Below are positions 1 through 64,000 of a stretch of DNA of 64,000 nt, one piece after another (positions within the stretch are counted from its first letter, which is position 1; each line of letters starts with the position of its first letter). The position numbers were made by a program, and so were the translations under genes. The notes below the pieces were generated by a model. The model searched no databases and was not told the DNA's origin. It saw nothing but the letters and a program-made list of their open reading frames with translations. This DNA comes from Limnochorda pilosa (GTDB lineage Bacteria > Bacillota > Limnochordia > Limnochordales > Limnochordaceae). The stretch lies in NCBI RefSeq assembly GCF_001544015.1, contig NZ_AP014924.1, positions 682,001 through 746,000 of the forward strand, written 5' to 3'.

Positions 1-563
1 ACCACCCAGAGCGGGAAGAACCACGCGATCAGGTGGTGCCAGTACTGCACGGTCCGCGGCCCGCCGGCGAGAGGGATCGTCCAGCCCGCGAGACGCCCCA
101 GGACGCCCTGCGGGTTCACCTCACCGTAAAGCGAGAACCCGGTGACCACCATGAACACCGCGGCGGTGAAAAGGAGCCCGTGCATCATGCGGGCCAGCTG
201 GTCGTGGCCGGGGAGCTCCTGGTCAATCTCCGGGCGGGCCGCCAGGAGCTCGCGGGCGTGGTGTCCCACCGAGCGCCAGGCGTCGCGGCTCCAGAACCGG
301 AAGACGTTCTTGGCGTGCTCGTTGCCGGCGAAGAACCAGTAGACCCGGAAGATCCAGTTGGCCAGGAAGACGTAGGCCGTGACGAAGTGGACGTATCGCA
401 CCCAGCCCATGACGAAGGTCTCGTAGGCCTCTCCGGCCGGCCGGAGCACCGGCGACCCGATGTAGAGCCCCGTGGCGAAGAGCACGGTGATGCAGAGGGC
501 GTTCACCCAGTGGAATATCCGTACGGGCCACTCCCACACGTAGAGGATCTGGCTGCCGTTCAC
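1..563 (-). CDS. hyaC: [NiFe] hydrogenase b-type cytochrome subunit (3' end outside window)
   Basis: This membrane dihaem cytochrome b anchors the uptake hydrogenase and passes electrons from the small subunit to quinone. The N-terminus reads NGSQILYVWEWPVRIFHW, the opening of the Ni/Fe-hydrogenase cytochrome b family, with His18 a probable haem ligand next to the first membrane helix. Further helices follow (for example YVHFVTAYVFLANWIF), and the reading frame runs off the window edge, so only about 187 residues are seen. The GTG start is chosen because a GGGGGG purine tract lies just upstream. It is the third gene of a minus-strand operon after the small and large subunits, 15 bases downstream of the large-subunit stop. 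Confidence 0.9.
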   Translation of the reverse strand, partial: MNGSQILYVWEWPVRIFHWVNALCITVLFATGLYIGSPVLRPAGEAYETFVMGWVRYVHFVTAYVFLANWIFRVYWFFAGNEHAKNVFRFWSRDAWRSVGHHARELLAARPEIDQELPGHDQLARMMHGLLFTAAVFMVVTGFSLYGEVNPQGVLGRLAGWTIPLAGGPRTVQYWHHLIAWFFPLWV

Positions 564-578
564 GGGAATCCCCCCTGT

Positions 579-2294
579 CTACAGAACCTGCACCCGGACC
601 CCCTCCCGACCCTCCGGGTCCACCACGTGGACGGAGCAGGCGAGGCAAGGGTCGAAGGAGTGGATGGTGCGCAGGATCTCCAGAGGCTGATCGTCCACCG
701 CGACGGGGTTGTCCATCATGGCCGCCTCGAAGGCGCCGCGCTGCCCCTGGGCGTCCCGCGGGGAGCCGTTCCAGGTGGTGGGGACCACCGCCTGGTAGGC
801 GGCGATCTTCCCGTCGCGGATGTGGATCCAGTGCCCCAGGGCGCCGCGAGGCGCCTCGGTGATGCCGATCCCCTGGGCTTCCCTGGGCCAGGTGGACGGC
901 TCCCAGCGCTCGTGGTTCACGGTGACGCGGCGGCCGTCCCTCACGTTGGCGACCAGCTGGTCGTAGAAGCTCTGGAGCCACCGTACGGCCAGTTGCGTCT
1001 CCAGGGCCCGGGCCAGGGTGCGCCCCAGGGTGGAGAAGAGCGCCTCCGGGGGCAGCCCCAGGCGGCCGAGGCTCTCATCCACCAGCTGACGCACGTCGTC
1101 CCGGCCGTGGGCGTAGGCCACCACCACCCGGGCCAGGGGACCCACCTCCATGGGAATGCCTTTCCAGCGGGGTGACTTGAGCCAGCTGTACTTGGCGGAG
1201 GTTTCCAGGGCCTCGTAAGGCGGCCGGGGCCCCGTGTAGTTGAACCGGGTCTCGCCCTCCCAGGGGTGCAGGCCGGCGTCGTCGCCCCGGCTGTACGCGT
1301 ACCAGGAGTGAGTCACGAATTCCTGGATCTGCTCGGGGTCCTTCAGGTCCACCTCGTGGACCTCGTTCAAGTTCTTCCCCAGCACCACGCCGCGGGGCAG
1401 AAGGTAGCTCCCCGGCTCCCGGATGTCGGTCTGGGGCAGGTCCCCGTACGCCAGGTAGTTGCCCAGACCGCCGCCCCAGAGGTCGCCGGCGTAGAAACGG
1501 CCGATGGCCAGCACGTCGGGCAGGTAGACCTGCTCCACCATCTCCTGGGCCTGCTTGATGAGGGTGCCCACCAGGGCCAGCCGCTCGGCGTTGACGGCAG
1601 AGGGATCCTCAGGGTCCAGCGAGACGGGCACGCCGCCCACCAGGTAGTTGGGATGGGGGTTCTTGCCCCCGAAGACGGCGTGGATCTTGACGATCTCCTT
1701 CTGCCACTCCAGCGCCTCCAGGTAGTGGGCCACGGCCATCAGGTTCGCCTCGGGCGGCAGCCGGTAGGCCGGGTGACCCCAGTAGCCGTTGGCGAAAGGC
1801 CCAAGCTGGCCGCCGGAGGCGAAGCGCTTCAGCCGCTCCTGCAGGTCCCGGAAGTACCCGGGCGAGGATCGGGGCCAGGACGAGATGCTGGCCGCGAGCC
1901 GGCTGGTCGCCTCGGGGTCGGCTTCCAGGGCGCTGAGCACGTCCACCCAGTCGAAGGCGTGGAGGTGGTAGAAGTGGACCACGTGGTCGTGGACCATGAG
2001 GGTAGCGAACATGATGTTCCGGATCAGGTTGGCGTTGGCGGGGACCCGGATGTCGAGCGCGTCCTCCACCGCCCGCACCGAGGTGAGGGCGTGGACCGTG
2101 GTGCACACCCCGCAGATGCGCTGAGCGAGGGCCCAGGCGTCACGCGGGTCGCGGCCGGGGAGGATGAGCTCCAGACCGCGCACCATGGTTCCGGCGCTGT
2201 AGGCGTCGGCTACCCGGCCGCCCTCGACCTGGGCCTCGATGCGGAGGTGGCCTTCAATGCGCGTGACGGGATCGATCACCAATCGTTCGGCCAT
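579..2294 (-). CDS. hyaB: [NiFe] hydrogenase large (catalytic) subunit
   Basis: This 571-residue subunit carries the Ni-Fe active site that splits H2. Both nickel-binding motifs are intact: RICGVC near the N-terminus (Cys61 and Cys64) and DPCLACSVH near the C-terminus (Cys550 and Cys553). After His556 a further 15 residues remain; in this family such a tail is removed by a dedicated maturation endopeptidase, so the precursor appears normal. The ATG start has a GGAGAGGTGAC ribosome site. The gene lies 6 bases after the small subunit and before the cytochrome b gene, the usual membrane-bound uptake hydrogenase order. No maturation (hyp) or endopeptidase genes are inside the window; they may follow beyond its left edge. 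Confidence 0.97.
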
Positions 2295-2300
2295 GGGTCG

Positions 2301-3398
2301 TCACCTCTCCACGCTGGTATCGGAGGAGTTGGGGCGGTGCGCGGCCCGGTTCTGAGCGCGCCGGGCGGCGGTGGCGCCTGCGTGCACGGCGGCGGCCCCG
2401 ACGGCCGCGCCCACGACCGCCGCACCCACCCGGTCCGGGTTCCGGCCCAGGGCCGAGGCGGGAACGTCGGCCAGCTTGGTGTAGAAGGGGCCCTGGTCCC
2501 AGAAGCCGGCGGCGGAGCAGCCGAGGCACGGGTGGCCCGACTGGATCGGATAGCTGGTGCCCCCGTTCCAGCGGAGGAGCGCGCACGCGTTGTAGGTGGT
2601 CGGCCCCTTGCACCCCAGCTTGTAAAGGCACCAGCCCTGGCGGTATCCCTCGTCGTCGAAGGACTCGGCGAAGAGCCCCGCGTCGAAGTAGGCCCGGCGC
2701 ACGCACGTGTCGTGCACCCGCTTGCGGTAGAAGGCGAGGGGGCGTCCCTGGCGGTCCAGCTCGGGCGGGCGCCCGAACGAGATCAGGTGAACGACGACCC
2801 CTGCGATCACCTCGGCGATGGGCGGGCAGCCGGGCACCTGGATCACGGGCTTCCCGCGCAGCACTGCGGGGACCCCGCTCGCTCCCGTGGGATTGGGGTT
2901 CGCCGACTGCACGCACCCCCACGCGGCGCAGTTCCCGTACGCGATGACGGCGGCGGCGCCCTCGGCCTCCTCCCGCAGGATGTCCAGCGCTGAGCGGCCG
3001 CCGATGGTGCAGTAGGCGGGGTCACCGGTGGGCACGCTGCCCTCCACGCACAGGATGTACTGCCCTCGGTACGTCTCCATGGTGCGGGCGGCCAGCTCCT
3101 CGGCCCGATGACCGGACGGGGCCATGAGGAGCTCGTCGTAGTCCAAAGAGATCATGTCGAGGATGATGTCGCCAACGAGAGGGTGCGAGGCGCGGATGAG
3201 CGACTCGCTGCAACACGTGCACTCCTGGAAATGGCGCCAGATGACCGGGGGACGCGGCTGGTTTTCAAGGGCCCGGGCGATCCGGGGGACCACCGAAGCG
3301 TGGAGACCCAGAGTCGCTGCGGCGGCGGTGCAGAAGCGCAGGAAGTCCCGCCGCGAGAGCCCCTTGGATTGGAAGAGGTCCCATACGGTACCAGCCAA
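2301..3398 (-). CDS. hyaA: [NiFe] hydrogenase small subunit with Tat signal
   Basis: This is the iron-sulphur subunit that carries electrons from the Ni-Fe site to cytochrome b. A twin-arginine motif (SRRDFL, residues 15-20) followed by a hydrophobic stretch shows export of the folded dimer. The cluster-ligand segments CTCCSES, GNCAAWGC and PGCPP are present, as is the distal/medial region HDTCVRR...GWCLYKLGCKG...NACALLRWN...GHPCLGCS. The C-terminus has an alanine/valine-rich helix that could be a membrane anchor. The start is ambiguous. AGGAGG (3412-3407) overlaps a GTG (3407) and lies only 2 bases from an ATG (3404), but is 8 bases from TTG 3398, which I prefer; it gives 365 residues. Confidence 0.93.
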   Translation of the reverse strand: MAGTVWDLFQSKGLSRRDFLRFCTAAAATLGLHASVVPRIARALENQPRPPVIWRHFQECTCCSESLIRASHPLVGDIILDMISLDYDELLMAPSGHRAEELAARTMETYRGQYILCVEGSVPTGDPAYCTIGGRSALDILREEAEGAAAVIAYGNCAAWGCVQSANPNPTGASGVPAVLRGKPVIQVPGCPPIAEVIAGVVVHLISFGRPPELDRQGRPLAFYRKRVHDTCVRRAYFDAGLFAESFDDEGYRQGWCLYKLGCKGPTTYNACALLRWNGGTSYPIQSGHPCLGCSAAGFWDQGPFYTKLADVPASALGRNPDRVGAAVVGAAVGAAAVHAGATAARRAQNRAAHRPNSSDTSVER

Positions 3399-3412
3399 GA
3401 GCATCACCTCCT

Positions 3413-3723
3413 GGTGAGTCTGTGTCGCGGCGAAGCGGGGACGAGAAGCCGGTCGTGCCCATGCCGTCGTGAAGGGCGTATGCTCGGACCCGCGTGTGCA
3501 TGACGGTAAGACCTATCAATTCAAGTGAATTCCATGGATGTCATGCTTGTCCTTTGTCATGCGAGAAAAAGGGACAAATGGGCTAGTTCGATCGAACCAC
3601 CCGGAGGTGCTTCCGCTGCGGGTGACGCTGCCGGGGGCGGGAGCGGTACTGGTGAGGCTGACCGATGTGCGGCAATAGTAGAGCTCAGTGTAGAGGCCCA
3701 TCTCTACGGCTTCTCCGCCAGGC
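3413..3723. other. intergenic region between hydrogenase operon and tetR
   Basis: About 310 bases with no convincing gene. It should hold the hydrogenase promoter (minus strand), but I could not fix a clean -35/-10 pair. It contains the 12-base palindrome listed separately and a TTTGTC...GACAAA inverted repeat (about 3553-3578), and it is more AT-rich than the flanking genes. Confidence 0.5.
3586..3597. promoter_or_regulatory. perfect 12-base palindrome, possible operator
   Basis: GTTCGATCGAAC is identical to its reverse complement. It sits between the end of tetR and the start of the hydrogenase operon, about 190 bases upstream of hyaA, in a non-coding stretch. A binding site for a dimeric regulator is plausible; which regulator is unknown. 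Confidence 0.4.
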
Positions 3724-4380
3724 CTATCCATGTGCCGGTGGCCGTCTAGGATGAAGTGAGGAGCCACCGCTTGCGCGGCCCGTGGGTGTACCCTGACCAG
3801 CTCCGCCTCCAGCAGGCTCTCCCAGGCGCAAGAGGAACCATTCCAGCAACCCATACGCCGCGTCCAGGTCGACCTCATTCGGCGCCACCTGGTACTGCAG
3901 GTCCAGCCCGTCGAAGAATGCCTGGATCACTCCCGCCAACACCTGGGCCTCGGGCGGTGGCAGGTCCGGCGCAACGACCTGCACCTCCTCCAGAACGGCC
4001 TGGCGCAGGCCCCGGTAGAGGGCGGCCACAGCCTCGCGCAGGGGCTCTCGCTGCGCCCCGTGGACCCACAGGTCGGCCACCAGTCGGAACCACCCGGGCT
4101 CGGCCAGCCGGCGCCGCCGGACCGCCTCCAGCAGGCGGGGAACCCGCTCCTGGCCCGACGTCACGCCCTTCAGCTCGTCCCTCAAGGCCTGCAGGTGCTG
4201 CCCGTGCATGGACCACTCGAGCGCGGCCAGCGCCAGATCCTCCTTGCGGCGAAAGTAGTAGTGTAGGTGTCCAGGGCTGATGTCGGCCTCGGCCGCTACC
4301 GCCCGAAGCGAGGTGGCGTCGTAGCCGTCGCGGCTGAAGCAGCGGTAGGCCGCGGCGACGATGGACTCCTTCCGGTTCAT
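3724..4380 (-). CDS. TetR/AcrR family transcriptional regulator
   Basis: A 218-residue one-component repressor. Residues 5-50 form the classic TetR helix-turn-helix (IVAAAYRCFSRDGYDATSLR, then ISPGHLHYYFRRKEDL). The rest is a helical ligand and dimer domain, ending in a proline/glycine-rich tail that looks unstructured. Its ATG overlaps the stop of the upstream epimerase gene by 4 bases (ATGA), so the two are translated together and the regulator most likely controls its own operon through the inverted repeat at 5430-5445. The ligand cannot be predicted from sequence. Confidence 0.9.
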   Translation of the reverse strand: MNRKESIVAAAYRCFSRDGYDATSLRAVAAEADISPGHLHYYFRRKEDLALAALEWSMHGQHLQALRDELKGVTSGQERVPRLLEAVRRRRLAEPGWFRLVADLWVHGAQREPLREAVAALYRGLRQAVLEEVQVVAPDLPPPEAQVLAGVIQAFFDGLDLQYQVAPNEVDLDAAYGLLEWFLLRLGEPAGGGAGQGTPTGRASGGSSLHPRRPPAHG

Positions 4381-5375
4381 GAGGCCGTCGCCTCCAGGAG
4401 GGAGTCACGACCCGCCTCGCGCGCCCGGAACCAGGCCAGGGTCTGGCGGATCCCCTCGTCGTACGGTGTTGCAGGGTATGAGCCAAAGGCGTTCCGGTAG
4501 CGGGTCCCGTCCAGGATCAGGGGCTCCTCCCAGAGGTAGAGCATCTCCCGCAGCTCGCGGGCCCCGGGGTCGAAGAGGCCGGCCAGTGCCGTGAGCGTTC
4601 GGCCGGCGGCCAGGATACGGGGCCTGGCGGCGCCCGCGACCTCGAAGATCCGTCCGATCCACCGGCGGAGGGTGATAGGGCCCGGACCGGGCAGGTGGAA
4701 GGTCTGGCCGAAGGCCTCTTCACGGGACGCTACGTCCACCATGGCCTGGGCCGCATCCCGGATGAAGACCAGCTCGTGATCCGCATCGGGGTTGCCGGGG
4801 CAGAGCACCTGGCCGCCCTTGCCCGTCAGGGCCTGGACGAAGGCGGGCTCTACCAGCGGATTGAGCACGTTGGGACCGTAAAAGTCCGGAAGGCGGAGGA
4901 TGGTTACCGGAACGTCGCCCCTGCGATGGGCTTCCCAGAGCATCTCCTCGATCTGCATGCGGATGCGGCCCTTCCGGGTGTGGGCTGCCAGGGGATGGTC
5001 CTCCCGAACGGGCCGGGTTTGGGGGTGCCCGTAGACGTAGACGTTACCCGGGAAGGCCAGCCGGGCACCGGCGCGGGCGGCCGCCTGCACCACGGCTCGG
5101 TGGATGGCGGGTAGCCGGTCCCACTGCGGATAGGGGAGGTTCAGCCCATTGTAGCAGGTGTGGACGTCCGAGAAGGCCACTGCCCGCGCGTCCGGATCGG
5201 TCGCAGATCCGGGCAGCACCTCCAGGTGCGGACCCGCACTCGGGAAGAGGGCCGAGACCCGGGTCTCGTCTCGAACCAGGACCCGCACCCGCTCGCCTCG
5301 CCGGAGCAGCTCGGCGGTGACCGCCGAGCCGATGGAGCCCGTGGCCCCAAGGACCAGGTGAATCTTCGTGGACAT
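4377..5375 (-). CDS. NAD(P)-dependent epimerase/dehydratase-like oxidoreductase
   Basis: A 332-residue extended (or atypical) short-chain dehydrogenase. The N-terminus VLGATGSIGSAVTAELLRRG has the GxxGxxG dinucleotide-binding loop. FPGNVYVYG and TILRLPDFYGPNV match the central strands of NAD-dependent epimerases. A canonical YxxxK pair is not evident: the corresponding helix reads TRKGRIRMQIEEML, so a classical catalytic Tyr may be missing and the protein may be an atypical reductase or binding protein. It is first gene of a two-gene operon with the TetR regulator, behind a good promoter. Substrate unknown. Confidence 0.82.
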   Translation of the reverse strand: MSTKIHLVLGATGSIGSAVTAELLRRGERVRVLVRDETRVSALFPSAGPHLEVLPGSATDPDARAVAFSDVHTCYNGLNLPYPQWDRLPAIHRAVVQAAARAGARLAFPGNVYVYGHPQTRPVREDHPLAAHTRKGRIRMQIEEMLWEAHRRGDVPVTILRLPDFYGPNVLNPLVEPAFVQALTGKGGQVLCPGNPDADHELVFIRDAAQAMVDVASREEAFGQTFHLPGPGPITLRRWIGRIFEVAGAARPRILAAGRTLTALAGLFDPGARELREMLYLWEEPLILDGTRYRNAFGSYPATPYDEGIRQTLAWFRAREAGRDSLLEATAS

Positions 5376-5429
5376 GATCGTCCCTCCAGAGGAGGGCGCC
5401 CGGGAGGCAGGGACGCGGGCGCCGGATTA

Positions 5430-5476
5430 GGTCGGTTGGCCGACCCAAGTGTAGACGCGCCCTGGCTGGATGTCAA
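5430..5476 (-). promoter_or_regulatory. promoter and TetR-type operator of the epimerase-tetR operon
   Basis: Read on the minus strand, TTGACA (5476-5471), a 17-base spacer and TACACT (5453-5448) form a near-consensus vegetative promoter. Immediately downstream, 5445-5430 is GGTCGG-N4-CCGACC, a perfect 6-base inverted repeat overlapping the expected transcription start. Its position suits repression by the co-transcribed TetR protein. Confidence 0.7.
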
Positions 5477-5515
5477 GCCCCATCCGCCTTCCCGGGCGGA
5501 AAACGACGTGCCGGG

Positions 5516-5677
5516 TTACTTGGCCAGGATCTCCTTCATCCGCGGGTACTCCGCTTCGCTGATCTCGCCAGCGGCCAGGCGTCGCTTGACACGTCCACTT
5601 CGACGGTCGCTTGGCAGCAGGAGATACCAATACCACGTCGAAGAAAAATCCCACGTTGCCTGAAAGATCCATAACAC
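5516..5677 (-). CDS. SHOCT-domain mini-protein or remnant
   Basis: A short frame of about 53 residues. It has an aromatic hydrophobic segment (WDFSSTWYWYLLL), a basic linker (SDRRSGRVKRR) and a C-terminal SHOCT motif (LAAGEISEAEYPRMKEILAK), the arrangement seen in small SHOCT membrane proteins. The GTG start used here has no Shine-Dalgarno site. The frame abuts, on the opposite strand, the start of the RpiR regulator gene, whose longest open frame would overlap it. It could be a decayed gene. The SHOCT motif itself is clear; expression is doubtful. Confidence 0.42.
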   Translation of the reverse strand: MLWIFQATWDFSSTWYWYLLLPSDRRSGRVKRRLAAGEISEAEYPRMKEILAK

Positions 5678-5697
5678 AACATGGAGTGAAACTTTCC

Positions 5698-6615
5698 GTG
5701 CGCGCGGCAGGTTCCGAAGCATCCAGGGAGCGCCCCCGCTCTGGGGCAGACCAGGTCCTGCGGGTCATCCACAACCACCTGGCGGGGTTTACCGAGTCCC
5801 AGGCGCGGGTGGGCCGGGTGATCCTGGCGGACCCCGATCGGGCCGCCTTCCTCACGGCCCGGGAGCTGGCGGACCAGGCCGGGGTCTCACAGGCGAGTGT
5901 GGTCCGCTTCGCGGTCGCCCTGGGGTTCGATGGCTATCCGGCCCTGACCCGGGCCCTGCAGGACCGGCTGATGAGCCGTCTGAGCACCGTGAGCCGGTTG
6001 CAGTCGGGCTTTCCCGGCGGCCGCACGCAGCCGCGCCTGGCGGAGCAGGTCATGGAGGCGGACGTGGCCAACCTGCGGGAGACCCTGCAGGAACTCGATC
6101 AGGAAGCCTTCGACCAGGCCGTCTCCATGCTCCGCTCCGCCCGCCGGGTGCACATCGTCGCGCTGCGGAGCGCCTTCGGGCTGGGGTACGTGCTGGCCTT
6201 CGCGCTCCGGTTGCTTCGCCCCGACGTGCACCTGCTGGAGGCCACCGGTGGGCTCTTCTTCGAGGAGCTCGCCCACCTGGGCCCCGATGACCTGGTGGTG
6301 GCCATCTCCTTCCCGCGCTACACGCGCCAGACGGTGGAGCTGGCGCGGCTCGCATCCGGACGGGGGGCGAAGATCCTGGCCGTCACCGACGGGCACGGCT
6401 CGCCTCTGGCCCAGATGGCCGACTGCACTCTCACCGCCCGCAGCCGGCTCCTTTCGGTGGTGGATTCCTTCGTGGCGCCCCTGAGCTTGCTCGACGCGTT
6501 GGTCACCGCCGTGGCCCTCCACGACGAGGGCTCGGTGAAGCTGCTGGAGGAGCTGGAGGACCTCTGGGCTCGGACGGGCGTCTACCACCTGGGGGACGAG
6601 ACGGGGAAGGGCTGA
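5698..6615 (+). CDS. MurR/RpiR family transcriptional regulator
   Basis: A regulator of about 305 residues. The N-terminal RpiR helix-turn-helix domain reads VLRVIHNHLAGFTESQARVG...LADQAGVSQASVVRFAVALGF. A SIS domain follows (RRVHIVALRSAFGLGYVLAF ... DLVVAISFPRYTRQTVELA), which in this family senses a sugar phosphate or related metabolite. GTG 5698 is preferred because the conserved domain begins soon after it and GGAG lies about 10 bases upstream; an earlier frame start at 5611 would overlap the SHOCT frame. GAAACTTTC just before the start could be part of an operator. It heads the aminotransferase and TRAP cluster and probably controls it. Confidence 0.9.
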   Translation: MRAAGSEASRERPRSGADQVLRVIHNHLAGFTESQARVGRVILADPDRAAFLTARELADQAGVSQASVVRFAVALGFDGYPALTRALQDRLMSRLSTVSRLQSGFPGGRTQPRLAEQVMEADVANLRETLQELDQEAFDQAVSMLRSARRVHIVALRSAFGLGYVLAFALRLLRPDVHLLEATGGLFFEELAHLGPDDLVVAISFPRYTRQTVELARLASGRGAKILAVTDGHGSPLAQMADCTLTARSRLLSVVDSFVAPLSLLDALVTAVALHDEGSVKLLEELEDLWARTGVYHLGDETGKG

Positions 6616-6693
6616 ACGCGCCGGGGCCGGCCGCCCCTGGAACCAGCCGCCGCGGCGGGCCGTGCAGAGGCGTCCATGAATGGAGGCGTACGG

Positions 6694-8097
6694 GTGGAAG
6701 CGCAGCAGACCATGGCGGTGGTACCCCGGGTCGACGATCACCTCTTCTACCGCGACCTGCGGCGGCCGCTGAGGGAGATCGTCCGGGGCGAAGGGGTCTA
6801 CCTCTACGATACCGAGGGCCGCCGGTACCTGGACGGGTGTGCCGGATCCCTGGCGGCCAACATCGGGCACGGCAACCGGCGGGTGGCCGAGGTCCTGAGG
6901 CGCCAGGCGGAGCGGGTGGCCTTCACTCACCTCTCCCGGTTCACCAACGGGCCCGCCATCGAGCTGGCCGACTGGATCGCCGAGCGGGCTCCGGGCGACC
7001 TGAGCCGGGTCTACTTCGTCTCAGGCGGCTCGGAGGCCACCGAGACCGCGCTCAAGCTGGCCCGCCAGTACTTCGTGGACCGCGACGGGCCCGAGACCCC
7101 CCGCTGGAAGGTGATCGCCCGCCGTTCCTCCTACCACGGGAACACCCTGGGCGCCCTCTCCATGACGGGGCACCGGGCCCGGCGCTCCCCCTACGAGCCG
7201 CTCCTGAACGCCTTCCCGCACGCAGCCCCCGCCTACTGCTACCGGTGCCCCTTCGGGTTGGAGCCCAGCTCCTGCAGGCTCCGCTGCGCCACCGACGTGG
7301 AGGAGACCCTCCTCCGGGAGGGCCCCGAGACGGTGGCGGCCGTCATCGCCGAACCCGTGGTGGGTGCGGCCGCGGGGGCCCTCGTGCCGCCCGACGGCTA
7401 CTGGCAGCGCCTCCGGGAGATCTGCGACCGCTACGGCGTCCTCCTCATCGCCGACGAGGTGATGACCGGCTTCGGCCGCACGGGGCGCCTCTTTGCCGTG
7501 GAGCACTGGAACGTGGTGCCGGACCTGCTGGTGCTGGCCAAGGGGATGAGCGCCGGCTACACGCCCATCGGGGCCGTGGTGGCCCGGGAGCCCGTCTGGG
7601 CGACGCTGCGGGATCGCTCGGGCCGCTTCGTCCACGGGCACACCTACGGAGCCAACCCCCTCTCATGCGCCGCCAGCCTGGAGGTCCAGCGGATCCTGGA
7701 GGAGGAGGGCCTGGTGGAGCGAGCCGAGGCGATGGGGCGGGTGCTCCTGGGGCTGCTGAGGGAGCGGCTGGGCAGCCATCCCCTGGTGGGTGACGTCCGG
7801 GGTCTGGGGCTCATGGTCGGCGTCGAGCTGGTGGCCGACCGGGTCACCCGGGAGCCGTTCCCGTCCTCCTGGGGCGTCGCCTCCCGGGCGGGGCTTGCGG
7901 CCGAGCGCCGGGGCCTGGTGGTCTACCCCGGCTCGGGCGCCCATGAGGGCCGGGGGGATCACGTGCTGATCGGCCCCCCCTTCATCATCGACGCAACACA
8001 GGTGGAAGAGCTGGCGGACTTGCTGGAGGAGAGCCTGAACGACCTGGCCGGGGAGTTGGCCGGTCGGAACCCACATCCTCGCGAGGAGGGAATCTGA
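6694..8097 (+). CDS. class III pyridoxal-phosphate aminotransferase
   Basis: A fold-type I, omega-amino-acid style transaminase of about 467 residues. Family marks include DGCAGSLAANIGHGN, the phosphate-binding FVSGGSEATETALKL, YHGNTLGALSMTG, LIADEVMTGFGRTG and the PLP lysine in LVLAKGMSAGY (about Lys283). An insert with four cysteines (C-x2-C-x8-C-x3-C, about residues 182-198: YCYRCPFGLEPSSC) resembles a metal or structural knuckle found in one subfamily. GTG 6694 is favoured because GGAGG lies 7 bases upstream; ATG 6676 in the same frame is the alternative. It is followed after one base by a TAXI binding protein, suggesting that its amino donor is imported by that transporter. Confidence 0.92.
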   Translation: MEAQQTMAVVPRVDDHLFYRDLRRPLREIVRGEGVYLYDTEGRRYLDGCAGSLAANIGHGNRRVAEVLRRQAERVAFTHLSRFTNGPAIELADWIAERAPGDLSRVYFVSGGSEATETALKLARQYFVDRDGPETPRWKVIARRSSYHGNTLGALSMTGHRARRSPYEPLLNAFPHAAPAYCYRCPFGLEPSSCRLRCATDVEETLLREGPETVAAVIAEPVVGAAAGALVPPDGYWQRLREICDRYGVLLIADEVMTGFGRTGRLFAVEHWNVVPDLLVLAKGMSAGYTPIGAVVAREPVWATLRDRSGRFVHGHTYGANPLSCAASLEVQRILEEEGLVERAEAMGRVLLGLLRERLGSHPLVGDVRGLGLMVGVELVADRVTREPFPSSWGVASRAGLAAERRGLVVYPGSGAHEGRGDHVLIGPPFIIDATQVEELADLLEESLNDLAGELAGRNPHPREEGI

Positions 8098-8098
8098 G

Positions 8099-9058
8099 AT
8101 GCGCCTCAAGACCAAGGGCCTCGTGCTCGCCGCAACCCTGCTGTTGGTGACCCTCGCCCTGCCCTCCGCCGCTTCGGCGGCGAGCTTCCTGGGGTTCGGG
8201 ACGGGAAGCCCCGGGGGCGTCTACTTCCCCCTGGGCGGCGCCATGGCTGACCTTTGGAACCGGTACCTCCCGGACGTGAACGTGACCGCCGAGTCGACGG
8301 CGGCCTCGGTGGAGAACTCGCGCCTGGTGGGCAACGGCGACGCGGACCTGGGCATGGTCCTGGGAAGCGTGGCCTACCGGGCCTACAAGGGCGAGGAGCC
8401 CTTTGAGAAACCCCTCCCCCTGCGGGCGCTCTTCCAGATGTACCCCGCGCCCGAGCACATCGTCACCCTGAAGGGGACGGGCATCACCAGCGCCCGCGAC
8501 CTGGCCGGCCGCCGGGTCTCCACCGAGGCGCCCGGCAGCGGGGCGGAGACCATCGCCCTCATGATCCTGAAGGCCTACGGCATCGACCCTGACTCCGGCA
8601 TGCGCCGGGCCCGCCTCTCCCAGACGGAGTCCACCGGAGCCCTGCGGGACGGCGTGATCGACGCGGCCTTCTTCAACTTCGCGTATCCCGCGTCGGCGGT
8701 GACCGAGCTCGCCACCACCCGGGACGTGGAGCTGGTCTCCCTGGAGCCGGACATGCTGGAGAAGCTCCTGGAGGTCAACCCCTTCATGGTGCCCGTGACC
8801 GTCCCCGCCGGGACCTACACGGGTGTGGACCACGACACCCTGGCCCTGGGCGATTCCAACCTGGTGGTGGTCAACGCCGACATGCCCGAAGAGCTGGCGT
8901 ACCAGCTGGTGAAGACGCTCTACGAGCACGCCTCGGAGCTCTTCGACGTGCACCCCGTGGCCCACCAGCTCGTACCGGAGAACGGAGTGAACACGCCGAT
9001 CCCGCTCCACCCGGGCGCGGAGCGCTTCTTCCGCGAGGTGGGCGCGCTCCACGACTGA
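8099..9058 (+). CDS. TAXI family TRAP transporter solute-binding protein
   Basis: The extracytoplasmic binding subunit (319 residues) of a tripartite TRAP importer of the TAXI type. Residues 1-25 are a signal peptide (basic start, LVLAATLLLVTLALP, cut after ASA). The mature part starts with FLGFGTGSPGGVYFPLGGAM, the TAXI signature. GAGGAGGGAA precedes the ATG, and the start lies one base past the aminotransferase stop, so the two are coupled. The DUF1850 protein and fused permease follow. TAXI systems typically import organic acids or amino acids such as glutamate; the ligand here is unknown. Confidence 0.93.
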   Translation: MRLKTKGLVLAATLLLVTLALPSAASAASFLGFGTGSPGGVYFPLGGAMADLWNRYLPDVNVTAESTAASVENSRLVGNGDADLGMVLGSVAYRAYKGEEPFEKPLPLRALFQMYPAPEHIVTLKGTGITSARDLAGRRVSTEAPGSGAETIALMILKAYGIDPDSGMRRARLSQTESTGALRDGVIDAAFFNFAYPASAVTELATTRDVELVSLEPDMLEKLLEVNPFMVPVTVPAGTYTGVDHDTLALGDSNLVVVNADMPEELAYQLVKTLYEHASELFDVHPVAHQLVPENGVNTPIPLHPGAERFFREVGALHD

Positions 9059-9097
9059 CCGGCAAGCGACGGGCGCGGCCGGGACGCCGCCCGCTGG

Positions 9098-9490
9098 GTG
9101 CTCCGCCTCTCCGACGGGCGGGCAGCGGAGGTCCTCCTGCAGGTCCCCGTCCGCCCCGGTCAGCCCATCCGCTACGGCTACACCCATTCGTCGGACCGGA
9201 CGCCCGTGGAGGATCTCTTCACCGTGACCCCCAGCGGCGGCCTCCGGCTCGTGGAGGAGCGCTACCGCTGGTACGGGGTGGGGCTCGAGTACCACAGCCA
9301 GGCGTCGATCCGGGAGGAGGACGGCCAGGTGGTGGTGACGGTGAACCGAACCCTGGGCCGGCTGCCCCTGCGGGTGGCCGCCACCGTGGACCAGTGGCTG
9401 GAGGTCGGCCCGTGCCGCTGGCGGCTGGGCGATCTGGCACCGCCTGGCGCGGCCGTGGTCCTGGAGGTGCATGCGGGCAGCGAGCCGTGA
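9098..9490 (+). CDS. DUF1850 domain-containing TRAP-associated protein
   Basis: A 130-residue protein matching DUF1850, which regularly accompanies TAXI-type TRAP systems. The core is IRYGYTHSSDRTPVEDLFTV followed by RYRWYGVGLEY. Many DUF1850 proteins have an N-terminal membrane helix; none is encoded here. The reading frame continues, uninterrupted and in the same frame, from the TAXI gene stop codon (9056-9058), and the GTG at 9098 is the first usable start codon, with only a weak purine stretch upstream. Translation may depend on ribosomes finishing the TAXI gene. The function of the family is not established. Confidence 0.82.
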   Translation: MLRLSDGRAAEVLLQVPVRPGQPIRYGYTHSSDRTPVEDLFTVTPSGGLRLVEERYRWYGVGLEYHSQASIREEDGQVVVTVNRTLGRLPLRVAATVDQWLEVGPCRWRLGDLAPPGAAVVLEVHAGSEP

Positions 9491-9511
9491 TTCCCCGGGA
9501 GGTGAGGATAC

Positions 9512-11437
9512 ATGACGGCGACCCATTCACGCTCGGTCCGCTGGGTGGCGGGGGTCGCGTCCGCGCTGGCCGTGGCCGCGTCCCTTTACCACCTGTACGC
9601 GGCGTACTTCTACCCCTTCTTCGCCCTGACGCACCGGTCCGTCCACTGGCTCTTCATGGGCTCGCTGATCTTCCTGGCCCCCCTGATGAGGCGCGACCGG
9701 CGCCCGGGGTGGCCGCAGGCGCTCTACAGCCTGCTCTTCCTGGGCCTCACCTGGGCGGGCGGCCTCTACGTGATCACCCACTTCAGCGGCATCGCCTCCC
9801 GGGCGGGGGCGTACAGCCGGGCGGACATCCTCTTCGGACTCATGACGCTGGTGGCGGTGGTGGAGGCGGCCCGCCGCTCCACGGGCTGGGCGGTGCCCGC
9901 GGTGGCCCTGGCCTTCGTCGTCTACGCCTTCGCCGGGCCGTACCTGCCTGTGGCGATCGGGCACCGGGGGTACTCCTTTGCCCGGGTGATGCCGTACCTG
10001 AGCCTCACCACCAACGGCATCTTCGGGATCCCGCTGGGCGTGTCGGCCCAGTTCATCCTGCTCTTCATCCTCTACGGGGCGATCCTCGAGCGGACGGGCG
10101 CCGGGCGCTTCTTCCTCGACCTGGCCATGAGCCTGGCCGGGGGCACCCGGGGCGGGCCCGCCAAGGCGGCGGTGGTGGCCTCCACCTTCATGGGCATGGT
10201 CTCGGGGAGTTCGGTGGCCAACACCGTCACCACGGGGACCTTCACCATTCCGCTGATGAAGCGGCTGGGCTTCAGACCCGAGATGGCCGGGGGCGTGGAA
10301 GCCTCGGCCTCCACCATGGGGCAGGTGATGCCGCCCATCATGGGGGCCGCCGCCTTCCTCCTGGCCGAGTACATCGGCGTGCCGTACCTGAAGGTGGCCG
10401 TGGCCGCCACGATCCCCGCCCTCCTCGCCCTCTTCTCGATGTTCGTACAGGTGGACTTCTACGCCGCCGGGCGGGGGCTGGTGGGCCTGCCCCGGCAGGA
10501 GCTCCCGCATCTCGGGCGGACCCTGCGCGAGGGCGGCCACTTCCTCATCCCCATGGCGGCCCTCTTCTACTTCCTGGTGGGCGGGTACTCGCCCGAGCGG
10601 GCGGTCTTCTGGACCATCCTGCTCACGGTGGCAGACGCCCTGGTGGTGGCCGCCCGCCGCGGCGAGCTGCGCCGGACCCTGGCGGCCATCGTCGACGGGC
10701 TGCAGGCGGGGGCGGCCAACACAGCCCAGGTGGCGGCCATCTGCGCGGCGGCGGGGATCATCATCGGCGTGACCACCCTCACCGGCCTGGGGCTCCGGGT
10801 GAGCAGCCTGGTGGTGAGCCTTGCGGGCGGCAATCTGTGGATCGCGGCAGCGGCGGCCATGGTCGCCTCGCTCATCCTGGGGGCGGGCATCCCCACCACG
10901 GCCACCTACGTCATCCTGGCCACCCTGGTGGCGCCGGCCTTCGTGAAGATGGGCGTGGCCATCCTGCCGGCGCACCTCTTCATCTTCTACTTCGGCGCGG
11001 TGGCGGACATCACGCCGCCCGTGGCGGTGGCGGGGTACGCTGCCGCCGGCATCGCGCGATCGGACCCGTTCCGCACGGGCGTCGAGGCCTTCCGCATGGG
11101 GCTGGCCAAGTACGTGGTGCCCTTCCTGCTCTTCCTGAGCCCGGCGCTGATGCTGGACGGGTCGTGGGGTGAGATCGCCCTCGCGGCGGCCATGGCCGCG
11201 GCCGGCGTCGTGGCCATGTCCGGCGCCCTGCAGGGCTACCTGGCGGGCCGCAGCCGTTGGTTCGAGCGCCTCGAGCTGGCCGTGGCCGCCGCGCTCCTCT
11301 TTCGGATGCAGCCCCGCTTCGCTGCGGTTGGCCTGGCTTTGGTGGTCCTCATCGCCGTGGCGCAGTGGCGTCGCGGGGAGGGGCCGGTGCCGAGCACGGC
11401 CACGGCGAGCGAGATGACCGCGAAGGAAGGGAGCTGA
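9512..11437 (+). CDS. TRAP-TAXI transporter fused permease (4TM/12TM)
   Basis: A 641-residue membrane protein that fuses the small (DctQ-like) and large (DctM-like) TRAP permease domains, the normal form for TAXI systems. It is hydrophobic throughout. The DctM-type stretches MGMVSGSSVANTVTTGTF, MPPIMGAAAFLLAEYIGVPY and ILGAGIPTTATYVILATLVA surround the conserved transport core, and an extra helical tail follows after about residue 570. A GGGAGGTGAGG site precedes the ATG. With the binding protein and DUF1850 protein it forms a complete sodium- or proton-coupled importer, and the cupin gene follows closely. Confidence 0.94.
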   Translation: MTATHSRSVRWVAGVASALAVAASLYHLYAAYFYPFFALTHRSVHWLFMGSLIFLAPLMRRDRRPGWPQALYSLLFLGLTWAGGLYVITHFSGIASRAGAYSRADILFGLMTLVAVVEAARRSTGWAVPAVALAFVVYAFAGPYLPVAIGHRGYSFARVMPYLSLTTNGIFGIPLGVSAQFILLFILYGAILERTGAGRFFLDLAMSLAGGTRGGPAKAAVVASTFMGMVSGSSVANTVTTGTFTIPLMKRLGFRPEMAGGVEASASTMGQVMPPIMGAAAFLLAEYIGVPYLKVAVAATIPALLALFSMFVQVDFYAAGRGLVGLPRQELPHLGRTLREGGHFLIPMAALFYFLVGGYSPERAVFWTILLTVADALVVAARRGELRRTLAAIVDGLQAGAANTAQVAAICAAAGIIIGVTTLTGLGLRVSSLVVSLAGGNLWIAAAAAMVASLILGAGIPTTATYVILATLVAPAFVKMGVAILPAHLFIFYFGAVADITPPVAVAGYAAAGIARSDPFRTGVEAFRMGLAKYVVPFLLFLSPALMLDGSWGEIALAAAMAAAGVVAMSGALQGYLAGRSRWFERLELAVAAALLFRMQPRFAAVGLALVVLIAVAQWRRGEGPVPSTATASEMTAKEGS

Positions 11438-11442
11438 AGGAC

Positions 11443-11805
11443 GTGGCCGATGCGACCGCCTTTCCGGCGGAGCCGGAGGCGCTCTCGTGGGCGCACGTGC
11501 CCCCCAGGCGCCCGCACCCGGGCATCGAGACCCGGCGGGTGGACGGCCAGGGCATGACCCTGGTCGAGTACCGGTTCGATCCGGCGGCCCGCTTTCCCGT
11601 CCACCACCACCCCGAGGAGCAGGTCTCGGTGGTGACGGGGGGCTCGGTGGTCTTCCACGTGGACGGGCGCGAGGTGGAGCTGCAGGCCGGCCAGATGGTG
11701 CGGGTGGCACCCCACGTGCCCCACGGCGCCACGGCCGGGCCCGCGGGAGCCACCATGCTCAACGTTCTGGCCCCCCGCCGGAGGGGCGACGTGGTGTACG
11801 ACTGA
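11443..11805 (+). CDS. small cupin-domain protein
   Basis: A 120-residue single-domain cupin. Motif 1 reads FPVHHHPEEQVSVVTGG, with three clustered histidines and a glutamate for metal binding. Motif 2 is GQMVRVAPHVPHGA. The GTG start is 5 bases after the permease stop and uses the AAGGAAGGGAG that overlaps the end of that gene, so the cupin ends the aminotransferase-TRAP operon. Such small cupins are often isomerases, dioxygenase-like enzymes or sensors acting on the transported compound; which applies here is unknown. Confidence 0.85.
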   Translation: MADATAFPAEPEALSWAHVPPRRPHPGIETRRVDGQGMTLVEYRFDPAARFPVHHHPEEQVSVVTGGSVVFHVDGREVELQAGQMVRVAPHVPHGATAGPAGATMLNVLAPRRRGDVVYD

Positions 11806-11821
11806 AGCCGGAGCAGCCGCG

Positions 11822-11841
11822 TCGCGAACACTCGCGAACAC
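11822..11841 (+). repeat. tandem 10-base direct repeat upstream of arsR promoter
   Basis: TCGCGAACAC occurs twice head to tail with no spacer (11822-11831 and 11832-11841), ending 9 bases before the -35 element of the arsR promoter. The position suits an activator or second regulator site, but it is only 20 bases long and could be a chance slippage duplication. Confidence 0.4.
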
Positions 11842-11850
11842 CCGTCCCGG

Positions 11851-11879
11851 TTGACGCGTCGCCGTCCGCGAGCTATGCT
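11851..11879 (+). promoter_or_regulatory. arsR promoter
   Basis: TTGACG (11851-11856), a 17-base spacer and TATGCT (11874-11879) give a strong vegetative promoter 46 bases before the arsR GTG. The operator lies just downstream. Confidence 0.7.
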
Positions 11880-11885
11880 GGGAAC

Positions 11886-11913
11886 GACTTCAAGGATTGT
11901 CGAAGTCCTGAAG
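11886..11913. promoter_or_regulatory. ArsR operator, copy 1
   Basis: GACTTC-N10-GAAGTC (11886-11907) is an inverted repeat just after the -10 box. Positions 11897-11913 (TTGTCGAAGTCCTGAAG) recur as a perfect 17-base reverse complement at 12280-12296 before the YceI gene. A site repeated in front of the regulator and of a neighbouring gene is what an autoregulating ArsR repressor would use. Confidence 0.6.
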
Positions 11914-11924
11914 GCAGGGTCGTC

Positions 11925-12218
11925 GTGGATCCAGAGGAGCGGGAACTGGTACGGGTTTATCGGGCGCTGGGGGATCAAACGCGGCTGGCGATGGTCCGCC
12001 TCCTGGCCCGGCGGGAGGAGATGGGGTGCGGCGAGCTGGCCGAGGCCCTGGACCTGACGCGGCCTACCCTCTCGTACCACACCCGCATCCTGGAGGAGAG
12101 CCGGCTCATCGACGTCCGCAAGGAAGGCGCCTACCGCTTCTACCGGCTCAGGCGGGCGGACGTGGGGCGGTGGGCCCCCGCCGTTCTGGGCACCCTCAAG
12201 GGAGACATAGAGTCCTAG
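11925..12218 (+). CDS. ArsR/SmtB family transcriptional regulator
   Basis: A 97-residue winged-helix repressor: RVYRALGDQTRLAMVRLLARR, then ELAEALDLTRPTLSYHTRIL (recognition helix) and RKEGAYRFYRL (wing). One cysteine (MGCGEL) is present, but no CxC metal pair, so metal sensing is not evident; it may respond to another signal. The GTG start is set by AAGGCAGGG 6-7 bases upstream. Paired operators upstream of this gene and of the YceI gene suggest it represses both. Confidence 0.88.
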   Translation: MDPEERELVRVYRALGDQTRLAMVRLLARREEMGCGELAEALDLTRPTLSYHTRILEESRLIDVRKEGAYRFYRLRRADVGRWAPAVLGTLKGDIES

Positions 12219-12243
12219 GGATCTGGGCGGCGGAGGGAGAGGC

Positions 12244-12260
12244 CCCAGCGACCCGCTGGG
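12244..12260 (+). terminator. hairpin between arsR and the YceI gene
   Basis: CCCAGCG-ACC-CGCTGGG is a perfect 7-base stem with a 3-base loop, 25 bases after the arsR stop. It lacks a following T-run, so it is at best a GC-rich attenuator or RNA-processing hairpin. Confidence 0.35.
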
Positions 12261-12279
12261 CGGTGTTGAGCCCTCGGGA

Positions 12280-12296
12280 CTTCAGGACTTCGACAA
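12280..12296. promoter_or_regulatory. ArsR operator, copy 2 (upstream of YceI gene)
   Basis: CTTCAGGACTTCGACAA is the exact reverse complement of 11897-11913 and lies 28 bases before the YceI start. It also holds part of two spaced GACTTC copies (12278-12283 and 12286-12291). Confidence 0.6.
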
Positions 12297-12324
12297 ATAC
12301 TCAAATACTCTGGAGGGATGCAGC

Positions 12325-12894
12325 GTGGCCACCGAAGGGCAGCAGGCAGTCGGAACGGGCCAGGAGACGACCGTCTGGACCATCGATCCGGCGCACACCA
12401 CCGCCGAGTTCTCCGTGAAGCACATGATGATCTCCACGGTGAAAGGGCGCTTCGGTTCGATCGAGGGAACGGTGACGGGCGACCTGGATGACCCCACCCA
12501 GGCCGCGGTCGACGTGAAGATCGACGCGGCCTCGGTCGACACCCGCAACGACCAGCGGGACGCGCACCTGCGGTCCGCGGACTTCTTCGACGTGGAGCAC
12601 CACCCCCACCTGACCTTCAAGAGCCGCCGGATCGAGCGGGCGGGCGACGACCGCTTCAAGGTGGTCGGCGACCTCACCATCCGGGGCGTGAGCCGCGAGG
12701 TGGTCCTGGACACCACCTTCGAGGGCCAGGTGAAGGATCCATACGGCAACCAGCGGGCGGGTTTCAGCGCCGCCGCCAAGCTCAACCGCAAGGACTTCGG
12801 GCTCAACTGGAACGCGTTGCTGGAAGCGGGCGGCGTGGTGGTGGGCGACGAGGTGAAGGTCGAGATCCACGCCGAGGTGACGCGTCAGGGCTAG
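12325..12894 (+). CDS. YceI family protein
   Basis: A 189-residue lipocalin-like beta-barrel. It begins TTVWTIDPAHTTAEFSVKHM, contains SVDTRNDQRDAHLRSADFFD and ends with the GVSREVVLDTTFEG and FGLNWNALLEAGG segments, all hallmarks of YceI. Family members bind isoprenoid-like amphiphiles. There is no signal peptide, so this copy is cytoplasmic. The GTG start has CTGGAGGG about 10 bases upstream. It lies behind the second ArsR-type operator, so it is probably induced together with the regulator. Confidence 0.93.
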   Translation: MATEGQQAVGTGQETTVWTIDPAHTTAEFSVKHMMISTVKGRFGSIEGTVTGDLDDPTQAAVDVKIDAASVDTRNDQRDAHLRSADFFDVEHHPHLTFKSRRIERAGDDRFKVVGDLTIRGVSREVVLDTTFEGQVKDPYGNQRAGFSAAAKLNRKDFGLNWNALLEAGGVVVGDEVKVEIHAEVTRQG

Positions 12895-13172
12895 CCGCGT
12901 GCGGACCCTCGGGTGGCTGGCAGGGCGGAGACCCCGGTGCCCGGCCCACGGGTGGCGGGGGGCTCCGCCTGCTGGCGGTCCACGGGCGACGCCTAGGAGG
13001 ATTCGGGTGATGCGATCGTGAATCCCAAACGTGTAGGCCACCCTTCCCCCGCCTTTGGGACGTTACCCGGAACCTCGTGTGGGCAGGATGTTTACCACGC
13101 TCCCCCTTAGCATCGCACGCGGGGCGAGATAGCGCGCACGCGCGAGCCACCAGTGCTCGAAGAGGTGTTCGC

Positions 13173-14663
13173 ATGGACCCAAGCGTCGTGTTCACGCTCT
13201 CCGTCGCTGCGGTGGTCTTGTGCGCGGGGATCTTTTCCACCAAGCTCGCCTCTCGCATCGGTGTCCCGGCGCTGGTGCTCTTCATCGCTGCCGGCATGGT
13301 CCTGGGCAGCGACGTGCTGGGACTGATCTACTTCGATGACGCACGGCTGGCCCAGCTGGTGGCCACCGCCGCGCTGGTCGTGATCCTCTTCGAGGGCGGC
13401 CTCCAGACCCGCTGGTCGCAGATGCGGCGCATCCTGGCTCCTTCCGTGACGCTGGCCACCCTGGGCGTGGTGGTCACCGTGGTCATCACGGGAGTCTTCG
13501 CCTGGAGAACGCTGGACCTGGACATTCCGATGGCCATGCTGCTGGCGGCCACCGTGGGCTCCACCGATGCGGCCGCCATCTTCGCCGTCTTGCGGGACCG
13601 GCAGATCAAGCAGCGCCTGAAGGCCACGGTGGAGGCCGAATCAGGCCTGAACGACCCGATGGCCCTCTTCCTGACCCAGATCTTCCTCACGTGGGTCCAG
13701 ACGGGTTCGTTACCCATCGGTCAGGCGATTCTGCTGCTGATTTGGCAGATGGCCGTCGGCCTGGCCATCGGTCTGGCGATGGGGAGGCTGGTCTCCCTGG
13801 TGGTCCTTCGGGCCCGCTTCGACTCGGGCGGCCTCTACCCTCTCCTCCTCCTTGCCAACGCCCTCCTCACCTTCGCTGTCGCCACATGGGTCCAGGGCAG
13901 CGGGATCGTGGCCGTCTACGTGCTCGGCATCGTCTTGGGCGGCTCGGACCTTCCCTACCGGCAGAGCAGCATTCGATTCCACGAGGGCACGGCCTCGCTT
14001 GCTCAGATCATCATGTTCAGCCTTTTGGGCCTTCTGGTCTTCCCGAGCCGTATGGTGCCGGTCATCGTTCCCGGCCTTCTCTTGGCTGCGGGGCTCATGT
14101 TCATCGCCCGCCCCGTCGCCGTCTGGCTGTGCACTCTCGGGACGGGATACAGTAAGCAAGAGATCCTGCTCCTCGCCTGGGCAGGGTTGAAGGGGGCCGT
14201 CCCGATCATCCTGGCGACCTTCCCTCTGGTGGCCGGGGTGCCGCAGAGCGACCTCATCTTCCACATGGTCTTCTTCGTGGTGCTCACGTCCGCTCTGATC
14301 CAGGGATCGTCCATCTCCCTCCTGGCCAGACGACTCGGCCTGGTGGAGGCCACGTCGAGGCCCAAGCCCATCTCCCTCGAGCTGATCGCCGTGGAGAAGT
14401 CCAACGCCGACCTCATCGAGGTGGAGATCACGCCGGGGACCGACGCGGAGGGCAAGCAGCTTGCGCAGTTGAACCTCCCTGCGAACGTCACCGTCAGTGC
14501 CATCGTCCGCCACGACAAGGTGGTCACGCCCCGAGGCGTCACCCGTCTGGAGGCTGGCGACATCCTCTTCGTCCTGGCTGAGAGAGGTCAGCGGGAGCAC
14601 GTGACGGACTTCTTCGCGGGCGAGGAGGAGTTGCCTGCGCCTGGCAGCGCTCCATCGACGTAG
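13173..14663 (+). CDS. CPA1-type potassium(sodium)/proton antiporter with TrkA-C domain
   Basis: A 496-residue antiporter of the CvrA/NhaP2 type. It has about 12 hydrophobic segments, with the family stretch VILFEGGLQTRW, the ion-path sequence AESGLNDPMALFLT, and WAGLKGAVPIILATFPLVAG. From about residue 390 a soluble RCK/TrkA-C domain follows (LIEVEITPGTDAEGKQLAQL...LEAGDILFVLAERG), which in relatives binds nucleotides to gate transport. ATG 13173 follows AGAGGTG. A 278-base gap precedes it with no recognisable riboswitch. It is likely monocistronic. Confidence 0.93.
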   Translation: MDPSVVFTLSVAAVVLCAGIFSTKLASRIGVPALVLFIAAGMVLGSDVLGLIYFDDARLAQLVATAALVVILFEGGLQTRWSQMRRILAPSVTLATLGVVVTVVITGVFAWRTLDLDIPMAMLLAATVGSTDAAAIFAVLRDRQIKQRLKATVEAESGLNDPMALFLTQIFLTWVQTGSLPIGQAILLLIWQMAVGLAIGLAMGRLVSLVVLRARFDSGGLYPLLLLANALLTFAVATWVQGSGIVAVYVLGIVLGGSDLPYRQSSIRFHEGTASLAQIIMFSLLGLLVFPSRMVPVIVPGLLLAAGLMFIARPVAVWLCTLGTGYSKQEILLLAWAGLKGAVPIILATFPLVAGVPQSDLIFHMVFFVVLTSALIQGSSISLLARRLGLVEATSRPKPISLELIAVEKSNADLIEVEITPGTDAEGKQLAQLNLPANVTVSAIVRHDKVVTPRGVTRLEAGDILFVLAERGQREHVTDFFAGEEELPAPGSAPST

Positions 14664-14812
14664 CCGGCCCACTCCGAAGCGTACGGCATGGCGCCGGTGG
14701 CGAGAACGCGCCCGGGTCAAGAGGTCACCAGGGCAGGGGAGCCCTACACCAGACCTCGAACATGTCATGAGGTCGTCACCTCCCGAACCTTCACCCTGGC
14801 GCAGAGGAGGTG

Positions 14813-15493
14813 ATGTGGCTGGATCCCTGGTACCTCTGGCTGGCCGAGTCGCGCTTCGCGCACCTGAGCCAGGAGAGGCTGGAGCAGGCGATCACGCGCC
14901 TTGGGGGCCAGCGCGACCGGCTTCTGGACCTGGCCAAGGTGCGGCGCGGCGATCGGGTGCTCGACGTGGGGACCGGGACCGGCCTGCTCGCCTTCGGGGG
15001 TCGCCGAACGGGTGGGGCCCACAGGCGAGGTGGTGGGGGTCGACATTTCCCGGGAAAACGTGGCCGCATGCGGCAAGATCGCAGGCGAGCTGGGCCTCGC
15101 GGGCCGGGTGCGTTTCCTGGAGGGTGACGCGACCGCGTTACCGTTCCCAGATGCGGCCTTCGACGTCGTGCTCTTCCGGTCGCTCCTTCCCTATGTGGAT
15201 CGAAAGGACCGGGTCGCGGAGGCGTGCGCCCGGGTGCTGCGTCCGGGCGGCCGCATCGCTCTCGTCGAGCCCATCAGCCGACGGTTCCGGTGGTTCTCGC
15301 CCACGGTGGGCGAGGCGGCGCCGGTTGAGGTGAGGCGTACGCCCGGTACGTGGCGCAGAAGGTTGCGGTGGAGGGGGCCGGGTACACCTGCCCGCCCGTG
15401 TATCTGTGGGGCGCACGCCAGGGCGAAGCGGCTCCTACCAAGCCGACCCATCTCGTCCTGCTTCGCCCCGAGCGCCCTGCCGCACGCGTCTAG
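14813..15493 (+). pseudogene. class I SAM-dependent methyltransferase, broken by frameshifts
   Basis: The gene starts well (WLDPWYLWLAESRFAHLSQE ... DRVLDVGTGTGLLAF, the SAM-binding motif I), then shifts frame near 14995. The protein continues as GVAERVGPTGEVVGVDISRE ... FDVVLFRSLLPYV ... RVLRPGGRIALVEPISR in another frame. A second change between about 15330 and 15345 moves to a third frame (YVAQKVAVEGAGYTCPPVYL ... THLVLLRPERPAARV) that ends at 15493, with some residues probably lost. Two independent lesions make sequencing error less likely. The start shows AGGAGG only 2 bases before ATG. The end overlaps the Clp-N gene on the other strand by 4 bases. Confidence 0.8.
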
Positions 15494-15942
15494 CCGCTGG
15501 TCAGCACCTCGCGAACGGCCTTCAGGGCCGCCTCGCGCGTGACGCCGGCGCGCCGGAGGGCCTCACCAGCCGGATCCGTGCTCGCGGCGAGCGCGAGGAG
15601 CAGGTGCTCGGTGCCGAGATACCTGTGCCCAAGGACCTCCGCCTCGCGAGCGGCGGCTTCCAGGAGGGCTTTCGCCTTCGGGGCGAAGGCGATCCTGTCC
15701 TTGCGGCCGCCCGCCTGGCTGGAGCCGGAGGCTGATGGGGCCACGCTCGCCGCCGCGACCGCATGTCGCAGCGCGCCGCGATCCGCGTTCAGGCGGACCA
15801 GGGCCAGGTGGGCTATCCCATCTTGAAGCTCTAGAAGGGCCCTGGCCAGGTATGCAACCGTTACCGTCGCTGCCCCTGCCTGGCGGGCTTCAGCCTCGGC
15901 AGACTCCACGACGGTTCGGCTCCTTTCAGTGAACTGCAGCAT
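15490..15942 (-). CDS. stand-alone Clp N-domain protein
   Basis: A 150-residue protein that is only a Clp amino-terminal (substrate and adaptor binding) domain with its two repeats. The first repeat is QFTERSRTVVESAEAEARQA...VAYLARALLELQDGIAHLAL; the second is FAPKAKALLEAAAREAEVLG followed by RYLGTEHLLLALAA. No AAA+ ATPase part follows, so it cannot unfold proteins itself. Related stand-alone domains act as ClpS/ClpC-like adaptors or decoys. ATG 15942 has AGGAGG 7 bases upstream. It converges on the broken methyltransferase gene. Confidence 0.9.
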   Translation of the reverse strand: MLQFTERSRTVVESAEAEARQAGAATVTVAYLARALLELQDGIAHLALVRLNADRGALRHAVAAASVAPSASGSSQAGGRKDRIAFAPKAKALLEAAAREAEVLGHRYLGTEHLLLALAASTDPAGEALRRAGVTREAALKAVREVLTSG

Positions 15943-16015
15943 GGTGTCGCCTCCTCGTCCATTCGAACGCTCGAGCCTTCCTGACCAACCATGGCGCCAC
16001 GGCTGCATGGACCCA

Positions 16016-16372
16016 TCATCCCGTGCCGCGGCTCTCAGGGCCCCCAGGCCAAGGCTGCCACCCTCCGTCCAGCTCGCGCTGAATCTGATCGCCGTCGAGG
16101 CGGTAGCGGGGCCAGCGACGGTCCGCGTCGGTGTTGAGGGCGTGAACCAGCACGGCCGCCTGGGCCCGCAAGCGCTCCCGCTCGGATTCGGGCAGGAGGC
16201 CCCCGGGTGCCAGGGCCAGTCGCTGTCCGCACCCGTGGAGCAGGTGTTCCGCCGCCTCGAAGAGGGCAGCCTCGATCACCTGGTTGTCGCTCAGGTCGAG
16301 AGCATACTTCAACGCGTGCAGGAGCTCGAGACCGCGGCGTGAGAGCCGGATGTTCTTCTGCATGCCCGCCAC
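16016..16372 (-). CDS. small protein with ribbon-helix-helix-like N-terminus
   Basis: A 118-residue protein. Its N-terminus (MQKNIRLSRRGLELLHALKY, then LSDNQVIEAALFEAAEHLL) has the strand-helix-helix pattern of MetJ/Arc/CopG DNA-binding proteins. The remainder is charged, with a tryptophan-rich C-terminus. GTG 16372 is preferred because GGAGG is 7 bases upstream; ATG 16363 is the alternative. A perfect 10-base palindrome (16404-16413) lies 32 bases before the start, which would suit autoregulation. I do not recognise the family with certainty. Confidence 0.6.
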   Translation of the reverse strand: MAGMQKNIRLSRRGLELLHALKYALDLSDNQVIEAALFEAAEHLLHGCGQRLALAPGGLLPESERERLRAQAAVLVHALNTDADRRWPRYRLDGDQIQRELDGGWQPWPGGPESRGTG

Positions 16373-16688
16373 CGTGCTCCCTCCTCGGCGTGACGGTGAT
16401 AGCATGATATCATACTTCCAACGAGCTCGCAAGGTCCGTCGAACGCTCCGCAACGCGTGTCGACGCGAGGCCGTGGCTCATCGAACGCGGCCGCCCAGGT
16501 CCCCGTTGCTCGGGTCAACGCCCCGTGCCGGAGGTCTCCCAGGGCAAGCAGGCGAACCGTGATGCCAGGGAGTTCGCCGAGCCGTTCGAGATCGCACGTG
16601 CCTCGGTCATCGGGTGCGGGCAGGTGGAAGACGGTGGGCTCACAGGAGCGTCGGAAACACGGGCGGATGAGAGGCAGGAGGTGGATCG
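16373..16688. other. divergent intergenic region, RHH-like gene / sppA
   Basis: 316 bases without a supported gene. It contains the 10-base palindrome ATGATATCAT at 16404-16413 in a locally AT-rich patch next to the minus-strand gene, and the AGGAGGTGG ribosome site of sppA at its right end. No clear -35/-10 pair was found. Confidence 0.5.
16404..16413. promoter_or_regulatory. perfect 10-base palindrome upstream of RHH-like gene
   Basis: ATGATATCAT is self-complementary and lies in an AT-rich patch 32 bases upstream of the minus-strand GTG at 16372. It is a candidate autoregulatory operator or part of the promoter. Confidence 0.4.
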
Positions 16689-18407
16689 ATGCTCGCATAC
16701 GTCCTCTTTGCCTTGAAGGATCTCTGGCGACGGCTCGCCAACCTCCGGCGTCGGATGCGGGCGGCGCCCGACTACGTTTTGTTTCTCCTGGAGGGCGCCT
16801 ACCCCGACCTCCCCGCCCCCGACGGGGGCTTCCTCCGGCGGCGCCTGGCGCCCCGCCCTCTGAGCCTGGAGGAGCTGGCCGAGCGATTCGAGGAGGTGGC
16901 AGGTGATCCCCGGGTGCGGGGCGTGGTCCTCCACCTGCGCGCCCTCCGCCTGGCTCCCGCTCAGATCGGGACGGTACGGGGGATGATCGGCCGCCTGCGC
17001 GCCGCCGGCAAGCGAGTGGTCGCATGGGCAACCTCGTACGACATCGCCACCTACTGGGTGGCGTGCGCCGCCAACGAGGTCCTGCTGCAGCCGGGCGGGG
17101 GCGTGGCGCCGCTAGGACTGCGGCAGGAGTACGTCTTCCTGGCCGACGCCCTGGAGGCGGTGGGACTGAAGGGAGATTTCGTGCAGATCAGCCCCTACAA
17201 GACCGCCCCGGATCGGTTCACCCGCACGAACCTCTCCGACGAGGCTCGGGAAATGGCGAACTGGCTCATGGACAGCCAATACCACGCCCTGCTGGAGGCC
17301 GTCCGGGCGGGGAGAACGCTGGACGAGGCCGGGGCTCTGCGGCTGGTGGACGACGCTCCTCTCACCGACAAGACCGCCCTGGACCGGGGCGCCGTGGACC
17401 ACCTGGTCCACGAGGAGGCGTTGCCCGCCCACCTGGGGACCGACGGGCGGCCGGCGCGCCTCGTTCCCTGGGACGAAGCTCGGCGCCAGCTCCTACGGCC
17501 ACCCCTGCCCCATCCCGGCCGCCACATCGCCCGCATCCGCATCGACGGCCTCATCGTCGACGGCTGGAGCCGGCGGCCTCCTTTCCGGCTCCCGTTTCCG
17601 ATCCTGGGAGAGGTGCAGACCGGGGATCTCACCGTGGTTCAGCAGGCCCGCCAGGTTCTGGAGGACCGCCGGGCCGCAGCCCTCATCGTCTACGTCAACT
17701 CGGGGGGCGGCTCGGCCACCGCCTCGGAGGCCATGGCTGCCTCCTTCCAGCAGGTGGCCGCCCGGAAGCCCGTGGTCGCGGTGATGGGAGACGTGGCCGC
17801 CTCGGGGGGCTACTACGTCACGACGCCGGCCCGGTGGGTGGTGGCTCGGCCGGGCACGCTCACGGGATCCATCGGAGTCCTGGCGGGCAAGTTCGTGGAC
17901 ACAGGCTTGGGCCGGAGGCTCCGGACCCACCGGGAGGTGGTGAGCCGGGGTAAGAACGTGGGCCTCTTCCACCCCGACCGGCCCTTCGAGCCCCACGAGC
18001 GGGCGTGGGTGTGGGAGAGCATCCGCCGCACCTACGAGCTCTTCCTGGAGCGGGTGGCCGCCGGCAGAAAGATGCCAGTGGAAGACGTGGACCACGTCGG
18101 CGGGGGCCGCGTCTGGACCGGCCGCCAGGCCCTGGAGCGTGGGCTGGTGGATGAGCTGGGCGGTATGGAGGAGGCGGAAGCGAAGGCCCTGGAACTGGCG
18201 GGCATCACGACCCGGTTGTCCGTGCGCGACGTTCGCGAGGGCCGGAACCTCATGGCTCCTTCGTCTGTGGCGGCTGGTGAGCCTGAGGGCCTCGGCGGTC
18301 TCCAGGCCCATCTAGCGACGGCGTGGGGGCTGTTTCGCGGCGGCGCGCCCCTCTGCCTCTCGCCCGTCCTTTGGACCAGGGACATGGGGTCTGCCTATGA
18401 CCCTTGA
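16689..18407 (+). CDS. sppA: signal peptide peptidase SppA, 67K type
   Basis: A 572-residue membrane-bound serine protease that clears cleaved signal peptides. It is of the long form with two homologous halves. The general-base lysine lies in the N-terminal half (QISPYKTAPDRF, Lys171) and the nucleophile serine in the C-terminal half (GDVAASGGYY, Ser372), as in the E. coli-type enzyme. IVYVNSGGGSATASEAM and LTGSIGVLAGKF flank the active site. Hydrophobicity at the N-terminus is modest, so membrane attachment is uncertain. AGGAGGTGGATCG precedes the ATG. The gene converges on the membrane protein at 18471. Confidence 0.94.
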   Translation: MLAYVLFALKDLWRRLANLRRRMRAAPDYVLFLLEGAYPDLPAPDGGFLRRRLAPRPLSLEELAERFEEVAGDPRVRGVVLHLRALRLAPAQIGTVRGMIGRLRAAGKRVVAWATSYDIATYWVACAANEVLLQPGGGVAPLGLRQEYVFLADALEAVGLKGDFVQISPYKTAPDRFTRTNLSDEAREMANWLMDSQYHALLEAVRAGRTLDEAGALRLVDDAPLTDKTALDRGAVDHLVHEEALPAHLGTDGRPARLVPWDEARRQLLRPPLPHPGRHIARIRIDGLIVDGWSRRPPFRLPFPILGEVQTGDLTVVQQARQVLEDRRAAALIVYVNSGGGSATASEAMAASFQQVAARKPVVAVMGDVAASGGYYVTTPARWVVARPGTLTGSIGVLAGKFVDTGLGRRLRTHREVVSRGKNVGLFHPDRPFEPHERAWVWESIRRTYELFLERVAAGRKMPVEDVDHVGGGRVWTGRQALERGLVDELGGMEEAEAKALELAGITTRLSVRDVREGRNLMAPSSVAAGEPEGLGGLQAHLATAWGLFRGGAPLCLSPVLWTRDMGSAYDP

Positions 18408-18470
18408 GCGTGGGTGGAGCCAGGTGGATCGTTGCCCCGCTCTGGAGCCGGCGTTCGGTGGTCGGAGAAG

Positions 18471-19208
18471 TCAGGCTCGTGCTCCAGAGTCGGGTTCGGC
18501 CCAGAGCAGATACCCAGCCAGGGCGAACCACGATCCCGCCACGGCGCTGGTGGCGGCCATGGTCCAGAGGGCCCACCGGGCGTGAACCAGCGCACCCAGG
18601 GGCAACCCTGCCAGACCCAGGATGCCGCCCAGGACGCCCCACAGGCCCCACCACCGGGGGGTGCCGGGGTGGCGGAGCAGGTCCATCCCCCAGAGCGCCA
18701 CGGCAGCCCACATGAGGAAGCCAGCGGCGTAGCCTACCAGCATCGGATAGGCCCACAGTCCCCGGGCGACCGCCTCGGGCAAGGAGGGCGCCGCCAGCGA
18801 GGCCGAAGAGACCGCTCGGGACACCTCGGGAGCCACGGTGATCTCCCAGGCCAGGGTGATCAACCAGAGGGGCAAGGCGAGCAGCAGAGCCAGGGCAGCC
18901 AGCGCCGAAAGCCGGGCCGCCCCCCGGTGAAGGAGGAGGCCGTGGAAGGCCGCCCCTCCCGGGAGCAAGAGCAGCAGGCCGGCGGCCAGCACCAGGTGAT
19001 CGGCCACCCAGGTGCGGTCTGCGGCGATGGCCCGATACCCCTGGTCCCAGCCGGCCACGGCACCCAGCGGCGGGTGGGAGAGGGTGGCGCCAGCTGAGAG
19101 GAGGAGGCCTGCCAGCGTCATGGCTCCGGCGATCCGGAGGGGGATGAAAGGCTGCAGGAACTGGCCCGGCGGGGGGCCCGCGTCCGCGGCCCGCCGATGG
19201 GAACTCAA
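18471..19208 (-). CDS. polytopic membrane protein, function unknown
   Basis: About 245 residues with roughly six hydrophobic helices (IAGAMTLAGLLLSAGATLSH, HLVLAAGLLLLLPGGAAFHG, LSALAALALLLALPLWLITLA, and three more). The TTG start overlaps the stop of the HD-hydrolase gene (TTGA), so it is translationally coupled to it; an internal ATG (MTLAGLLL) would shorten it. I do not recognise a family. Its job may be linked to the co-transcribed HD protein. Confidence 0.7.
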   Translation of the reverse strand: MSSHRRAADAGPPPGQFLQPFIPLRIAGAMTLAGLLLSAGATLSHPPLGAVAGWDQGYRAIAADRTWVADHLVLAAGLLLLLPGGAAFHGLLLHRGAARLSALAALALLLALPLWLITLAWEITVAPEVSRAVSSASLAAPSLPEAVARGLWAYPMLVGYAAGFLMWAAVALWGMDLLRHPGTPRWWGLWGVLGGILGLAGLPLGALVHARWALWTMAATSAVAGSWFALAGYLLWAEPDSGARA

Positions 19209-19828
19209 GGCGGCGCGGCACCCCCTGCGGCCCTAGCCGCCTCCAGGTGAAGGAGCTCCACCTGCTCCTGGAGCTCCCGTGCAAGGGGGTGGCTTCCGAG
19301 CCGATCGCCCACGGTGTCGGAGAGGATCCGGTAGTACTGGAGCTGGTGGGCGGGACCCCGGCGGAAGCGGCTCCACGTGGACGGACCATGGACCCGCAGG
19401 TCCCTGACGATGGAGGCCACGTTGTTCAGGACGTCGGCGGCTTTCAAGCCCACGGCTTCCAGGTCGCCCGTATCCCGCAGGTGCTGGAGCTGCTCGGCCT
19501 TTCGTTCCTCCCAGGGCACGGGGCGCCCATCCCGCACCTTCACCTCGGTCACCGCCTCCACGAGATCCAGGACCCGACGACCGAAGCGTTCCTCGATCTC
19601 GGGTGCGGTAACCGCGGTGTCTTCCAAGACGTCGTGCAGGACCGCCGCCAGGACCACGGGCTCGGGATAGCCGTACTGGGCCAGGATGCCCGCCACGGCT
19701 ACCGGATGGGTGACATACGGAACCGGCGAGCCCTTGCGGCGTTGATCTCCGTGGGCGGCCAGGGCGAACCGCACCGCCTCGGCGAACCGGGCGGGGTCCA
19801 CGGCGGGGACTCTGGGCTGCGCGTCCAT
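19205..19828 (-). CDS. HD-domain phosphohydrolase, RelA/SpoT-hydrolase (MESH1)-like
   Basis: A 207-residue single-domain HD hydrolase related to the hydrolase half of RelA/SpoT and to MESH1 small alarmone hydrolases. Metal and substrate motifs are in order: AAHGDQRRKGSPVPYVTHPV, LAAVLHDVLEDT (the HD pair) and LKAADVLNN. No synthetase or regulatory domain is attached. It may degrade (p)ppGpp or a related nucleotide such as NADPH, an inference from family only. It is the first gene of a pair with the membrane protein downstream. Confidence 0.85.
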   Translation of the reverse strand: MDAQPRVPAVDPARFAEAVRFALAAHGDQRRKGSPVPYVTHPVAVAGILAQYGYPEPVVLAAVLHDVLEDTAVTAPEIEERFGRRVLDLVEAVTEVKVRDGRPVPWEERKAEQLQHLRDTGDLEAVGLKAADVLNNVASIVRDLRVHGPSTWSRFRRGPAHQLQYYRILSDTVGDRLGSHPLARELQEQVELLHLEAARAAGGAAPP

Positions 19829-19913
19829 GCGCGGCCTCCTTTCCCTGGGATGCTTACAGGGTACACCCCGAGGACCATGCCGCCAAGCTCCCTGCGCCAG
19901 GCGCCCTGCGCCC

Positions 19914-19977
19914 TTGACGGGGCTCCCCCAGCAGGGTAGACTGGCTTTCGATACTTCATCTACGTGAACGATTCACG
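19914..19977 (+). promoter_or_regulatory. promoter and MarR-type operator of the marR-exporter operon
   Basis: TTGACG (19914-19919), a 17-base spacer and TAGACT (19937-19942) make the promoter. At 19963-19977, CGTGAA-CGA-TTCACG is a perfect inverted repeat with a 3-base centre, shortly after the expected transcription start and 39 bases before the marR ATG. Its size and place suit the MarR protein itself. Confidence 0.7.
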
Positions 19978-20015
19978 GGGGTAAAACGTACTGGGCGACA
20001 CGAGGCGGGGCTACC

Positions 20016-20528
20016 ATGACCAGGACCACTCAACGATCCACTCAAGGCGATCAGACCACCGAGCTCCTCATACAACTGGACGAGGCCTGGACGCGGCTCA
20101 GCCGCCGGATCGCGGGCGACCTGCAGCAAGAGCTCCCCACGACGGTCCCGGCCGGCCAGGCGTACCTCCTCCGGCTCCTGGGGAGGCGCGGTGAGCTCCG
20201 CATGTCGGACCTGTCCACCCACCTGGGCGCCACCCTGAGCGGGTGCACCGCCCTGGTAGACCGGGCGGTGGAGGCCGGCTGGGTGGCCCGCAACCGCGAC
20301 GAGGACGATCGCCGGGTGGTCTGGGTGCGACTCACGCCCGCCGGGGAGGCACTCCTTGCAGACCTGAAAGCCCGCCGGGCCGCCCTTCTGGCCCGGTACC
20401 TGAAGACCCTCCGCCCTGAGGAGCTGGAGGAGTTCGTACGCCTCTTGAAGCGGGTGGCCGGTTCGCTGGACGATCCCGAGGAGGCCGCCCAGCCCGAGCC
20501 GAGGTGCGGAAAGGATGGGGGCGCGTGA
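20016..20528 (+). CDS. MarR family transcriptional regulator
   Basis: A 170-residue winged-helix repressor. Core segments are AYLLRLLGRRGELRMSDLST, LGATLSGCTALVDRAVEAGW (recognition helix) and VARNRDEDDRRVVWVRLTPAG (wing). The C-terminus is a charged tail. One cysteine lies in the recognition helix (SGCTAL). It precedes and overlaps the exporter gene by 4 bases (GTGA), so it most likely controls the efflux pump and itself through the inverted repeat at 19963-19977. Confidence 0.93.
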   Translation: MTRTTQRSTQGDQTTELLIQLDEAWTRLSRRIAGDLQQELPTTVPAGQAYLLRLLGRRGELRMSDLSTHLGATLSGCTALVDRAVEAGWVARNRDEDDRRVVWVRLTPAGEALLADLKARRAALLARYLKTLRPEELEEFVRLLKRVAGSLDDPEEAAQPEPRCGKDGGA

Positions 20529-22204
20529 CAGGAATGGATGGATCGGTGGGGCGCGTGCGGGCCCGGGCAGGTGCGGGGGCCCGAGCAGGGGAGGGGAGCG
20601 CGGTCCAGACCACCAACCGGATCACCGGCGCCCGCCGCTGGTGGGCGCTGGGTGCCGTGCTGGTCACCATGTTCTTCTCCTCGCTGGATCAGACGGTGGT
20701 CTCCACGGCCATGCCGGTGATCATCGGCGAGCTGCAGGGCTTCAGCCTGTACGCGTGGGTCTTCACCGCCTACATGATGGCCTCGGCCATCACGGTGCCC
20801 ATCTACGGGAAGCTCTCCGACGTCTACGGCCGCAAGCCCTTCTACGTGATCGGGCTCTCCCTCTTCCTGCTGGGCTCGGTGGCCTCGGGGGCGGTGCGTT
20901 CCATGGGCCAGCTCATCGCCGCACGCGCCTTCCAGGGCCTGGGCGCCGGCGCCATGCTGAGCATGCCCCGGGCGACCATCGGCGACATCTTCAACCCCCG
21001 GGAGCGGGGGCGCTGGATGGGGGTCATCTCGTCGGTCTTCGGGATCGCGAGCATCGTGGGACCGGCGGTCGGAGGCTGGATCACCGATAACCTGGGCTGG
21101 CGCTGGGTCTTCTACATCAACCTACCCGTCGCGCTGCTGGCCCTGGGCGCGGTGCTCTATGCCCTGCCCACGGTTCGAACCGAGCACCGCGCCCGCATCG
21201 ACTGGACGGGAAGCACCCTCTTGGTGGTCGGGCTGGTCCTGCTCCTCCTGGCCCTCACCTGGGCGGGGGTCCAGTATCCGTGGGGGTCGCCGCGCATCCT
21301 GGGCCTCTTCGCGGGCGCCTTTCTCTTCCTGGGGCTCTTCGTGGCGGCCGAACGACGGGCCGAAGAGCCCGTAATCGCGCCGGAGCTCTTCCGGAACCGC
21401 ATCTTCGCTTCCACCGCGGCCGTGGCGCTCCTGATCTCCCTGGGCATGTTCGGCAGCATCATGTTCCTGCCGCTCTTCGTGCAGGGCGTGCTGGGCGAGA
21501 CGGCGCAGCAGTCCGGCCACATCCTCACGCCCATGATGCTCAGCTTCATCGGGGGCAGCGTCGTGGGCGGGCAGCTCATCACCCGCACGGGCCGCTACAA
21601 GCTGCAGGCTGCAGTGGGGGCCCTGCTCATGGCCACCGGCATGTACCTCCTGGCGAAGATGGGCCCGACCACGGCGCCGGGCGCGGTGGTGCGGAACGTG
21701 GTCATCATGGGTCTGGGCATCGGCTCGGTGCTGCCGCTCCTGAACGTGGCCGTGCAGAATGCCTTCCCCTACCCGCTGATGGGCATGGTGAGCGCCACCC
21801 AGCAGTTCGTCCGCTCCCTGGGCGGGATCATCGCGGCTCCCATCCTGGGCACGGTGCTGGTGAACACCTTCTCGGCCGAGCTCCTTCAGCGCATGCCCAC
21901 CGCGCTCCGGGCAGCCATGGCCAAGCTTCCGGCTGCCGAGCGGGCGGCGCTGGCCAACCCGCAGGGCCTCATCAACGCCGAGACCCAGGCCGCCATCCGG
22001 GCCCGCTTCGCGGCCTTCGGCTCCCAGGGGGGCGAGCTCTACCACCAGTTCATCGAGGCGGTGCGTGGCTCGCTGGCCGCGGGCACGGCCAGGCTCTTCG
22101 CCGTCGGCTTCATCTTCGCGGTGCTGGCGGTGGTGTCGACCCTGTTCCTCAAGGAGATCCGCCTGAAGCGTGACGAATTCTTCACCGATCCCGACCAGGT
22201 TTGA
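20525..22204 (+). CDS. MFS multidrug exporter, DHA2 (EmrB/QacA) family, 14 TM
   Basis: A drug/proton antiporter of about 559 residues. The N-terminal helix carries FSSLDQTVVSTAMPVIIGEL, the DHA2 motif D1 form, followed by YGKLSDVYGRKPFYVIGL (motif A) and the motif C-like stretch GIASIVGPAVGGWITDNLGW. There are about 14 hydrophobic helices with a long loop near the C-terminus. GTG 20525 overlaps the marR stop, which favours it; ATG 20534 is the alternative. Regulation by the upstream MarR is likely. Substrates unknown. Confidence 0.92.
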   Translation: MTGMDGSVGRVRARAGAGARAGEGSAVQTTNRITGARRWWALGAVLVTMFFSSLDQTVVSTAMPVIIGELQGFSLYAWVFTAYMMASAITVPIYGKLSDVYGRKPFYVIGLSLFLLGSVASGAVRSMGQLIAARAFQGLGAGAMLSMPRATIGDIFNPRERGRWMGVISSVFGIASIVGPAVGGWITDNLGWRWVFYINLPVALLALGAVLYALPTVRTEHRARIDWTGSTLLVVGLVLLLLALTWAGVQYPWGSPRILGLFAGAFLFLGLFVAAERRAEEPVIAPELFRNRIFASTAAVALLISLGMFGSIMFLPLFVQGVLGETAQQSGHILTPMMLSFIGGSVVGGQLITRTGRYKLQAAVGALLMATGMYLLAKMGPTTAPGAVVRNVVIMGLGIGSVLPLLNVAVQNAFPYPLMGMVSATQQFVRSLGGIIAAPILGTVLVNTFSAELLQRMPTALRAAMAKLPAAERAALANPQGLINAETQAAIRARFAAFGSQGGELYHQFIEAVRGSLAAGTARLFAVGFIFAVLAVVSTLFLKEIRLKRDEFFTDPDQV

Positions 22205-22232
22205 TCTCACCTGAGGCTGAGGAGGGCGCTCC

Positions 22233-22805
22233 GTGGCCTTTGACGACCCCATCCTGCGCGACATCCCCACCGCCTTCGAGACCGAGAGGCTGCTGATCCG
22301 GGCGCCCCGGCCGGGGGATGGGCCCGAGCTGAACGCCGCCGTCCTGGAGTCCCTCGACGACCTCCGTCCCTGGATGCCCTGGGCGGACCACGCGCCCAGC
22401 CTGGAGGAGTCGGAGAGGAACGTCCGCCATGCCCACGTGCGGTTCCTGGCCCGGGAGGACCTGCGCCTGCACCTCTTCCTGAAGGGTACGGAGACCCTGG
22501 TGGGCGGAAGCGGGCTGCACCGCATGGACTGGCGGGTGCCCAAGTTCGAGATCGGCTACTGGTGCCGGACTTCCTTCCAGGGCCAGGGTTACGTCACCGA
22601 GGCGGTCCGGGGCATCTGCAGCTTCGCCTTCGAGGTGCTGGGGGCCAGGCGGCTCGAGATCCGCTGTGACCCCCGCAACGAGCGGAGCCGGCGGGTGGCC
22701 GAGCGCGCCGGATTCCGGCTGGAGGGGCACCTGCACAACGACACCGTGGACCCGTCAGGCTGGGTGCGCGACACGCTGATCTACGGGTTGCTGCCCGAAG
22801 GGTAG
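22233..22805 (+). CDS. GNAT N-acetyltransferase, RimJ/RimL type
   Basis: A 190-residue acetyl-CoA-dependent acetyltransferase. Signature parts are the opening TERLLIRAPRPGDGPELNAA, the strand FEIGYWCRTSFQGQGYVTEA containing the pyrophosphate-binding QGQGY loop, and LEIRCDPRNERSRRVAERAG. GTG 22233 follows GAGGAGGGCG. It lies 28 bases after the exporter, so it may belong to the marR operon and could modify a drug or ribosomal protein. The 3' end overlaps the DUF488 remnant on the other strand by 25 bases. Confidence 0.92.
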   Translation: MAFDDPILRDIPTAFETERLLIRAPRPGDGPELNAAVLESLDDLRPWMPWADHAPSLEESERNVRHAHVRFLAREDLRLHLFLKGTETLVGGSGLHRMDWRVPKFEIGYWCRTSFQGQGYVTEAVRGICSFAFEVLGARRLEIRCDPRNERSRRVAERAGFRLEGHLHNDTVDPSGWVRDTLIYGLLPEG

Positions 22806-22999
22806 GTGATCCGCGCCCCCTCCACCCGGGCGAAGGGCGTGAGCCGGTGGGGCTCGGCCCGGGTCCGGCTCATGATGTGGCGCACCTCCACACCCCGGAC
22901 CTTGAGGGCGTGGGCGATGAGGGAGCGGTGACACCGCCACCAGACGGCCTCCGCGCACATGACCGCCGTGGGCGCCCGGGCGGACCAGGCCCACCCGTG
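22781..22999 (-). pseudogene. C-terminal fragment of a DUF488 protein
   Basis: The last 60 or so codons match the end of DUF488 proteins: VMCAEAVWWRCHRSLIAHAL, then RGVEVRHIMSRT and LTPFARVEG. The N-terminal two thirds are absent; directly upstream is the stop of fdhD. An ATG at 22960 could start a 59-residue product, but it would lack most of the fold. The fragment is best read as a relic cut off at the fdhD boundary. It overlaps the GNAT gene tail. Confidence 0.7.
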
Positions 23000-23003
23000 G
23001 TCC

Positions 23004-23882
23004 TCAGCGCCCGGCCGTAACCTCCGCCCGCGAGGCTCGAAGCCGCTCGTGCCCCGTGTACACGTTGAAGCGGTCCCCCCGGGCGAAGCCCACCAGGGTC
23101 ATGCCGAACGCCTGGGCCGTCTCGCAGGCCAGGCTCGATGGGGCCGAGACCGCCACCACCACGGGGATGCCCGCCACCGCGGCCTTCTGCACGATCTCGA
23201 AGCTGGCCCGCCCGCTCACCACGAGGATGGAGCCCGAGAGGGGCACCCGCCCCTCGAGGAAGGCGTGGCCGATGACCTTGTCGGTGGCGTTGTGACGGCC
23301 CACGTCCTCGCGCACGGCCTGGCCCGTGCCGTCGGCGGCGAAGAGCCCCGCCGCGTGCAGGCCGCCCGTCTGGTCGAAGAGACGCTGGGCCTCGCGAAGG
23401 CACTCGCCCAGCCGGCCAACCACATCCGCTTCCAACTGCAGCGGGCCCATGGGGATCGGGGCGATGCCCCGGGTGTGGACGGTCTCCAGGGCGGCCTTGC
23501 CGCACACCCCGCAGCTCGAGGTGGTGTAGAAGTTGCGGTGGAACCGCTCCGGGTCCAGGGCCACGCCGGGCCGGAGGAAGACGTTCACGACGTTGTACTG
23601 CTGCTCCCCTTCGAGCTCCGGGTCGGTGCAGTAGCTCATGAAGCGGACCTGGTCTCGGGAGGCCAGGATGCCCTCGGTGAAGAGGAAGCCGGCGGCGAGC
23701 TCGAAGTCGTGGCCTGGGGTGCGCATGGTGACGGCCACCCGCACGGGCTTCTGGGCTCCAAAGGGGCAGAGGCGAATCTCCATGGGTTCTTCCACCGCCA
23801 GCACGTCGCCTCGCCAGCGAGGGGCTTCGGGCCGGACTTCCAGCACCCGCCTGCGGGTGGTGCTCCCTCGAGCCGCGTGCAT
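23004..23882 (-). CDS. fdhD: formate dehydrogenase accessory sulfurtransferase FdhD
   Basis: A 292-residue sulfurtransferase that delivers sulphur from a cysteine desulfurase to the molybdenum cofactor of formate dehydrogenases. The catalytic CxxC loop is present (TTSSCGVCGKAALE), as are GHDFELAAGFLFTEGIL, REDVGRHNATDKVIGHAFL and ILVVSGRASFEIVQKAAVAG. ATG 23882 is chosen over an upstream ATG (23927) because GAGAGGGGGC precedes it. A strong promoter lies about 70 bases upstream. No formate dehydrogenase or molybdenum cofactor gene is in the window, so its client enzyme is encoded elsewhere. Confidence 0.94.
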   Translation of the reverse strand: MHAARGSTTRRRVLEVRPEAPRWRGDVLAVEEPMEIRLCPFGAQKPVRVAVTMRTPGHDFELAAGFLFTEGILASRDQVRFMSYCTDPELEGEQQYNVVNVFLRPGVALDPERFHRNFYTTSSCGVCGKAALETVHTRGIAPIPMGPLQLEADVVGRLGECLREAQRLFDQTGGLHAAGLFAADGTGQAVREDVGRHNATDKVIGHAFLEGRVPLSGSILVVSGRASFEIVQKAAVAGIPVVVAVSAPSSLACETAQAFGMTLVGFARGDRFNVYTGHERLRASRAEVTAGR

Positions 23883-23950
23883 CCCGCGCCCCCTCTCGCC
23901 AGGTCGGCCTGCGCCGGGCCCGTGCATCGCCCGCGTATCTGTATATTGAG

Positions 23951-23979
23951 AGTTTACACGTGCTGCGAGCGACCGTCAA
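23951..23979 (-). promoter_or_regulatory. fdhD promoter
   Basis: On the minus strand TTGACG (23979-23974), a 17-base spacer and TAAACT (23956-23951) form a strong promoter reading toward fdhD. The same hexamer pair with the same spacing occurs upstream of the CopZ-like gene. Confidence 0.7.
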
Positions 23980-24175
23980 CGGACGTGCGCAGGCCAGCAG
24001 GAACGGAGGGAGTCGCACCGAAGAGAGAAGGTCAAGGCAACAGAATTGCTGGAACTCACAGGTTATGTGAGGATGTCTCATCGATGGGCCCCGATGCTGG
24101 ATGGGGCACCCCGACCCGCTCGCCGCACGCCTCGCACGCTGGCACACCCATCTCGACCTTCGAGGAGGTCCGGCC

Positions 24176-25201
24176 TTGCGGAAGACCTTGCTCCTTCTCT
24201 CGACGCTGGCACTGGCACTGGTGATCACGGCGTGGAGCGCCTCGCCTGCCGCCGCACAGGGAGGCATCCTGCAGAAGGTGAAGGACCGGGGCAGGCTCGT
24301 CTGCGGCGTGAACGGCGGGCTTCCCGGCTTCAGCAACCTGGAGTCCGACGGGAGCTGGACGGGCTTCGATGCCGACTACTGTCGCGCCATCGCGGCCGCC
24401 GTGCTGGGCGACCGGGCCGCGGTGGAGTTCGTCCCCCTGACCGCGGCCGAGCGGTTCGTTGCCCTCCAGACCGGCGAGGTCGACGTCCTCATCCGGAATA
24501 CCACCTGGACCCTCATCCGGGACACCCAGGTGGGCGTCGACTTCGCCCCCACCACCTTTTACGACGGCCAGGGCTTCATGGTGCGGAAGAGCGAAGGCGT
24601 CACCGACCTCGACCAGCTCGCAGGCGCCAGCATCTGCGTCACGTCCGGCACCACCACCGAGCTGAACCTGGCCGACACCATGAGGGCCCGGGGCATCGAC
24701 TTCACCCCCGTGGTCTTCGAGGAGATCGACACCGTCTACAACGCCTACGAGCAGGGCCGCTGCGACGCGGTCACCAGCGACAAGTCCCAGCTCGCGGCGC
24801 GGCGTTCGGTCTTCGCCAACCCCGACGATCACGTGATCCTGGAGGCGACCATCTCCAAGGAGCCGTTGGGGCCGGTGACCGTCCACGGCGACAACGCCTG
24901 GCACGACCTGGTCACCTGGGTGGTCTTCGCCACCTTCTTCGCCGAGGAGCACGGTATCACCCAGGCCAACGTGGATAGCTTCGCCGGCACCGAGAACCCC
25001 GAGATCGCCCGCTTCGTGGGGACGACGGGCAATATGGGCGAGCTCCTGGGGGTCCGGCCGGACTGGGGGGTACAGGTCGTGAAGGCCGTGGGCAACTACG
25101 GGGAGGTCTTCGACCGGAACCTGGCCCCCCTGGGCCTGCCGAGGGGCGCCAACAAACCGTGGACCGAGGGCGGCCTCCTCTACGCCATGCCCTTCCGTTG
25201 A
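24176..25201 (+). CDS. aapJ: amino-acid ABC transporter substrate-binding protein (AapJ/BztA type)
   Basis: The 341-residue binding protein of a polar amino-acid importer. A signal peptide (LRKTLLLLSTLALALVITAW, cut after PAAA) is followed by ILQKVKDRGRLVCGVNGGLP and WTGFDADYCRAIAAAVLGD, the family-3 solute-binding fold. The AapJ-type C-terminus is seen in TEGGLLYAMPFR. TTG 24176 is favoured because AGGAGGT lies 7 bases upstream; a GTG-led longer frame lacks such a site. Aap/Bzt binding proteins take glutamate, glutamine, aspartate and other L-amino acids. It is first of a four-gene operon. Confidence 0.93.
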   Translation: MRKTLLLLSTLALALVITAWSASPAAAQGGILQKVKDRGRLVCGVNGGLPGFSNLESDGSWTGFDADYCRAIAAAVLGDRAAVEFVPLTAAERFVALQTGEVDVLIRNTTWTLIRDTQVGVDFAPTTFYDGQGFMVRKSEGVTDLDQLAGASICVTSGTTTELNLADTMRARGIDFTPVVFEEIDTVYNAYEQGRCDAVTSDKSQLAARRSVFANPDDHVILEATISKEPLGPVTVHGDNAWHDLVTWVVFATFFAEEHGITQANVDSFAGTENPEIARFVGTTGNMGELLGVRPDWGVQVVKAVGNYGEVFDRNLAPLGLPRGANKPWTEGGLLYAMPFR

Positions 25202-25261
25202 GGACCATGCACGCCACGGTCGAAGCCCGGGGCCTCCTGGCGGGGCGGGCGGTGACGCCGG

Positions 25262-26476
25262 GTGGAGCGTGAACTGAGAGGCTCGGGAGCGGCCCTCGCG
25301 TCCAGGAGCAGGGCCGCCCCGGGCCCATGGTGGCGGAACGAGCGGGCTCTTCGAGTCCTCTTCCAGGTTCTCTTCCTCGCCGCGGTGGCGCTGGCAGCGG
25401 GCGCACTCTACGCGAACATGCTGCGAGGGCTGGACCGGCTGGGGCTCACCCTCAATGTGGGCTTCCTGGACCAGGAGGCCGGCTTCGGGATCTCGGAGGG
25501 CATCGCCTACGCCCCCAGCGACACCTACGGCCGGGCCTTCGTGTTGGGGGCGGTCAACACGCTCCGGGTGAGCGGGCTGGGCATCGCCATGGCCACGGTC
25601 CTGGGCCTCGTGGCCGGTGTGGCCCGCCTCTCGGGCAACTGGCTGGTGCGCCAGCTCAGTGGCCTGTACGTGGAGGTTTTTCGGAACACGCCGGTGCTCC
25701 TCCAGCTCCTCTTCTGGTACGCGGCGGTGATGCTCAGCATGCCACCCGTTCGCCGGAGCCTCCACCTCGGCGACCTCATCTTCATCACCCAGCGGGGCGT
25801 CTACCTGGCCCGGGCGCACGCCACCGGGTCCTCGCTCTCGTGGCTCGCTCTCGTGGGCGGCGCAGCCCTCATGGGAACGGCGGTGGGAGGGCTCACGCGC
25901 ATGCTGCGGGAGGAGCCCAGGGGGCCCTGGCGGTACCTGCCCTGGATGGGGGCCCTCCTCGGCGCCGCCGCAGGATGGGCCCTGGCCCGCTGGCTCCTGG
26001 CGGCACCCCCGCTGGTCCTGGAGGTGCCCCGGCTCCAGGGCTTCAACTTCCGGGGCGGCATCCACGGATCGCCCGAGTTCACGGCCCTGCTGCTGGGGCT
26101 GGTGGTCTACACGGGAGCGTTCATCGCGGAAGTGGTCCGGGCCGGCGTCCTGGCCGTGGGAAAGGGCCAGCGGGAGGCCGCGGAGGCCTTGGGGCTCTCC
26201 CGCTTCCAGGTGATGCGCGTGGTGATCCTCCCCCAGGCGCTGCGGGTGATCATCCCGCCCCTGACCAGCCAGTACCTGAACCTGGCCAAGAACTCGAGCC
26301 TGGCCATCGCCATCGGCTTCCCGGACCTCTTCAACGTGGGGAACACCATGCTGAACCAGACGGGGCAGTCGATCCCCGTCTTCGGGCTCATCATGGCCAG
26401 CTACCTGGCCATGAGCCTCTTCACCTCGCTCCTGATGAACCTCTACAACCGCCGGGTGAAGCTGGTGGAACGATGA
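25262..26476 (+). CDS. aapQ: amino-acid ABC transporter permease (AapQ/BztB type)
   Basis: A 404-residue permease, longer than ordinary amino-acid permeases because of an insert between the first helices and the core, typical of AapQ. The core holds [20 protein letters not shown] and the ATPase-contact loop [20 protein letters not shown], followed by [23 protein letters not shown] 25262 has only a weak purine site. The 3' end overlaps the next permease by 4 bases (ATGA). The two permeases form a heterodimer. Confidence 0.92.
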
Positions 26477-27480
26477 CGGCTGTGGCCTGGGCAAGGAAGA
26501 GCCTCTTCGACGGCCCATTCAACACGGCGCTCACCTTCCTCTCCTTGGGGCTCCTGACGTGGGCGGTGCCCCGGCTGGTTCGCTGGACGCTGGGTGCCCG
26601 CTGGGAGGTGGTCGCGGCCAACCTGCGGCTCTTCGCGGTGGGGACCTACCCGGCGGACCAGCTCTGGCGGGTGGGCCTCGAACTCGCCGCCCTCGCGGCC
26701 CTGATCCTCGCGAGCCTCTGGGCCTGGCGTGGCAACCATCCACTCGGCCGCCGGGTGCTGGTGGCGCTCTGGGTCCTGTCGGTGCCCGGGACGGTCCTCG
26801 TGCTCAGGGGCGTGGGCGACGGGGCGCTTCCCATGGTTCGCACCACCCAGTGGGGTGGCCTGCTCCTCACGCTGGTACTGGCAGCCGGAGGCATCGTTCT
26901 CTCCTTCCCCTTCGGCGTGCTCCTGGCCCTGGGTCGCCAGAGCCGCCTGCCGGTGGTGAGTGGGGTCTGCACCCTGTTCATCGAGGTGGTGCGGGGTGTG
27001 CCGCTCATCACCGTCCTCTTCATGGCCCAGGTGATGGTCCCCGTCTTCCTGCCCGACTTCCGCATCGACAAGGTGGTGCGGGCGTTGATGGGCATCACCG
27101 TCTTCACCGCCGCGTACCTGGCCGAGGACATCCGGGGCGGGCTGCAGAGCATCCCGAGGGGCCAGTACGAGGCGGCCGCGGCGCTGGGGCTTTCGGGGCC
27201 GCAGGCCGTGGCGCTGGTGATCCTGCCCCAGGCGCTGCGAGCGGTCATTCCGGCCATCGTGGGGCAGTTCATCAGCCTCTTCAAGGACACGTCGCTGGTG
27301 GCCGTCATCGGGCTGCAGGACCTGCTGGGCATCGCCCGGAGCGTCATCGCCAACCCCCGCTGGCTGGGGTTGCAGCCCGAGGTGTACGTCTTCGCTGCCG
27401 GAGTGTACGCGCTCTTCTGCTCCGTGCTGTCGCGTGCGAGCCAGCGATTGGAACGAAGGCTGGGGGTGGGGGAACGATGA
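26473..27480 (+). CDS. aapM: amino-acid ABC transporter permease (AapM/BztC type)
   Basis: A 335-residue permease paired with AapQ. There are several N-terminal helices, then the core [20 protein letters not shown], the EAA-like loop [20 protein letters not shown] and [20 protein letters not shown]. The C-terminus ends in a helix and a basic tail. Both ends overlap neighbouring genes by 4 bases (ATGA), so AapQ, AapM and AapP are made in a fixed ratio. Confidence 0.92.
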
Positions 27481-28265
27481 ATCCATCGACCGCGGCCCAG
27501 GCGGCGGGCGCCCGCGCCGGGAAGACCGAGGAGCCCATCATTCTCTGCCAGGACGTGCACAAGTGGTTCGGGAGCTTCCACGTGCTGAAGGGCGTGAGCA
27601 CCACCGTGGCCCGGGGCGAGAAGGTGGTGATCTGCGGGCCGTCAGGCTCGGGGAAGTCCACCTTCATCCGCACCCTCAACCGGCTGGAGGAGCACCAGCG
27701 GGGGCGCATCGTGGTGGATGGCATCGAGCTCACCGGTGACCTGAAGAACGTGGAGGCCATCCGGCGCGACGTGGGCATGGTCTTCCAGGAGTTCAACCTG
27801 TTCCCCCACCTGACGGTGCTGCAGAACGTCACCCTGGGCCCGGCGTGGGTGAAGAGACAGCGGCGGGAGGAGGCCGAAGTGCTGGGCCGGGAGCTCCTGG
27901 AGCGAGTAGGTATCCCCGAGCAGGCCCACAAGTACCCCGGCCAGCTCTCGGGCGGCCAGCAGCAGCGGGTGGCCATCGCCCGGGCGCTGGCCATGCAGCC
28001 GCGCATCATGCTCTTCGACGAGCCCACCAGCGCCCTGGACCCCGAGATGATCAAGGAAGTGCTCGACGTCATGCGCGAGCTCGCACACACGGGCATGACC
28101 ATGCTGGTGGTCACCCACGAGATGGGCTTCGCCCGGGAGGTGGCCGACCGCATCCTCTTCTTCGACCAGGGCGAGATCGTGGAGGAAAACGAGCCCGAGG
28201 CCTTCTTCGAAGGCCCTCGGCACGAGCGGACGAAGCTCTTCCTCTCACAAATCCTGCACCACTAG
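27477..28265 (+). CDS. aapP: amino-acid ABC transporter ATP-binding protein (AapP/GlnQ type)
   Basis: The 262-residue ATPase that powers the importer. Walker A is GPSGSGKST, the Q-loop lies in [18 protein letters not shown], the signature is [15 protein letters not shown], Walker B is [14 protein letters not shown], and the switch histidine is in [13 protein letters not shown]. The N-terminus carries an alanine/glycine-rich extension of about 20 residues before the domain. It starts within the aapM stop (ATGA) and is the last gene of the operon; the M23 peptidase gene converges on it 50 bases later. Confidence 0.96.
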
Positions 28266-28315
28266 GGACGCCAGCTTGGGGCGTTAGTGAGACGGAGCCG
28301 GAGGCGGGGCTCCCC

Positions 28316-29215
28316 TCAGAAGTCCAGGGCGCCGTCGATGAGAGCCCGGGGATCAACGAAGACGCCGTCCAGGTTGGCCGCCCAGTGGAGGTGCGGGCCC
28401 GTGGCAAAGCCCGTGGCACCCACCCTTCCGACGACCTCGCCCTTGGCCACCCGCTGGCCCTCCTTCACCAGGATCTCGCTGAGGTGCAGGTACGAGGTGG
28501 AGAGCCGCCAGCCGTGGTCGATGATCACGGTGTTGCCGGTGGTCATGTGGTTCTCTGCCAGAACCACCACGCCCCCGTTGGCCGCCACCACCGGGGTTCC
28601 CTCGGGCGCGGCGATGTCGAGCCCCGAGTGGCGTCCGTTGGGCTCGCCGTTCACTGTGCGGATGAGGCCGAAATCGCTGGTGATCCGCCCCCGCACGGGC
28701 CAAACGAAGGGGCCGTCCCAGAGGGGTCTCTCGGCGGAGCGTTGCCTTGAGGCTGCGACCTTTCGGGCCTCCAGCTCCTTCCGCTCCAGGGCGGCCGGAT
28801 CCTCCGGGCGCACGAGCTGCTCGGTGCTCGGGGGCACGACCAGCGCCTGCACAGGGAAGGCGCGGGCCTTTACCTCCACCAGGATGATGTGGTCCGCCTC
28901 GGGGCTCCGGATGGTGAGCTTGTACGTCCCGGCCGGGACGTGGTACGAGGCCGGGACCAGCATCACGCTCTTCTCGCCCACCGGGTGTACGGGGATCGGC
29001 CGTCCGAAGGCCTGGACCTCGAGGCCGTCCGCGGCGGTGGGCAACGGAAGCGCGAAAAGCCCGCCTTGCTCGACCGTGAGCCGATCGGGCAGCGCATCCC
29101 AATCGGAGGCGGCCCGGGAGCCGGGCGCGAGGGCCGCGGCCAGGAAGAGGACGACGATCAGACTGAGCCCGGCCAGCGGCGGTACCGGAGGAAGGGAGCA
29201 AGGGCGTTGCTTCAT
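28316..29215 (-). CDS. secreted M23 family metallopeptidase
   Basis: A 299-residue cell-wall endopeptidase or LytM-like regulator. A signal peptide (LAGLSLIVVLFLAAALAPGS) leads into a beta-rich domain and then the LytM fold: GRITSDFGLIRTVNGEPNGR, HSGLDIAAPEGTPVVAANGG and GATGFATGPHLHWA. The zinc ligands His and Asp (HSGLD) and the HLH motif are all present, so it should be active. The ATG overlaps the stop of nth (ATGA), so the two form an operon, an odd pairing of DNA repair and wall turnover. Confidence 0.93.
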   Translation of the reverse strand: MKQRPCSLPPVPPLAGLSLIVVLFLAAALAPGSRAASDWDALPDRLTVEQGGLFALPLPTAADGLEVQAFGRPIPVHPVGEKSVMLVPASYHVPAGTYKLTIRSPEADHIILVEVKARAFPVQALVVPPSTEQLVRPEDPAALERKELEARKVAASRQRSAERPLWDGPFVWPVRGRITSDFGLIRTVNGEPNGRHSGLDIAAPEGTPVVAANGGVVVLAENHMTTGNTVIIDHGWRLSTSYLHLSEILVKEGQRVAKGEVVGRVGATGFATGPHLHWAANLDGVFVDPRALIDGALDF

Positions 29216-30105
29216 CGGTGTGCCACCTTCCCGTCGCGCCCGGCGAGCCAGGGCATCGACCCGCCATGGGGCCCCGCCGGGCAGAGGTCGAAGAGGGGGC
29301 AGCGTGCGCACGCCGGGTTGCGGCTGGTGCAGATCTCCCGGCCGAAGTAGATGAGCCGTAGCGGAAAGCTCGCCCACTCGTGCGCGGGAATCACCCCCGT
29401 CAGATCTCGTTCGACCTTCTCGGGCTCCTTCTCCAGGGTGAGCGCCAGCCGGCGCGCCAAGCGCTGCACGTGGGTGTCCACCACGATGCCCAGACCTCCG
29501 GCGGCCACGTCCCATCCGGGCCATCCCTCCAGGGCCGCCGAGGAAAGGATGACGTTGGCGGTCTTGCGGCCCACGCCGGGCAGGCGGGTGAGCTCGTCCA
29601 AGGTCCGGGGAACCTGGCCCCCGAAGCGGGCCACCAGCTCGCGGCAGGTCTCCTGCACCGCCCTCGCCTTCTGGCGGAAGAACCCGGTGGCATGGATGAG
29701 CTCCTCCAGGCGGGAGCGGTCCGCGGCAGCCAGGGAGGCGGCGTCGGGGAACTCGGCGAAGAGCCGCGGCGTGACGCGGTTCACGGTGGCGTCGGTGCAC
29801 TGGGCGGAGAGGATGGTGGCCACCAGGAGCTGGACGGGATCGTGGTGGCGGAGCGGCACCCGCACCGATGGGCGGTGCTTCTCGAGCGCCTCCAGGATGG
29901 CCCGGGCGCGCTGCACCTTGCGGCGCCGCGCCTCGTGCCCCGGGTGGCGGGGTGCGGGCGGGACGGGATCACCTGCCCGGTCCCTTCGCGCGTCCCTGTC
30001 GGGCGGCAGGGCGACCGGCGGCGGCACGCGGTCGCGCGTCTTCTCCGAGCGGGCGAGCCGTCGGCGCGTCGTGGAGGGGGCCGGAGAGGCCGCAACGTCG
30101 TCCAT
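29212..30105 (-). CDS. nth: endonuclease III (DNA glycosylase/AP lyase)
   Basis: A 297-residue base-excision repair enzyme acting on oxidised pyrimidines. The catalytic lysine sits in the helix-hairpin-helix LPGVGRKTANVIL and the aspartate in VVDTHVQRLARRL. The four-cysteine iron-sulphur loop CTSRNPACARCPLFDLC has the C-x6-C-x2-C-x5-C spacing. About 70 extra basic, proline-rich residues precede the normal start of the fold; this extension is unusual and may be unstructured. ATG 30105 is chosen by the GGGAGGCG site upstream. Confidence 0.94.
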   Translation of the reverse strand: MDDVAASPAPSTTRRRLARSEKTRDRVPPPVALPPDRDARRDRAGDPVPPAPRHPGHEARRRKVQRARAILEALEKHRPSVRVPLRHHDPVQLLVATILSAQCTDATVNRVTPRLFAEFPDAASLAAADRSRLEELIHATGFFRQKARAVQETCRELVARFGGQVPRTLDELTRLPGVGRKTANVILSSAALEGWPGWDVAAGGLGIVVDTHVQRLARRLALTLEKEPEKVERDLTGVIPAHEWASFPLRLIYFGREICTSRNPACARCPLFDLCPAGPHGGSMPWLAGRDGKVAHR

Positions 30106-30362
30106 GGTTCGCCTCCCACCCACACGGGCTGGAGTGTACGTCCATCATATCACGCGGGCTTGCACGGAGCCAGGACCGGGAAGGAGGCGCGCAGATCGGC
30201 AGATCGGTAGACCGCCACCACCTGGACACCCTCTCCGGGTATGATTAGACTTAGAGGAAACCGCTGGTCGGCGGAGCTCGGTCGCTTCGCGGGGGGTACC
30301 GGCCCGGAAGGCACGAAGTTCGAGCTCCTTGCTGCCACAGACATCCATTGGAGGGACCCTTG

Positions 30363-31319
30363 TTGGAGTACACGCAGCTTGGCACGACGTCGCTCCAGGT
30401 TTCCCGAATCGCCCTGGGCACCTGGGCCATGGGCGGGTGGCTCTGGGGCGGGACGGACGTGGAGGCCGCCGTCCGTGCCATCCACGAGGCGCTGGATCTC
30501 GGCATCACCACCATCGACACGGCGGCCGTCTACGGCTTCGGGCTCTCGGAGGAGATCGTGGCCCGGGCCCTTCGGGAGAAGGGCGTGCCCCGCGACCGGG
30601 TCGTCATCGCCACCAAGTGCGGTATGGAGTGGGACGAGCAGGAGAACGTCCGGCGCAACTCCTCACCCCAGCGGATCCGCAAGGAGGTCGAGGACAGCCT
30701 GCGTCGCCTCCAGACCGACTACATCGACCTCTACCAGGTGCACTGGCCCGACCCCGACGTCCCCATCCAGGAGACGGCCCGAGTGCTGAGCCAGCTCCAT
30801 GCAGAGGGGAAGGTCCGGGCCATCGGCGTGAGCAACTACGGGGTGGGTGAGATGCAGGCCTGGCGGGAGGTGGCCCCGCTCCACTCGGATCAGCCCCCCT
30901 ACAGCCTCCTGCGGCGGGAGATCGAGGCGGACGTGCTGCCCTATGCCCGGGAGCACGGGATCGCGATCCTCGCGTACAGCCCTCTGGCCCGGGGACTCCT
31001 GACGGGCAAGTTCACGGCCGAGGCCTCCTTCCCGCCAGGCGACAGCCGGGCCCAGGAGAAGCGGTTCCAGGGCGAGGAGTTCCAGCGCAACCTGCGCCGG
31101 GTGGAGCATCTCAAGGCTCTGGCGGCCGAGCTCGGGAAGAGCGCGGCCCAGCTCGCCGTGCGGTGGGTGCTGGATCAGCCGGGTGTCACCGTCGCCCTCT
31201 GGGGGGCGCGGCGCCCGGGGCAGATCGCTGAAGCCGCAGGTGCCACCGGCTGGCACCTGACCGACGATGTCAAGGAGCGCATCGAACGGATCATGCGGAA
31301 CGAGGCCGGGGCCGCCTGA
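30363..31319 (+). CDS. aldo/keto reductase
   Basis: A 318-residue NADPH-dependent (beta/alpha)8 oxidoreductase. It starts MEYTQLGTTSLQVSRIALGT and carries the tetrad: Asp and Tyr in TTIDTAAVYGFG, Lys in VVIATKCG and His in LYQVHWPDPD. The cofactor region (LAVRWVLDQPGVTVALWGAR) is intact. TTG 30363 is favoured over TTG 30348 and TTG 30360 by its 7-base distance from GGAGGG and by the usual family start. It stands alone, with 257 bases of non-coding sequence upstream. Physiological substrate unknown. Confidence 0.93.
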   Translation: MEYTQLGTTSLQVSRIALGTWAMGGWLWGGTDVEAAVRAIHEALDLGITTIDTAAVYGFGLSEEIVARALREKGVPRDRVVIATKCGMEWDEQENVRRNSSPQRIRKEVEDSLRRLQTDYIDLYQVHWPDPDVPIQETARVLSQLHAEGKVRAIGVSNYGVGEMQAWREVAPLHSDQPPYSLLRREIEADVLPYAREHGIAILAYSPLARGLLTGKFTAEASFPPGDSRAQEKRFQGEEFQRNLRRVEHLKALAAELGKSAAQLAVRWVLDQPGVTVALWGARRPGQIAEAAGATGWHLTDDVKERIERIMRNEAGAA

Positions 31320-31448
31320 ACGGTCCCCAAGCGGGCGGGGCGTTCGGGTCGTGGCCTGGGCGCCCCGCCTGCCGCGCCCGTCCTCGACATCCCTCGTTCC
31401 TGGGCCGCAGCGACGCCAAACCGTCGGCGTCGACGCGCCCCCATACCC

Positions 31449-31477
31449 TTGACGGGACCCGTTGATGCAACTTATAG
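31449..31477 (+). promoter_or_regulatory. promoter of the zur-like/znu operon
   Basis: TTGACG (31449-31454), 17 bases and TTATAG (31472-31477). The -10 lies in a short AT-rich patch (CTTATAGTAATAGCGACAG), the sort of sequence Fur-family proteins bind, but no clean inverted repeat is visible. Confidence 0.6.
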
Positions 31478-31510
31478 TAATAGCGACAGTAAGGTCTTGG
31501 GGGGAGAAGG

Positions 31511-31963
31511 ATGACCGTCTCAGAGGCGCTGGAGCAGGTGAGGGCCCACGGGGGCAGGGTGACGCCGCAGAAGAGGGCGATCATCCAACTCCTTGCCTCC
31601 AGGGGCAACCCGGTGAGCGCGCCGGAGCTCTGCGAGGAGCTGCACGAGCGCTTCCCCGAGATGGCGGCGGACACCGTCTACCGGAACCTCCAAGGCCTGG
31701 TGGGCATCGGGGCGGTGGAGGTCTTCCATGTGCCCGACCGTGCGGACCGCTTCGAGTGGGTGGAGTACCATCACCACCATGCGGTCTGTCTCGGGTGCGG
31801 CAGCGTTACCTGCCTCGAGCCGTGCACGGGAGGGCTGGTGCCCTCAGGCCCCAGTGGCTTTCGGCCCGTTCGCCACGAGTTCCAGCTCTTCGGCTACTGC
31901 GACGGCTGCGACGTAACGACAGCGGCAGAGGCGGCGCCTTCCCGAGAGGAGGATGGAGCGTGA
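31511..31963 (+). CDS. zur: Fur family regulator, Zur-like
   Basis: A 150-residue metal-dependent repressor. The winged helix is GRVTPQKRAIIQLLASRG...MAADTVYRNLQGLVGIGAVEVF. The metal region has WVEYHHHHAVCLGCGSV, with clustered histidines and the first CxxC, and a second CxxC in FGYCDGC; the two pairs form the structural zinc site. Its place at the head of the znuACB operon, overlapping znuA by 4 bases, argues for zinc sensing (Zur) rather than iron or peroxide. Confidence 0.85.
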   Translation: MTVSEALEQVRAHGGRVTPQKRAIIQLLASRGNPVSAPELCEELHERFPEMAADTVYRNLQGLVGIGAVEVFHVPDRADRFEWVEYHHHHAVCLGCGSVTCLEPCTGGLVPSGPSGFRPVRHEFQLFGYCDGCDVTTAAEAAPSREEDGA

Positions 31964-33042
31964 GGCTGGTTCGAGCCCTTGGACCCCCGCGGCGTGAGGC
32001 GCGGCTGCGCGGCAGGGGTTGGGTCCCAGGCGCCGTCGCGCTCGCGGCCGCCCTGGTCCTCGGCGGCCTGCTGGCGGGAGGGCCCACTCCTGCATCGGCC
32101 GGGCCCGTTCTCCAGGTGGTGACCACCCTGCCCCCCATCGCAGATCTGGTGGCCCGGGTGGGCGGTGAGCGGGTTGAGGTCTCGTCGCTCCTGCCGCCGG
32201 GGGCCAGCCCGCATGCGTACGAGCCGCGCCCTTTAGATGTCCGGCGGCTCTCCCGGGCGGATCTGGTGATGCTGGTGGGGGCCGGGCTCGATGAATGGAT
32301 GGAGCCGTTGCTGGAGACGGCGGGTGGCGCGCCCTACCTGGCGCTGGCCGAGACCACCCGCCTGCTCCCGGCTTCCGAGGAGGTTCGGGTGCTCGCCTCC
32401 AACGCCGGGGACGGGCACGCCATCGGGGACGGAAACGCCACCGAGGATGGGCGTGCCCAGGAGGCCGAGCCCGGCCACGAGCACGACACGGGCCTCTGGG
32501 ATCCCCACGTCTGGTTGGATCCCATCAGGGCCCGCGACGATCTGGCGCCGGCCGTGGCCCGGGCGCTGGCCGAGGTCGACCCGGCCGGGCGCGAGGCCTA
32601 CGAGCGAAACCTGGCCGCCCTGCAGGCAGAGCTGACCCATCTGGACCAGGATCTGCGCACACTCCTGGCGCCTTACGAGGGGACCCGCTTCGTCGCCGTG
32701 CACTCGGCCTGGCGCTACTTCGCCGAGCGCTACGGGCTGCAGCAGGTGGCCAGCATCCAGGAGTTCCCGGGCCGGGAGCCGGGTCCGGCCTGGATGGCCG
32801 GCGTGATCACCCTGGCCCGGGAGCAGGGGGTCCGGCTGGTGGTGGCCGAGGCCCAGTTCGACCCGCGCCTGGCCGAGCAGCTTGCCCGAGAGACGGGCGC
32901 GAAGGTCATCCGGCTCGACCCGCTGGGTGGTGCCGGGGTGGCCGGGATGGAGAGCTACGATGCCTTGATGCGCGCCAACGCGGGCAGGATCGCCGAAGCG
33001 CTGGGCGCGAACGGCGCTGAGGGCGCGCCCGGCGGGTCCTGA
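31960..33042 (+). CDS. znuA: zinc ABC transporter substrate-binding protein (ZnuA-like)
   Basis: A 360-residue metal-binding lipid- or membrane-tethered protein. After a basic N-terminus and a hydrophobic export segment (VALAAALVLGGLLAGG), the mature part carries four metal ligands: His in LLPPGASPHAYEPRP, His in LWDPHVWLDP, His in VAVHSAWRYFAERYGL, and Asp in IRLDPLGG. The flexible loop before the second ligand is acidic with only a few histidines (GHEHD), poorer than in many ZnuA proteins. There is no lipobox cysteine, so anchoring is by the uncleaved helix or the protein is released. GTGA overlap with the regulator gene. Confidence 0.92.
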   Translation: MRLVRALGPPRREARLRGRGWVPGAVALAAALVLGGLLAGGPTPASAGPVLQVVTTLPPIADLVARVGGERVEVSSLLPPGASPHAYEPRPLDVRRLSRADLVMLVGAGLDEWMEPLLETAGGAPYLALAETTRLLPASEEVRVLASNAGDGHAIGDGNATEDGRAQEAEPGHEHDTGLWDPHVWLDPIRARDDLAPAVARALAEVDPAGREAYERNLAALQAELTHLDQDLRTLLAPYEGTRFVAVHSAWRYFAERYGLQQVASIQEFPGREPGPAWMAGVITLAREQGVRLVVAEAQFDPRLAEQLARETGAKVIRLDPLGGAGVAGMESYDALMRANAGRIAEALGANGAEGAPGGS

Positions 33043-33075
33043 GCGGGCGGCGGTCGTGCCAAGGGGGGTGATCGG

Positions 33076-33858
33076 ATGGAGAGGCCCACTCAGCCTCTGG
33101 TGGAGCTGGAAGGGGTCCGGGTGGAACGGTCCGGCCGGCCGGTGCTGGATGACGTCACGCTGGCCGTCTATGCGGGTGAGTTCCTGGCGGTGGTGGGGCA
33201 CAACGGTGCCGGCAAGAGCACCTTGCTGCAGGCGATGGCAGGGTTGCTGCCGGTCAGTGGCGGCCGGATCGCGCGCCGTCTGGGGCCCGGTGCGATCGGC
33301 TACGTGCCCCAGCGGCGGGGCTTCAACGATCAGCTGCCCCTGCGGGTGGAGGACGTCCTGGCCCTGCGGCTTGTGCGTCGCACCTCCCTCCTGCGCCGCT
33401 TGAGGCCCGCGGAGCGTGCGGCCATCGCCGCCGCCCTGGAGATGGTGGGGCTCACAGGCTTCGAGAGGCGGCCGTTCCAGGAGCTCTCGGGCGGGGAGCA
33501 GCAACGGGTCCTCCTGGCCCGTGCCCTCGCCGGCGGAGCGCGCCTGCTGCTCCTGGACGAACCCGAGGCCGCCCTCGACCTGCCTGCTCAGCGGCAGCTC
33601 TACGACCTCCTCGTCCGGCTCTGCCACGCATCGACCCTGGCCTGCGTGGTCGTCTCGCACGACGTGGGGCTGGTCAGCTCTCATGCGGGCCGGATGATGC
33701 TGCTGGAAGGCCGGGTGCGCGCGCTAGGGCCCACCCCGGAGGTGCTGGCCTCCCAGGCGCTGCAGGAGCTTTACGGGCCCCCGGAAGGGCCGGGGCCTCG
33801 CACCGGGGCTGGCGACGGTCCGCCCCTGGTGCTGCCAGCCTCGGGGCGGGCCGGGTAG
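33076..33858 (+). CDS. znuC: zinc ABC transporter ATP-binding protein (ZnuC-like)
   Basis: A 260-residue ATPase. Walker A GHNGAGKST, signature LSGGEQQRVLLARAL, Walker B LLLLDEPEAALDLPAQ and the switch His in VVVSHDVG are all present. The segment GYVPQRRGFNDQLPLRVEDV is typical of metal-chelate ABC ATPases. The C-terminal tail is glycine/proline-rich. It lies 33 bases after znuA and before the permease gene. Confidence 0.94.
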   Translation: MERPTQPLVELEGVRVERSGRPVLDDVTLAVYAGEFLAVVGHNGAGKSTLLQAMAGLLPVSGGRIARRLGPGAIGYVPQRRGFNDQLPLRVEDVLALRLVRRTSLLRRLRPAERAAIAAALEMVGLTGFERRPFQELSGGEQQRVLLARALAGGARLLLLDEPEAALDLPAQRQLYDLLVRLCHASTLACVVVSHDVGLVSSHAGRMMLLEGRVRALGPTPEVLASQALQELYGPPEGPGPRTGAGDGPPLVLPASGRAG

Positions 33859-33939
33859 GGGCATCCTTGGACGGGTGGGCGGGCGTGAGCGGGGCGGGCT
33901 GGCCCGGCGGAGCCGGCACGTCTGGTGGAGGTGGCCGGG

Positions 33940-34743
33940 ATGGATGAGATCTTCGCGTACGAGTTCATGCGCCGGGCCTTGCTGGTGGTTCTCCTGGCGG
34001 GGGGCCTCTCGAGCCTGGTGGGCTTCTTCGTGGTCGCCCAGCGGCTGGCCTTTGCAGGGCACGGGGTGGCCCACTCGGCCTACGGAGGGCTCGCCATCGG
34101 CCTTCTGCTGGGGACGTCGCCCTTCTGGACGGGCAGCCTCTTCGCGGTGGCAGTGGCCCTCCTCATCGGCTGGACGACCCGCAAGGGACGGCTGCCCGAG
34201 GACACCACCATCGGGGTCTTCCTCGCGGCGGCGATGGCTCTGGGCACGGCGGTCATCAGCCAGGTGCCGGGATACGTGGACCTCTTCAGCCTCCTTTTCG
34301 GCAACGTCCTGGCCGCCAGGGCCGACGAGGTGGCCGCGCTGGCCGCGGTGGGGGGAGCGGTGGCCTTCTTCGTCATCCTCCGTTTCCACGACCTGCTGAG
34401 CGTTGCCTTCTCCGAGGAGCTGGCCCGTATCGACGGGCGACCGGTGGCGTTCCTCTACTACGGCCTGCTGGTGGCGGTCGCGCTGGTGGTGATGGTCTCG
34501 GTGCGGGCCGTGGGCGTCGTGCTCGCGTCGGCCCTGCTGGTGATCCCCACGGCCGCGGCCCGGCAGCTGGCCTCGGGCTACCGGGGCGTCCTGGGCGCCT
34601 CCCTGGCCGTGAGCCTGGCCAGCGGCGTGGGCGGCCTCATGCTCTCCTTCGTCTGGGACATCCCGTCGGGAGCGAGCATCGTTCTGCTGGCCACCCTCTT
34701 CTTCGCCCTCAGCCTGGCGGCGCGCCCGTTGAGGACCCTGTGA
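33940..34743 (+). CDS. znuB: zinc ABC transporter permease (ZnuB-like)
   Basis: A 267-residue ABC-3 family permease with about eight hydrophobic helices. It begins FMRRALLVVLLAGGLSSLVGFFVV, contains RLAFAGHGVAHSAYGGLA, the ABC-3 hallmark near the metal path, and ends in a helix followed by a short basic tail. ATG 33940 has GGAGGTGG upstream. It completes the operon started by the Zur-like regulator. Confidence 0.93.
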   Translation: MDEIFAYEFMRRALLVVLLAGGLSSLVGFFVVAQRLAFAGHGVAHSAYGGLAIGLLLGTSPFWTGSLFAVAVALLIGWTTRKGRLPEDTTIGVFLAAAMALGTAVISQVPGYVDLFSLLFGNVLAARADEVAALAAVGGAVAFFVILRFHDLLSVAFSEELARIDGRPVAFLYYGLLVAVALVVMVSVRAVGVVLASALLVIPTAAARQLASGYRGVLGASLAVSLASGVGGLMLSFVWDIPSGASIVLLATLFFALSLAARPLRTL

Positions 34744-34813
34744 AGCCTTCACCCACGTGTGCCCCGGTGCGTTCCGCCCCGGGGGGGTGAAGAGCCGCCG
34801 GAGCGCGTTCGCG

Positions 34814-34841
34814 TTGACCGCGTGGGCGCCACGGGTATAAT
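34814..34841 (+). promoter_or_regulatory. promoter of the thioredoxin-like gene
   Basis: TTGACC (34814-34819), a 16-base spacer and a consensus TATAAT (34836-34841), 64 bases before the start of the TlpA-like gene. Confidence 0.7.
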
Positions 34842-34905
34842 GGCCATGGATCGAAGATACTGCCCAGGGTAACGTCCGCAACGGCTTCATATGGAGGGAC
34901 ACGGC

Positions 34906-35433
34906 ATGCGTCGCACCTTGGTCGCAGTATGGGTGGTGGTCTTGGCGGGCGCCGTCGGCCTGGCGGTCGCGGGAGGACCAAGCGAGCTGGCGGCGCTCCT
35001 GCTTCGCCCCAGACCGGAAGTGGGGCGCCGGGCCCCGGACTTCACCCTGACCTCCCTGGAGGGAGTGCCCGTCTCCCTCGGTTCGTTCCAGGGGCGCCCG
35101 GTGATCATCAACTTCTGGGCCTCCTGGTGCCCGCCGTGCCGGGAGGAGATGCCGCACCTGCAGGCGGCGGCCAAGGCCGACGAAGAGCTGGTGGTGCTGG
35201 CGGTGGACGCCACCCACACCGAACGGCGCCAGGAGGATGTGGCCGCCTTCGTGGAGGAGTACGGTCTCACCTTCCCTGTGGTCCTCGATCGGGACGGGGC
35301 GGTCAACGAGGAGTACCTGGTGCGGGCCCTCCCCACGTCGTACTTCGTGGACCGGCAGGGCGTGATCCGGGCCCGCTACCTGGGCGGGATGACCCCCCGT
35401 GCGCTCGAGGAGAACCTCAAGGCCATCCGGTAA
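34906..35433 (+). CDS. TlpA/ResA-like membrane-anchored thioredoxin
   Basis: A 175-residue extracytoplasmic thiol-disulfide protein. Residues 1-25 form an uncleaved signal anchor ([20 protein letters not shown]). The AhpC/TSA-type fold follows: [20 protein letters not shown], the redox site [13 protein letters not shown] (Cys75 and Cys78) and the cis-proline loop [13 protein letters not shown]. ResA-type proteins reduce apocytochrome c haem-binding cysteines; that role is likely but unproven here. ATG 34906 has GGAGGG upstream and a TATAAT promoter. Confidence 0.92.
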
Positions 35434-35446
35434 GGCCGGACTGCAC

Positions 35447-35668
35447 TCAGCTGCGCGGATTCTCGCGCACCTGCGGCTTCATCGTTCCCGTGCCGCAGAC
35501 GCCGTAGATGGGGCAATACCCCGATCCGCCCGTGAAGAGAAGGACCAGGCCCGCGATCACCGCGACCACCTGCCCCGTCCCCTGGAGGGCCAGCAGGCCC
35601 GCCAGCAGCAGCGCGACGCCCGCCAGGGCCCGGAGGATCCGGTCCAGCTTCCCAACGTTGGTGCGCAT
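35447..35668 (-). CDS. DUF2892 inner membrane protein
   Basis: A 73-residue protein with two membrane helices (ILRALAGVALLLAGLLALQG and VVAVIAGLVLLFTGGSGYCP), the two-helix DUF2892 unit often fused to rhodanese domains. The CPIYGVCG motif after the second helix is typical. ATG 35668 follows AAGGAGATCACTC. It converges on the thioredoxin gene. Function of the family is not established; sulphur metabolism links are common. Confidence 0.88.
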   Translation of the reverse strand: MRTNVGKLDRILRALAGVALLLAGLLALQGTGQVVAVIAGLVLLFTGGSGYCPIYGVCGTGTMKPQVRENPRS

Positions 35669-35738
35669 GAGTGATCTCCTTCCACACGTAGAGTGGCCAC
35701 CACGAGAGACTGATAACCCATACCCGTAGGTGTACTTC

Positions 35739-35768
35739 ATCATAGGATCTCCGTATCCCTCGCGTCAA
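35739..35768 (-). promoter_or_regulatory. promoter of the DUF2892 gene
   Basis: On the minus strand TTGACG (35768-35763), an 18-base spacer and TATGAT (35744-35739), 71 bases before the DUF2892 start. Confidence 0.6.
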
Positions 35769-35847
35769 GCGCGAGGACAAGGAGAACGGCAGGGGAAGAC
35801 GAATCGCTGGACGGTGTCGCGTACTCCACGCCGAAAGGGATGAGCCG

Positions 35848-36615
35848 ATGCTGCTGGAAGGGAAGCGGGCGGCGATCTTCAACGTGGCCAACAAGCGGAG
35901 CATCGCGTGGGCCATCGCCCAGGCCTGCGCGCGGGAGGGCGCCGAGCTGGTGCTGGGCTACCAGAACGAGCGCCTGGGGGAGAAGGTGCGGGAGCTGGTC
36001 CCGGAGCTGCCCCGGGAGCCGGTGCTGGTGCCGATGGATGTGGCCACCGACGAGGGCGTCGAGGCCGCAGTGGAGCAGGTGCGCGCCCGGGCTGGTGAGC
36101 TGGACGTGCTGGTCCACAGCCTGGCCTTCGCGCCCAGCGAGGCGCTGGAGCGCCCCTACGTGGAGACCTCCCGGGAGGCCTTCCGCACGGCCCTGGAGGT
36201 GAGCGCCTACTCCCTGGCCCTCCTGGCACGCGCCTTCCGGCCGCTCTTGCGGCCCGGCGCCAGCCTGCTGGCCCTGACCTACTACGGATCGGAGAAGGTC
36301 ATGCCCAACTACAACCTGATGGGCGTGGCCAAGGCGGCGCTCGAGTCCAGCGTCCGGTACCTCGCCTACGACCTGGGGGCGGACGGGATCCGGGTGAACG
36401 CCATCTCCGCCGGCCCCCTCAACACCCTCTCGGCCCGGGGTATCTCAGGATTCACCGGCATACTGCAGATCTACCGGGACCGGGCGGCGCTCAAGCGAAA
36501 CATCGAGCACCGAGAGGTGGCCGACACGGCCGTCTTCCTGGCCAGCCCCCTCGCTTCGGGGATCACCGGGGAGGTGGTCTTCGTCGACGCCGGCTACAGC
36601 ATCATGGGCGCCTGA
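35848..36615 (+). CDS. fabI: enoyl-[acyl-carrier-protein] reductase FabI
   Basis: A 255-residue NAD(P)H-dependent enoyl-ACP reductase for the last step of the fatty-acid elongation cycle. It begins with the FabI-type nucleotide loop (FNVANKRSIAWAIAQACARE). The catalytic Tyr155-x6-Lys162 lies in NYNLMGVAKAALESSVRYLA, preceded by TYYGSEKVMP (Tyr145). RVNAISAGPLNTLSARGISG is the substrate loop. The start has a modest purine site (AAAGGGATGAG). No other fatty-acid gene is nearby. Confidence 0.95.
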   Translation: MLLEGKRAAIFNVANKRSIAWAIAQACAREGAELVLGYQNERLGEKVRELVPELPREPVLVPMDVATDEGVEAAVEQVRARAGELDVLVHSLAFAPSEALERPYVETSREAFRTALEVSAYSLALLARAFRPLLRPGASLLALTYYGSEKVMPNYNLMGVAKAALESSVRYLAYDLGADGIRVNAISAGPLNTLSARGISGFTGILQIYRDRAALKRNIEHREVADTAVFLASPLASGITGEVVFVDAGYSIMGA

Positions 36616-36678
36616 CCGATCCCGCGATCAAGGGCCTGCGCGGAGCGTCCGACGAACCTATGGGAGGGCTGTGCATCC

Positions 36679-37068
36679 ATGCAGAGTCTCGGATCGTTCG
36701 ACAGGCTGATCGGCCAGATCCACGGGATCCTGGGCGAGGTGCTCCTGGGCGCGGCGGTCTTCGGCATCCTGGTGGCGCTGGGGGAGATCGGCGCCGGCCG
36801 GGAGCCCCGCTGGTCCAGGCGGTTTCTGGGCGCCCTCAGCATCGTCCTGGCGCTGCAGTGGCTCCTGGGGGTCGCCAACTACGTCCTCGCGCCGCCGCTC
36901 CGCCGCCCGGAGCTCGGCCACCCCGGCCTCATGACGGTCCTGGTGGGCTTCGTCCAGTGGGGCAACGGCCGGCTGCGCCGGGGCGGGGAGCGGGCCGGCT
37001 GGCTGGTGGCGGGGCTGCTGGCCGTCACCGCCGCGGCCATGTACATGGGGATGCAGATGGTGCGCTGA
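36679..37068 (+). CDS. small integral membrane protein, function unknown
   Basis: A 129-residue protein with four predicted membrane helices (ILGEVLLGAAVFGILVALGE, FLGALSIVLALQWLLGVANY, LMTVLVGFVQWG, and GWLVAGLLAVTAAAMYMGMQ). An ATG with TGGGAGGGC upstream is used. The layout suggests a small haem- or quinone-associated membrane protein, but no signature supports this. It is 63 bases after fabI and may be co-transcribed. Confidence 0.7.
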   Translation: MQSLGSFDRLIGQIHGILGEVLLGAAVFGILVALGEIGAGREPRWSRRFLGALSIVLALQWLLGVANYVLAPPLRRPELGHPGLMTVLVGFVQWGNGRLRRGGERAGWLVAGLLAVTAAAMYMGMQMVR

Positions 37069-37222
37069 GCGACGCCTGCCGCCATCCAGGCCGGACCCGG
37101 CCGTGCCTCACCCCGCCCTTGACCGCATCCCATCGCGCGTGGTACCTTGGGCCCCGGCGCCTGCACGACGCGTGGCTGGATCTCCTGGCGCACGGCCTAC
37201 TCAGGCAGGAGGGGACGGCGGC

Positions 37223-38491
37223 GTGAACGAGCTGGAGCAAGCGACGCCGGTCAGGCAGCCCGCTCCGGGCGTGGAGCCGGTCACCCGGCCCGCGGGGGTC
37301 TTCGCCCACCGCGACTTCCGGCTTCTCTGGCTGGGGCAGCTGGTGAGCAACCTGGGCGACTCCTTCCTCAACCTGGCCCTCCTCTGGCTGGTGAAGGAGC
37401 TGACGGGCTCCGCCCTCCTGATGGGCACGGTGATGGCCGCCTACTCGCTCCCCTTTGTGCTGGTGGGCGGCATCGCAGGCGTCTACGCCGACCGGTGGGA
37501 GAAGCGCCGTCTCATGATCGCCTGCGACCTGCTGCGGGCGGGGCTCCTGGCCGTCTTTGTGGCCCTCTACTTCGCCGACGCGGTGAGCTGGCACCTCGTC
37601 CTGCCCATGGCGGTGGCGATGGGTTCGGCCACCGCCTTCTTCGAGCCCGCCCGGCAGGGAAGCCTCGTCTATCTGGTGAAGGAGCACGAGCTCACCCAGG
37701 CCAACTCCTTCTCCATGCTCACCCGGCAGGCGGCCCAGATGGCCGGCCCGGTGCTGGCGGGCCTGGTGGTGGCGACCTGGAGCGTGGGCGTCGCAGTGGT
37801 CATCGACCTGGTCACCTTCCTCGTGTCGGCCGCGGCCCTGGGGCTCATGCGCCTGGCCACCCCGCGCAAGGCCGCGGGGCGCGGCCTGGGCGCCGCCCTG
37901 GCCGACCTGAAGGAAGGCCTGGCCGCCCTGGTGGGTCACCCCGTCCTACGGTGGGTCTTCCCCCTGGGCATCGTCGGCAACTTCCTCTTCGGGCCGATCC
38001 CCGTCCTGCTCCCCCTCTTCGCCGACCAGGTTTCCACCCTGGGGCCGGTGGCCATGGGTTACCTGGAAGGCGCCGCAGGGGCCGGCATGCTGCTGGGCTC
38101 GCTGGTGATAGGCGTGGTCGGCGGTCGCTGGCGCAAGGGCCGTACGGGCATTACGGCCTTCTTCGGCATGAGTCTGGCCACCATCGCCTTCGGGCTCTCC
38201 CGGAGCCTGGCACCGGCCGTGGCCGGTTTCACCGCCTGGGGCTTCTTCAACCCTCTGATCAACGTGCCCATCACCACCATGGCCCAGCAGGAGATCCCGG
38301 CCGAGCAGCACGGGCGGGTCTTCGGGGTCTTCCTGGCCGCGATCATGGCGGCGCAGCCCATCTCCATGGCCTTTGGCGGGGTCCTAGGCGACGCGCTGGG
38401 GGTGCGGGCGGTCTACACGGGCAGCGGGGTCATCTTCCTGGGTCTCGCCCTTTTCGCCGCCTCCCTGCGCCCGCTGCGGGAGGCGCGCTGA
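37223..38491 (+). CDS. MFS transporter, 12 TM (MFS_3-like)
   Basis: A 422-residue transporter of the macrolide/enterobactin-exporter type. It opens with FAHRDFRLLWLGQLVSNLGD and has motif A-like GGIAGVYADRWEKRRLMIAC, FFEPARQGSLVYLVKEHELT and ANSFSMLTRQAAQMAGPVLA. GTG 37223 is chosen by the GGAGGGG site; a longer frame without a ribosome site starts at 37103. It ends 6 bases before the convergent VTT-protein gene. Substrate unknown. Confidence 0.88.
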   Translation: MNELEQATPVRQPAPGVEPVTRPAGVFAHRDFRLLWLGQLVSNLGDSFLNLALLWLVKELTGSALLMGTVMAAYSLPFVLVGGIAGVYADRWEKRRLMIACDLLRAGLLAVFVALYFADAVSWHLVLPMAVAMGSATAFFEPARQGSLVYLVKEHELTQANSFSMLTRQAAQMAGPVLAGLVVATWSVGVAVVIDLVTFLVSAAALGLMRLATPRKAAGRGLGAALADLKEGLAALVGHPVLRWVFPLGIVGNFLFGPIPVLLPLFADQVSTLGPVAMGYLEGAAGAGMLLGSLVIGVVGGRWRKGRTGITAFFGMSLATIAFGLSRSLAPAVAGFTAWGFFNPLINVPITTMAQQEIPAEQHGRVFGVFLAAIMAAQPISMAFGGVLGDALGVRAVYTGSGVIFLGLALFAASLRPLREAR

Positions 38492-38497
38492 GGGCGC

Positions 38498-39238
38498 TCA
38501 GCGGGGCCGGATGCCGTTCAGCAAGCGCCAGAACCGCTCGGAGAGCCGCTCCTCGTAGCGGGCCAGGAGCACCGCCAGGGCCAACGCCCCGGCCGCCAGG
38601 AGCACCCAGGCCGCCGGGGAGAGTTCCACCAGCCGCGCCCCCGTGAGGCTCCCCACCACGATCGCCGGCGTCCGCCCCACCAGGACCAGCACCATGAAGA
38701 GCCGGAAGGGGATGGGGGAGAGCCCCGCGGCCAGGCATGCGACGTCGTCGGGCAGGAAGGGAATGAGGAAGAACAGGAAGAGAGCGGTGGCTCCCCGCCG
38801 CCGCACGAAGCGGTCGACGCGCTCCAGCGTGCCCCGTGAGACCATACGGACCACCAGCGGCCGGCCGAACCGCCGGGCCAGGAAGAAAGCCAGGGCCGAG
38901 CCGGCCACGATGCCCACCTCGCTCACCAGCGAGCCGATCCAGGGACCGAAGAGGAAGCCGCTGGCCACCGCCGTGGCGGCGCCGGGAATGGGCGCCACCA
39001 CCACCTGCACCACCTGGAGGACCGCCATCACCAGCGGGCCGGCCACGCCGAACTGCTCCACCCAGGCCTGGATCGCCTCAGCGGAGCCCAGCCCGCGCAT
39101 GGTCGCCCGCAGCGCTGGCACGAGCCCCGAGCGCGCCAGGATCCAGAGCACCGTGGCGGTCGCGAGGGCAAGGAAGAGCCCGAAGGCCACGGTACGGGGG
39201 CGGGCGGGCCAGGAGGCGCGTGCCCGTTGGCGTATCAA
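38498..39238 (-). CDS. TVP38/TMEM64 (VTT/DedA-like) membrane protein
   Basis: A 246-residue VTT-domain protein, the bacterial relatives of TMEM64 implicated in lipid scrambling or transport. The core FVAPIPG-type motif appears as VVVAPIPGAATAVASGFLFG, with VGIVAGSALAFFLARRFGRP and FLFFLIPFLPDDVACLAAGL. TTG 39238 is favoured because GGAGGGG lies 5-6 bases upstream; a TATACT -10 box is visible about 30 bases further upstream. Confidence 0.88.
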   Translation of the reverse strand: MIRQRARASWPARPRTVAFGLFLALATATVLWILARSGLVPALRATMRGLGSAEAIQAWVEQFGVAGPLVMAVLQVVQVVVAPIPGAATAVASGFLFGPWIGSLVSEVGIVAGSALAFFLARRFGRPLVVRMVSRGTLERVDRFVRRRGATALFLFFLIPFLPDDVACLAAGLSPIPFRLFMVLVLVGRTPAIVVGSLTGARLVELSPAAWVLLAAGALALAVLLARYEERLSERFWRLLNGIRPR

Positions 39239-39504
39239 AGGATCCCCTCCGTCGGTCCGTCCCGTCCAGTATACCATCGGGCACACCATCTCCGGCAGGG
39301 GTCGTGGGGAGGGCCTTTCCCCAGTGCCCGACGCTCCGGCGCCGTCTCATTTCGCGTCAACGGCTCGGCCCTCATTTCTGAGAGGCGGGCGGACGAGTAT
39401 GAGGGGCATGCATGGGGGGATGGGCATCATGAAGGAGATCGTGCCGGCACCGTGAAGCTCCCATGCCAGGGAGGCACCTCAGAGCACCGCTGAGGAGGAT
39501 CAGG

Positions 39505-41490
39505 ATGCCCAACGACGCGGAAACACCGGCACCATCCGTCCTGCGGAGCACGCGACCCTACGGGATCTGGGAAAGTCCCATCCGGCCCTCGGTCCTGGCC
39601 CAGGGCTTGCGCTTCTCGGACGTGGCCTGGGACACGGTGAGCGACCGGCTGGTCTGGCTCGAGGAGCGCTCGGACCGGGGCGTGCTGGTCTGCTCCGACC
39701 TCCAGGGCGAAGCCCCCCGCGACCTGACCGCGGAGCGCTCGGTCCGGGCTCGGGTGGGGTACGGCGGCGGGGACTTCACCGTGGCCGGGGGCTCCACCTA
39801 CTTCGTCTCGGAAGGGAGGCTCTTCCGCCAGGATCTCGCGCAGGGCGAAGCACGACCCATCACCCCCGGCTTCGGCGACCTGGCCTCTCCCACCGTCTCG
39901 CCCGACGGGCGCTGGGTCCTCTTCGTGAGCAGCCACGAGCGGGTGGACCGCCTGGCGGTGGTGGACGCCGAGGGGCGGCTGTGGCCTCAGAAGCTGGTGG
40001 AGGGCGACGACTTCTACATGCAGCCGTGCTGGCACCCCTCTGGCACCCGGATCGCCTGGATCGCCTGGAACCACCCCCAGATGCCGTGGGACGGCACTCG
40101 CTTGCACCTGGCGGACCTGGGCGTCGAGGGGTCGCTTCCCGCGGTGCGGCAGGACGAGGTCCTGGCCGGGGGAGAGGACGTCTCCATCTTCCAGCCGTGC
40201 TTCTCGCCGGACGGGCGGTTCCTGGCCTACGCATCCAGCGAGACCGGGTGGTATCAGATCTACCTCTACGACCTCGAGCGTCGCACCCGGGTCCAGCTCA
40301 CCGACGGCCTGGTGGACCACGGCCGGCCTGCCTGGCGCCAGGGCATGCGCAGCTTCGGCTTCGGCCGAGATGGGCGGGTGGTCTACGCAGTGCGGAACGA
40401 GTCGGGCTTCCACCGGCTCTGGGCCTACGACGTGGAGCGGCGGGCGGGGCAGCCGGTGCAGGGCCTGGAGGGCTACACCGCGCTGGATCAGCCCACGTTG
40501 AGCCCCACCTCGGGTCGCCTGGCCCTCATCGCTTCCTCCTCGCAGACACCGGCACGGGTGGTGGTGCTGGAGGTGGGGCGGGGCGCGGTGGGCGCCGGAT
40601 CGGGCGGGGCGCCGGCCACGTCGGGCGCCGCATCGTCCGCCGTCCCTGCGGCCGTGCGGATCGTGCGGAGGAGCCAGCCCGAGACCCTTCCGGCGCCGGA
40701 GCTGGCCCGCCCCAGGGCGCTCACCTGGCGCTCCGGCGACGGGGCCGAGGTGCATGGCCTCTACTACCCGCCCACCAGCACCCGCTACCAGAGCCCGGGC
40801 CTGCCGCCGGCCATCGTTCACGTGCACGGCGGGCCCACCTCCCAGGCGCTCGCCGGTTGGTCGCCCCGGGCCCAGTTCTTCGCGACGAGGGGCTTTGCGT
40901 TCCTGGAGGTCAACTACCGGGGCAGCACCGGCTACGGCAAGGCGTACATGGATGCCCTGAAGGGCCAGTGGGGCGTGCACGACGTGGACGACGCGGTGAG
41001 CGGCGGCCGCTACCTGGCCGAGCAGGGTCTGGCTGACGGGGACCGGCTGGTGATCATGGGCGGGAGTGCGGGCGGCTACACGGTGCTCCAGGCCCTGGCC
41101 ACCCACCCGGGCTTCTTCAAGGCGGCCCTCTGCCTCTTCGGCGTCTCCAACCTCTTCACCCTGGCGGCCGAGACCCACAAGTTCGAGGAGCGCTACCTGG
41201 ACTCGCTCCTGGGTCCCCTGCCGCAGGCGGCGGCCATCTACCGGGAGCGGTCCCCCATCTTCCATGCCGAGAAGATCCGGGATCCCATCGCCCTCTTCCA
41301 GGGCGAGGAGGACCGGGTGGTGCCCAAGAGCCAGGCCGAGACGATCGTGGCCTCCCTGCGGGCCCGACACGTGCCCCACGAGTACCACCTCTACCCCGGC
41401 GAGGGGCACGGCTGGCGGAGACAGGAGACCATCGAGGCCTTCTACAAGGCGGTGGAGGCGTTCCTGAGGCAGTACGTGGTCTTCGCCTGA
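39505..41490 (+). CDS. S9 family peptidase (prolyl oligopeptidase/acylaminoacyl-peptidase type)
   Basis: A 661-residue serine peptidase. The first ~410 residues are beta-propeller blades (ASPTVSPDGRWVLFVSSHER; QPCFSPDGRFLAYASSETGW). The alpha/beta-hydrolase domain follows with HVHGGPTSQALAGW, NYRGSTGYGKAY and the nucleophile elbow GGSAGGYTV (Ser521); the Asp lies in GEEDRVVPKSQ and the His in PGEGHGW. An Ala/Gly/Ser-rich linker joins the two parts. ATG 39505 has GAGGAGGATCAGG upstream. There is no signal peptide, so it acts on cytoplasmic peptides. Confidence 0.94.
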   Translation: MPNDAETPAPSVLRSTRPYGIWESPIRPSVLAQGLRFSDVAWDTVSDRLVWLEERSDRGVLVCSDLQGEAPRDLTAERSVRARVGYGGGDFTVAGGSTYFVSEGRLFRQDLAQGEARPITPGFGDLASPTVSPDGRWVLFVSSHERVDRLAVVDAEGRLWPQKLVEGDDFYMQPCWHPSGTRIAWIAWNHPQMPWDGTRLHLADLGVEGSLPAVRQDEVLAGGEDVSIFQPCFSPDGRFLAYASSETGWYQIYLYDLERRTRVQLTDGLVDHGRPAWRQGMRSFGFGRDGRVVYAVRNESGFHRLWAYDVERRAGQPVQGLEGYTALDQPTLSPTSGRLALIASSSQTPARVVVLEVGRGAVGAGSGGAPATSGAASSAVPAAVRIVRRSQPETLPAPELARPRALTWRSGDGAEVHGLYYPPTSTRYQSPGLPPAIVHVHGGPTSQALAGWSPRAQFFATRGFAFLEVNYRGSTGYGKAYMDALKGQWGVHDVDDAVSGGRYLAEQGLADGDRLVIMGGSAGGYTVLQALATHPGFFKAALCLFGVSNLFTLAAETHKFEERYLDSLLGPLPQAAAIYRERSPIFHAEKIRDPIALFQGEEDRVVPKSQAETIVASLRARHVPHEYHLYPGEGHGWRRQETIEAFYKAVEAFLRQYVVFA

Positions 41491-41505
41491 GGATGCGTCG
41501 CGTCG

Positions 41506-42564
41506 TCACGCGGGCTGGTAGACCCGGGCCTCATCCAGGGTGACCACCCGTCGCTCCCGGGCCGAGCGGATCAGGGCGAAGACGGTGGCCACGTCGCCCA
41601 CCTCCAGCTCGGGCGGCACGGAGATGGCCTCCTGCCCGGTGAGGGCCTTGTGCAGGTTGAGGAGCTCGTTGGTATACCCCTTGGCGGGCTCGTAGGGGAT
41701 CTGCTCGGAGGTGCCGTCGTAGTGGGCCACGTTGATGGTGCCCGCCCAGCGCTCCTCCAGGAAGATCTCGCCGTGGGTCCCGAAGATCCGGAGGCCGATC
41801 AGGGGCCGCTGCGTCTCCTTGCCCGCGCCGAAGAAGGTGAAGTGGCCCGTGAGGCCGCTGGTGAAGAGGAGGTTCGCCTGCAGGACGGCGTAGGGTGAGA
41901 AGTCGTCGTCCTGAGGCACCCCGAAGGCCTGGACCTGGTGGATGGGCCCGAAGACGTGCCGGAGCCCCGCCAGGTCGTGGAGGGCCGTGTCGAGGATCTG
42001 GCCGCCGGGGAAGTCGGGGTGCTGCCGCCAGTCGCGCCCGGCGAAGTGATTGGCCCACATCCGCGCCGGGAAGTCGCTCACCCGGTTCTGGATGAAGTAG
42101 ACGGCGGGTCCGACCCGCTCCTGGCGCACCAGGTCGCGGATGCGGTCCATCTCCTCGCTGTAGCGGTAGTTCTCGGCCACCAGGATGGGCACGTCGAAGC
42201 GCTGCGCCAGGGTGCGTGCCCCGTCGAGCTGGTCGGGGGTGGCGGCCAGCGGCTTCTCGGCCAGGATCGCCTTGCGGGTGCCGGCGATGACCGATGCCAC
42301 GGCCTCGGTCACGGGGTAGTTGGCCTCGATGGGCACCATGATGTCCACCACGTCCACGTCCGGCCGGCGGGCCAGGGCGACGGCATCGTCCTCCACGGCC
42401 GAGGCGGCGAGGCCCAGGTTGCCTGCCCAGCGCTCCGCCTTGAAGCGGTCCGCGTCGCAGAGGGCTGTGATCTCGAAACGGTCCTGCAGCTTCCGGTAGG
42501 CGGGCAGGTGCAGCTTCTCGAAGGCCATGCCCGTTCCCACGATCCCCACACGCAGCTTCTGCAT
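41506..42564 (-). CDS. Gfo/Idh/MocA family NAD(P)-dependent oxidoreductase
   Basis: A 352-residue sugar or inositol-type dehydrogenase. The Rossmann loop is VGIVGTGMAFEKLHLPAYRK, and the family EKP motif is ILAEKPLAATPDQLDGA. The catalytic-domain segment GGQILDTALHDLAGLRHVFG contains the His typically used in catalysis. The ATG is preceded by a GGGGGAGAT site. It is divergent from the aldo/keto reductase gene at 42751, a pairing common in carbohydrate metabolism, and converges on the S9 peptidase gene. Substrate unknown. Confidence 0.92.
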   Translation of the reverse strand: MQKLRVGIVGTGMAFEKLHLPAYRKLQDRFEITALCDADRFKAERWAGNLGLAASAVEDDAVALARRPDVDVVDIMVPIEANYPVTEAVASVIAGTRKAILAEKPLAATPDQLDGARTLAQRFDVPILVAENYRYSEEMDRIRDLVRQERVGPAVYFIQNRVSDFPARMWANHFAGRDWRQHPDFPGGQILDTALHDLAGLRHVFGPIHQVQAFGVPQDDDFSPYAVLQANLLFTSGLTGHFTFFGAGKETQRPLIGLRIFGTHGEIFLEERWAGTINVAHYDGTSEQIPYEPAKGYTNELLNLHKALTGQEAISVPPELEVGDVATVFALIRSARERRVVTLDEARVYQPA

Positions 42565-42750
42565 GGTATCTCCCCCTCGGTCCTGCCCCCTGGCGCGGCG
42601 GGCTCGCCCCCAGTATCTCCCCGGTTCGGGCGCGGCTTCGCCTGCGCCCGATGGGAACTCTTCCCCGTCCAGGGGGGCTCGCGCCAGGCAGGGAAGGGCA
42701 GGCCCGGTGGCCAACCTCCGACGCCGGGACACGAGTGCGGAGGTGAGGGC

Positions 42751-43599
42751 ATGGAGACGAAGAGCCTGGGCGCGGGGGCCCGGGTGGCCCGGATCGGCAT
42801 CGGGACGTGGGGCATGGGCGAGGATCCGGCGCGGGCGGCGGACGAGGTGCGGGCCATCCAGGCGGCCGTCGACCTGGGCCTTACCCTGATTGACACCGCG
42901 GAGATGTACGGGGAAGGGGGCGCCGAGGAGGTGGTGGGCCGCGCCATCGCTTCCGTCCGTGAGCGGGTCTTCCTGGTCACCAAGGTCTACCCGTGGAACG
43001 CCTCCTACCGGGGGATCCTGCAGGCTGCCGAGCGGAGCCTGCGCCGCCTCGAGACCGACGTGATCGACCTCTACCTTCTCCACTGGGCGGGCGAGCATCC
43101 CATCGAGGAGACCATGCGCGGGATGGAGGAGCTGGTGGACCGGGGTTGGGTGCGCTTCGCCGGGGTGAGCAACCTGGCGGTCCCCGAGATGGAGGCGGCC
43201 CGGGAAGCGCTCACCCGGGTGCCGCTGGCCTGCAACCAGCTCCTCTACCACCTGGAGGATCGCAGCATCGAGCGGCGCGAGCTGCCTTACTGCCTGATGG
43301 AGGGGGTGGGGGTGATGGCCTACTCGCCCTTCGGCCACGGGCACTTCCCCGAGCCCGGTTCGGCGAAACACGACCTCCTGGCCTCCATCGGTGCCCGGTA
43401 CGGCAAGACGCCCCGGCAGGTGGCGCTCAACTGGCTCACCCGCCGGCCTCACGTGGTGGCCATCCCCAAGGCGGTGAGCCCGGCCCACCTGGAAGAGAAC
43501 GCCGGCGCGGCCGGCTGGGACCTGACCGCTGAGGACGCCGCGGCCATCGACCGGGCCTTCCCCCTGCCCGAGGACGACGGGACCCTGCACATGCTGTGA
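42751..43599 (+). CDS. aldo/keto reductase (small, ~280 residues)
   Basis: A 282-residue reductase of the single-domain AKR fold. It starts LGAGARVARIGIGTWGMGED and has the tetrad in LTLIDTAEMYGEGG (Asp, Tyr), VFLVTKVYPWNAS (Lys) and LYLLHWAGEHP (His). The C-terminal cofactor loop VAIPKAVSPAHLEENAG matches NADPH binders. ATG follows GCGGAGGTGAGGGC. Distinct from the aldo/keto reductase at 30363. It may share a divergent promoter region with the Gfo/Idh gene. Confidence 0.93.
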   Translation: METKSLGAGARVARIGIGTWGMGEDPARAADEVRAIQAAVDLGLTLIDTAEMYGEGGAEEVVGRAIASVRERVFLVTKVYPWNASYRGILQAAERSLRRLETDVIDLYLLHWAGEHPIEETMRGMEELVDRGWVRFAGVSNLAVPEMEAAREALTRVPLACNQLLYHLEDRSIERRELPYCLMEGVGVMAYSPFGHGHFPEPGSAKHDLLASIGARYGKTPRQVALNWLTRRPHVVAIPKAVSPAHLEENAGAAGWDLTAEDAAAIDRAFPLPEDDGTLHML

Positions 43600-43605
43600 G
43601 GCCGG

Positions 43606-44238
43606 TCAGGGCCGGTCGTAGGGCCGCCGTCCCGAGACCACCACGAAAGAGCCCTGGCCGTGGCCGTCCAGGGTGGGCTCGGGTCCGGTCAGCTCATCCA
43701 GCTCGCTGAAGAGGGTCTGGCGGAACTCGACGGACTCGAGGCCGGCGGCCCGCAGCAGCTCCTCCACCTCCCGGGCGGAGAAGAAGGTGGCCACGGAGTA
43801 GAAGGGATGCCCGGCCTTGTGGGCCTCGTAGCGCCGGCCGAGGGGGCTTTCCCGGTCCACGAAGCCGACCAGCAGGCGGCCGCCGGGCCGGAGCACCCGG
43901 TACGCTTCGGCCACAGCCCGGGCAGGGTCGTCCACGAAACAGATGGTGGTGACCATCAGGACGAAGTCGACGGACCGGTCGGCGAAGGGCAGGTGCTCGG
44001 CGACCCCGGCCACCGCGTCGATTCCCCGACGCCGCGCCAGGCCCCGCATGCGGGCCGAGGGTTCCACGCCCCGGCGGATGCCCAGCGGCCCAGCGAACCG
44101 GCCGCTGCCCACGCCCACCTCCACACCTTCCCCCGGGGGCAAGAGCGACCGGACCGCCTCCAACTCCGAGGCGTACGCGTACAGGTGCCTGTGGAACCAG
44201 GCCTCGTAGGCGCGTGCGTGTCGCTCGAAGGGCTCGAT
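43606..44238 (-). CDS. class I SAM-dependent methyltransferase with no standard start codon
   Basis: About 210 residues. Motif I reads GVEVGVGSGRFAGPLGIRRG, followed by AEHLPFADRSVDFVLMVTTI and AYRVLRPGGRLLVGFVDRES. The family N-terminus (PFERHARAYEAWFHRHLYAY) is clearly in frame, yet no ATG, GTG or TTG occurs between the upstream in-frame stop (the CopZ-like gene stop, 44343) and TTG 44163, which would remove it. An ATC at 44238 sits where relatives begin; a CTG at 44250 is another option. The gene may use a rare start, have lost its start by mutation, or contain a sequence error. It lies downstream of the CopZ-like gene. Confidence 0.78.
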   Translation of the reverse strand: MEPFERHARAYEAWFHRHLYAYASELEAVRSLLPPGEGVEVGVGSGRFAGPLGIRRGVEPSARMRGLARRRGIDAVAGVAEHLPFADRSVDFVLMVTTICFVDDPARAVAEAYRVLRPGGRLLVGFVDRESPLGRRYEAHKAGHPFYSVATFFSAREVEELLRAAGLESVEFRQTLFSELDELTGPEPTLDGHGQGSFVVVSGRRPYDRP

Positions 44239-44340
44239 CCTGGGTGCCAGCCCCCTCGCCCCCTCTAGCCAGGAGTTCGGGAGGCTCGCCCGGTTACCTC
44301 CCCTGACTTCCGCCCGAGACCGGCCGCTGGATCGGGCCGC

Positions 44341-44544
44341 CTAGGCGACCCGGTACCCCTCTTCTGCGACGGCCTCCCGGATCTGCTCGTCGGTGACCTG
44401 CGCGGGGTCCAGGGAGACCACGGCCTTGCCCTCGGAGAGGCTGACCAGGGCCCGCTTCACGCCGGGCAAGGACTCAATGGCCTTCGTCACCGCACGTACG
44501 CAGTGATCGCACGTCATGCCCTCGATGCGATAGGTCTTCTCCAT
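44341..44544 (-). CDS. CopZ-like heavy-metal-associated (HMA) protein
   Basis: A 67-residue metallochaperone. The copper-binding motif is GMTCDHCVRAV (Cys12 and Cys15), and the rest fits the HMA fold (SLPGVKRALVSLSEGKAVVS). ATG 44544 follows GGAAGG. Its promoter, at 44634-44662, is back to back with that of the TauE-type gene, so a copper- or sulphur-responsive regulator might control both. No copper ATPase or CsoR is in the window. Confidence 0.9.
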   Translation of the reverse strand: MEKTYRIEGMTCDHCVRAVTKAIESLPGVKRALVSLSEGKAVVSLDPAQVTDEQIREAVAEEGYRVA

Positions 44545-44633
44545 GAGTCGATCCTTCCTTTCGCGGGAACTCTCTGCCGTGCCTGCCACGCCGGGCACGG
44601 GTACCTCCCCGGGGTGTCCATGCAGACATCCGC

Positions 44634-44662
44634 AGTTTACGAGGGGCAGCGCCGAACGTCAA
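44634..44662 (-). promoter_or_regulatory. promoter of the CopZ-like gene
   Basis: On the minus strand TTGACG (44662-44657), a 17-base spacer and TAAACT (44639-44634). It reads toward the HMA gene and, probably, the methyltransferase beyond it. Confidence 0.7.
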
Positions 44663-44668
44663 GGCGTC

Positions 44669-44712
44669 TTGCACCTTTGCGTGCGAAGTGGTAAGGTGGT
44701 ACTGACCACTTC
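44669..44712 (+). promoter_or_regulatory. promoter and overlapping inverted repeat of the TauE-type operon
   Basis: TTGCAC (44669-44674), 17 bases and TAAGGT (44692-44697) form a plausible promoter. GAAGTGGT (44685-44692) and ACCACTTC (44705-44712) are perfect inverted arms 12 bases apart that enclose the -10 box, so a bound repressor would block transcription. GntR-family proteins bind such sites, and a GntR gene ends this operon. Confidence 0.6.
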
Positions 44713-44735
44713 TCCTCGAAGAAGGGATCCACGTC

Positions 44736-45578
44736 TTGAGCCTTACCATGAGCAGCTTCGCCATCATCCTCGCCATCTCCGTGTCGGCCGGCTTCCTCGG
44801 CTCCCTGCTGGGCCTGGGCGGCGGAATCATCGTCATACCCGCCCTCACCGCGGGGATGGGCTTTCCCCTTCGGGCGGTGATCGGGGCCAGCCTGGTGTCG
44901 GTCATCGCCACCTCCAGCGGGGCCGGGGCCGCGTACGTGCGCGACCGGCTCACCAACATGCGGGTGGCCATGTTCCTGGAACTGGGCACCACCACGGGGG
45001 CGTTCGCCGGGGCCTTCCTCGCCGTCCTGCTCGATCCCAAGTACCTATACTTCCTCTTCGCGGCAGTGCTCCTCTACTCCGCGGCCGGCATGTTCCAGCG
45101 CCGAAACCTGGAGGGCGCAGGACGGGTGCCCCCCAGCCGGCTGGCGGAGCGGCTCCACATGGAGGGGAGCTACCACGACGAGCTCCTGGGCCGGGAGGTG
45201 TCGTACCGGCCGGGCCGGGTGATCCCGGGCCTGGGGGTGATGGTGGGCGCCGGGGCGCTCTCGGGCATCCTGGGCATCGGCTCCGGGCTCTTCAAGGTCC
45301 TGGGTCTCGACATGGTGATGGGCCTCCCCATCAAGGTTTCCACCGCCACCAGCAACTTCATGATCGGGGTGACGGCGGCCGCGTCTGCGAGCGTCTACTT
45401 TGCCCGGGGCGACATCCGGCCGGACCTGGCTGCGCCCGTGGCCCTGGGAGTGCTTGCCGGCGCCTGGGTGGGCAGCAAGCTCCTGCCCCACCTGCCGGGG
45501 AAGGCGATCCGGTATCTCTTCATCCCGCTCCTCATCTACATGGCCGTGGAGATGCTCCGTCAGGGGGTGATGTCGTGA
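44736..45578 (+). CDS. TauE/SafE family sulfite/anion exporter-like permease
   Basis: A 280-residue membrane protein with about eight helices. The TauE repeats start with GFLGSLLGLGGGIIVIPALT and recur as GALSGILGIGSGLFKVLGLD, the duplicated glycine-rich motif of the family. Members move sulfite, sulfoacetate or other sulphur anions. TTG 44736 has AAGAAGGG upstream; ATG 44748 is an alternative. It overlaps the DUF1634 gene by 4 bases, a pairing often seen with this subfamily. Confidence 0.9.
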   Translation: MSLTMSSFAIILAISVSAGFLGSLLGLGGGIIVIPALTAGMGFPLRAVIGASLVSVIATSSGAGAAYVRDRLTNMRVAMFLELGTTTGAFAGAFLAVLLDPKYLYFLFAAVLLYSAAGMFQRRNLEGAGRVPPSRLAERLHMEGSYHDELLGREVSYRPGRVIPGLGVMVGAGALSGILGIGSGLFKVLGLDMVMGLPIKVSTATSNFMIGVTAAASASVYFARGDIRPDLAAPVALGVLAGAWVGSKLLPHLPGKAIRYLFIPLLIYMAVEMLRQGVMS

Positions 45579-46063
45579 ACGAGGCTCGAAGCCACGTGAA
45601 CCCGCTGCGGCCCAGGGAGCTCGACCCGGTGCTGGAAGGCGGGGGGGTGCCCGCGGGATCCGAAGGGCAGCCCGAGCCGGCGAACCGCGGCGGGGCCGAG
45701 GCCGGCACCGACGACCTGGCCGCCATGGAGACATGGATCAGCCGGTTGCTGCAACTGGGCGTCCTGGCCAGCGCCGCGGTCATTGCCCTGGGGGTGATCC
45801 TCTGGGCGGCCACGGGGGAGACCGGCTATGCGCCCGGCACCTACCCGCTGGGTTTCGGTTCCATCCTGGCCGGCGTGCTCGCGGGGCGGCCGCTGGCCGT
45901 GATCCAGGTGGGGCTCGTCCTCCTGGTGCTCACGCCCATCTTTCGCGTGGGGGCGGCCGTCCTCCTCTTCCACCGCCAGGGAGATCGGGCCTACACCCTC
46001 ATCACCTTGGCCGTCTTCCTGATGCTGGCGGCCACGTTTCTGGCGGGAGGGGGCGGGGGATGA
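45575..46063 (+). CDS. DUF1634 membrane protein
   Basis: A 162-residue protein with a hydrophilic N-terminal stretch of about 55 residues and then three helices (LLQLGVLASAAVIALGVILW, a middle segment around LAVIQVGLVLLVLTPIFRVG, and TLITLAVFLMLAATFLAGGG). This is DUF1634, the usual partner of TauE-like permeases. The GTG overlaps the permease stop (GTGA), and its own stop overlaps the GntR start (ATGA), so three proteins are coupled. Confidence 0.85.
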   Translation: MNEARSHVNPLRPRELDPVLEGGGVPAGSEGQPEPANRGGAEAGTDDLAAMETWISRLLQLGVLASAAVIALGVILWAATGETGYAPGTYPLGFGSILAGVLAGRPLAVIQVGLVLLVLTPIFRVGAAVLLFHRQGDRAYTLITLAVFLMLAATFLAGGGGG

Positions 46064-46887
46064 CGTCCCCGGGCGGCCGGGGGCGCTCCGCCGCCACCCC
46101 TGGGTCGCGGCGGGGAGAGGCGCGGCTGCCCGAGGGAACGCTCCTGGCCCGGGGCGGCGCCGTTCCGCTCCACCACCAGCTCCGGCTGGCCCTCCAGCGC
46201 CTGATCGAGGAGGGCGTCTGGAAGCCGAACGAGCGGCTGCCCGGCGAGCGGGCGCTCACCCAACGGTTCGGCCTCAGCCGGGCCACGGTGCGTCAGGCCC
46301 TGCAAGAGATGACCGCCGCGGGACTCCTTGTGAAACGCCACGGCAGCGGCACCTACGTGGCCCCACGGCGGCTGGAGGAGACCCTGGCGGTCCTGAAGGG
46401 CTTCGCCGAGGAGCTGGTGGACCAGGGGCTCGCCCCGCGGGTGCGGGTGGTGCGGGCGGGCCCCGTGGGGGCGGCCCCGGAGGTGGCGAAAGCACTGGGC
46501 GTTCCCGCCGGCGCCTCCGTGGTGGAGGTCAGCCGGATCGTGCAGGTGGAAGGGGTCGCTCTGCTGGCCGACGACAGCTTCCTGCCCCAGGCGGTGGGGG
46601 AGCTGGTGTTGATGGCCGGTCCGGGCCGCTCCATCTACGCGACCCTGGACCTCCTGGGCCACCCGCCGGCCGAGGGCGAGCAGACCATCGCCTCGGCCCC
46701 GGCCGACGAGCGCGACGCCCGCCGCCTGGGGTTGCGGCCGGGCGAGCCGGTGCTGGTGGCCCGGCGCGTCACCCGGCTGGCTGACGGCACCCCGGTGGAG
46801 TACCGGCGCGCCGTTTACCGCGCGGAGCGCTACCAGTACAGGGTGCGGCTGCACCGGGCAGCGGCCCCGGAGCAGGGATCGGCCTGA
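46060..46887 (+). CDS. GntR family regulator, HutC (UTRA) type
   Basis: A 275-residue regulator. The GntR winged helix is PLHHQLRLALQRLIEEGVWK, LPGERALTQRFGLSRATVRQ and ALQEMTAAGLLVKRHGSGTY. The UTRA ligand domain follows (VLKGFAEELVDQGLAPRVRV ... YRRAVYRAERYQYRVRL). UTRA proteins sense small metabolites, often sugars, amines or histidine-type compounds. It is translationally coupled to the DUF1634 gene and probably acts on the inverted repeat at 44685-44712. Confidence 0.93.
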   Translation: MTSPGGRGRSAATPGSRRGEARLPEGTLLARGGAVPLHHQLRLALQRLIEEGVWKPNERLPGERALTQRFGLSRATVRQALQEMTAAGLLVKRHGSGTYVAPRRLEETLAVLKGFAEELVDQGLAPRVRVVRAGPVGAAPEVAKALGVPAGASVVEVSRIVQVEGVALLADDSFLPQAVGELVLMAGPGRSIYATLDLLGHPPAEGEQTIASAPADERDARRLGLRPGEPVLVARRVTRLADGTPVEYRRAVYRAERYQYRVRLHRAAAPEQGSA

Positions 46888-46952
46888 CCGGCGGCGAAAG
46901 ACGCTCGAGCCAACGCCGGAATCATGCCGGCACGAATCGAGGTCTTTCGGGA

Positions 46953-48251
46953 TTGCGCCGCCAGCACCAGCCGAATGGTTCCGCGTCCGGGAGCGCCACG
47001 GGCCGGGATGAGCCCGCCCGCCGCGGCGCCTCGCTCCTGCAGGCCGCCTCGGCCCTGAAGCACCGGGATTTCCGCCTCTTCATGACCGGCCAGCTGGTCT
47101 CCCTCACCGGGACCTGGATGCAGGCGGTGGCGCAGGCATGGCTCGTGCTGCAGCTCACGGGCTCTCCCTTCAAGCTGGGGGCGGTCACCGCCGTGCAGAC
47201 GCTGCCCGTGCTGGTGCTCTCCCTCTTCGCGGGGGTGGTGGCGGACCGGCTCCCCCGCCGTTCGGTGCTCCTGGCCACCCAGACCAGCATGATGCTCTTC
47301 GCGCTGGCCCTCTCGGCTCTGACCTGGACCGGCGTGGTTCAGTACTGGCACGTGGTGGCGCTGGCCCTGGGGCTGGGGCTCGCCAACACCTTCGACATGC
47401 CCGCCCGCCAGGCGTTCATGGTGGAGCTGGTGGCGCCCGAGGACATGGTGAACGCCATCGCCATCAACTCGTCGGTCTTCAACGTGACCCGCCTGGTGGG
47501 ACCGGCGGTCGCGGGGCTGATCACGGGCCTGTGGGGACCCGCACCCGCCTTCCTGCTCAACGGGCTCACCTTCCTGGCCGTCATCGCCAGCCTGATCCTG
47601 ATCCCGCCGCGGCCCCGGCAGCATGCGGTGGGGGTCCAGCGGGGGCTCCTCTCCCACGTGCGCGAGGGACTGCAGTACGTCCGGCGCACCCCCCGGGTGG
47701 CCCGGGCCATCCTCCTCCTGGGCGCCCTCTCCACCTTCACCATGAACGTCAACGTCCTGGTGCCGGTCTTCGCCCGGGACGCGCTGGCCCAGGGCGCCAC
47801 CGGGTACGGCCTCCTCATGTCGGCCATGGGGGTCGGGGCGCTGGTGGGCGCCCTCTACCTGGCGGCCCGCAGCCACGAGGGGGACCCGACGGGGCTCCGG
47901 ATCGCGGCGGCCTTCGTCCTCTCGGGCGCCCTGGTGCTCTTGGGGCTCACCCGGCAGTACGCCCCGGCCCTGGCGGTGATGATGGCCGTGGGCTGGGGGA
48001 TGGTCAGCTTCAACGCCAGCACCAACAGCACCCTGCAGATGAACACCCCCGACACCTACCGGGGGCGGGTGATGAGCCTCTACAGCCTCATGCTGGTGGG
48101 CGTGGCTCCCATCGGCAGCCTCCTCACCGGGGCCGCGCTGGACGCCTGGGGTCCGGCGGCCACCGCGCTCCTGGCCGGCGGGGCGGGGTTCCTCTTCGCC
48201 GTGATCCTCCAGCCCTGGCGCGACCTGCGCCGCTCTCCTGAAGCGGCCTGA
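46953..48251 (+). CDS. MFS exporter, enterobactin-exporter-like (MFS_3)
   Basis: A 432-residue, 12-helix transporter. It opens LKHRDFRLFMTGQLVSLTGT, then WLVLQLTGSPFKLGAVTAVQ, GVVADRLPRRSVLLATQTSM (motif A) and NTFDMPARQAFMVELVAPED, matching the EntS/MFS_3 group. TTG 46953 is used, with GAGG about 10 bases upstream; internal starts would trim a hydrophilic leader. It is a different member of the same group as the gene at 37223. Substrate unknown. Confidence 0.88.
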   Translation: MRRQHQPNGSASGSATGRDEPARRGASLLQAASALKHRDFRLFMTGQLVSLTGTWMQAVAQAWLVLQLTGSPFKLGAVTAVQTLPVLVLSLFAGVVADRLPRRSVLLATQTSMMLFALALSALTWTGVVQYWHVVALALGLGLANTFDMPARQAFMVELVAPEDMVNAIAINSSVFNVTRLVGPAVAGLITGLWGPAPAFLLNGLTFLAVIASLILIPPRPRQHAVGVQRGLLSHVREGLQYVRRTPRVARAILLLGALSTFTMNVNVLVPVFARDALAQGATGYGLLMSAMGVGALVGALYLAARSHEGDPTGLRIAAAFVLSGALVLLGLTRQYAPALAVMMAVGWGMVSFNASTNSTLQMNTPDTYRGRVMSLYSLMLVGVAPIGSLLTGAALDAWGPAATALLAGGAGFLFAVILQPWRDLRRSPEAA

Positions 48252-48452
48252 GGTCTCCGTGGACGGGCGGACGCAAGCCGTCTGAAGCGCACGCCCGGGC
48301 CACGCTCCCCTTGCACCTGCGGCTTCACCCTCATCCTTTCGGTCCCGGCGGTCGATACCGCGCGGGGGGAGCTTCTCGGTGCGCGCGGTGCGCCGCCGGC
48401 GGGGCCTTCCGACCACGGTACCCGGCACCGCCCGGGTGAGGAGGGAAACGAG

Positions 48453-50351
48453 GTGCACTGGTTCCGACGACCCAGGGAGCGGGCCCCTCGCGTCGCCGCG
48501 CCGGCGGGGCGGAGGAGGCGCCGTGGCGTCTGGCGGCGGACAGGGTGGCTGAACCCCTGGCGCCTGGTGGAGAACCGCTCCACCCTCTTCAAGATCGTCC
48601 TCCTCGTGGTGCTGGTCTCCGCCGCCACCGCCTACGTGGGGTGGACGGGCTACACCGGGCTGCAGGCCACCAGCACCACGGTGACCGGGCTCATCGACAG
48701 GCGGATTCCGCTCCTGGAGAGCCTGGGTGCGGCGCAGAGCAGCGTGTGGGAGGCGGCGGCCGCCGCGTACCGGACCGTGCTGGGAAGTGCGGACGAGGCC
48801 CGGGGCATGACCGAGACGGCCCAGTTCCGGGGCCGCGTCGCCACCGCGGCGGCACGCCTCGGCCAGCTTCGCCCTCAGATGGCCCCGGAGGATCAGGCGA
48901 TCCTCCAGGAGGTTCTGGATCACCTGCAGCAGTGGGCGGATGGCACGGAGGAGCTGGGGCGGCAGGTCTCCGCGGGGGAGCTGGAGGCGGCCGCGGCGCT
49001 CTCCCGGGTGGACGGGCTCCAGCGGGAGCACCTGGACCATGCCAACCGCATGCTCTCCCAGCTTTCCATCGTGATCAAGACCGACATGCACATCGCCAGG
49101 CAGGAGACCCTGGACCTCTTCCAGCGCGCCAGCGCCTCCATGGTGATCACCATGGGTGCCGCCACCCTGCTGAGCCTGGTGCTGGGCGTGCTGCTGGCCC
49201 TCTCCCTCAGCCGGCCGCTGCGCCGGTTGTCGGAGTTCGTGGGGAGCGTGGCCCAGGGAGACTTCTCGGGAAGGGCCGAGGGCCTCGAGCAGCGGGACGA
49301 GGTGGGGCGGCTGGCCGCGGGGCTGAACACCGCCGTCCGCCAGGTGCGGGCCATGCTCCACCAGGTCCGCCAGGCGGCCAGGGCGGTGAACGCCTCGGGG
49401 AACGCGCTCACCCAAGCCTCCGCCAGCGTGACCGACGGCATCCGGCAGGTGAGCCGCACCGTTCAGGAGCTGGCCCGAGGGGCGGACGAGCAGTCCCGGA
49501 AGCTGGCAGGCGCCCAGGAGGTCCTGCAGGGCCAGGTGGGCCGCCTGCAAGGGGCGGCGCAGGCCGCGGAAGCCATCGCCCGTGAAGCTGCGGCCCTCTC
49601 ACGGGAGGCCGAGGCGGGTGAAAGCTCCGTAGGCCAGGTGCACCAGGGCCTGGCGCGCATCCGCGAGGCGGTGGGCCGCTCGGGCGAGGCAAACCAGCGG
49701 CTCACCCAGGGGACCCTCCGCATCAGCGAGGCGGTGGACCTGATCCACACCATCGCCGACCAGACCAACCTGCTGGCCCTGAACGCCTCCATCGAGGCCG
49801 CTCGGGCCGGCGAGCACGGCCGGGGGTTCGCGGTGGTGGCCGCCGAGATCCGCAAGCTGGCCGAGCAGGCGGCGGGGGCCGCAGAAGAGATCCGGCGCCT
49901 GATGGACCAGGTCCGAACCGAAGCCTCGGGCGTGGAGGCGAGCGTGGGGAGCCTCACTCAGGAGGTGGACGAGGGCGTTCCCGTGATCCGCTTGTCGGCC
50001 GAGAGCTTCCGGCAGATCGCCGCGGCGGTGAAGGGCCTCAGCGGGCGGGTCGTGGAGCTGGCGCGCACCCTCGACCGGGTGGTGGAAGGGAACCGCCCCG
50101 TGGAGGCCGCGGTGGAGGAGGTCGTCTCCATCTCGCAGGAGACGGCGGCCGGCGCCCAGGAGGTGGCGGCGAGCACCCAGGAGCAGGACGCCTCCATGCA
50201 GGAGATCGCCGCTGCCGTGCGTCAACTGGCCGGGCTGGCCGGTGAGCTGGAGGAGGGGTTGGCCCGCTTCCGGCTGGCCGCCGAGTCGGAACCCGGGGCC
50301 GGGGGCGGCGGGAGCGACGCTCCCGCTGAATCGACGGCCTTTCCGGCCTGA
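48453..50351 (+). CDS. methyl-accepting chemotaxis protein
   Basis: A 632-residue chemoreceptor. A basic N-terminus and a first membrane helix ([20 protein letters not shown]) precede an extracytoplasmic four-helix-bundle-like sensor of about 170 residues. A second helix ([20 protein letters not shown]), a HAMP domain and the coiled-coil signalling domain follow. The conserved hairpin tip for CheA/CheW is [20 protein letters not shown], then [23 protein letters not shown] 48453 has GGAGGGAAACG upstream. GTCGATAC at 48351-48358 weakly resembles a sigma-D -10 box. The ligand is unknown. Confidence 0.95.
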
Positions 50352-50429
50352 CCGCGGGCCCTCCCCAGCCTGACCGTGGGCGTCCCTCTCCCGGGGGCAG
50401 CTCTCGTGGTTTTCCATCACCATGACGGC

Positions 50430-50802
50430 CGGCCGGACCAGCCTGGACGCCAGAGCGAGGCCCCCCGGCCGCCCGGTGGCCTCCACCACCACGTCGCAAC
50501 GGGCGGAGAGCGCCCCGACCACCGTCACCCGGTCCGTGGGGCGCACGTGCACTTGGTCCACAACCTCCAGGGCTGCGGCCAGGGGCTCGCTGAAGACCGC
50601 CTGGCGGTCCGGAACGCCCTCGGGCACCGGGTGGAGGTTGGCTTCGGGGAGCACGCAGTACTCGGCGAAGGCGCCGTCCCAGTCCCTGATCCCCAGGACC
50701 CTCACGTTGCGGCAGTGCCTTCAACGCCTCACCCGGGCCCGGCTCCGGGATCGGACGCTCCACGAGCCGGACCTGGCCCGCCTGGACCGCCAGTGCCTGC
50801 AT
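50430..50802 (-). pseudogene. zinc-dependent alcohol dehydrogenase (MDR), decayed with internal deletions
   Basis: Pieces of a medium-chain dehydrogenase lie in order but in different frames. The start is ALAVQAGQVRLVERPIPEPG (from ATG 50802). The frame then changes to RVLGIRDWDGAFAEYCVLPE, PDRQAVFSEPLAAALEVVDQ and VHVRPTDRVTVVG. A jump follows to CDVVVEATGRPGGLALASRL, after which the sequence no longer resembles the family. The segment with the GHE motif and the zinc-binding cysteines is missing, and so is the glycine-rich NAD loop. At least two deletions are needed to explain this, so no active enzyme can be made. Confidence 0.85.
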
Positions 50803-51053
50803 GACCCCAGCTCCCTGCCAGCGCGATGGTTAAACCGGAGAGACGCCTTCACGGGTGCCAGGGCAACTCCTTCCCCGCCGGCGCCCTTACGACCCTTTCC
50901 GGCGACGGGGCCGTCGGACCGGCAGGGTTTCGTTGAGATACAGAATTCCTGTCAAATTGGGACGACCCCCTCAAGCCCGTGGCAAGGCTGTCGATAACCA
51001 ATCGTAGCACGGAGAAGTTCCCGGGCACGGGCGTGCCCGTGGGAGGAGTGTCC
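50803..51053. other. intergenic region before the agr-like locus
   Basis: About 250 bases without a gene. GC content falls sharply from about 50930 on. ACAG-N5-CTGT (in TACAGAATTCCTGTC, near 50940) is a short inverted repeat that might be regulatory. No confident -35/-10 pair was found, although this region should hold the agr promoter. Confidence 0.45.
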
Positions 51054-51707
51054 GTGGAGCGCTTGGCTGACCGCATGGGCCGGTGGCTCGCCTCCGAGTT
51101 CGACTGGACGCCCGAGCAGCAAGAGGTCGCAACCTTCTCTCTGGTCCTCGTCGTCTCCACGTCGTTCACTCTGCTTCTTATCCTTCTCTTGTCCTGGGCT
51201 GCAGGTGTCCTGGCGGAAGCGCTCATCATGGCCGGAACGTCGGCTCTGCTGAGGATGTTCGGCGGAGGAGCGCATCTCTCGGGTGGATGGCGATGCGGCT
51301 GGGCTAGCGCACTCGCGGTGACAGGTATGGCCCTTGTCGCGCATGGCGTCGGACCTGTCGTGGGATCGACCTTGGGGATGGCGACGCCTTGGGTGCTCCC
51401 AGTGACCGGGCTGGCCGTCGCGGTCGTCATGGCCCGACTGGCACCCGTTCCAGCGCCCGAGAAACCCATACGATCTGAACGGCGCCGCCGAAGCCTGCGC
51501 GCGCTGGCCATAGCAGTGAGCGTGACGTGGGGCGGGGCGTGGGCCGTGATCCTGAGCCTCCGGGAAGTTCAGCCTGCCCTCTGGCTCGCCTCGGCCTTCG
51601 GACTGTTCCAGGAGACGCTCTCGGTAACCCCTTCGGGAGGACGCGCCGCTCGTTGGCTTGACCGGACGATAGCACAGGTTTTCATGAAAGGAGGTGAGAC
51701 GGCGTGA
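51054..51707 (+). CDS. agrB: AgrB-like accessory gene regulator, peptide-processing membrane protease
   Basis: A 217-residue membrane cysteine endopeptidase that trims and cyclises the AgrD peptide. The catalytic pair is His74 and Cys81 in RMFGGGAHLSGGWRCGWAS, with the same H-x6-C spacing as staphylococcal AgrB. Around it are about five or six helices (LVLVVSTSFTLLLILLLSWA and others). GTG 51054 is set by GGAGGAG upstream. It overlaps the peptide gene by 4 bases (GTGA). Base composition here is near 53-60% GC, well below the flanks, which suggests the locus arrived by transfer. Confidence 0.92.
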   Translation: MERLADRMGRWLASEFDWTPEQQEVATFSLVLVVSTSFTLLLILLLSWAAGVLAEALIMAGTSALLRMFGGGAHLSGGWRCGWASALAVTGMALVAHGVGPVVGSTLGMATPWVLPVTGLAVAVVMARLAPVPAPEKPIRSERRRRSLRALAIAVSVTWGGAWAVILSLREVQPALWLASAFGLFQETLSVTPSGGRAARWLDRTIAQVFMKGGETA

Positions 51708-51832
51708 AGAGAATGCTTGGACCGATGATCCTGGCCCTTCTTGGGTTCTTGGCCGCCACGAACGTAACATACGCGTGCGCCTGGTTCTGGTACCAGCCAA
51801 AGCCGCCGAAGGCTTTGATGGCGACTAAGTAG
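51704..51832 (+). CDS. agrD: AgrD-like cyclic lactone autoinducer peptide precursor
   Basis: A 42-residue precursor. An amphipathic or hydrophobic leader (GPMILALLGFLAATNVTYA) is followed by Cys25 and the core CAWFW, then the recognition tail YQPKPPKALMATK. Aligned with staphylococcal AgrD (core of Cys plus four, then two residues and Pro-x-x-Pro), the predicted product is a thiolactone ring of Cys-Ala-Trp-Phe-Trp with a short N-terminal tail. The tail is basic, unlike the acidic tail of many AgrD proteins. AAAGGAGGTGAG upstream is the best ribosome site in the locus, fitting high expression. Confidence 0.93.
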   Translation: MKRMLGPMILALLGFLAATNVTYACAWFWYQPKPPKALMATK

Positions 51833-51900
51833 GGAGCGAAGGCTGACATGGCGGTCAGCGGCGGCGCGTCATCATCGAAGGGCCTTCGGGAGTGCTCCGA

Positions 51901-52395
51901 ATGGCCCGCTGGGTTCTGATCTACCTGCTCGGCTTTCTGCCACAGACGTTTCTCCTTCTCTACGCTGCGCTCGGGCTCGTGGGCGCACGCGCTGGCTCAC
52001 GGCGCCTCGCAGTCCCGGCTGCGACACTGGGGCTGGTTGCGCTCATGCTGCGCCCCACCTTGTCCCAAGGTTGGTATATTCCGGTTTCCATGGCGATCCT
52101 CGTGGCAAGTCTCATGCTTTTCAGACTGGCGTCTACCTTGGAGGCCGTCGCGGCGGCAGCCATCGGTTTCATCCTCATAGCTGCAGGTGACCTCTTTGTC
52201 ATGGCTCCCACCTTCTACCTCCTTGGTTTCAGCTACGATCAAGTAGTGGAATCCCCTCGGCTGTACGTCGTCTTTGGCTCCCTGGAGGGAACGTTCCTCG
52301 CAGTTGCTGCCCTTCTGGTGCGGGTGAAGGCGGTTACTGTCGTATCGATCTCGCGTTGGGAGAAGGTTCTAGCTCAAAGGAGGGCAGGCAAGTGA
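51901..52395 (+). CDS. polytopic membrane protein of the agr-like locus, probable detached sensor domain
   Basis: A 164-residue protein with about five or six hydrophobic helices: WVLIYLLGFLPQTFLLLYAA, LAVPAATLGLVALML, YIPVSMAILVASLMLFRLAS, AVAAAAIGFILIAAGDLFVM and VFGSLEGTFLAVAALLVRV. Its length and topology resemble the membrane sensor half of AgrC, and the next gene, overlapping by 4 bases (GTGA), is a kinase with only two helices. I infer that the two proteins together do the job of one AgrC. ATG 51901 is favoured by GGAG 8 bases upstream; GTG 51892 is the alternative. No known signature is visible. Confidence 0.78.
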   Translation: MARWVLIYLLGFLPQTFLLLYAALGLVGARAGSRRLAVPAATLGLVALMLRPTLSQGWYIPVSMAILVASLMLFRLASTLEAVAAAAIGFILIAAGDLFVMAPTFYLLGFSYDQVVESPRLYVVFGSLEGTFLAVAALLVRVKAVTVVSISRWEKVLAQRRAGK

Positions 52396-53339
52396 GGAGG
52401 TCCTCACAAGAGGCTGCCGTTTCGCTTTCGGTATGGATTGTGATTATCATCCTTGCATTGGTTGCCGTGCTGACCTCGGGTCTCGCTGCCCTGCTTCCGC
52501 TCCTCATCAAACGTGAGGCGAGTGCGGGCGTGGACTTCGTCAGCGCCGTGTTCCCGACCATGGTCGCGGTCTTGGTGGCGTTTCTGGCGCTGTGGGCAAG
52601 CCGCCTGCTCATGGAGGAGGCGAAACGAGAGGCTGCAAGGGACTTGGAGCTCGCCCAGATGCGCTCCGACCTCGCCCTGGCCCAGAAAGCCCGCGAGCAG
52701 CGCCACGACCTCCTGAACCACCTCACCGTGGTCTCCGCCCTCATCCAGACGGGCTCGGCGGACCAGGCGCTCGCCTATCTCAGGAGGGCCACGTACGAGC
52801 AGCCGGAGGAGGCCGCCTCCGGCGCACCCGCCGCCCAGATCGACCCCGGATTCATCCTCGGACTCATGGGGCAGAAGCTTGCTCAGGCGGCACGGGCGGG
52901 TGTTGCGCTCGAGATCCACGTCCAGAACGAATCGGACCACCTCTGCATTCCGGACGTGGTCGCAGCGCGCATCCTGGGCAACCTCACCGACAATGCGATC
53001 GATGCGGCGGGGGAGGCAGGGGAAGGAACGGGGAAGGTCACGGTGGAAATGGTGCTGTCAGCCGGGCGTTGCCGGTTTCGCGTGCGGAACAACGGCTCGG
53101 TCATCACTCAGCAGCAGCTCAGCCGGATCTTCGCGGCGGGGGAGAGCACCAAGGGCGGGCAGCACCAGGGGCTGGGACTGCACATCGTCCAGCAGCTCGT
53201 CCGGGAATACGAGGGTTCCCTGTGCGTCCAAAGCGACGCGTCGACGGGTACGGAGTTCGACGTGCGGTTCGAGCCGGGCACCCGCCTTGCGAAGAACGGT
53301 TCGGCTCACGGGGGGCTGCACCGCCCGTTCCACTGGTAG
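52392..53339 (+). CDS. sensor histidine kinase with SpoOB/AgrC-type phosphoacceptor
   Basis: A 315-residue kinase. Two helices (SLSVWIVIIILALVAVLTSG and VFPTMVAVLVAFLALWAS) lead into a coiled-coil linker. The phosphoacceptor EQRHDLLNHLTVVSALIQTG (His105 in RHDLLNHL) is the AgrC/SpoOB (HPK10) form. The ATP-binding domain has the N-box LGNLTDNAIDAAGEAGEGTG and the G-box KGGQHQGLGLHIVQQLVREY. GTG 52392 overlaps the membrane-protein stop. No response regulator follows: the next gene is a YbaK-type protein. Composition rises back to normal GC within this gene. Confidence 0.92.
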   Translation: MRRSSQEAAVSLSVWIVIIILALVAVLTSGLAALLPLLIKREASAGVDFVSAVFPTMVAVLVAFLALWASRLLMEEAKREAARDLELAQMRSDLALAQKAREQRHDLLNHLTVVSALIQTGSADQALAYLRRATYEQPEEAASGAPAAQIDPGFILGLMGQKLAQAARAGVALEIHVQNESDHLCIPDVVAARILGNLTDNAIDAAGEAGEGTGKVTVEMVLSAGRCRFRVRNNGSVITQQQLSRIFAAGESTKGGQHQGLGLHIVQQLVREYEGSLCVQSDASTGTEFDVRFEPGTRLAKNGSAHGGLHRPFHW

Positions 53340-53377
53340 GTCGCCTTGGGCGGACCCCCGGGGAGGTCGTCAGTGCG

Positions 53378-53848
53378 ATGAAGGAGGCCGCCCAGAGGGT
53401 CCAGCGAGCACTGCGGGCCGCTGGCATCGAAGCGGAGATCACCGAGTTCCCCCAGGGCACCCGTACGGCGGCCGAGGCCGCGGCGGCGATCGGCACCGAC
53501 GTGGCCCGGATCGTCAAGTCCCTGGTCTTCATGGCGGGGGACGTGCCTGTACTGGTGCTCACGTCGGGCGCCAACCGCGTGGACGAGGGGAAGCTGGCCC
53601 GCCTCACGGGTCAGGCGGTCCGCCGGGCCACCGCCGGCGAGGTCAGGGAGGCCACAGGGTTCGCCATCGGGGGCACCCCGCCTGTGGGCCACGCTCAACC
53701 CATCCCCGTGCTGGCGGATCAGGACCTCCTCCAGCACGAGATCGTCTGGGCCGCTGCGGGAACCCCGCAAACCGTCTTCCCCATCGCTCCGAAACGCCTG
53801 GTCGAGATCACGGGTGGCCGAGTGACCGACGTCAAGGAGGACCGCTGA
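53378..53848 (+). CDS. YbaK/ProX-type aminoacyl-tRNA deacylase
   Basis: A 156-residue editing-domain protein that hydrolyses mischarged tRNA (Cys- or Ala-tRNAPro in relatives). It has ALRAAGIEAEITEFPQGTRT, the family lysine in IVKSLVFMAGDVPVLVLTSG, ATAGEVREATGFAIGGTPPV and GHAQPIPVLADQDLLQHEIV. ATG 53378 has GGGGAGG 11 bases upstream. It is 38 bases after the kinase, but its high GC and housekeeping role suggest it is not part of the agr-like system. Confidence 0.92.
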   Translation: MKEAAQRVQRALRAAGIEAEITEFPQGTRTAAEAAAAIGTDVARIVKSLVFMAGDVPVLVLTSGANRVDEGKLARLTGQAVRRATAGEVREATGFAIGGTPPVGHAQPIPVLADQDLLQHEIVWAAAGTPQTVFPIAPKRLVEITGGRVTDVKEDR

Positions 53849-53896
53849 GCGCGAAGGGCGCACCGGGGATGGGGTCGGCCGCCCCTGCCGCTCCCT

Positions 53897-54133
53897 TCAC
53901 GGCTTCGGCTGCTGCATGGCCTGCTGGTAAACCTTGTACTGCGGCTCCTCCGCCTCCGTCTGGTTCACGCGGGAGCGCAGGGGCTGGATGATCTCACGGT
54001 CCATGACGTCGGCCAGGTGGCTGTAGAGGGCTTTGGCTTGAGGGTTCTCGGTGTCGAGGGCGAAGCTCTTGAACTGGGCCAGTGCTCCCTCGCACTGCAC
54101 GAGTGTCTGGTGGAGCTTGGTACCAACGGTCAT
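53897..54133 (-). CDS. DUF1657 protein
   Basis: A 78-residue all-helical protein. The opening TVGTKLHQTLVQCEGALAQF followed by KSFALDTENPQAKALYSHLA is the DUF1657 signature. In endospore formers such proteins are often encoded with SpoVA-type genes, suggesting a sporulation link, but none is adjacent here. ATG 54133 has GAGGAGG 7-8 bases upstream. Confidence 0.88.
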   Translation of the reverse strand: MTVGTKLHQTLVQCEGALAQFKSFALDTENPQAKALYSHLADVMDREIIQPLRSRVNQTEAEEPQYKVYQQAMQQPKP

Positions 54134-54299
54134 GGGTGTGCCTCCTCGGTGAAGGGTAAGGGACATGTAGCCCTCCAGAGTGTCTCCGGGTGGAGGGGCA
54201 TGCTCTCTAAGAAGGATTGCCGGGATTGACAGGTGCTGACGCCGCCGCAGCACGGATCGCCGGTAGGGCCCGGGGGGCCCGAGGCCTGCGGGCCCGACG

Positions 54300-54328
54300 T
54301 TGTCCCTCCGCCGCCCCTTTGCTATGAT
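54300..54328 (+). promoter_or_regulatory. promoter of the haem cluster
   Basis: TTGTCC (54300-54305), a 17-base spacer and TATGAT (54323-54328), 41 bases before the hemQ ATG. A GC-rich inverted repeat (GGGCCC-rich, about 54266-54296) precedes it but has no T-run. Confidence 0.65.
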
Positions 54329-54369
54329 GAGACTGTCCGCGGCGCCACACGAACGGAGGGACGGGCTCC

Positions 54370-55125
54370 ATGAACCAGGCTCCGGAGACGATCGAGGGCT
54401 GGTACGCCCTGCACGACATCCGCCAGGTGGACTGGGCGGCCTGGGAAGCGCTCTCGCCCCAGCAGCGGGATGCGGCGGTGGAGGAGGCGGTGCGCCACCT
54501 GGAGTGGGCCCTGAATCTGCAGGACGGCCCTGAGGGCAGCAGCGCCCTCTACAGCCTGCTGGGCCACAAGGGGGACCTGATGCTCCTTCACCTGCGCCCC
54601 ACCCTGAAGGAGCTGAACCGCCTGGAGCTCGAGTTGGACCGTACCCGCCTCGCCCAGGTCTCCCGGCGTACCTACTCGTTCGTCTCGGTCATCGAGCTGA
54701 GCACCTACGGGGCGGGCGGCCAGAAGGTGGAGGGTGACCCGCTCGACAACCCCTACTTGAAGAAGCGGCTCCACCTCCAGATCCCCGGCACCAGCCACGT
54801 CTGCTTCTACCCCATGAACAAGCGGCGGGGGGAGCGGGAGAACTGGTACCTCCTCCCCCCGGAGGAGCGGGCCGCCCTGATGCGGGACCATGGCGAGATC
54901 GGCCGCCGCTACGGCGACCGGGTGACCCAGATGATCACGGGAGCGGTGGGCCTTGACGACTGGGAGTGGGGGGTCACCCTCTTCGGGAACGACCCGCTGG
55001 CCTTCAAGAAGCTGGTCTACGAGATGCGCTTCGACGAGGCCAGCGCCCGGTATGCAGAGTTCGGGAGCTTCTTCGTGGGCGTCCGCCTCGAGCCGCGGGA
55101 GCTGCCTGGGTATCTGAGTCTGTAG
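54370..55125 (+). CDS. hemQ: coproheme decarboxylase HemQ (chlorite dismutase family)
   Basis: A 251-residue enzyme that makes haem b from coproheme, the last step of the coproporphyrin-dependent pathway. It has the Gram-positive HemQ marks: the catalytic Tyr147 in VCFYPMNKRRGERENWYLLP with Lys151, and the proximal haem ligand His174 in ALMRDHGEIGRRYGDRVTQM. The chlorite-dismutase arginine is not expected in this group. It is first in the cluster with hemE, hemH and hemY, behind its own promoter. Confidence 0.95.
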   Translation: MNQAPETIEGWYALHDIRQVDWAAWEALSPQQRDAAVEEAVRHLEWALNLQDGPEGSSALYSLLGHKGDLMLLHLRPTLKELNRLELELDRTRLAQVSRRTYSFVSVIELSTYGAGGQKVEGDPLDNPYLKKRLHLQIPGTSHVCFYPMNKRRGERENWYLLPPEERAALMRDHGEIGRRYGDRVTQMITGAVGLDDWEWGVTLFGNDPLAFKKLVYEMRFDEASARYAEFGSFFVGVRLEPRELPGYLSL

Positions 55126-55180
55126 GGCGGTCGCCCCGTAGGCGCAGAGCCCGGGGCTCGTCCGGCGAGAGGGCGTTGGG

Positions 55181-56335
55181 ATGAGAAGCGAACGGTTCCT
55201 GCGGGCGTGCCGGCGCCAGCCGGTGGACGGCGCGCCCGTCTGGCTCATGCGGCAGGCCGGCCGATACCTGCCCGAGTATCGCACCATCCGGAGCAAGCAC
55301 GATTTCCTCACCATGGCTCGCACCCCTGAGCTCGCGGCCCAGGTGACCCTCCTGCCCGTGGAGCGGGTCCACGTGGACGCGGCCATCCTCTTCGCCGACA
55401 TCCTGCTGCCGCTGGACGCGCTGGGGCTGGGCGTCGCCTTCACCAAGGAAGACGGCCCCGCCGTCGCCCATCCCATCCGGTCCGATCGGGACGTGGCAGC
55501 CCTGCCCCCCTTCGATCCCCACGAGCAGATGGGGTACGTGCTGGAGACGATCCGCGTGGTGCGGAGGGAGCTGGAGGGAAAGGTTCCCCTGATCGGCTTC
55601 GCCGGAGCTCCCTTCACCCTCGCCAGCTACGCGGTGGAGGGGGGCGCCTCACGCGACTACCGCCGCTGCAAGGAGATGATGTGGAAGGCGCCCCAGGTCT
55701 GGCAGGCGTTGATGGAGCGCCTGGCCGACGTGACCCTCGCCTACCTGCGGGCCCAGGTGGAGGCGGGCGCCCAGGCGGTGCAGATCTTCGACTCCTGGGT
55801 TGGAGCCCTGAGCCCCGACGACTACCGGGAGCACGTGCTGCCCCACTCCCGCCGGGTCCTGGACGGGCTGCGGGCCACGGGCGTGCCGGTGATCCATTTC
55901 GCCGTCCAGGCCTCCGGCTACCTGGAGCTCATCAAGGAGGCCGGGGGCGACGTGATCGGCCTGGACTGGCGGGTGGACATCGGGGAGGCCCGGCGCCGGC
56001 TGGGACCCGACGTGGCCGTGCAGGGCAACCTGGACCCCATGGCGCTCCTGGCCCCGCCGCCCGTGATCGAGGCCAAGGTGGCGCGGCTCCTCGAGCGGGG
56101 CGGGAGCCTCAGCGGCCTGCCTGGGCACGTGGTGAACCTGGGACACGGCGTGCTGCCCGATACGCCCGTGGAGCACGTGATCACGATGGTGGAGGCGGTC
56201 CACCGGCTCAGCCGCAACCCGGCGGCCACGGCGCAGGTGAAGGGGGAAGGCCGCCCCGCGGAGAGGGAGGACCGCACGGTGCAGGAAGAAGGCCGGTCGG
56301 GGGAGGGGCGGGGCGGATGGACGCGGTCCTCCTGA
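55181..56335 (+). CDS. hemE: uroporphyrinogen decarboxylase
   Basis: A 384-residue enzyme that turns uroporphyrinogen III into coproporphyrinogen III. It opens FLRACRRQPVDGAPVWLMRQ then AGRYLPEYR, the conserved arginine motif, and has the active-site Asp in AAILFADILLPLDALGLGV, GFAGAPFTLASYAVEGG and GLDWRVDIGEARRRLG. About 35 charged residues after VEAVHRLSRNPAATAQV extend beyond the normal end and overlap the hemH start by 19 bases. ATG 55181 follows GGCGTTGGG, a weak site. Confidence 0.96.
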   Translation: MRSERFLRACRRQPVDGAPVWLMRQAGRYLPEYRTIRSKHDFLTMARTPELAAQVTLLPVERVHVDAAILFADILLPLDALGLGVAFTKEDGPAVAHPIRSDRDVAALPPFDPHEQMGYVLETIRVVRRELEGKVPLIGFAGAPFTLASYAVEGGASRDYRRCKEMMWKAPQVWQALMERLADVTLAYLRAQVEAGAQAVQIFDSWVGALSPDDYREHVLPHSRRVLDGLRATGVPVIHFAVQASGYLELIKEAGGDVIGLDWRVDIGEARRRLGPDVAVQGNLDPMALLAPPPVIEAKVARLLERGGSLSGLPGHVVNLGHGVLPDTPVEHVITMVEAVHRLSRNPAATAQVKGEGRPAEREDRTVQEEGRSGEGRGGWTRSS

Positions 56336-57243
56336 TGGCCTTCGGCGGCCCCGAGTCACTGGAAGAGATCCCAGGGTTTCTGCGGAGCCTGATGGGGCGC
56401 ACGCCCCCGCCGAGGGTGGAGCACGAGGTCATCGAGCGCTACCACAGGCTCGGTGGGCGCTCACCCCTGCCCGAGGTGACCCGGCGCCAGGCCGAGGCGC
56501 TGGCCGGCGAGCTGGCCCGCCGGGGCCGGCCCCTTCGCGTCTACGTGGGCATGCAGCACGCGCGGCCCACCATCGGCGAGGCTTTCGATCGCATGGAGAC
56601 CGACGGCGTCACCCGCCTGGTGGCCGTCAGCCTGGCCCCCTACCGGGCCCAGGCCAGTACCCAGGCGTACGAGGAGCGGGTGCAACGGGAGGTGGCCGAG
56701 CGCGGGTCCGGGATGGAGGTGCGCTTCCCCGGCGACTGGTACCTGCACCCCCGCTACGTGGAGGCGCTGGCCCAGCGGCTGGAGGAGGCCTGGAGCCACC
56801 TCTCCCCGCCGGAGCGGGCCCAGGTGCCCGTGATCTTCAGCGCCCACAGCCTGCCGGTGCGCTTCGTGGAGCAGGGGGACCCCTACGTGGAGCAGCTCGA
56901 GCAGACAGCCTCAGCGATCGCAGAACGCCTCGCGGGGGTTCCGTTCCCCTGGGAGTTGGCCTTCCAGAGCCAGGGCCAGGCCTCGACCGAGCCTTGGCTC
57001 GGCCCCGCCGTGGAGGAGGTCATGGACCGCCTGCACGCCCAGGGGCACCGGCGGGTGGTGGTGGATCCCATCGGCTTCGTCACGGACCACCTGGAAACCC
57101 TTTACGATAACGACGTCCTCCACCGGGAGCACGCCGCCCGGTTGGGCCTCGACTTCATCCGGGTGCGCTGCCCGAACCTGCAGCCCCGGTTCATCGAGGC
57201 CCTGGCGGACCTGGTGCTGGAGACGGCGGGGTGGGCAGCATGA
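56317..57243 (+). CDS. hemH: coproporphyrin ferrochelatase
   Basis: A 308-residue chelatase that inserts iron into coproporphyrin III. It has VLLMAFGGPESLEEIPGFLR, the Gram-positive GMQHARPTIGEAFDRM, the active-site His in VIFSAHSLPVRFVEQGDPY and LAFQSQGQASTEPWLGP, and the metal-path VDPIGFVTDHLETLYDNDV. ATG 56317 lies inside the end of hemE, and its stop overlaps hemY (ATGA), so hemE-hemH-hemY are tightly coupled. Confidence 0.95.
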   Translation: MDAVLLMAFGGPESLEEIPGFLRSLMGRTPPPRVEHEVIERYHRLGGRSPLPEVTRRQAEALAGELARRGRPLRVYVGMQHARPTIGEAFDRMETDGVTRLVAVSLAPYRAQASTQAYEERVQREVAERGSGMEVRFPGDWYLHPRYVEALAQRLEEAWSHLSPPERAQVPVIFSAHSLPVRFVEQGDPYVEQLEQTASAIAERLAGVPFPWELAFQSQGQASTEPWLGPAVEEVMDRLHAQGHRRVVVDPIGFVTDHLETLYDNDVLHREHAARLGLDFIRVRCPNLQPRFIEALADLVLETAGWAA

Positions 57244-58709
57244 CCGATCGTTCCGGCGAAGCCCTCGACCTGGTGGTGGTGGGCGGCGGCGTGGCCGGGC
57301 TGGCCGCGGCCGTGGAGGCGACCGGGCAGACCGGCCGGGAGGGGTGCCCCCTTTCGGTGGCTGTGCTGGAGGCCTCGGGCAGGCCTGGCGGGAAGGTGCT
57401 CACCACGGAGGAGCAGGGCTACCTGGTGGAGGCGGGGCCGGACAGCTTCGTCACCAGCAAGCCCGGCGTGCTGGAGATGGCCCGCCGTCTGGGCCTGGAG
57501 AAAGAGCTGCTCCCCCAGGGTACCAACGGGTCGTACGTCTGGTCGCGGGGCCAGCTCCACCGCCTGCCGGAAGGGTTGTTCCTCCTGGTGCCCAGCCGCT
57601 TCCTCCCTTTCGTGACCTCCTCGCTCCTCTCGTGGCCGGGCAAGCTCCGCATGGCGCTGGACCTGGTCATCCCGCCCCGCTACGGCGAGGCTGACGAGAG
57701 CCTGGAGCACTTCGTGCTGCGCCGGCTGGGCCGGGAGGCCCTGGAAAGGCTGGCCGAGCCGCTGGTGGCCGGCATCCACGCCGGCGACCCCGCCACCATG
57801 AGCGTGCGGGCGACCTTCCCACGCTTCATCAAGATGGAGCAGCAGCACGGCGGCTTGGTCCGGGCGGCTCTCGCGGCCCGGGTGGAAGGGAGGCGCAGGC
57901 GCCGGAGCGCGGCCGCAGTACGGGGGGCGGCTCCCGGCCCCCGCCGGACCTTCTTCATGAGCTTCCGGCAGGGCCTCGAGAGCCTGCCGCGCGCCATGGC
58001 CGCCGCCCTGCCCCCAGGCTGCCTTCGGTTGGAGACGAGGGTGGATCGGCTCGAGCCGTTGCCCGCGGGCTTCCGGATTCACCTGGAGGGCGGGCAGGCC
58101 CTAGAGACGCGGGGGCTCGTCCTGGCCACACCCGCCGCGGAGACCGCCCGGCTCCTCCGCCCCCTGGACCCCGCGGCCGCAGACCTGGTGGCGTCGATCC
58201 CCCAGGTCTCCACGGCCACGGTCACCCTGGCCTACCGCCGGGAGCAGATCCCGCGGGCTCTGGCGGGCTCCGGCTTCGTGGTCCCGTCGGTGGAGGGCCG
58301 GAAGATCATGGGCCTCACCTACCTCTCCCGGAAGTGGCCCCGGCCCCAGCCGGACCCGGACGTGGAGGTGCTACGGGCCTTCGTGGGGGGCGCCGGGCAC
58401 CAGGACCTGGTGGAGGCACCCCGGGAGGCGCTGGTCCAGGCGGTGCGGGAGGAGCTTCGAACGATGCTGGGCATCGAGGCTCCGCCCCTCTTCGCCCGCA
58501 CGTTCGCCTGGCCCCGTGCCATGCACCAGTACACCGTGGGGCACCTGGAGCGGGTGGAACGCCTGGAGGCCCGGGCGGCCATGTTTCCTGGGCTGGCCCT
58601 GGCCGGGGCCGCCTACCGTGGGGTGGGGCTGCCCGATTGCATCGAAAGCGGCCTTCAGGCGGCAAGGAAGGCGCTGGCGACGTCGCCGGCCCCGTCTCTC
58701 GTCGGATAG
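57240..58709 (+). CDS. hemY: coproporphyrinogen III oxidase, HemY/CgoX type
   Basis: A 489-residue FAD enzyme oxidising coproporphyrinogen III to coproporphyrin III in this pathway. The FAD loop is VVVGGGVAGLAAAVEATG, with VLEASGRPGGKVLTTEEQGY, EAGPDSFVTSKPGVLEM and the C-terminal FAD segment GLALAGAAYRGVGLPDCIES. A short arginine/alanine-rich insert (around residue 215-235) is specific to this copy. The ATG overlaps the hemH stop. Confidence 0.95.
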   Translation: MTDRSGEALDLVVVGGGVAGLAAAVEATGQTGREGCPLSVAVLEASGRPGGKVLTTEEQGYLVEAGPDSFVTSKPGVLEMARRLGLEKELLPQGTNGSYVWSRGQLHRLPEGLFLLVPSRFLPFVTSSLLSWPGKLRMALDLVIPPRYGEADESLEHFVLRRLGREALERLAEPLVAGIHAGDPATMSVRATFPRFIKMEQQHGGLVRAALAARVEGRRRRRSAAAVRGAAPGPRRTFFMSFRQGLESLPRAMAAALPPGCLRLETRVDRLEPLPAGFRIHLEGGQALETRGLVLATPAAETARLLRPLDPAAADLVASIPQVSTATVTLAYRREQIPRALAGSGFVVPSVEGRKIMGLTYLSRKWPRPQPDPDVEVLRAFVGGAGHQDLVEAPREALVQAVREELRTMLGIEAPPLFARTFAWPRAMHQYTVGHLERVERLEARAAMFPGLALAGAAYRGVGLPDCIESGLQAARKALATSPAPSLVG

Positions 58710-58768
58710 ATCGTTGGAAAGAGCGCGTTTCGTCTCACAGGATCCGAAAAGCGGCCGATAAGGAGGAT

Positions 58769-58891
58769 ATGGGACGTCATCGCACGGTGCGGGCCTGGCC
58801 CAGCCGAAAGCGGCCTGCACCGGTGCTGGCGGGGGCCTGCACGGCTGGGCGCCGGGCGGGTCCTGTCGCCTTATCGGGGGGAGCCGCATGA
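58769..58891 (+). CDS. candidate small ORF coupled to the HD-GYP gene
   Basis: A 40-codon frame (MGRHRTVRAWPSRKRPAPVL, then an Ala/Gly-rich end) with AAGGAGG 2 bases before its ATG and its stop overlapping the ATG of the HD-GYP gene (ATGA). CCGATAAGG (58755-58763), just before the ribosome site, and CCTTATCGG (58869-58877), beside the HD-GYP ribosome site, could pair. It could be a leader peptide controlling access to the downstream site. The product is very basic at its start and has no recognised family; coding status is uncertain. Confidence 0.4.
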   Translation: MGRHRTVRAWPSRKRPAPVLAGACTAGRRAGPVALSGGAA

Positions 58892-59652
58892 GCGCTGAGG
58901 CAGACGCACTGGCTGGAGCAGGCTCCCCCGGCGCGCCGGCCCGGCTGGCCGGGCCCGCATGGCGAGACGACGCGGATCCCGAGCTTGGAGAGCTCCTCCG
59001 TGAGCGGGCCGAGCTGCTCCGCACCAACGAGGCGCTTTCGGCCGCCCTGCGAGAGCTCTCGGCGATCTACGAGGCCACCCTCTCGATCCTGGCCACCACC
59101 ATCGACCTGCGCGACCGGGAGGCCGACGGCCACTCGCGGCGGGTGGCCGCGTACACCGTTCGGCTGGCCCGGGAGGTGGGCGTCCACGAGCCCCGGGAGC
59201 TCGACGAGCTGCGGCGGGCCGCGCTCCTGCACGACATCGGCAAGGCGGGCATCTCCGACCAGATCCTGCTCAAGCCCGGGCGCCTGAACGAGCAGGAGTG
59301 GCGGATCGTCCGCACGCACCCCGTCCTGGGGTACCGCATGCTACGCCGTACGCCCCGGCTGGAGCGGGCGGCCGAGCTCGCGTACACCCACCACGAGCGG
59401 TGGGACGGTACGGGCTATCCCCGGGGCCTGCGGGGTGAGGCCATCCCCATGGGCGCGCGCCTTTTCGCCGTCGCCGACGTCTTCGACGCCCTCACCTCAG
59501 ACCGCCCCTACCGCACCGCGATCGACCTGGAGCAAGCCGCGGCCGAGATCGCCCGGGGCCGGGGCTCCCACTTCGACCCGCAGGTGGTGGACGCCTTCCT
59601 GAGGGTCCCCCTGCCCGAGTGGGCCCAGATCCGGCGGGGTCTCATAGCCTGA
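58888..59652 (+). CDS. HD-GYP domain protein, putative c-di-GMP phosphodiesterase
   Basis: A 254-residue protein. An N-terminal acidic coiled segment (LGELLRERAELLRTNEALSA) leads into an HD-GYP domain: EADGHSRRVAAYTVRLAREV, LLHDIGKAGISDQILLKPG, THHERWDGTGYPRGLRGEAI and ADVFDALTSDRPYR. All metal-binding His/Asp residues of the core are present, so hydrolysis of c-di-GMP (or cGAMP) is likely. No sensory domain is attached. Its ATG overlaps the small upstream frame. Confidence 0.92.
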   Translation: MSAEADALAGAGSPGAPARLAGPAWRDDADPELGELLRERAELLRTNEALSAALRELSAIYEATLSILATTIDLRDREADGHSRRVAAYTVRLAREVGVHEPRELDELRRAALLHDIGKAGISDQILLKPGRLNEQEWRIVRTHPVLGYRMLRRTPRLERAAELAYTHHERWDGTGYPRGLRGEAIPMGARLFAVADVFDALTSDRPYRTAIDLEQAAAEIARGRGSHFDPQVVDAFLRVPLPEWAQIRRGLIA

Positions 59653-59666
59653 CGCGCCGGCCGCGC

Positions 59667-60233
59667 TCACGCCCCCCACCGTTCCCGGGCCGCCCGCACC
59701 GCCACCTCCACCGCCTCCAGGGCCGTCTCGCACGGCACCAGACGGCCGCGCCCGCCCCATCCTTCGGCCGCGGATCCCGCCCGCCCGGCGGTCTCGCCGG
59801 GGGGCGCGAAACGCCAGGTGTCCAGCGCCGCCACGGTCCGGCCCAGGCGCAGCGCGAGGGCCACCTCCGAGAGGGTGCCGTAGCCTCCCCCGATGGCGAT
59901 GAGGCTGTCCGCTGCCCGGGCGAGGAGGGCGTTCCGCATCTCGCCCATCCCGGTGGCCACGGCCCAGGTGAGGTACGGGTTGCCGCTGCGGCGGTCCGCA
60001 CCGGGCAGAAGCCCGATCACGGTCCCCCCCGCATCGGATGCGCCCCGGGAGACGTGTTCCATCACGCCCTCCAGGCCGCCGCACAGGATGAGCGCGGCCC
60101 GCTCGGCCAGCAGGCGGCCTACCTCCCGGGCCAGCGCGGCCTGGCGCTCGGAGCACGACGAGCCGCCCACTACGGCCACGTAGGGCACCCACTGGGGCTC
60201 ATGGGGGTGCGGGCGGCCTCGGGGCTGGGTCAT
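59667..60233 (-). CDS. LOG family (TIGR00725-like) nucleotide-binding protein
   Basis: A 188-residue Rossmann-like protein of the lysine-decarboxylase-like (LOG) superfamily. It has VPYVAVVGGSSCSERQAALA, ILCGGLEGVMEHVSRGASDA, GLLPGADRRSGNPYLTWAV, MRNALLARAADSLIAIGGGY and GTLSEVALALRLG. The usual PGGxGTxxE motif appears in the variant form GGGYGTLSE. Relatives release free bases from nucleoside monophosphates, but this subgroup is uncharacterised. The ATG overlaps the stop of the isochorismatase gene (ATGA). Confidence 0.88.
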   Translation of the reverse strand: MTQPRGRPHPHEPQWVPYVAVVGGSSCSERQAALAREVGRLLAERAALILCGGLEGVMEHVSRGASDAGGTVIGLLPGADRRSGNPYLTWAVATGMGEMRNALLARAADSLIAIGGGYGTLSEVALALRLGRTVAALDTWRFAPPGETAGRAGSAAEGWGGRGRLVPCETALEAVEVAVRAARERWGA

Positions 60234-60844
60234 GCGGCGGGGCCCCCGGGCGTGGCGAAGCGGATGCCCGCGGCGCGGGTGATGGTCCCCTGGAAGAGGA
60301 AGGCCGTCTGGCGGATGGAGCTCTGGAGGTCGAAGGGATCCAGCGCCGAGACCGCATCGACGGGAAGCACCACCCGGAACCACCGGAGCGCCGCCGACGC
60401 CGCCGTGTAGTGGACGCAGATGTTGGCCACGGTCCCGCAGACGATGACCGTCTCCACTCCGTGCACCCGCAGCTGGTGTTCGAGCGACGTGCCGTAGAAG
60501 GCGTCGTAACGGAGCTTGCGCACCACGTACTCGCCGGGCTGGGGCCGGAGCGGCTCCACGATCTCCCAGCCGGGGGTGCCCTCCACCGCGTGCTCGCCCC
60601 AGATGTCGAACTCCGGATCCTGGGCGCCGTGGCTGTCCTGGGTGAAGACCCGGAAGGCGCCGGCGCGCCGGGCCCGCTCCAGCAGGTCTCGGATCACGGG
60701 GACGGTGCCGGGGGCGTCGGGCACGAAGAGGCGGCCGCCGGGCTCGGCGAAGTCCCGCTGCATGTCCACCACGATGAGGGCGGTGGAGGCCGCGTTCAGC
60801 TCCACCGCCTCCGTCACCGGGTACTCAGGAACCTGAAGCTCCAC
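60230..60844 (-). CDS. isochorismatase/nicotinamidase-like cysteine hydrolase
   Basis: A 204-residue amidase-type hydrolase. The catalytic triad is visible: Asp in ALIVVDMQRDFAEPGG, Lys in YVVRKLRYDAFYGTSLE and Cys in VCGTVANICVHYTAASAALR. FRVVLPVDAVSALDPFD follows. Nicotinamidase, ureidoacrylate hydrolase and similar activities share this motif set, so the substrate stays open. It is the first gene of a pair with the LOG protein, which might point to nucleotide or NAD salvage. Confidence 0.92.
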   Translation of the reverse strand: MELQVPEYPVTEAVELNAASTALIVVDMQRDFAEPGGRLFVPDAPGTVPVIRDLLERARRAGAFRVFTQDSHGAQDPEFDIWGEHAVEGTPGWEIVEPLRPQPGEYVVRKLRYDAFYGTSLEHQLRVHGVETVIVCGTVANICVHYTAASAALRWFRVVLPVDAVSALDPFDLQSSIRQTAFLFQGTITRAAGIRFATPGGPAA

Positions 60845-60865
60845 GTGCTCACCTCCAGAGATGCG

Positions 60866-62239
60866 TCAGAAACCGTCGGGAAGGTAGGTGGTCCGAAGGC
60901 CCAGACGGGCGTCGAAAGCCTGAAGAAGCCGCTCCCGGCGCCGCATGGGGCGGTCCGTGCCCATGGGGTCCTCGGGGTCCGGTACGCCGGGGCTGGCGGC
61001 CTGGCCGCGGCCCGCCTCCGTTCCCGGCTCCTCCAGCTCCAGCAGGCCCAGGTGCCACGCCTGCAGGGCAGGAAGGTACCCGCTCAGCACCTGGGACCAG
61101 ACCTGGATGGACCCCCGCAGGACGGGAGCGGACCCTTCGGCCCGGCCGTTGGCCGCCCCTGCCGGAAGCCGCTCGATGGCGCCCCCGGCCAGCGGAACGA
61201 GCCAGGTACCCACGTTCCAGGGCGCCAGCTCGTCCGACACCTCCAGGTGAACGGCCGGCACCGGAGGCGTCGCCTGGCCCGGCGCTTCGCCCTGGTCCTC
61301 TTCGCCAGCGGGGAACAGGTGGCCCAGGAAACGGTCCATGTCGACGATGCGGAGCATGGCGCCCGCCGCCCGCCGCACCTGGACCCGCGGGTTCACCAGG
61401 AGCGGGAGGAGGTCCCAGTCCGAAGGCGCGGCGAGGCTCATGCGGCCGGCCATGGAGTCGTGCTGCACCAGGAAGGAGAGGAGAGCGTGCATCGCTTCGC
61501 CGTCTTCCACGGCCCAGTCGTACACGTGCAGGACCCGGCCCGGCGCGGCCTCGAGCGGGGAAGCGGCGGGGGGGTTCTGGAAGCCGTAGACCACGTACGC
61601 CCGCACCCGCGGCCTGTCCTCCCACAGGATCGTTCGCCGAGGGCCTGCACCGGCCGGCCCCTGCCGGTGGAGGATCCGCTCGCGCCACCAGAGGGTCTCC
61701 CGCAGCAGGGGGCCGTTCCACCGGCTGACGAACCGGCGGTAGAGGGCGTCCATGGCGGGGAGGTCGTCAGGGCCGGCGGGCTGGAAGCGGCCGCCGGGCG
61801 GGCGGCGGTAGCGATCCAGCTCCACCAGCGGGATCTCGTAGACGTTCCGGGTGAAGGCCAGCTCCCACCCGTAGCGCCGGTAGAAGGAATAGGAGAAGGG
61901 GTAAAGGGCGGAGACGACCTGCCCTTCCTCCCGCATGACGTTCAGGCTCTCGCGCAGCAGGCGGGCCACCAGCCCATGGCGGCGTACCTCGGGCCAGCTG
62001 GCCACCGAGGCCACGCCCCCCGTGGGCACCGGACGTCCCTGGAAGAAGGCGAGGAACGGCCAGATCCGGAGGGCGGCCAGCAATCCCCCGCCACCGGGCT
62101 CGAAGGCCCCCAGCCCTACGGGAGGCGAGGCGGTCCACTCGCGCCGCTGGGCCTTCTCGTCGCCCTGGAAGGCGAAGGCGTCGAGCGCGGCGTACGGGGC
62201 GATGTCCGCCCGGGTGAGACGACGTACGAGAGCCTCCAT
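60866..62239 (-). CDS. Eis-like GNAT acetyltransferase
   Basis: A 457-residue three-domain acetyltransferase. The first GNAT domain includes GGVASVASWPEVRRHGLVAR and LLRESLNVMREEGQVVSALY, with the Eis-type YPFSYSFYRRYGWELAF. A second, degenerate GNAT domain and a sterol-carrier-like C-terminal domain (VNPRVQVRRAAGAMLRIVDM) follow. Mycobacterial Eis acetylates aminoglycosides and proteins at lysine; the role here is unknown. The gene reads from ATG 62239, 20 bases downstream of the CDF exporter stop. Confidence 0.9.
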   Translation of the reverse strand: MEALVRRLTRADIAPYAALDAFAFQGDEKAQRREWTASPPVGLGAFEPGGGGLLAALRIWPFLAFFQGRPVPTGGVASVASWPEVRRHGLVARLLRESLNVMREEGQVVSALYPFSYSFYRRYGWELAFTRNVYEIPLVELDRYRRPPGGRFQPAGPDDLPAMDALYRRFVSRWNGPLLRETLWWRERILHRQGPAGAGPRRTILWEDRPRVRAYVVYGFQNPPAASPLEAAPGRVLHVYDWAVEDGEAMHALLSFLVQHDSMAGRMSLAAPSDWDLLPLLVNPRVQVRRAAGAMLRIVDMDRFLGHLFPAGEEDQGEAPGQATPPVPAVHLEVSDELAPWNVGTWLVPLAGGAIERLPAGAANGRAEGSAPVLRGSIQVWSQVLSGYLPALQAWHLGLLELEEPGTEAGRGQAASPGVPDPEDPMGTDRPMRRRERLLQAFDARLGLRTTYLPDGF

Positions 62240-62259
62240 GCTCGTCCTCCAGCCAAGCG

Positions 62260-63222
62260 TCAGGGGCGCTCAGGCAGCGACGGCGCCTGGCCGCACAGGG
62301 AGCACCCGCGCCCCACCATTGTCTCCCGCTCTACCTGAATGGTGACGTGGTCCAAGCCGAAGCGGTCCCGCAGCATTCCCCGCAGCCGTTCCAGGAGCGC
62401 CTGCGGTGCGGCCTCCCGCGCGAGCACCACGTGGCACGAAAGCGCGGGGAAGCCGGACGTGATGGTCCATATGTGAAGGTCGTGGACGCCCGCCACCCCG
62501 GGCTGGGCGCACAGCGCCTGCTCCACGGCCTGGTACGACAGGTTGGGGGGCGCCCCCTCCATGAGCACGTTCAGGCTCTCGCGCAGCAGTCGCCAGCCGC
62601 TCACGACGATGAGGAGGGCGATCAACCCGCTCACCAGGGGGTCCACCACGTTCCAGCCCGTGAAGGAGATGATCACCGCCGCTCCGATGGCGCCCACGGA
62701 GCCGGCCAGGTCCCCGAGCACGTGCAGGAAGGCGCCCCGAAGGTTCAGGTTCTCCCGCCAGTCTCCGCCGTGGAGCATCCAGGCGCTGGCCAGGTTGGCG
62801 GCCAGGCCCGCCACGGCCACGGCCAGCATCAGCGGACCCGCCACCTGAGGTGGCTCCAGCAACCGCCGGTACGCCTCATGCAGGATGAGCCCCGAGATGA
62901 CCAGCAACCCGGCGGCGTTGGCCAGGGCCGCCAGCACCTCGGTACGTCGGTACCCGTACGTCTTCTCTGCCGGAGCAGGACGGCGGGCGAACCAGAAGGC
63001 GAAAAGGCTCAGGCCCAGGGCGGCCGCGTCGCTCGCCATGTGCCCCGCGTCCGAGAGGAGGGCGAGGCTGTTGGCGAGCCAGCCGCCCACGGCCTCCAGA
63101 ACCAGGAAGGCCAGGGTGATCCCCAGGCTCCAGCGGAGGGCTCGTCGGTTGCGGTGGTCTCCGGCTCCATGGACGTGACCGCCGGAGTGAGGGCTCGTGC
63201 CGCCGGAAGCCGTTGGAGCCAC
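62260..63222 (-). CDS. cation diffusion facilitator (zinc/cobalt/cadmium exporter)
   Basis: A 320-residue CzcD-type exporter with six helices. The HxxxD metal pair appears twice: SDAGHMASDAAALGLSLFAF in helix 2 and HVLGDLAGSVGAIGAAVIIS in helix 5. The cytoplasmic domain includes GVHDLHIWTITSGFPALSCH. The C-terminus ends with GRGCSLCGQ, a CxxC that may bind metal. GTG 63222 is set by GGAGGG 5 bases upstream. It heads a minus-strand run with the Eis-like gene. Confidence 0.92.
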   Translation of the reverse strand: MAPTASGGTSPHSGGHVHGAGDHRNRRALRWSLGITLAFLVLEAVGGWLANSLALLSDAGHMASDAAALGLSLFAFWFARRPAPAEKTYGYRRTEVLAALANAAGLLVISGLILHEAYRRLLEPPQVAGPLMLAVAVAGLAANLASAWMLHGGDWRENLNLRGAFLHVLGDLAGSVGAIGAAVIISFTGWNVVDPLVSGLIALLIVVSGWRLLRESLNVLMEGAPPNLSYQAVEQALCAQPGVAGVHDLHIWTITSGFPALSCHVVLAREAAPQALLERLRGMLRDRFGLDHVTIQVERETMVGRGCSLCGQAPSLPERP

Positions 63223-63530
63223 AGGATCCCTCCTCGGAGGCCCCGACGGGCATGGGACCCCGGGATACCCCGCCCGCCAGGCGCCGCTCGACCTCGACCA
63301 ACCTCTTCCCAGTGTACGCCTTTTGGCCGGGGAGGGAAAGGTCTTGCTTGACGCGTGCTCGACGCGCTGCCTGCTTGACGCCCTCGGGCGGGGCGGGGGG
63401 GCGCGGCACGGCGGGGCGAGGAGCATGATTGGGCCGAAGCCACCCCCGGCGTGAGAGGCCAGAGCGTTCGCCCCGAGACCCTCGCTCCACGGGCGCCGGC
63501 GCGTTCCTTCCATACCGCCGGGGGCATACA

Positions 63531-63571
63531 CGACATGTAGGTGACGAACACAAGATCCCACCTACATGTAG
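63531..63571. promoter_or_regulatory. pair of NrdR-like boxes upstream of the ribonucleotide reductase gene
   Basis: Two copies of a palindromic box, CGACATGTAG (63531-63540) and CTACATGTAG (63562-63571), have centres exactly 31 bases apart, about three helical turns. They resemble the core of NrdR boxes (C-W-A-T-A-T-A-T-W-G) with C and G at two inner positions. The same bases also form an 11-base inverted repeat (63533-63543 with 63559-63569). Confidence 0.6.
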
Positions 63572-63641
63572 GAGGAGACCGCGGCCTCCCGTCGAACCCA
63601 GATGGGAACTCTTTGCAGGAGCGTGCCAAGGGGGAGTTACG

Positions 63642-64000
63642 GTGACGTTGGACGTCAAGGAGGACGCACTGCGGCGGCAGGAGCTGCTGGAGGGGTACCG
63701 GGAGGCCGACGGGCCGGAGGATCGCTACTCGGCCGCGCTGGAAGATCCGGGGCGGCCGGCCCCGCCCGTGCGGCTCGAGGGCATCCGCCAGCTCATTTTC
63801 CTGGACCGGTACGCCCGGAAGGACCCGGAGCGGCGCTTCAGGCCCGGCGAGCTGGTGGTGGTGCAGGTGAAAGAGGATCCCCGTGCGCCCGAGAAGGAGG
63901 CGGGCCGGGTGGTCTCCGCGGGCGAGGGCCGGGTGACGGTGCAGCTGGTGCAGAGCGGCGACGTGATCGAGCGCCCGGCCAAGCTGGTGGAGCGGCCCCT
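63642..64000 (+). CDS. nrdJ: class II (B12-dependent) ribonucleotide reductase, N-terminus only
   Basis: The frame from GTG 63642 (GGGGGAG upstream) runs off the window after about 119 codons. The segment IRQLIFLDRYARKDPERRFR followed by PGELVVVQVKEDPRAPEKEA matches the N-terminal region of B12-dependent ribonucleotide reductases of Gram-positive bacteria, which open with a similar LDRYA-KD stretch. No catalytic residue is inside the window, so the call rests on this region and on the two NrdR-like boxes just upstream. Confidence 0.68.
   Translation, partial: MTLDVKEDALRRQELLEGYREADGPEDRYSAALEDPGRPAPPVRLEGIRQLIFLDRYARKDPERRFRPGELVVVQVKEDPRAPEKEAGRVVSAGEGRVTVQLVQSGDVIERPAKLVERP

Follow-up and report, generated by a model that had tools for sequence, protein, structure and literature searches.

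YceI proteins are widespread and bind lipids and quinones, and little is known of how they are regulated. In Limnochorda pilosa, a short sequence in front of a gene for an ArsR-family regulator returns in inverted orientation in front of the neighbouring yceI gene. This raises the question of whether the two sites are operators through which the regulator controls both itself and YceI. We addressed the question in a stretch of 64,000 nucleotides of this genome (the window, numbered from its first letter) and in related genomes of the class and the phylum.

An inverted pair of sites around arsR

The sequence TTGTCGAAGTCCTGAAG occupies positions 11897-11913 of the forward strand and its exact reverse complement lies at 12280-12296, confirming the repeat reported in a preliminary description of this DNA. 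Both copies are non-coding, as was stated there, and lie outside the arsR and yceI reading frames: the first ends 11 bases 5' of the arsR GTG (11925) and the second falls inside the gap, the 106 bases that separate the arsR stop (12218) from the yceI GTG (12325). We found no further copy in the window at up to 3 mismatches, a search in which 100 shuffles gave a mean of 0.04 matches and in no case two. The genome-wide search proposed at that stage returned the same two sites alone (up to 2 mismatches in 3,817,036 bases), and the pattern read backwards, our control, had no match in the whole genome. A scattered repeat element is ruled out by this genomic count of two copies. For the inverted similarity between the arsR leader and the gap, none of 1000 dinucleotide shuffles of the latter came up to the real value, nor did any of 1961 GC-matched windows taken from this genome. 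The claim that 17 bases form the unit did not hold: the functional unit is likely longer, an imperfect palindrome of 24 bases, present at 11889-11912 and 12281-12304.

The arsR gene (11925-12218, forward strand) encodes a 97-residue winged-helix regulator of the ArsR/SmtB type with one cysteine, Cys35. Its winged helix-turn-helix sequence places it in that family, with matches over the cut-off to PF01022 (43 bits) and PF12840 (48.5 bits), a score of 72.5 bits against NF033788 (cut-off 55), and 24 matching PDB sequences at E <= 1e-5, SmtB and CzrA among them. The best of these is 7txm, recorded as 'Transcriptional regulator', which we take to be PyeR. The yceI gene (12325-12894, forward strand) encodes a 189-residue YceI-like lipid-binding protein whose YceI domain scores 186.1 bits against PF04264 (cut-off 23.7). 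The same genome carries a second, weaker YceI gene (G000:C1:360116-360628, L086; 62.6 bits).

A sigma-70-like promoter for arsR, TTGACG-17-TATGCT, lies at 11851-11879 on the forward strand and is the sole promoter-like site on either strand of positions 11780-13200, where shuffles gave a mean of 0.0. Since neither a yceI promoter nor a terminator passed the scan of this region, yceI is probably transcribed from the arsR promoter, and the two genes may be linked by co-transcription. Two short tandem duplications are also present at the locus: TCGCGAACAC occurs twice at 11822-11841, just 5' of the arsR promoter, and CAAATACT twice at 12294-12309, between the second site and the yceI ribosome site.

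Conservation of the two sites

An orthologue of this ArsR at E <= 1e-20 is found in 4 of 72 genomes of the class, namely the window's own genome (G000) and three relatives (G001, G006 and G012). In all four, yceI adjoins and follows arsR in the same order and orientation. The relatives' ArsR proteins are 60-68 % identical to the window protein and their YceI proteins 61-75 % identical over 151-189 residues. The bases TTGAC are invariant across the four aligned arsR leaders; a promoter comparable to the window's passed the scan in G001, and a full arsR promoter did not pass in G006 or G012, TTGAC notwithstanding. More distant ArsR matches are common (E <= 1e-14 in 164 of 398 genomes of the phylum), and among the loci retrieved for such matches (L001-L064) a YceI gene is found at those of the four orthologues only. 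A profile search of genome contigs with the ArsR alignment returned nothing beyond the contig of G001 and a weak match in Rothia. The best match outside the orthologues (L037, E 4e-28) is a distant relative whose leader holds an inverted repeat of the TTTGAT type; the gene downstream resembles, by eye only, one for a flavodoxin or FMN-reductase.

The comparison of orthologous loci, which had been suggested as a check, shows the arsR-side site in all four. This site, operator 1, lies in the leader of arsR (11889-11912, forward strand); it is an imperfect palindrome of 24 bases, TTCAAGGATTGTCGAAGTCCTGAA, and holds most of the first 17-mer. The pattern TTYRANNNTTGTCRAANTNNYGAA is common to the four leaders with 0 mismatches and starts 36, 36, 36 and 35 bases 5' of the arsR start codon, while its distance from the promoter varies (9 bases in the window versus 14 in G001). 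Its right end reads GAAGG or GAAAGGG and adjoins the ribosome site, a position that may account for the constant spacing to the start codon. At up to 2 mismatches the pattern is confined to this locus in G000, G001 and G006 and has one further match in G012, with 2 mismatches; the backward control gave one match, in G006. A 16-base core searched in 15 genomes has one match in G004 and two in G005, with three control matches overall, and these two genomes have no ArsR orthologue at E <= 1e-20.

Self-complementarity in the 24-mers amounts to 6 to 8 of 12 pairs, a number that letter shuffles reach in 150 to 1446 of 20000 trials; operator 1 itself has 7 of 12. For comparison, 3.4 % of all 24-mers in the window have at least 7 pairs and 10.6 % at least 6. 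An autoregulated ArsR-type operon is expected to have a conserved imperfect palindrome at the promoter of its regulator, and the arsR leader carries one.

A single gene flanked by exact inverted repeats might also suggest a movable or invertible arsR cassette bounded by those repeats, or sites that serve another regulator. We consider this highly improbable, as conservation of the motif follows this arsR in all four orthologues, the orientation of arsR to yceI is constant in all of them and the repeat has no other copies in the genome.

The site in the gap, operator 2 (TTGAGTATTTGTCGAAGTCCTGAA, 12281-12304, reverse strand), holds most of the second 17-mer and differs from the 24-base pattern at 2 positions. 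Its dyad has 7 of 12 pairs, reached by 284 of 20000 shuffles. When 1.4 kb of the window were scored with a leave-one-out profile made from the other three genomes, operator 1 ranked first (25.7) and operator 2 second (22.2); the next-best score, 12.3, was operator 2 read on the other strand. As the profile owes nothing to the window and still puts its two sites at the top, both probably serve the adjacent ArsR as operators.

The relatives differ in their yceI-side sequence. In local alignments of the leader with the inverted gap, the real pair scored above every one of 1000 shuffles for G000 and likewise for G012, and its score was reached by 37 (G001) and 55 (G006) of 1000 shuffles. Against genomic windows the score was reached by 0 of 1961 in G000, 0 of 4286 in G012, 310 of 856 in G001 and 783 of 3342 in G006. 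The G012 copy is divergent, needs a 2-base gap in the alignment and is missed by the ungapped profile; in G001 and G006 no copy is recognisable by the alignment, genomic-window or profile tests. The mirrored pair, as far as these sequence comparisons reach, is real in the window and probable in G012 as a variant or relic; in G001 and G006 it went undetected.

Two ideas from the preliminary description are affected. That the sites are ArsR operators is favoured by an arsR-side element kept in all four operons with yceI following in each. That the mirrored pair links ArsR to YceI is overstated, the second site being clear in the window only; the link may be one of co-transcription. Since that site is not general among the relatives, the mirrored pair does not define the regulon.

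The same distribution could mean that operator 1 alone works and that the copy before yceI is a duplicate without function or in decay, the more so as no yceI promoter passed the scan near it. Against such decay, the window keeps 17 of 17 bases, and 5 of 7 dyad pairs persist among the 7 bases beyond the 17-mer; on balance we regard this explanation as unlikely.

Alternatively, the complementarity may act in RNA, with the leader pairing with the gap across arsR in an arsR-yceI transcript and the long-range duplex tuning translation or stability. The window offers 17 perfect pairs, and the predicted mean numbers of leader-gap pairs in the four genomes (24, 16, 22 and 23) are reached by shuffled gaps in 0, 1, 0 and 1 of 60 trials and by shuffled leaders in 2, 4, 3 and 0 of 60. 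The pairing also persists when arsR is replaced by 60 A. Pairing that is strong against shuffles is weaker against genomic windows: the duplex energy holds against GC-matched windows in G000 (1 of 1961) and G012 (10 of 4286) and is weak in G001 (81 of 856) and G006 (143 of 3342). The ribosome sites show no consistent effect across the four genomes, the unpaired fraction with and without the leader being 0.50/0.41, 0.46/0.35, 0.37/0.32 and 0.40/0.41 at the yceI site and, with and without the gap, 0.32/0.28, 0.22/0.32, 0.46/0.47 and 0.24/0.44 at the arsR site. Furthermore, conservation of the leader motif is itself accounted for by a DNA operator. We find regulation by such a duplex very unlikely, and we would hardly expect a duplex conserved in the four genomes in which one sequence serves as both DNA operator and RNA bridge; if true, the bridge would couple arsR and yceI expression. 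By eye only, T-to-C differences look excessive in the paired blocks; as the blocks were chosen by pairing, we do not count this as evidence.

A putative autoregulated arsR-yceI operon

We therefore favour an autoregulated arsR-yceI operon in which ArsR would repress through operator 1 and operator 2 would add repression of yceI, and give this reading a probability of about 0.72. An ArsR dimer would occupy the 24-base imperfect palindrome just 3' of the arsR promoter, blocking transcription of arsR and, through arsR, of yceI. The inverted copy in the gap would repress yceI further as a roadblock to read-through or, alternatively, by occluding a weak local yceI promoter. ArsR would be freed, and YceI raised, by an inducer, perhaps a small reactive compound modifying Cys35. 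Gene order, conservation of operator 1 and the fit of operator 2 to the shared motif are observations, and from this arrangement we infer binding, repression, co-transcription and a role for the second site; the reactive inducer and the part played by Cys35 are speculative and rather doubtful.

Cys35 is the sole invariant cysteine of the four ArsR orthologues; it is the only cysteine at all in the proteins of the window and G001, and those of G006 and G012 have one extra cysteine each, unshared and outside the C-terminal helix. In relatives such as L007 and L046 the sequence before the recognition helix is CVC, the CxC pair of metal ligands, and Cys35 corresponds to its middle place; the orthologues read GCG, GCG, GCA and GCA there, and the metal ligands are therefore missing, in line with the original remark that this ArsR has no obvious metal site. 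CzrA and SmtB bind metal through Asp and His ligands in alpha-5. The C-terminal helix of the orthologues has no conserved His, and in the window protein it lacks His altogether. Sulfur sensors of the two-cysteine type (BigR, SqrR, HlyU) conserve a cysteine towards either end of the protein. Among the four orthologues only Cys35 is invariant, and the window protein scores 40.3 bits against the BigR model (cut-off 155).

By analogy, we guess that this ArsR senses thiols or electrophiles, a guess encouraged by three precedents. PyeR (PA4354) of Pseudomonas aeruginosa is an ArsR-family autorepressor of pyeRM-xenB, an operon that protects against stress and is linked to hypochlorous acid (PMC7950407); like the window ArsR it belongs to a short operon, and its target genes differ. 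MgxR (Bxe_B3018) of Burkholderia xenovorans is a one-component TetR-family regulator, unrelated to ArsR, whose operon is induced by the electrophile methylglyoxal and includes a YceI-family gene as in the window, the other operon genes being different (PMC4349456). The YceI-family protein BcnA/LcoA of Burkholderia cenocepacia rises in response to pro-oxidants and antibiotics; it differs in being secreted and paired with a cytochrome b561, and we saw no mention of an ArsR gene beside it (PMC9113575).

Like the autoregulated ArsR/SmtB operons, the locus has a small winged-helix protein first in the operon and a palindromic operator near its own promoter. It departs from the metal-type operons in lacking the CxC pair, in having yceI as target instead of an efflux or detoxification gene, and in having, in the window, a second inverted operator before the target gene. 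We take it for an ordinary autoregulated operon of the ArsR kind whose target is undescribed. Within the open-licence literature, where a single paper names both YceI and ArsR, the ArsR-yceI gene pairing seems not to have been studied before, which fits the earlier suggestion that it was undescribed; most subscription journals lie outside the scope of that search.

Regulators beside yceI

To place the locus in a wider context, we looked at the neighbours of other YceI genes. YceI matches occur in 13 of 72 genomes of the class, and a gene for an ArsR, MarR or HxlR regulator lies within 1.5 kb at every one of the 12 strongest loci (L067-L078): ArsR at 4, MarR at 2 and HxlR at 6, with a MarR gene also at L077. 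In the wider phylum the link is looser, as 10 of 16 strong loci (L104-L119) have a regulator (HxlR 9, MarR 1) and 6 have neither. Near the weaker loci L079-L088 and L120-L126, phmmer found no ArsR, MarR or HxlR gene. Nine representatives from the class and the phylum were checked by Pfam and agreed; the remaining assignments are by phmmer only.

The HxlR proteins that we inspected have a cysteine near the N-terminus. Known thiol-sensing HxlR regulators likewise carry a cysteine in the N-terminal region, and we found no report pairing YceI with HxlR among open-licence papers. At the strongest loci of the class, unrelated regulators seem to stand in for one another next to yceI. The presence of three unrelated small regulators at these loci suggests that induction of YceI is a recurring need served by interchangeable sensors, and the arsR-yceI locus provides a testable control circuit for YceI.

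Follow-up and report, generated by a model that had tools for sequence, protein, structure and literature searches.

How does an agr quorum-sensing locus perceive its peptide when the sensor appears as two proteins, and which regulator receives the signal when none is encoded beside it? Both questions are raised by a locus of Limnochorda pilosa that lies within the 64-kb stretch of DNA analyzed here as a whole (the window, to which coordinates refer unless a genome position is given). The original prediction described four agr-like genes at this place, joined in pairs by two 4-base overlaps, and we recovered all of them with the corresponding domains and with exact overlaps (GTGA at 51704-51707 for agrB and agrD, and GTGA at 52392-52395 for the 164-residue membrane protein, called Mem below, and the kinase). 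The features of the locus are as follows.

51054-51707, plus strand: agrB, AgrD-processing membrane peptidase; GTG start, with a GTG at 51048 as another possible start
51704-51832, plus strand: agrD, 42-residue cyclic-peptide precursor; 4-base overlap with agrB
51776-51790, plus strand: predicted mature peptide core, Cys25-Ala-Trp-Phe-Trp29, numbered as in Clostridium thermocellum AgrD
51901-52395, plus strand: Mem, 164-residue five-helix membrane protein, putative stand-alone AgrC-type receptor domain (from homologs, fused forms and a structural model)
52392-53339, plus strand: two-helix Spo0B/AgrC-type histidine kinase with SPOB_a and HATPase_c domains; 4-base overlap with Mem
52704-52706, plus strand: codon of the phosphoacceptor His105, within RHDLLNHL of the kinase (motif search and sequence)

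Conservation of the four-gene operon

A Shine-Dalgarno-like stretch was found 5' of each of the four genes, and a promoter and terminator scan returned nothing above chance. In the sister genome of the same genus, the order is MFS-agrB-agrD-Mem-kinase-HemQ. The four-gene operon is not a chance arrangement: the same genes occur in the same order in a second genome of the genus. The sister-species locus is without the chemotaxis receptor (MCP) and YbaK genes found on either side of the operon in the window, and we therefore delimit the operon to the four genes alone, with YbaK a mere neighbor. YbaK was ruled out as an operon member, its gene being missing from that place in the sister species.

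Two minor features were observed around the operon. Upstream of agrB and after the chemotaxis receptor gene, the minus strand carries a remnant resembling a zinc-dependent alcohol dehydrogenase (50390-50802), which is broken over two frames as judged from its translations. A small DUF1657 protein (E = 2.6e-13) is encoded downstream of YbaK on the opposite, minus strand (53897-54163).

AgrB, AgrD and the predicted peptide

AgrB matched PF04647 above the cut-off (E = 2e-24) and is the single AgrB of the whole genome. Its catalytic stretch, GGAHLSGGWRC, has the G-G-x-H-x6-C spacing common to 72 of the 76 AgrB frames of related loci. AgrD matched TIGR04223 above the cut-off (E = 4.9e-9) and has both a ring Cys and the conserved QP-x-x-P tail, reading ...VTYA/CAWFW/YQPKPPKAL... 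with A24, C25, W29, Y30 and P35 as its marked residues. Most related AgrDs retain the pattern (C/S/T)-x4-(Y/H)QP.

The AgrD of C. thermocellum, also a member of the Bacillota, gives rise to a cyclic pentapeptide running from S25 to F29 that was confirmed by mass spectrometry, with cuts between A24 and S25 and between F29 and Y30 and with a conserved P35 (PMC5322536). Because the corresponding residues carry the same numbers in the window AgrD, we predict by analogy a mature signal consisting of the five-residue thiolactone Cys-Ala-Trp-Phe-Trp. The two systems differ in that the ring of C. thermocellum is a Ser lactone, as opposed to the predicted Cys thiolactone of the window, and in that no agr operon was found in C. 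thermocellum.

Mem and the kinase compared with AgrC

The window kinase is the sole SPOB_a kinase of the genome (SPOB_a, E = 6e-9; HATPase_c, E = 2.2e-18), and its H-box (RHDLLNH), N-box (NLTDNA) and G-box (GLGL) are intact. Hydropathy assigns two membrane helices to the kinase and five to Mem. An AlphaFold2 model of Mem, built from 12 sequences, reached a mean pLDDT of 81.7 and contained long helices at residues 2-27, 33-56, 59-73, 79-108 and 119-143, followed by a short helix at the end. Mem matched no family of Pfam or NCBIfam, 12 homologs were likewise without a significant match, and no PDB entry matched Mem by sequence. The fold search yielded no meaningful match (the best Foldseek hit had E = 1.4, and the top Z score, against small helical bundles, was 5.6), and absence from such a fold list excludes nothing.

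A profile built from 13 Mem proteins (A1) hit 16 of the 73 genomes searched within the class and, at the level of the phylum, 152 of 398 sampled genomes. Most of these hits were stand-alone frames of about 150-210 residues, and a minority belonged to frames 440-496 residues long; where the DNA is G+C-rich, some long frames only reflect open sequence upstream (for example, L180). In the fused proteins, the Mem profile covered residues ~5-170 (E down to 1e-56) and a second profile, built from split kinases only, covered residues ~160-455, so that the two lie end to end without overlap. The C-terminal parts of the fused proteins consist of SPOB_a and HATPase domains, and hydropathy gives the whole proteins seven helices in a 5+2 arrangement. 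The window Mem is 49% identical to the Mem of the sister species, and direct BLAST comparison with the fused proteins was weak (best E = 0.001); we regard it as a divergent member on the basis of the family profile and the sister-species protein.

Several of the fusions (L175-L179 and L185) stand with agrB, agrD and a LytTR regulator, forming a canonical agrBDCA set. We compared the staphylococcal AgrC membrane domain through its NCBIfam profile only, which aligned with fusions L178, L175 and L071 over AgrC positions 12-395, 16-398 and 44-396, respectively (E = 5e-18 for the 12-395 match and 2.4e-19 for the 16-398 match). These matches score below the equivalog cut-off of the model, which means that they show homology and not identity with staphylococcal AgrC. 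The other kinase families listed matched only the C-terminal halves of the fusions. On the window kinase, the AgrC profile aligned from position 165 to 394 only, and Mem is 164 residues long. Since the profile spans the fusions nearly whole but the window kinase only from position 165, Mem and the kinase are probably an AgrC split into two proteins.

An AgrC in the strict sense is one protein with six or seven helices and an HPK10 kinase; the window has two proteins, with five and two helices. By homology, Mem corresponds to the membrane domain at the N terminus of AgrC-type kinases, a region that in the fusions is covered by the staphylococcal AgrC profile as well. This upholds the split sensor proposed originally and runs counter to the 164-residue protein belonging to an unrelated family. 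Searches of phages and plasmids for a named AgrC returned only matches to the kinase domain and a single weak match in a plasmid.

Gene order and partner enzymes across bacteria

We annotated 92 loci, 73 of which contain a stand-alone Mem, together with ten further named loci from a narrower contig scan (mainly Moorella); the sample is biased to high-scoring matches, and its proportions are not natural frequencies. Of the 73 stand-alone loci, 64 encode AgrB or AgrD no more than 3 kb away on the same strand. The partner enzyme varied: it was a Spo0B-type kinase without a nearby regulator (26 loci, 18 of them with agrBD and 3 also near an HD-GYP gene), a GGDEF/HD-GYP protein without a kinase (23 loci), a Spo0B-type kinase with a LytTR regulator (13 loci) and a HisKA-type kinase (8 loci, one also with HD-GYP), while the 3 loci in which no partner enzyme was seen are all near a contig end. 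Pfam searches confirmed the GGDEF and HD domains, the LytTR regulators and the HisKA or hybrid kinases in example loci. Members of 14 GTDB families have the GGDEF/HD-GYP form.

Among named species, the split form without a regulator occurs, for example, in Moorella thermoacetica, M. mulderi, M. stamsii and M. sulfitireducens. The loci of Moorella and related genera (L101-L105) share with the window the same four gene types, the split receptor and an operon without a regulator, but have the order Mem-kinase-agrB-agrD. In the Moorella-like copy that was read (L029), the AgrD ring begins with Ser, unlike that of the window.

Mem-agrB-agrD also occurs beside a gene for a membrane protein with GGDEF and HD-GYP domains, without a Spo0B-type kinase (L030, L113-L121, L125, L126, L129, L130, L133, L134, L140, L144, L145, L159, L161 and L027). 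It is possible that such loci provide a direct link from agr peptide to c-di-GMP.

Trees were built for the kinases (65 rows) and for Mem (91 rows), both unrooted. All 27 LytTR-linked kinases belonged to a single supported set of 36 rows (97/90); a LytTR neighbor was absent from all of the other 29 rows, which include the window kinase. These patterns indicate that the absence of AgrA is a long-standing trait of the relatives of the window kinase, as opposed to a local loss. Fused versus split states require at least 9 changes in the kinase tree and effector labels at least 19 changes in the Mem tree, in which the window Mem groups (96/84) with GGDEF/HD-GYP-linked Mems. As reconstructed from these sequences, the trees show repeated swapping and fusion or fission.

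The same results bear on an alternative to which we give as much credence as doubt, namely that Mem evolved separately as a modular receptor subunit that joins a Spo0B-type kinase, a GGDEF/HD-GYP protein or a HisKA kinase. The window would then hold the kinase-coupled version, and the fused AgrC kinases would be later or repeated fusions. Stand-alone forms do outnumber fused ones among the matches listed, and both the 23 agrBD-containing loci with GGDEF/HD-GYP but no kinase and the 8 loci with a HisKA kinase are in keeping with modularity, as are the numbers of effector and fused/split changes and the position of the window Mem. Set against this, unrooted trees give no direction of change, domains of ~150 residues give limited tree support, and among the forms seen there was no Mem-GGDEF fusion, leaving gene order as the indication of contact between the two proteins.

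Mem may define a family of stand-alone cyclic-peptide receptor subunits that join Spo0B-type kinases, HisKA kinases or GGDEF/HD-GYP proteins, a proposal whose chances we judge to be evenly balanced; the family lies outside Pfam and NCBIfam, yet occurs in roughly a third of the sampled genomes of the phylum. It was also suggested originally that the two membrane proteins form a new kind of peptide receptor. The suggestion holds only in part: the kinase version appears to be the known AgrC cut in two, and the novelty lies in the receptor half, which belongs to a widespread stand-alone family found with other enzymes too.

Candidate targets of the kinase

No AgrA (LytTR regulator) was found at the locus, as anticipated, and no receiver domain anywhere within the 64-kb window; the same lack of a nearby regulator applies to a whole set of related kinases. 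Across the genome, we detected 34 receiver and 30 HATPase matches. Two LytTR regulators are present, each beside a His_kinase (LytS-type) gene, which rules out a free AgrA elsewhere. With one AgrB, one SPOB_a kinase and both LytTR genes accounted for, an intact AgrC/AgrA pair was not found elsewhere in the genome. The best NCBIfam match of the window kinase was DcuS/MalK, and we considered a free CitB/DcuR-type partner on this account; it was rejected because the sole CitB-like regulator (L098) is overlapped by its own kinase.

The genome encodes two Spo0A paralogs (G000:C1 1695806 region, L094; 2733136 region, L100). Of 11 genomes tested within the class, 10 had two Spo0A, and other tested genomes, outside the class, had at most one. 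All 21 near-complete genomes tested that have the window-like or a related regulator-less architecture encode Spo0A. A Spo0A output would be in keeping with this and with the reduced sporulation of clostridial agrBD mutants cited in PMC10602386. We consider Spo0A the most likely target of the kinase on grounds that are circumstantial, because Spo0A is nearly universal in such bacteria and its presence does not discriminate.

A rather unlikely alternative to Spo0A is another orphan regulator, for example an unpaired one of the NarL type. A few regulators do lack an adjacent kinase, including NarL-type ones near genome positions 1,495,000 and 3,005,000-3,007,500, although the kinases of some seemingly unpaired regulators were perhaps missed by the search. 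NarL-type regulators usually pair with HisKA_3 kinases, and none was linked to the kinase family of the window in the sampled loci, where the partners are LytTR regulators.

Proposed mechanism

Under the split-AgrC reading, AgrB would cut and cyclize AgrD and export the predicted CAWFW thiolactone. The secreted peptide would be bound by Mem, the putative equivalent of helices 1-5 in a fused AgrC, which would sit in the membrane with the two-helix kinase and control its autophosphorylation. The kinase would supply AgrC helices 6-7 with the phosphoacceptor and ATPase parts and would pass its phosphate to a regulator whose gene lies outside the locus. Spo0A, the target of clostridial orphan kinases, is the most likely one. 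A staphylococcal AgrC cut to its last two helices and kinase kept its kinase activity and an approximately two-fold response to peptide (PMC3841183). The second half of a split receptor therefore plausibly works as a kinase alone and, by analogy with the two-fold response, part of the peptide binding may reside in the kinase itself.

The response of this two-helix truncation would also suit a model in which the kinase senses the peptide through its own two helices and Mem is an accessory agr membrane protein (for peptide export, immunity or as an AgrB helper), as would the presence of Mem with AgrB/AgrD even where a Spo0B-type kinase is not nearby. We find this model improbable, since Mem is fused to the kinase in many genomes exactly at the place of the AgrC sensor domain, and nine sampled loci have Mem and a kinase but lack AgrB and AgrD over 3 kb of the same strand, as would be expected of a receptor more than of an export helper. 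It is hardly credible that the locus is a decaying remnant, in which a recent frameshift or a sequencing error disrupted a canonical agrC and agrA was lost: the two halves are adjacent and the larger open frame of the kinase extends upstream of its start, but the same split occurs in many families and in the sister species, each of the two genes has its own start codon and Shine-Dalgarno-like stretch, the catalytic motifs are intact and the regulator-less kinases form long-lived lineages.

Relation to known agr systems

The window locus resembles agrBDCA of Staphylococcus aureus, whose AgrC is an HPK10 kinase, in having AgrB, AgrD and an AgrC-type kinase of the same phosphoacceptor class, and almost the full length of the fused relatives is matched by the staphylococcal AgrC profile. 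It differs in that AgrC appears cut after the fifth helix into two genes and in the lack of a LytTR AgrA. Loci with agrBD but without agrC and agrA are already known (PMC4963840, PMC10602386). Among these, agrBD of C. perfringens with its distant VirS/VirR (PMC4963840) and agrB1D1 of C. difficile, which has no known receptor (PMC10602386), likewise have no agrA at the locus, but their receptor kinase is distant or unknown and in one piece, whereas both receptor halves are within the operon in the window.

A literature search, in which subscription journals were thinly covered, found no paper that describes a two-protein AgrC, the Mem family or a pairing of agrBD with GGDEF/HD-GYP proteins. The receptor of the C. 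difficile Agr1 peptide has been stated to be an open question (PMC10602386). Many clostridia and their relatives have agrBD without agrC and agrA, and the Mem family, which is recognizable by profile and gene order, supplies named receptor candidates for them. If the pairing of Mem with GGDEF/HD-GYP proteins is as proposed, c-di-GMP would be under the direct control of agr-type peptides, with no two-component system in between. The split also makes the receptor mechanism testable, as receptor and kinase can be separately expressed, mutated and swapped.

Atypical Mem loci

Several Mem-like sequences were of unusual origin or arrangement. Plasmid record NZ_CP061968.1, which is unannotated and labeled Klebsiella pneumoniae, contains at 13997-14377 a stretch with weak similarity to Mem (28.9% identity, E = 1e-3) that perhaps reflects contamination. 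The arrangement Mem-kinase-agrB-agrD was present in a metagenome-assembled genome (MAG) labeled Deltaproteobacteria (L107), through either transfer outside the Bacillota or misbinning. Tandem pairs of Mem genes, mostly beside agrBD, were observed at L031, L120, L124, L131, L109, L165 and L122, possibly encoding a heterodimeric receptor or two specificities. At L109, from a Pelotomaculum MAG, one Mem protein (2618-3322) seemingly has two extra membrane helices without a kinase domain, and adjoins a second Mem, agrBD, a kinase and a LytTR regulator.
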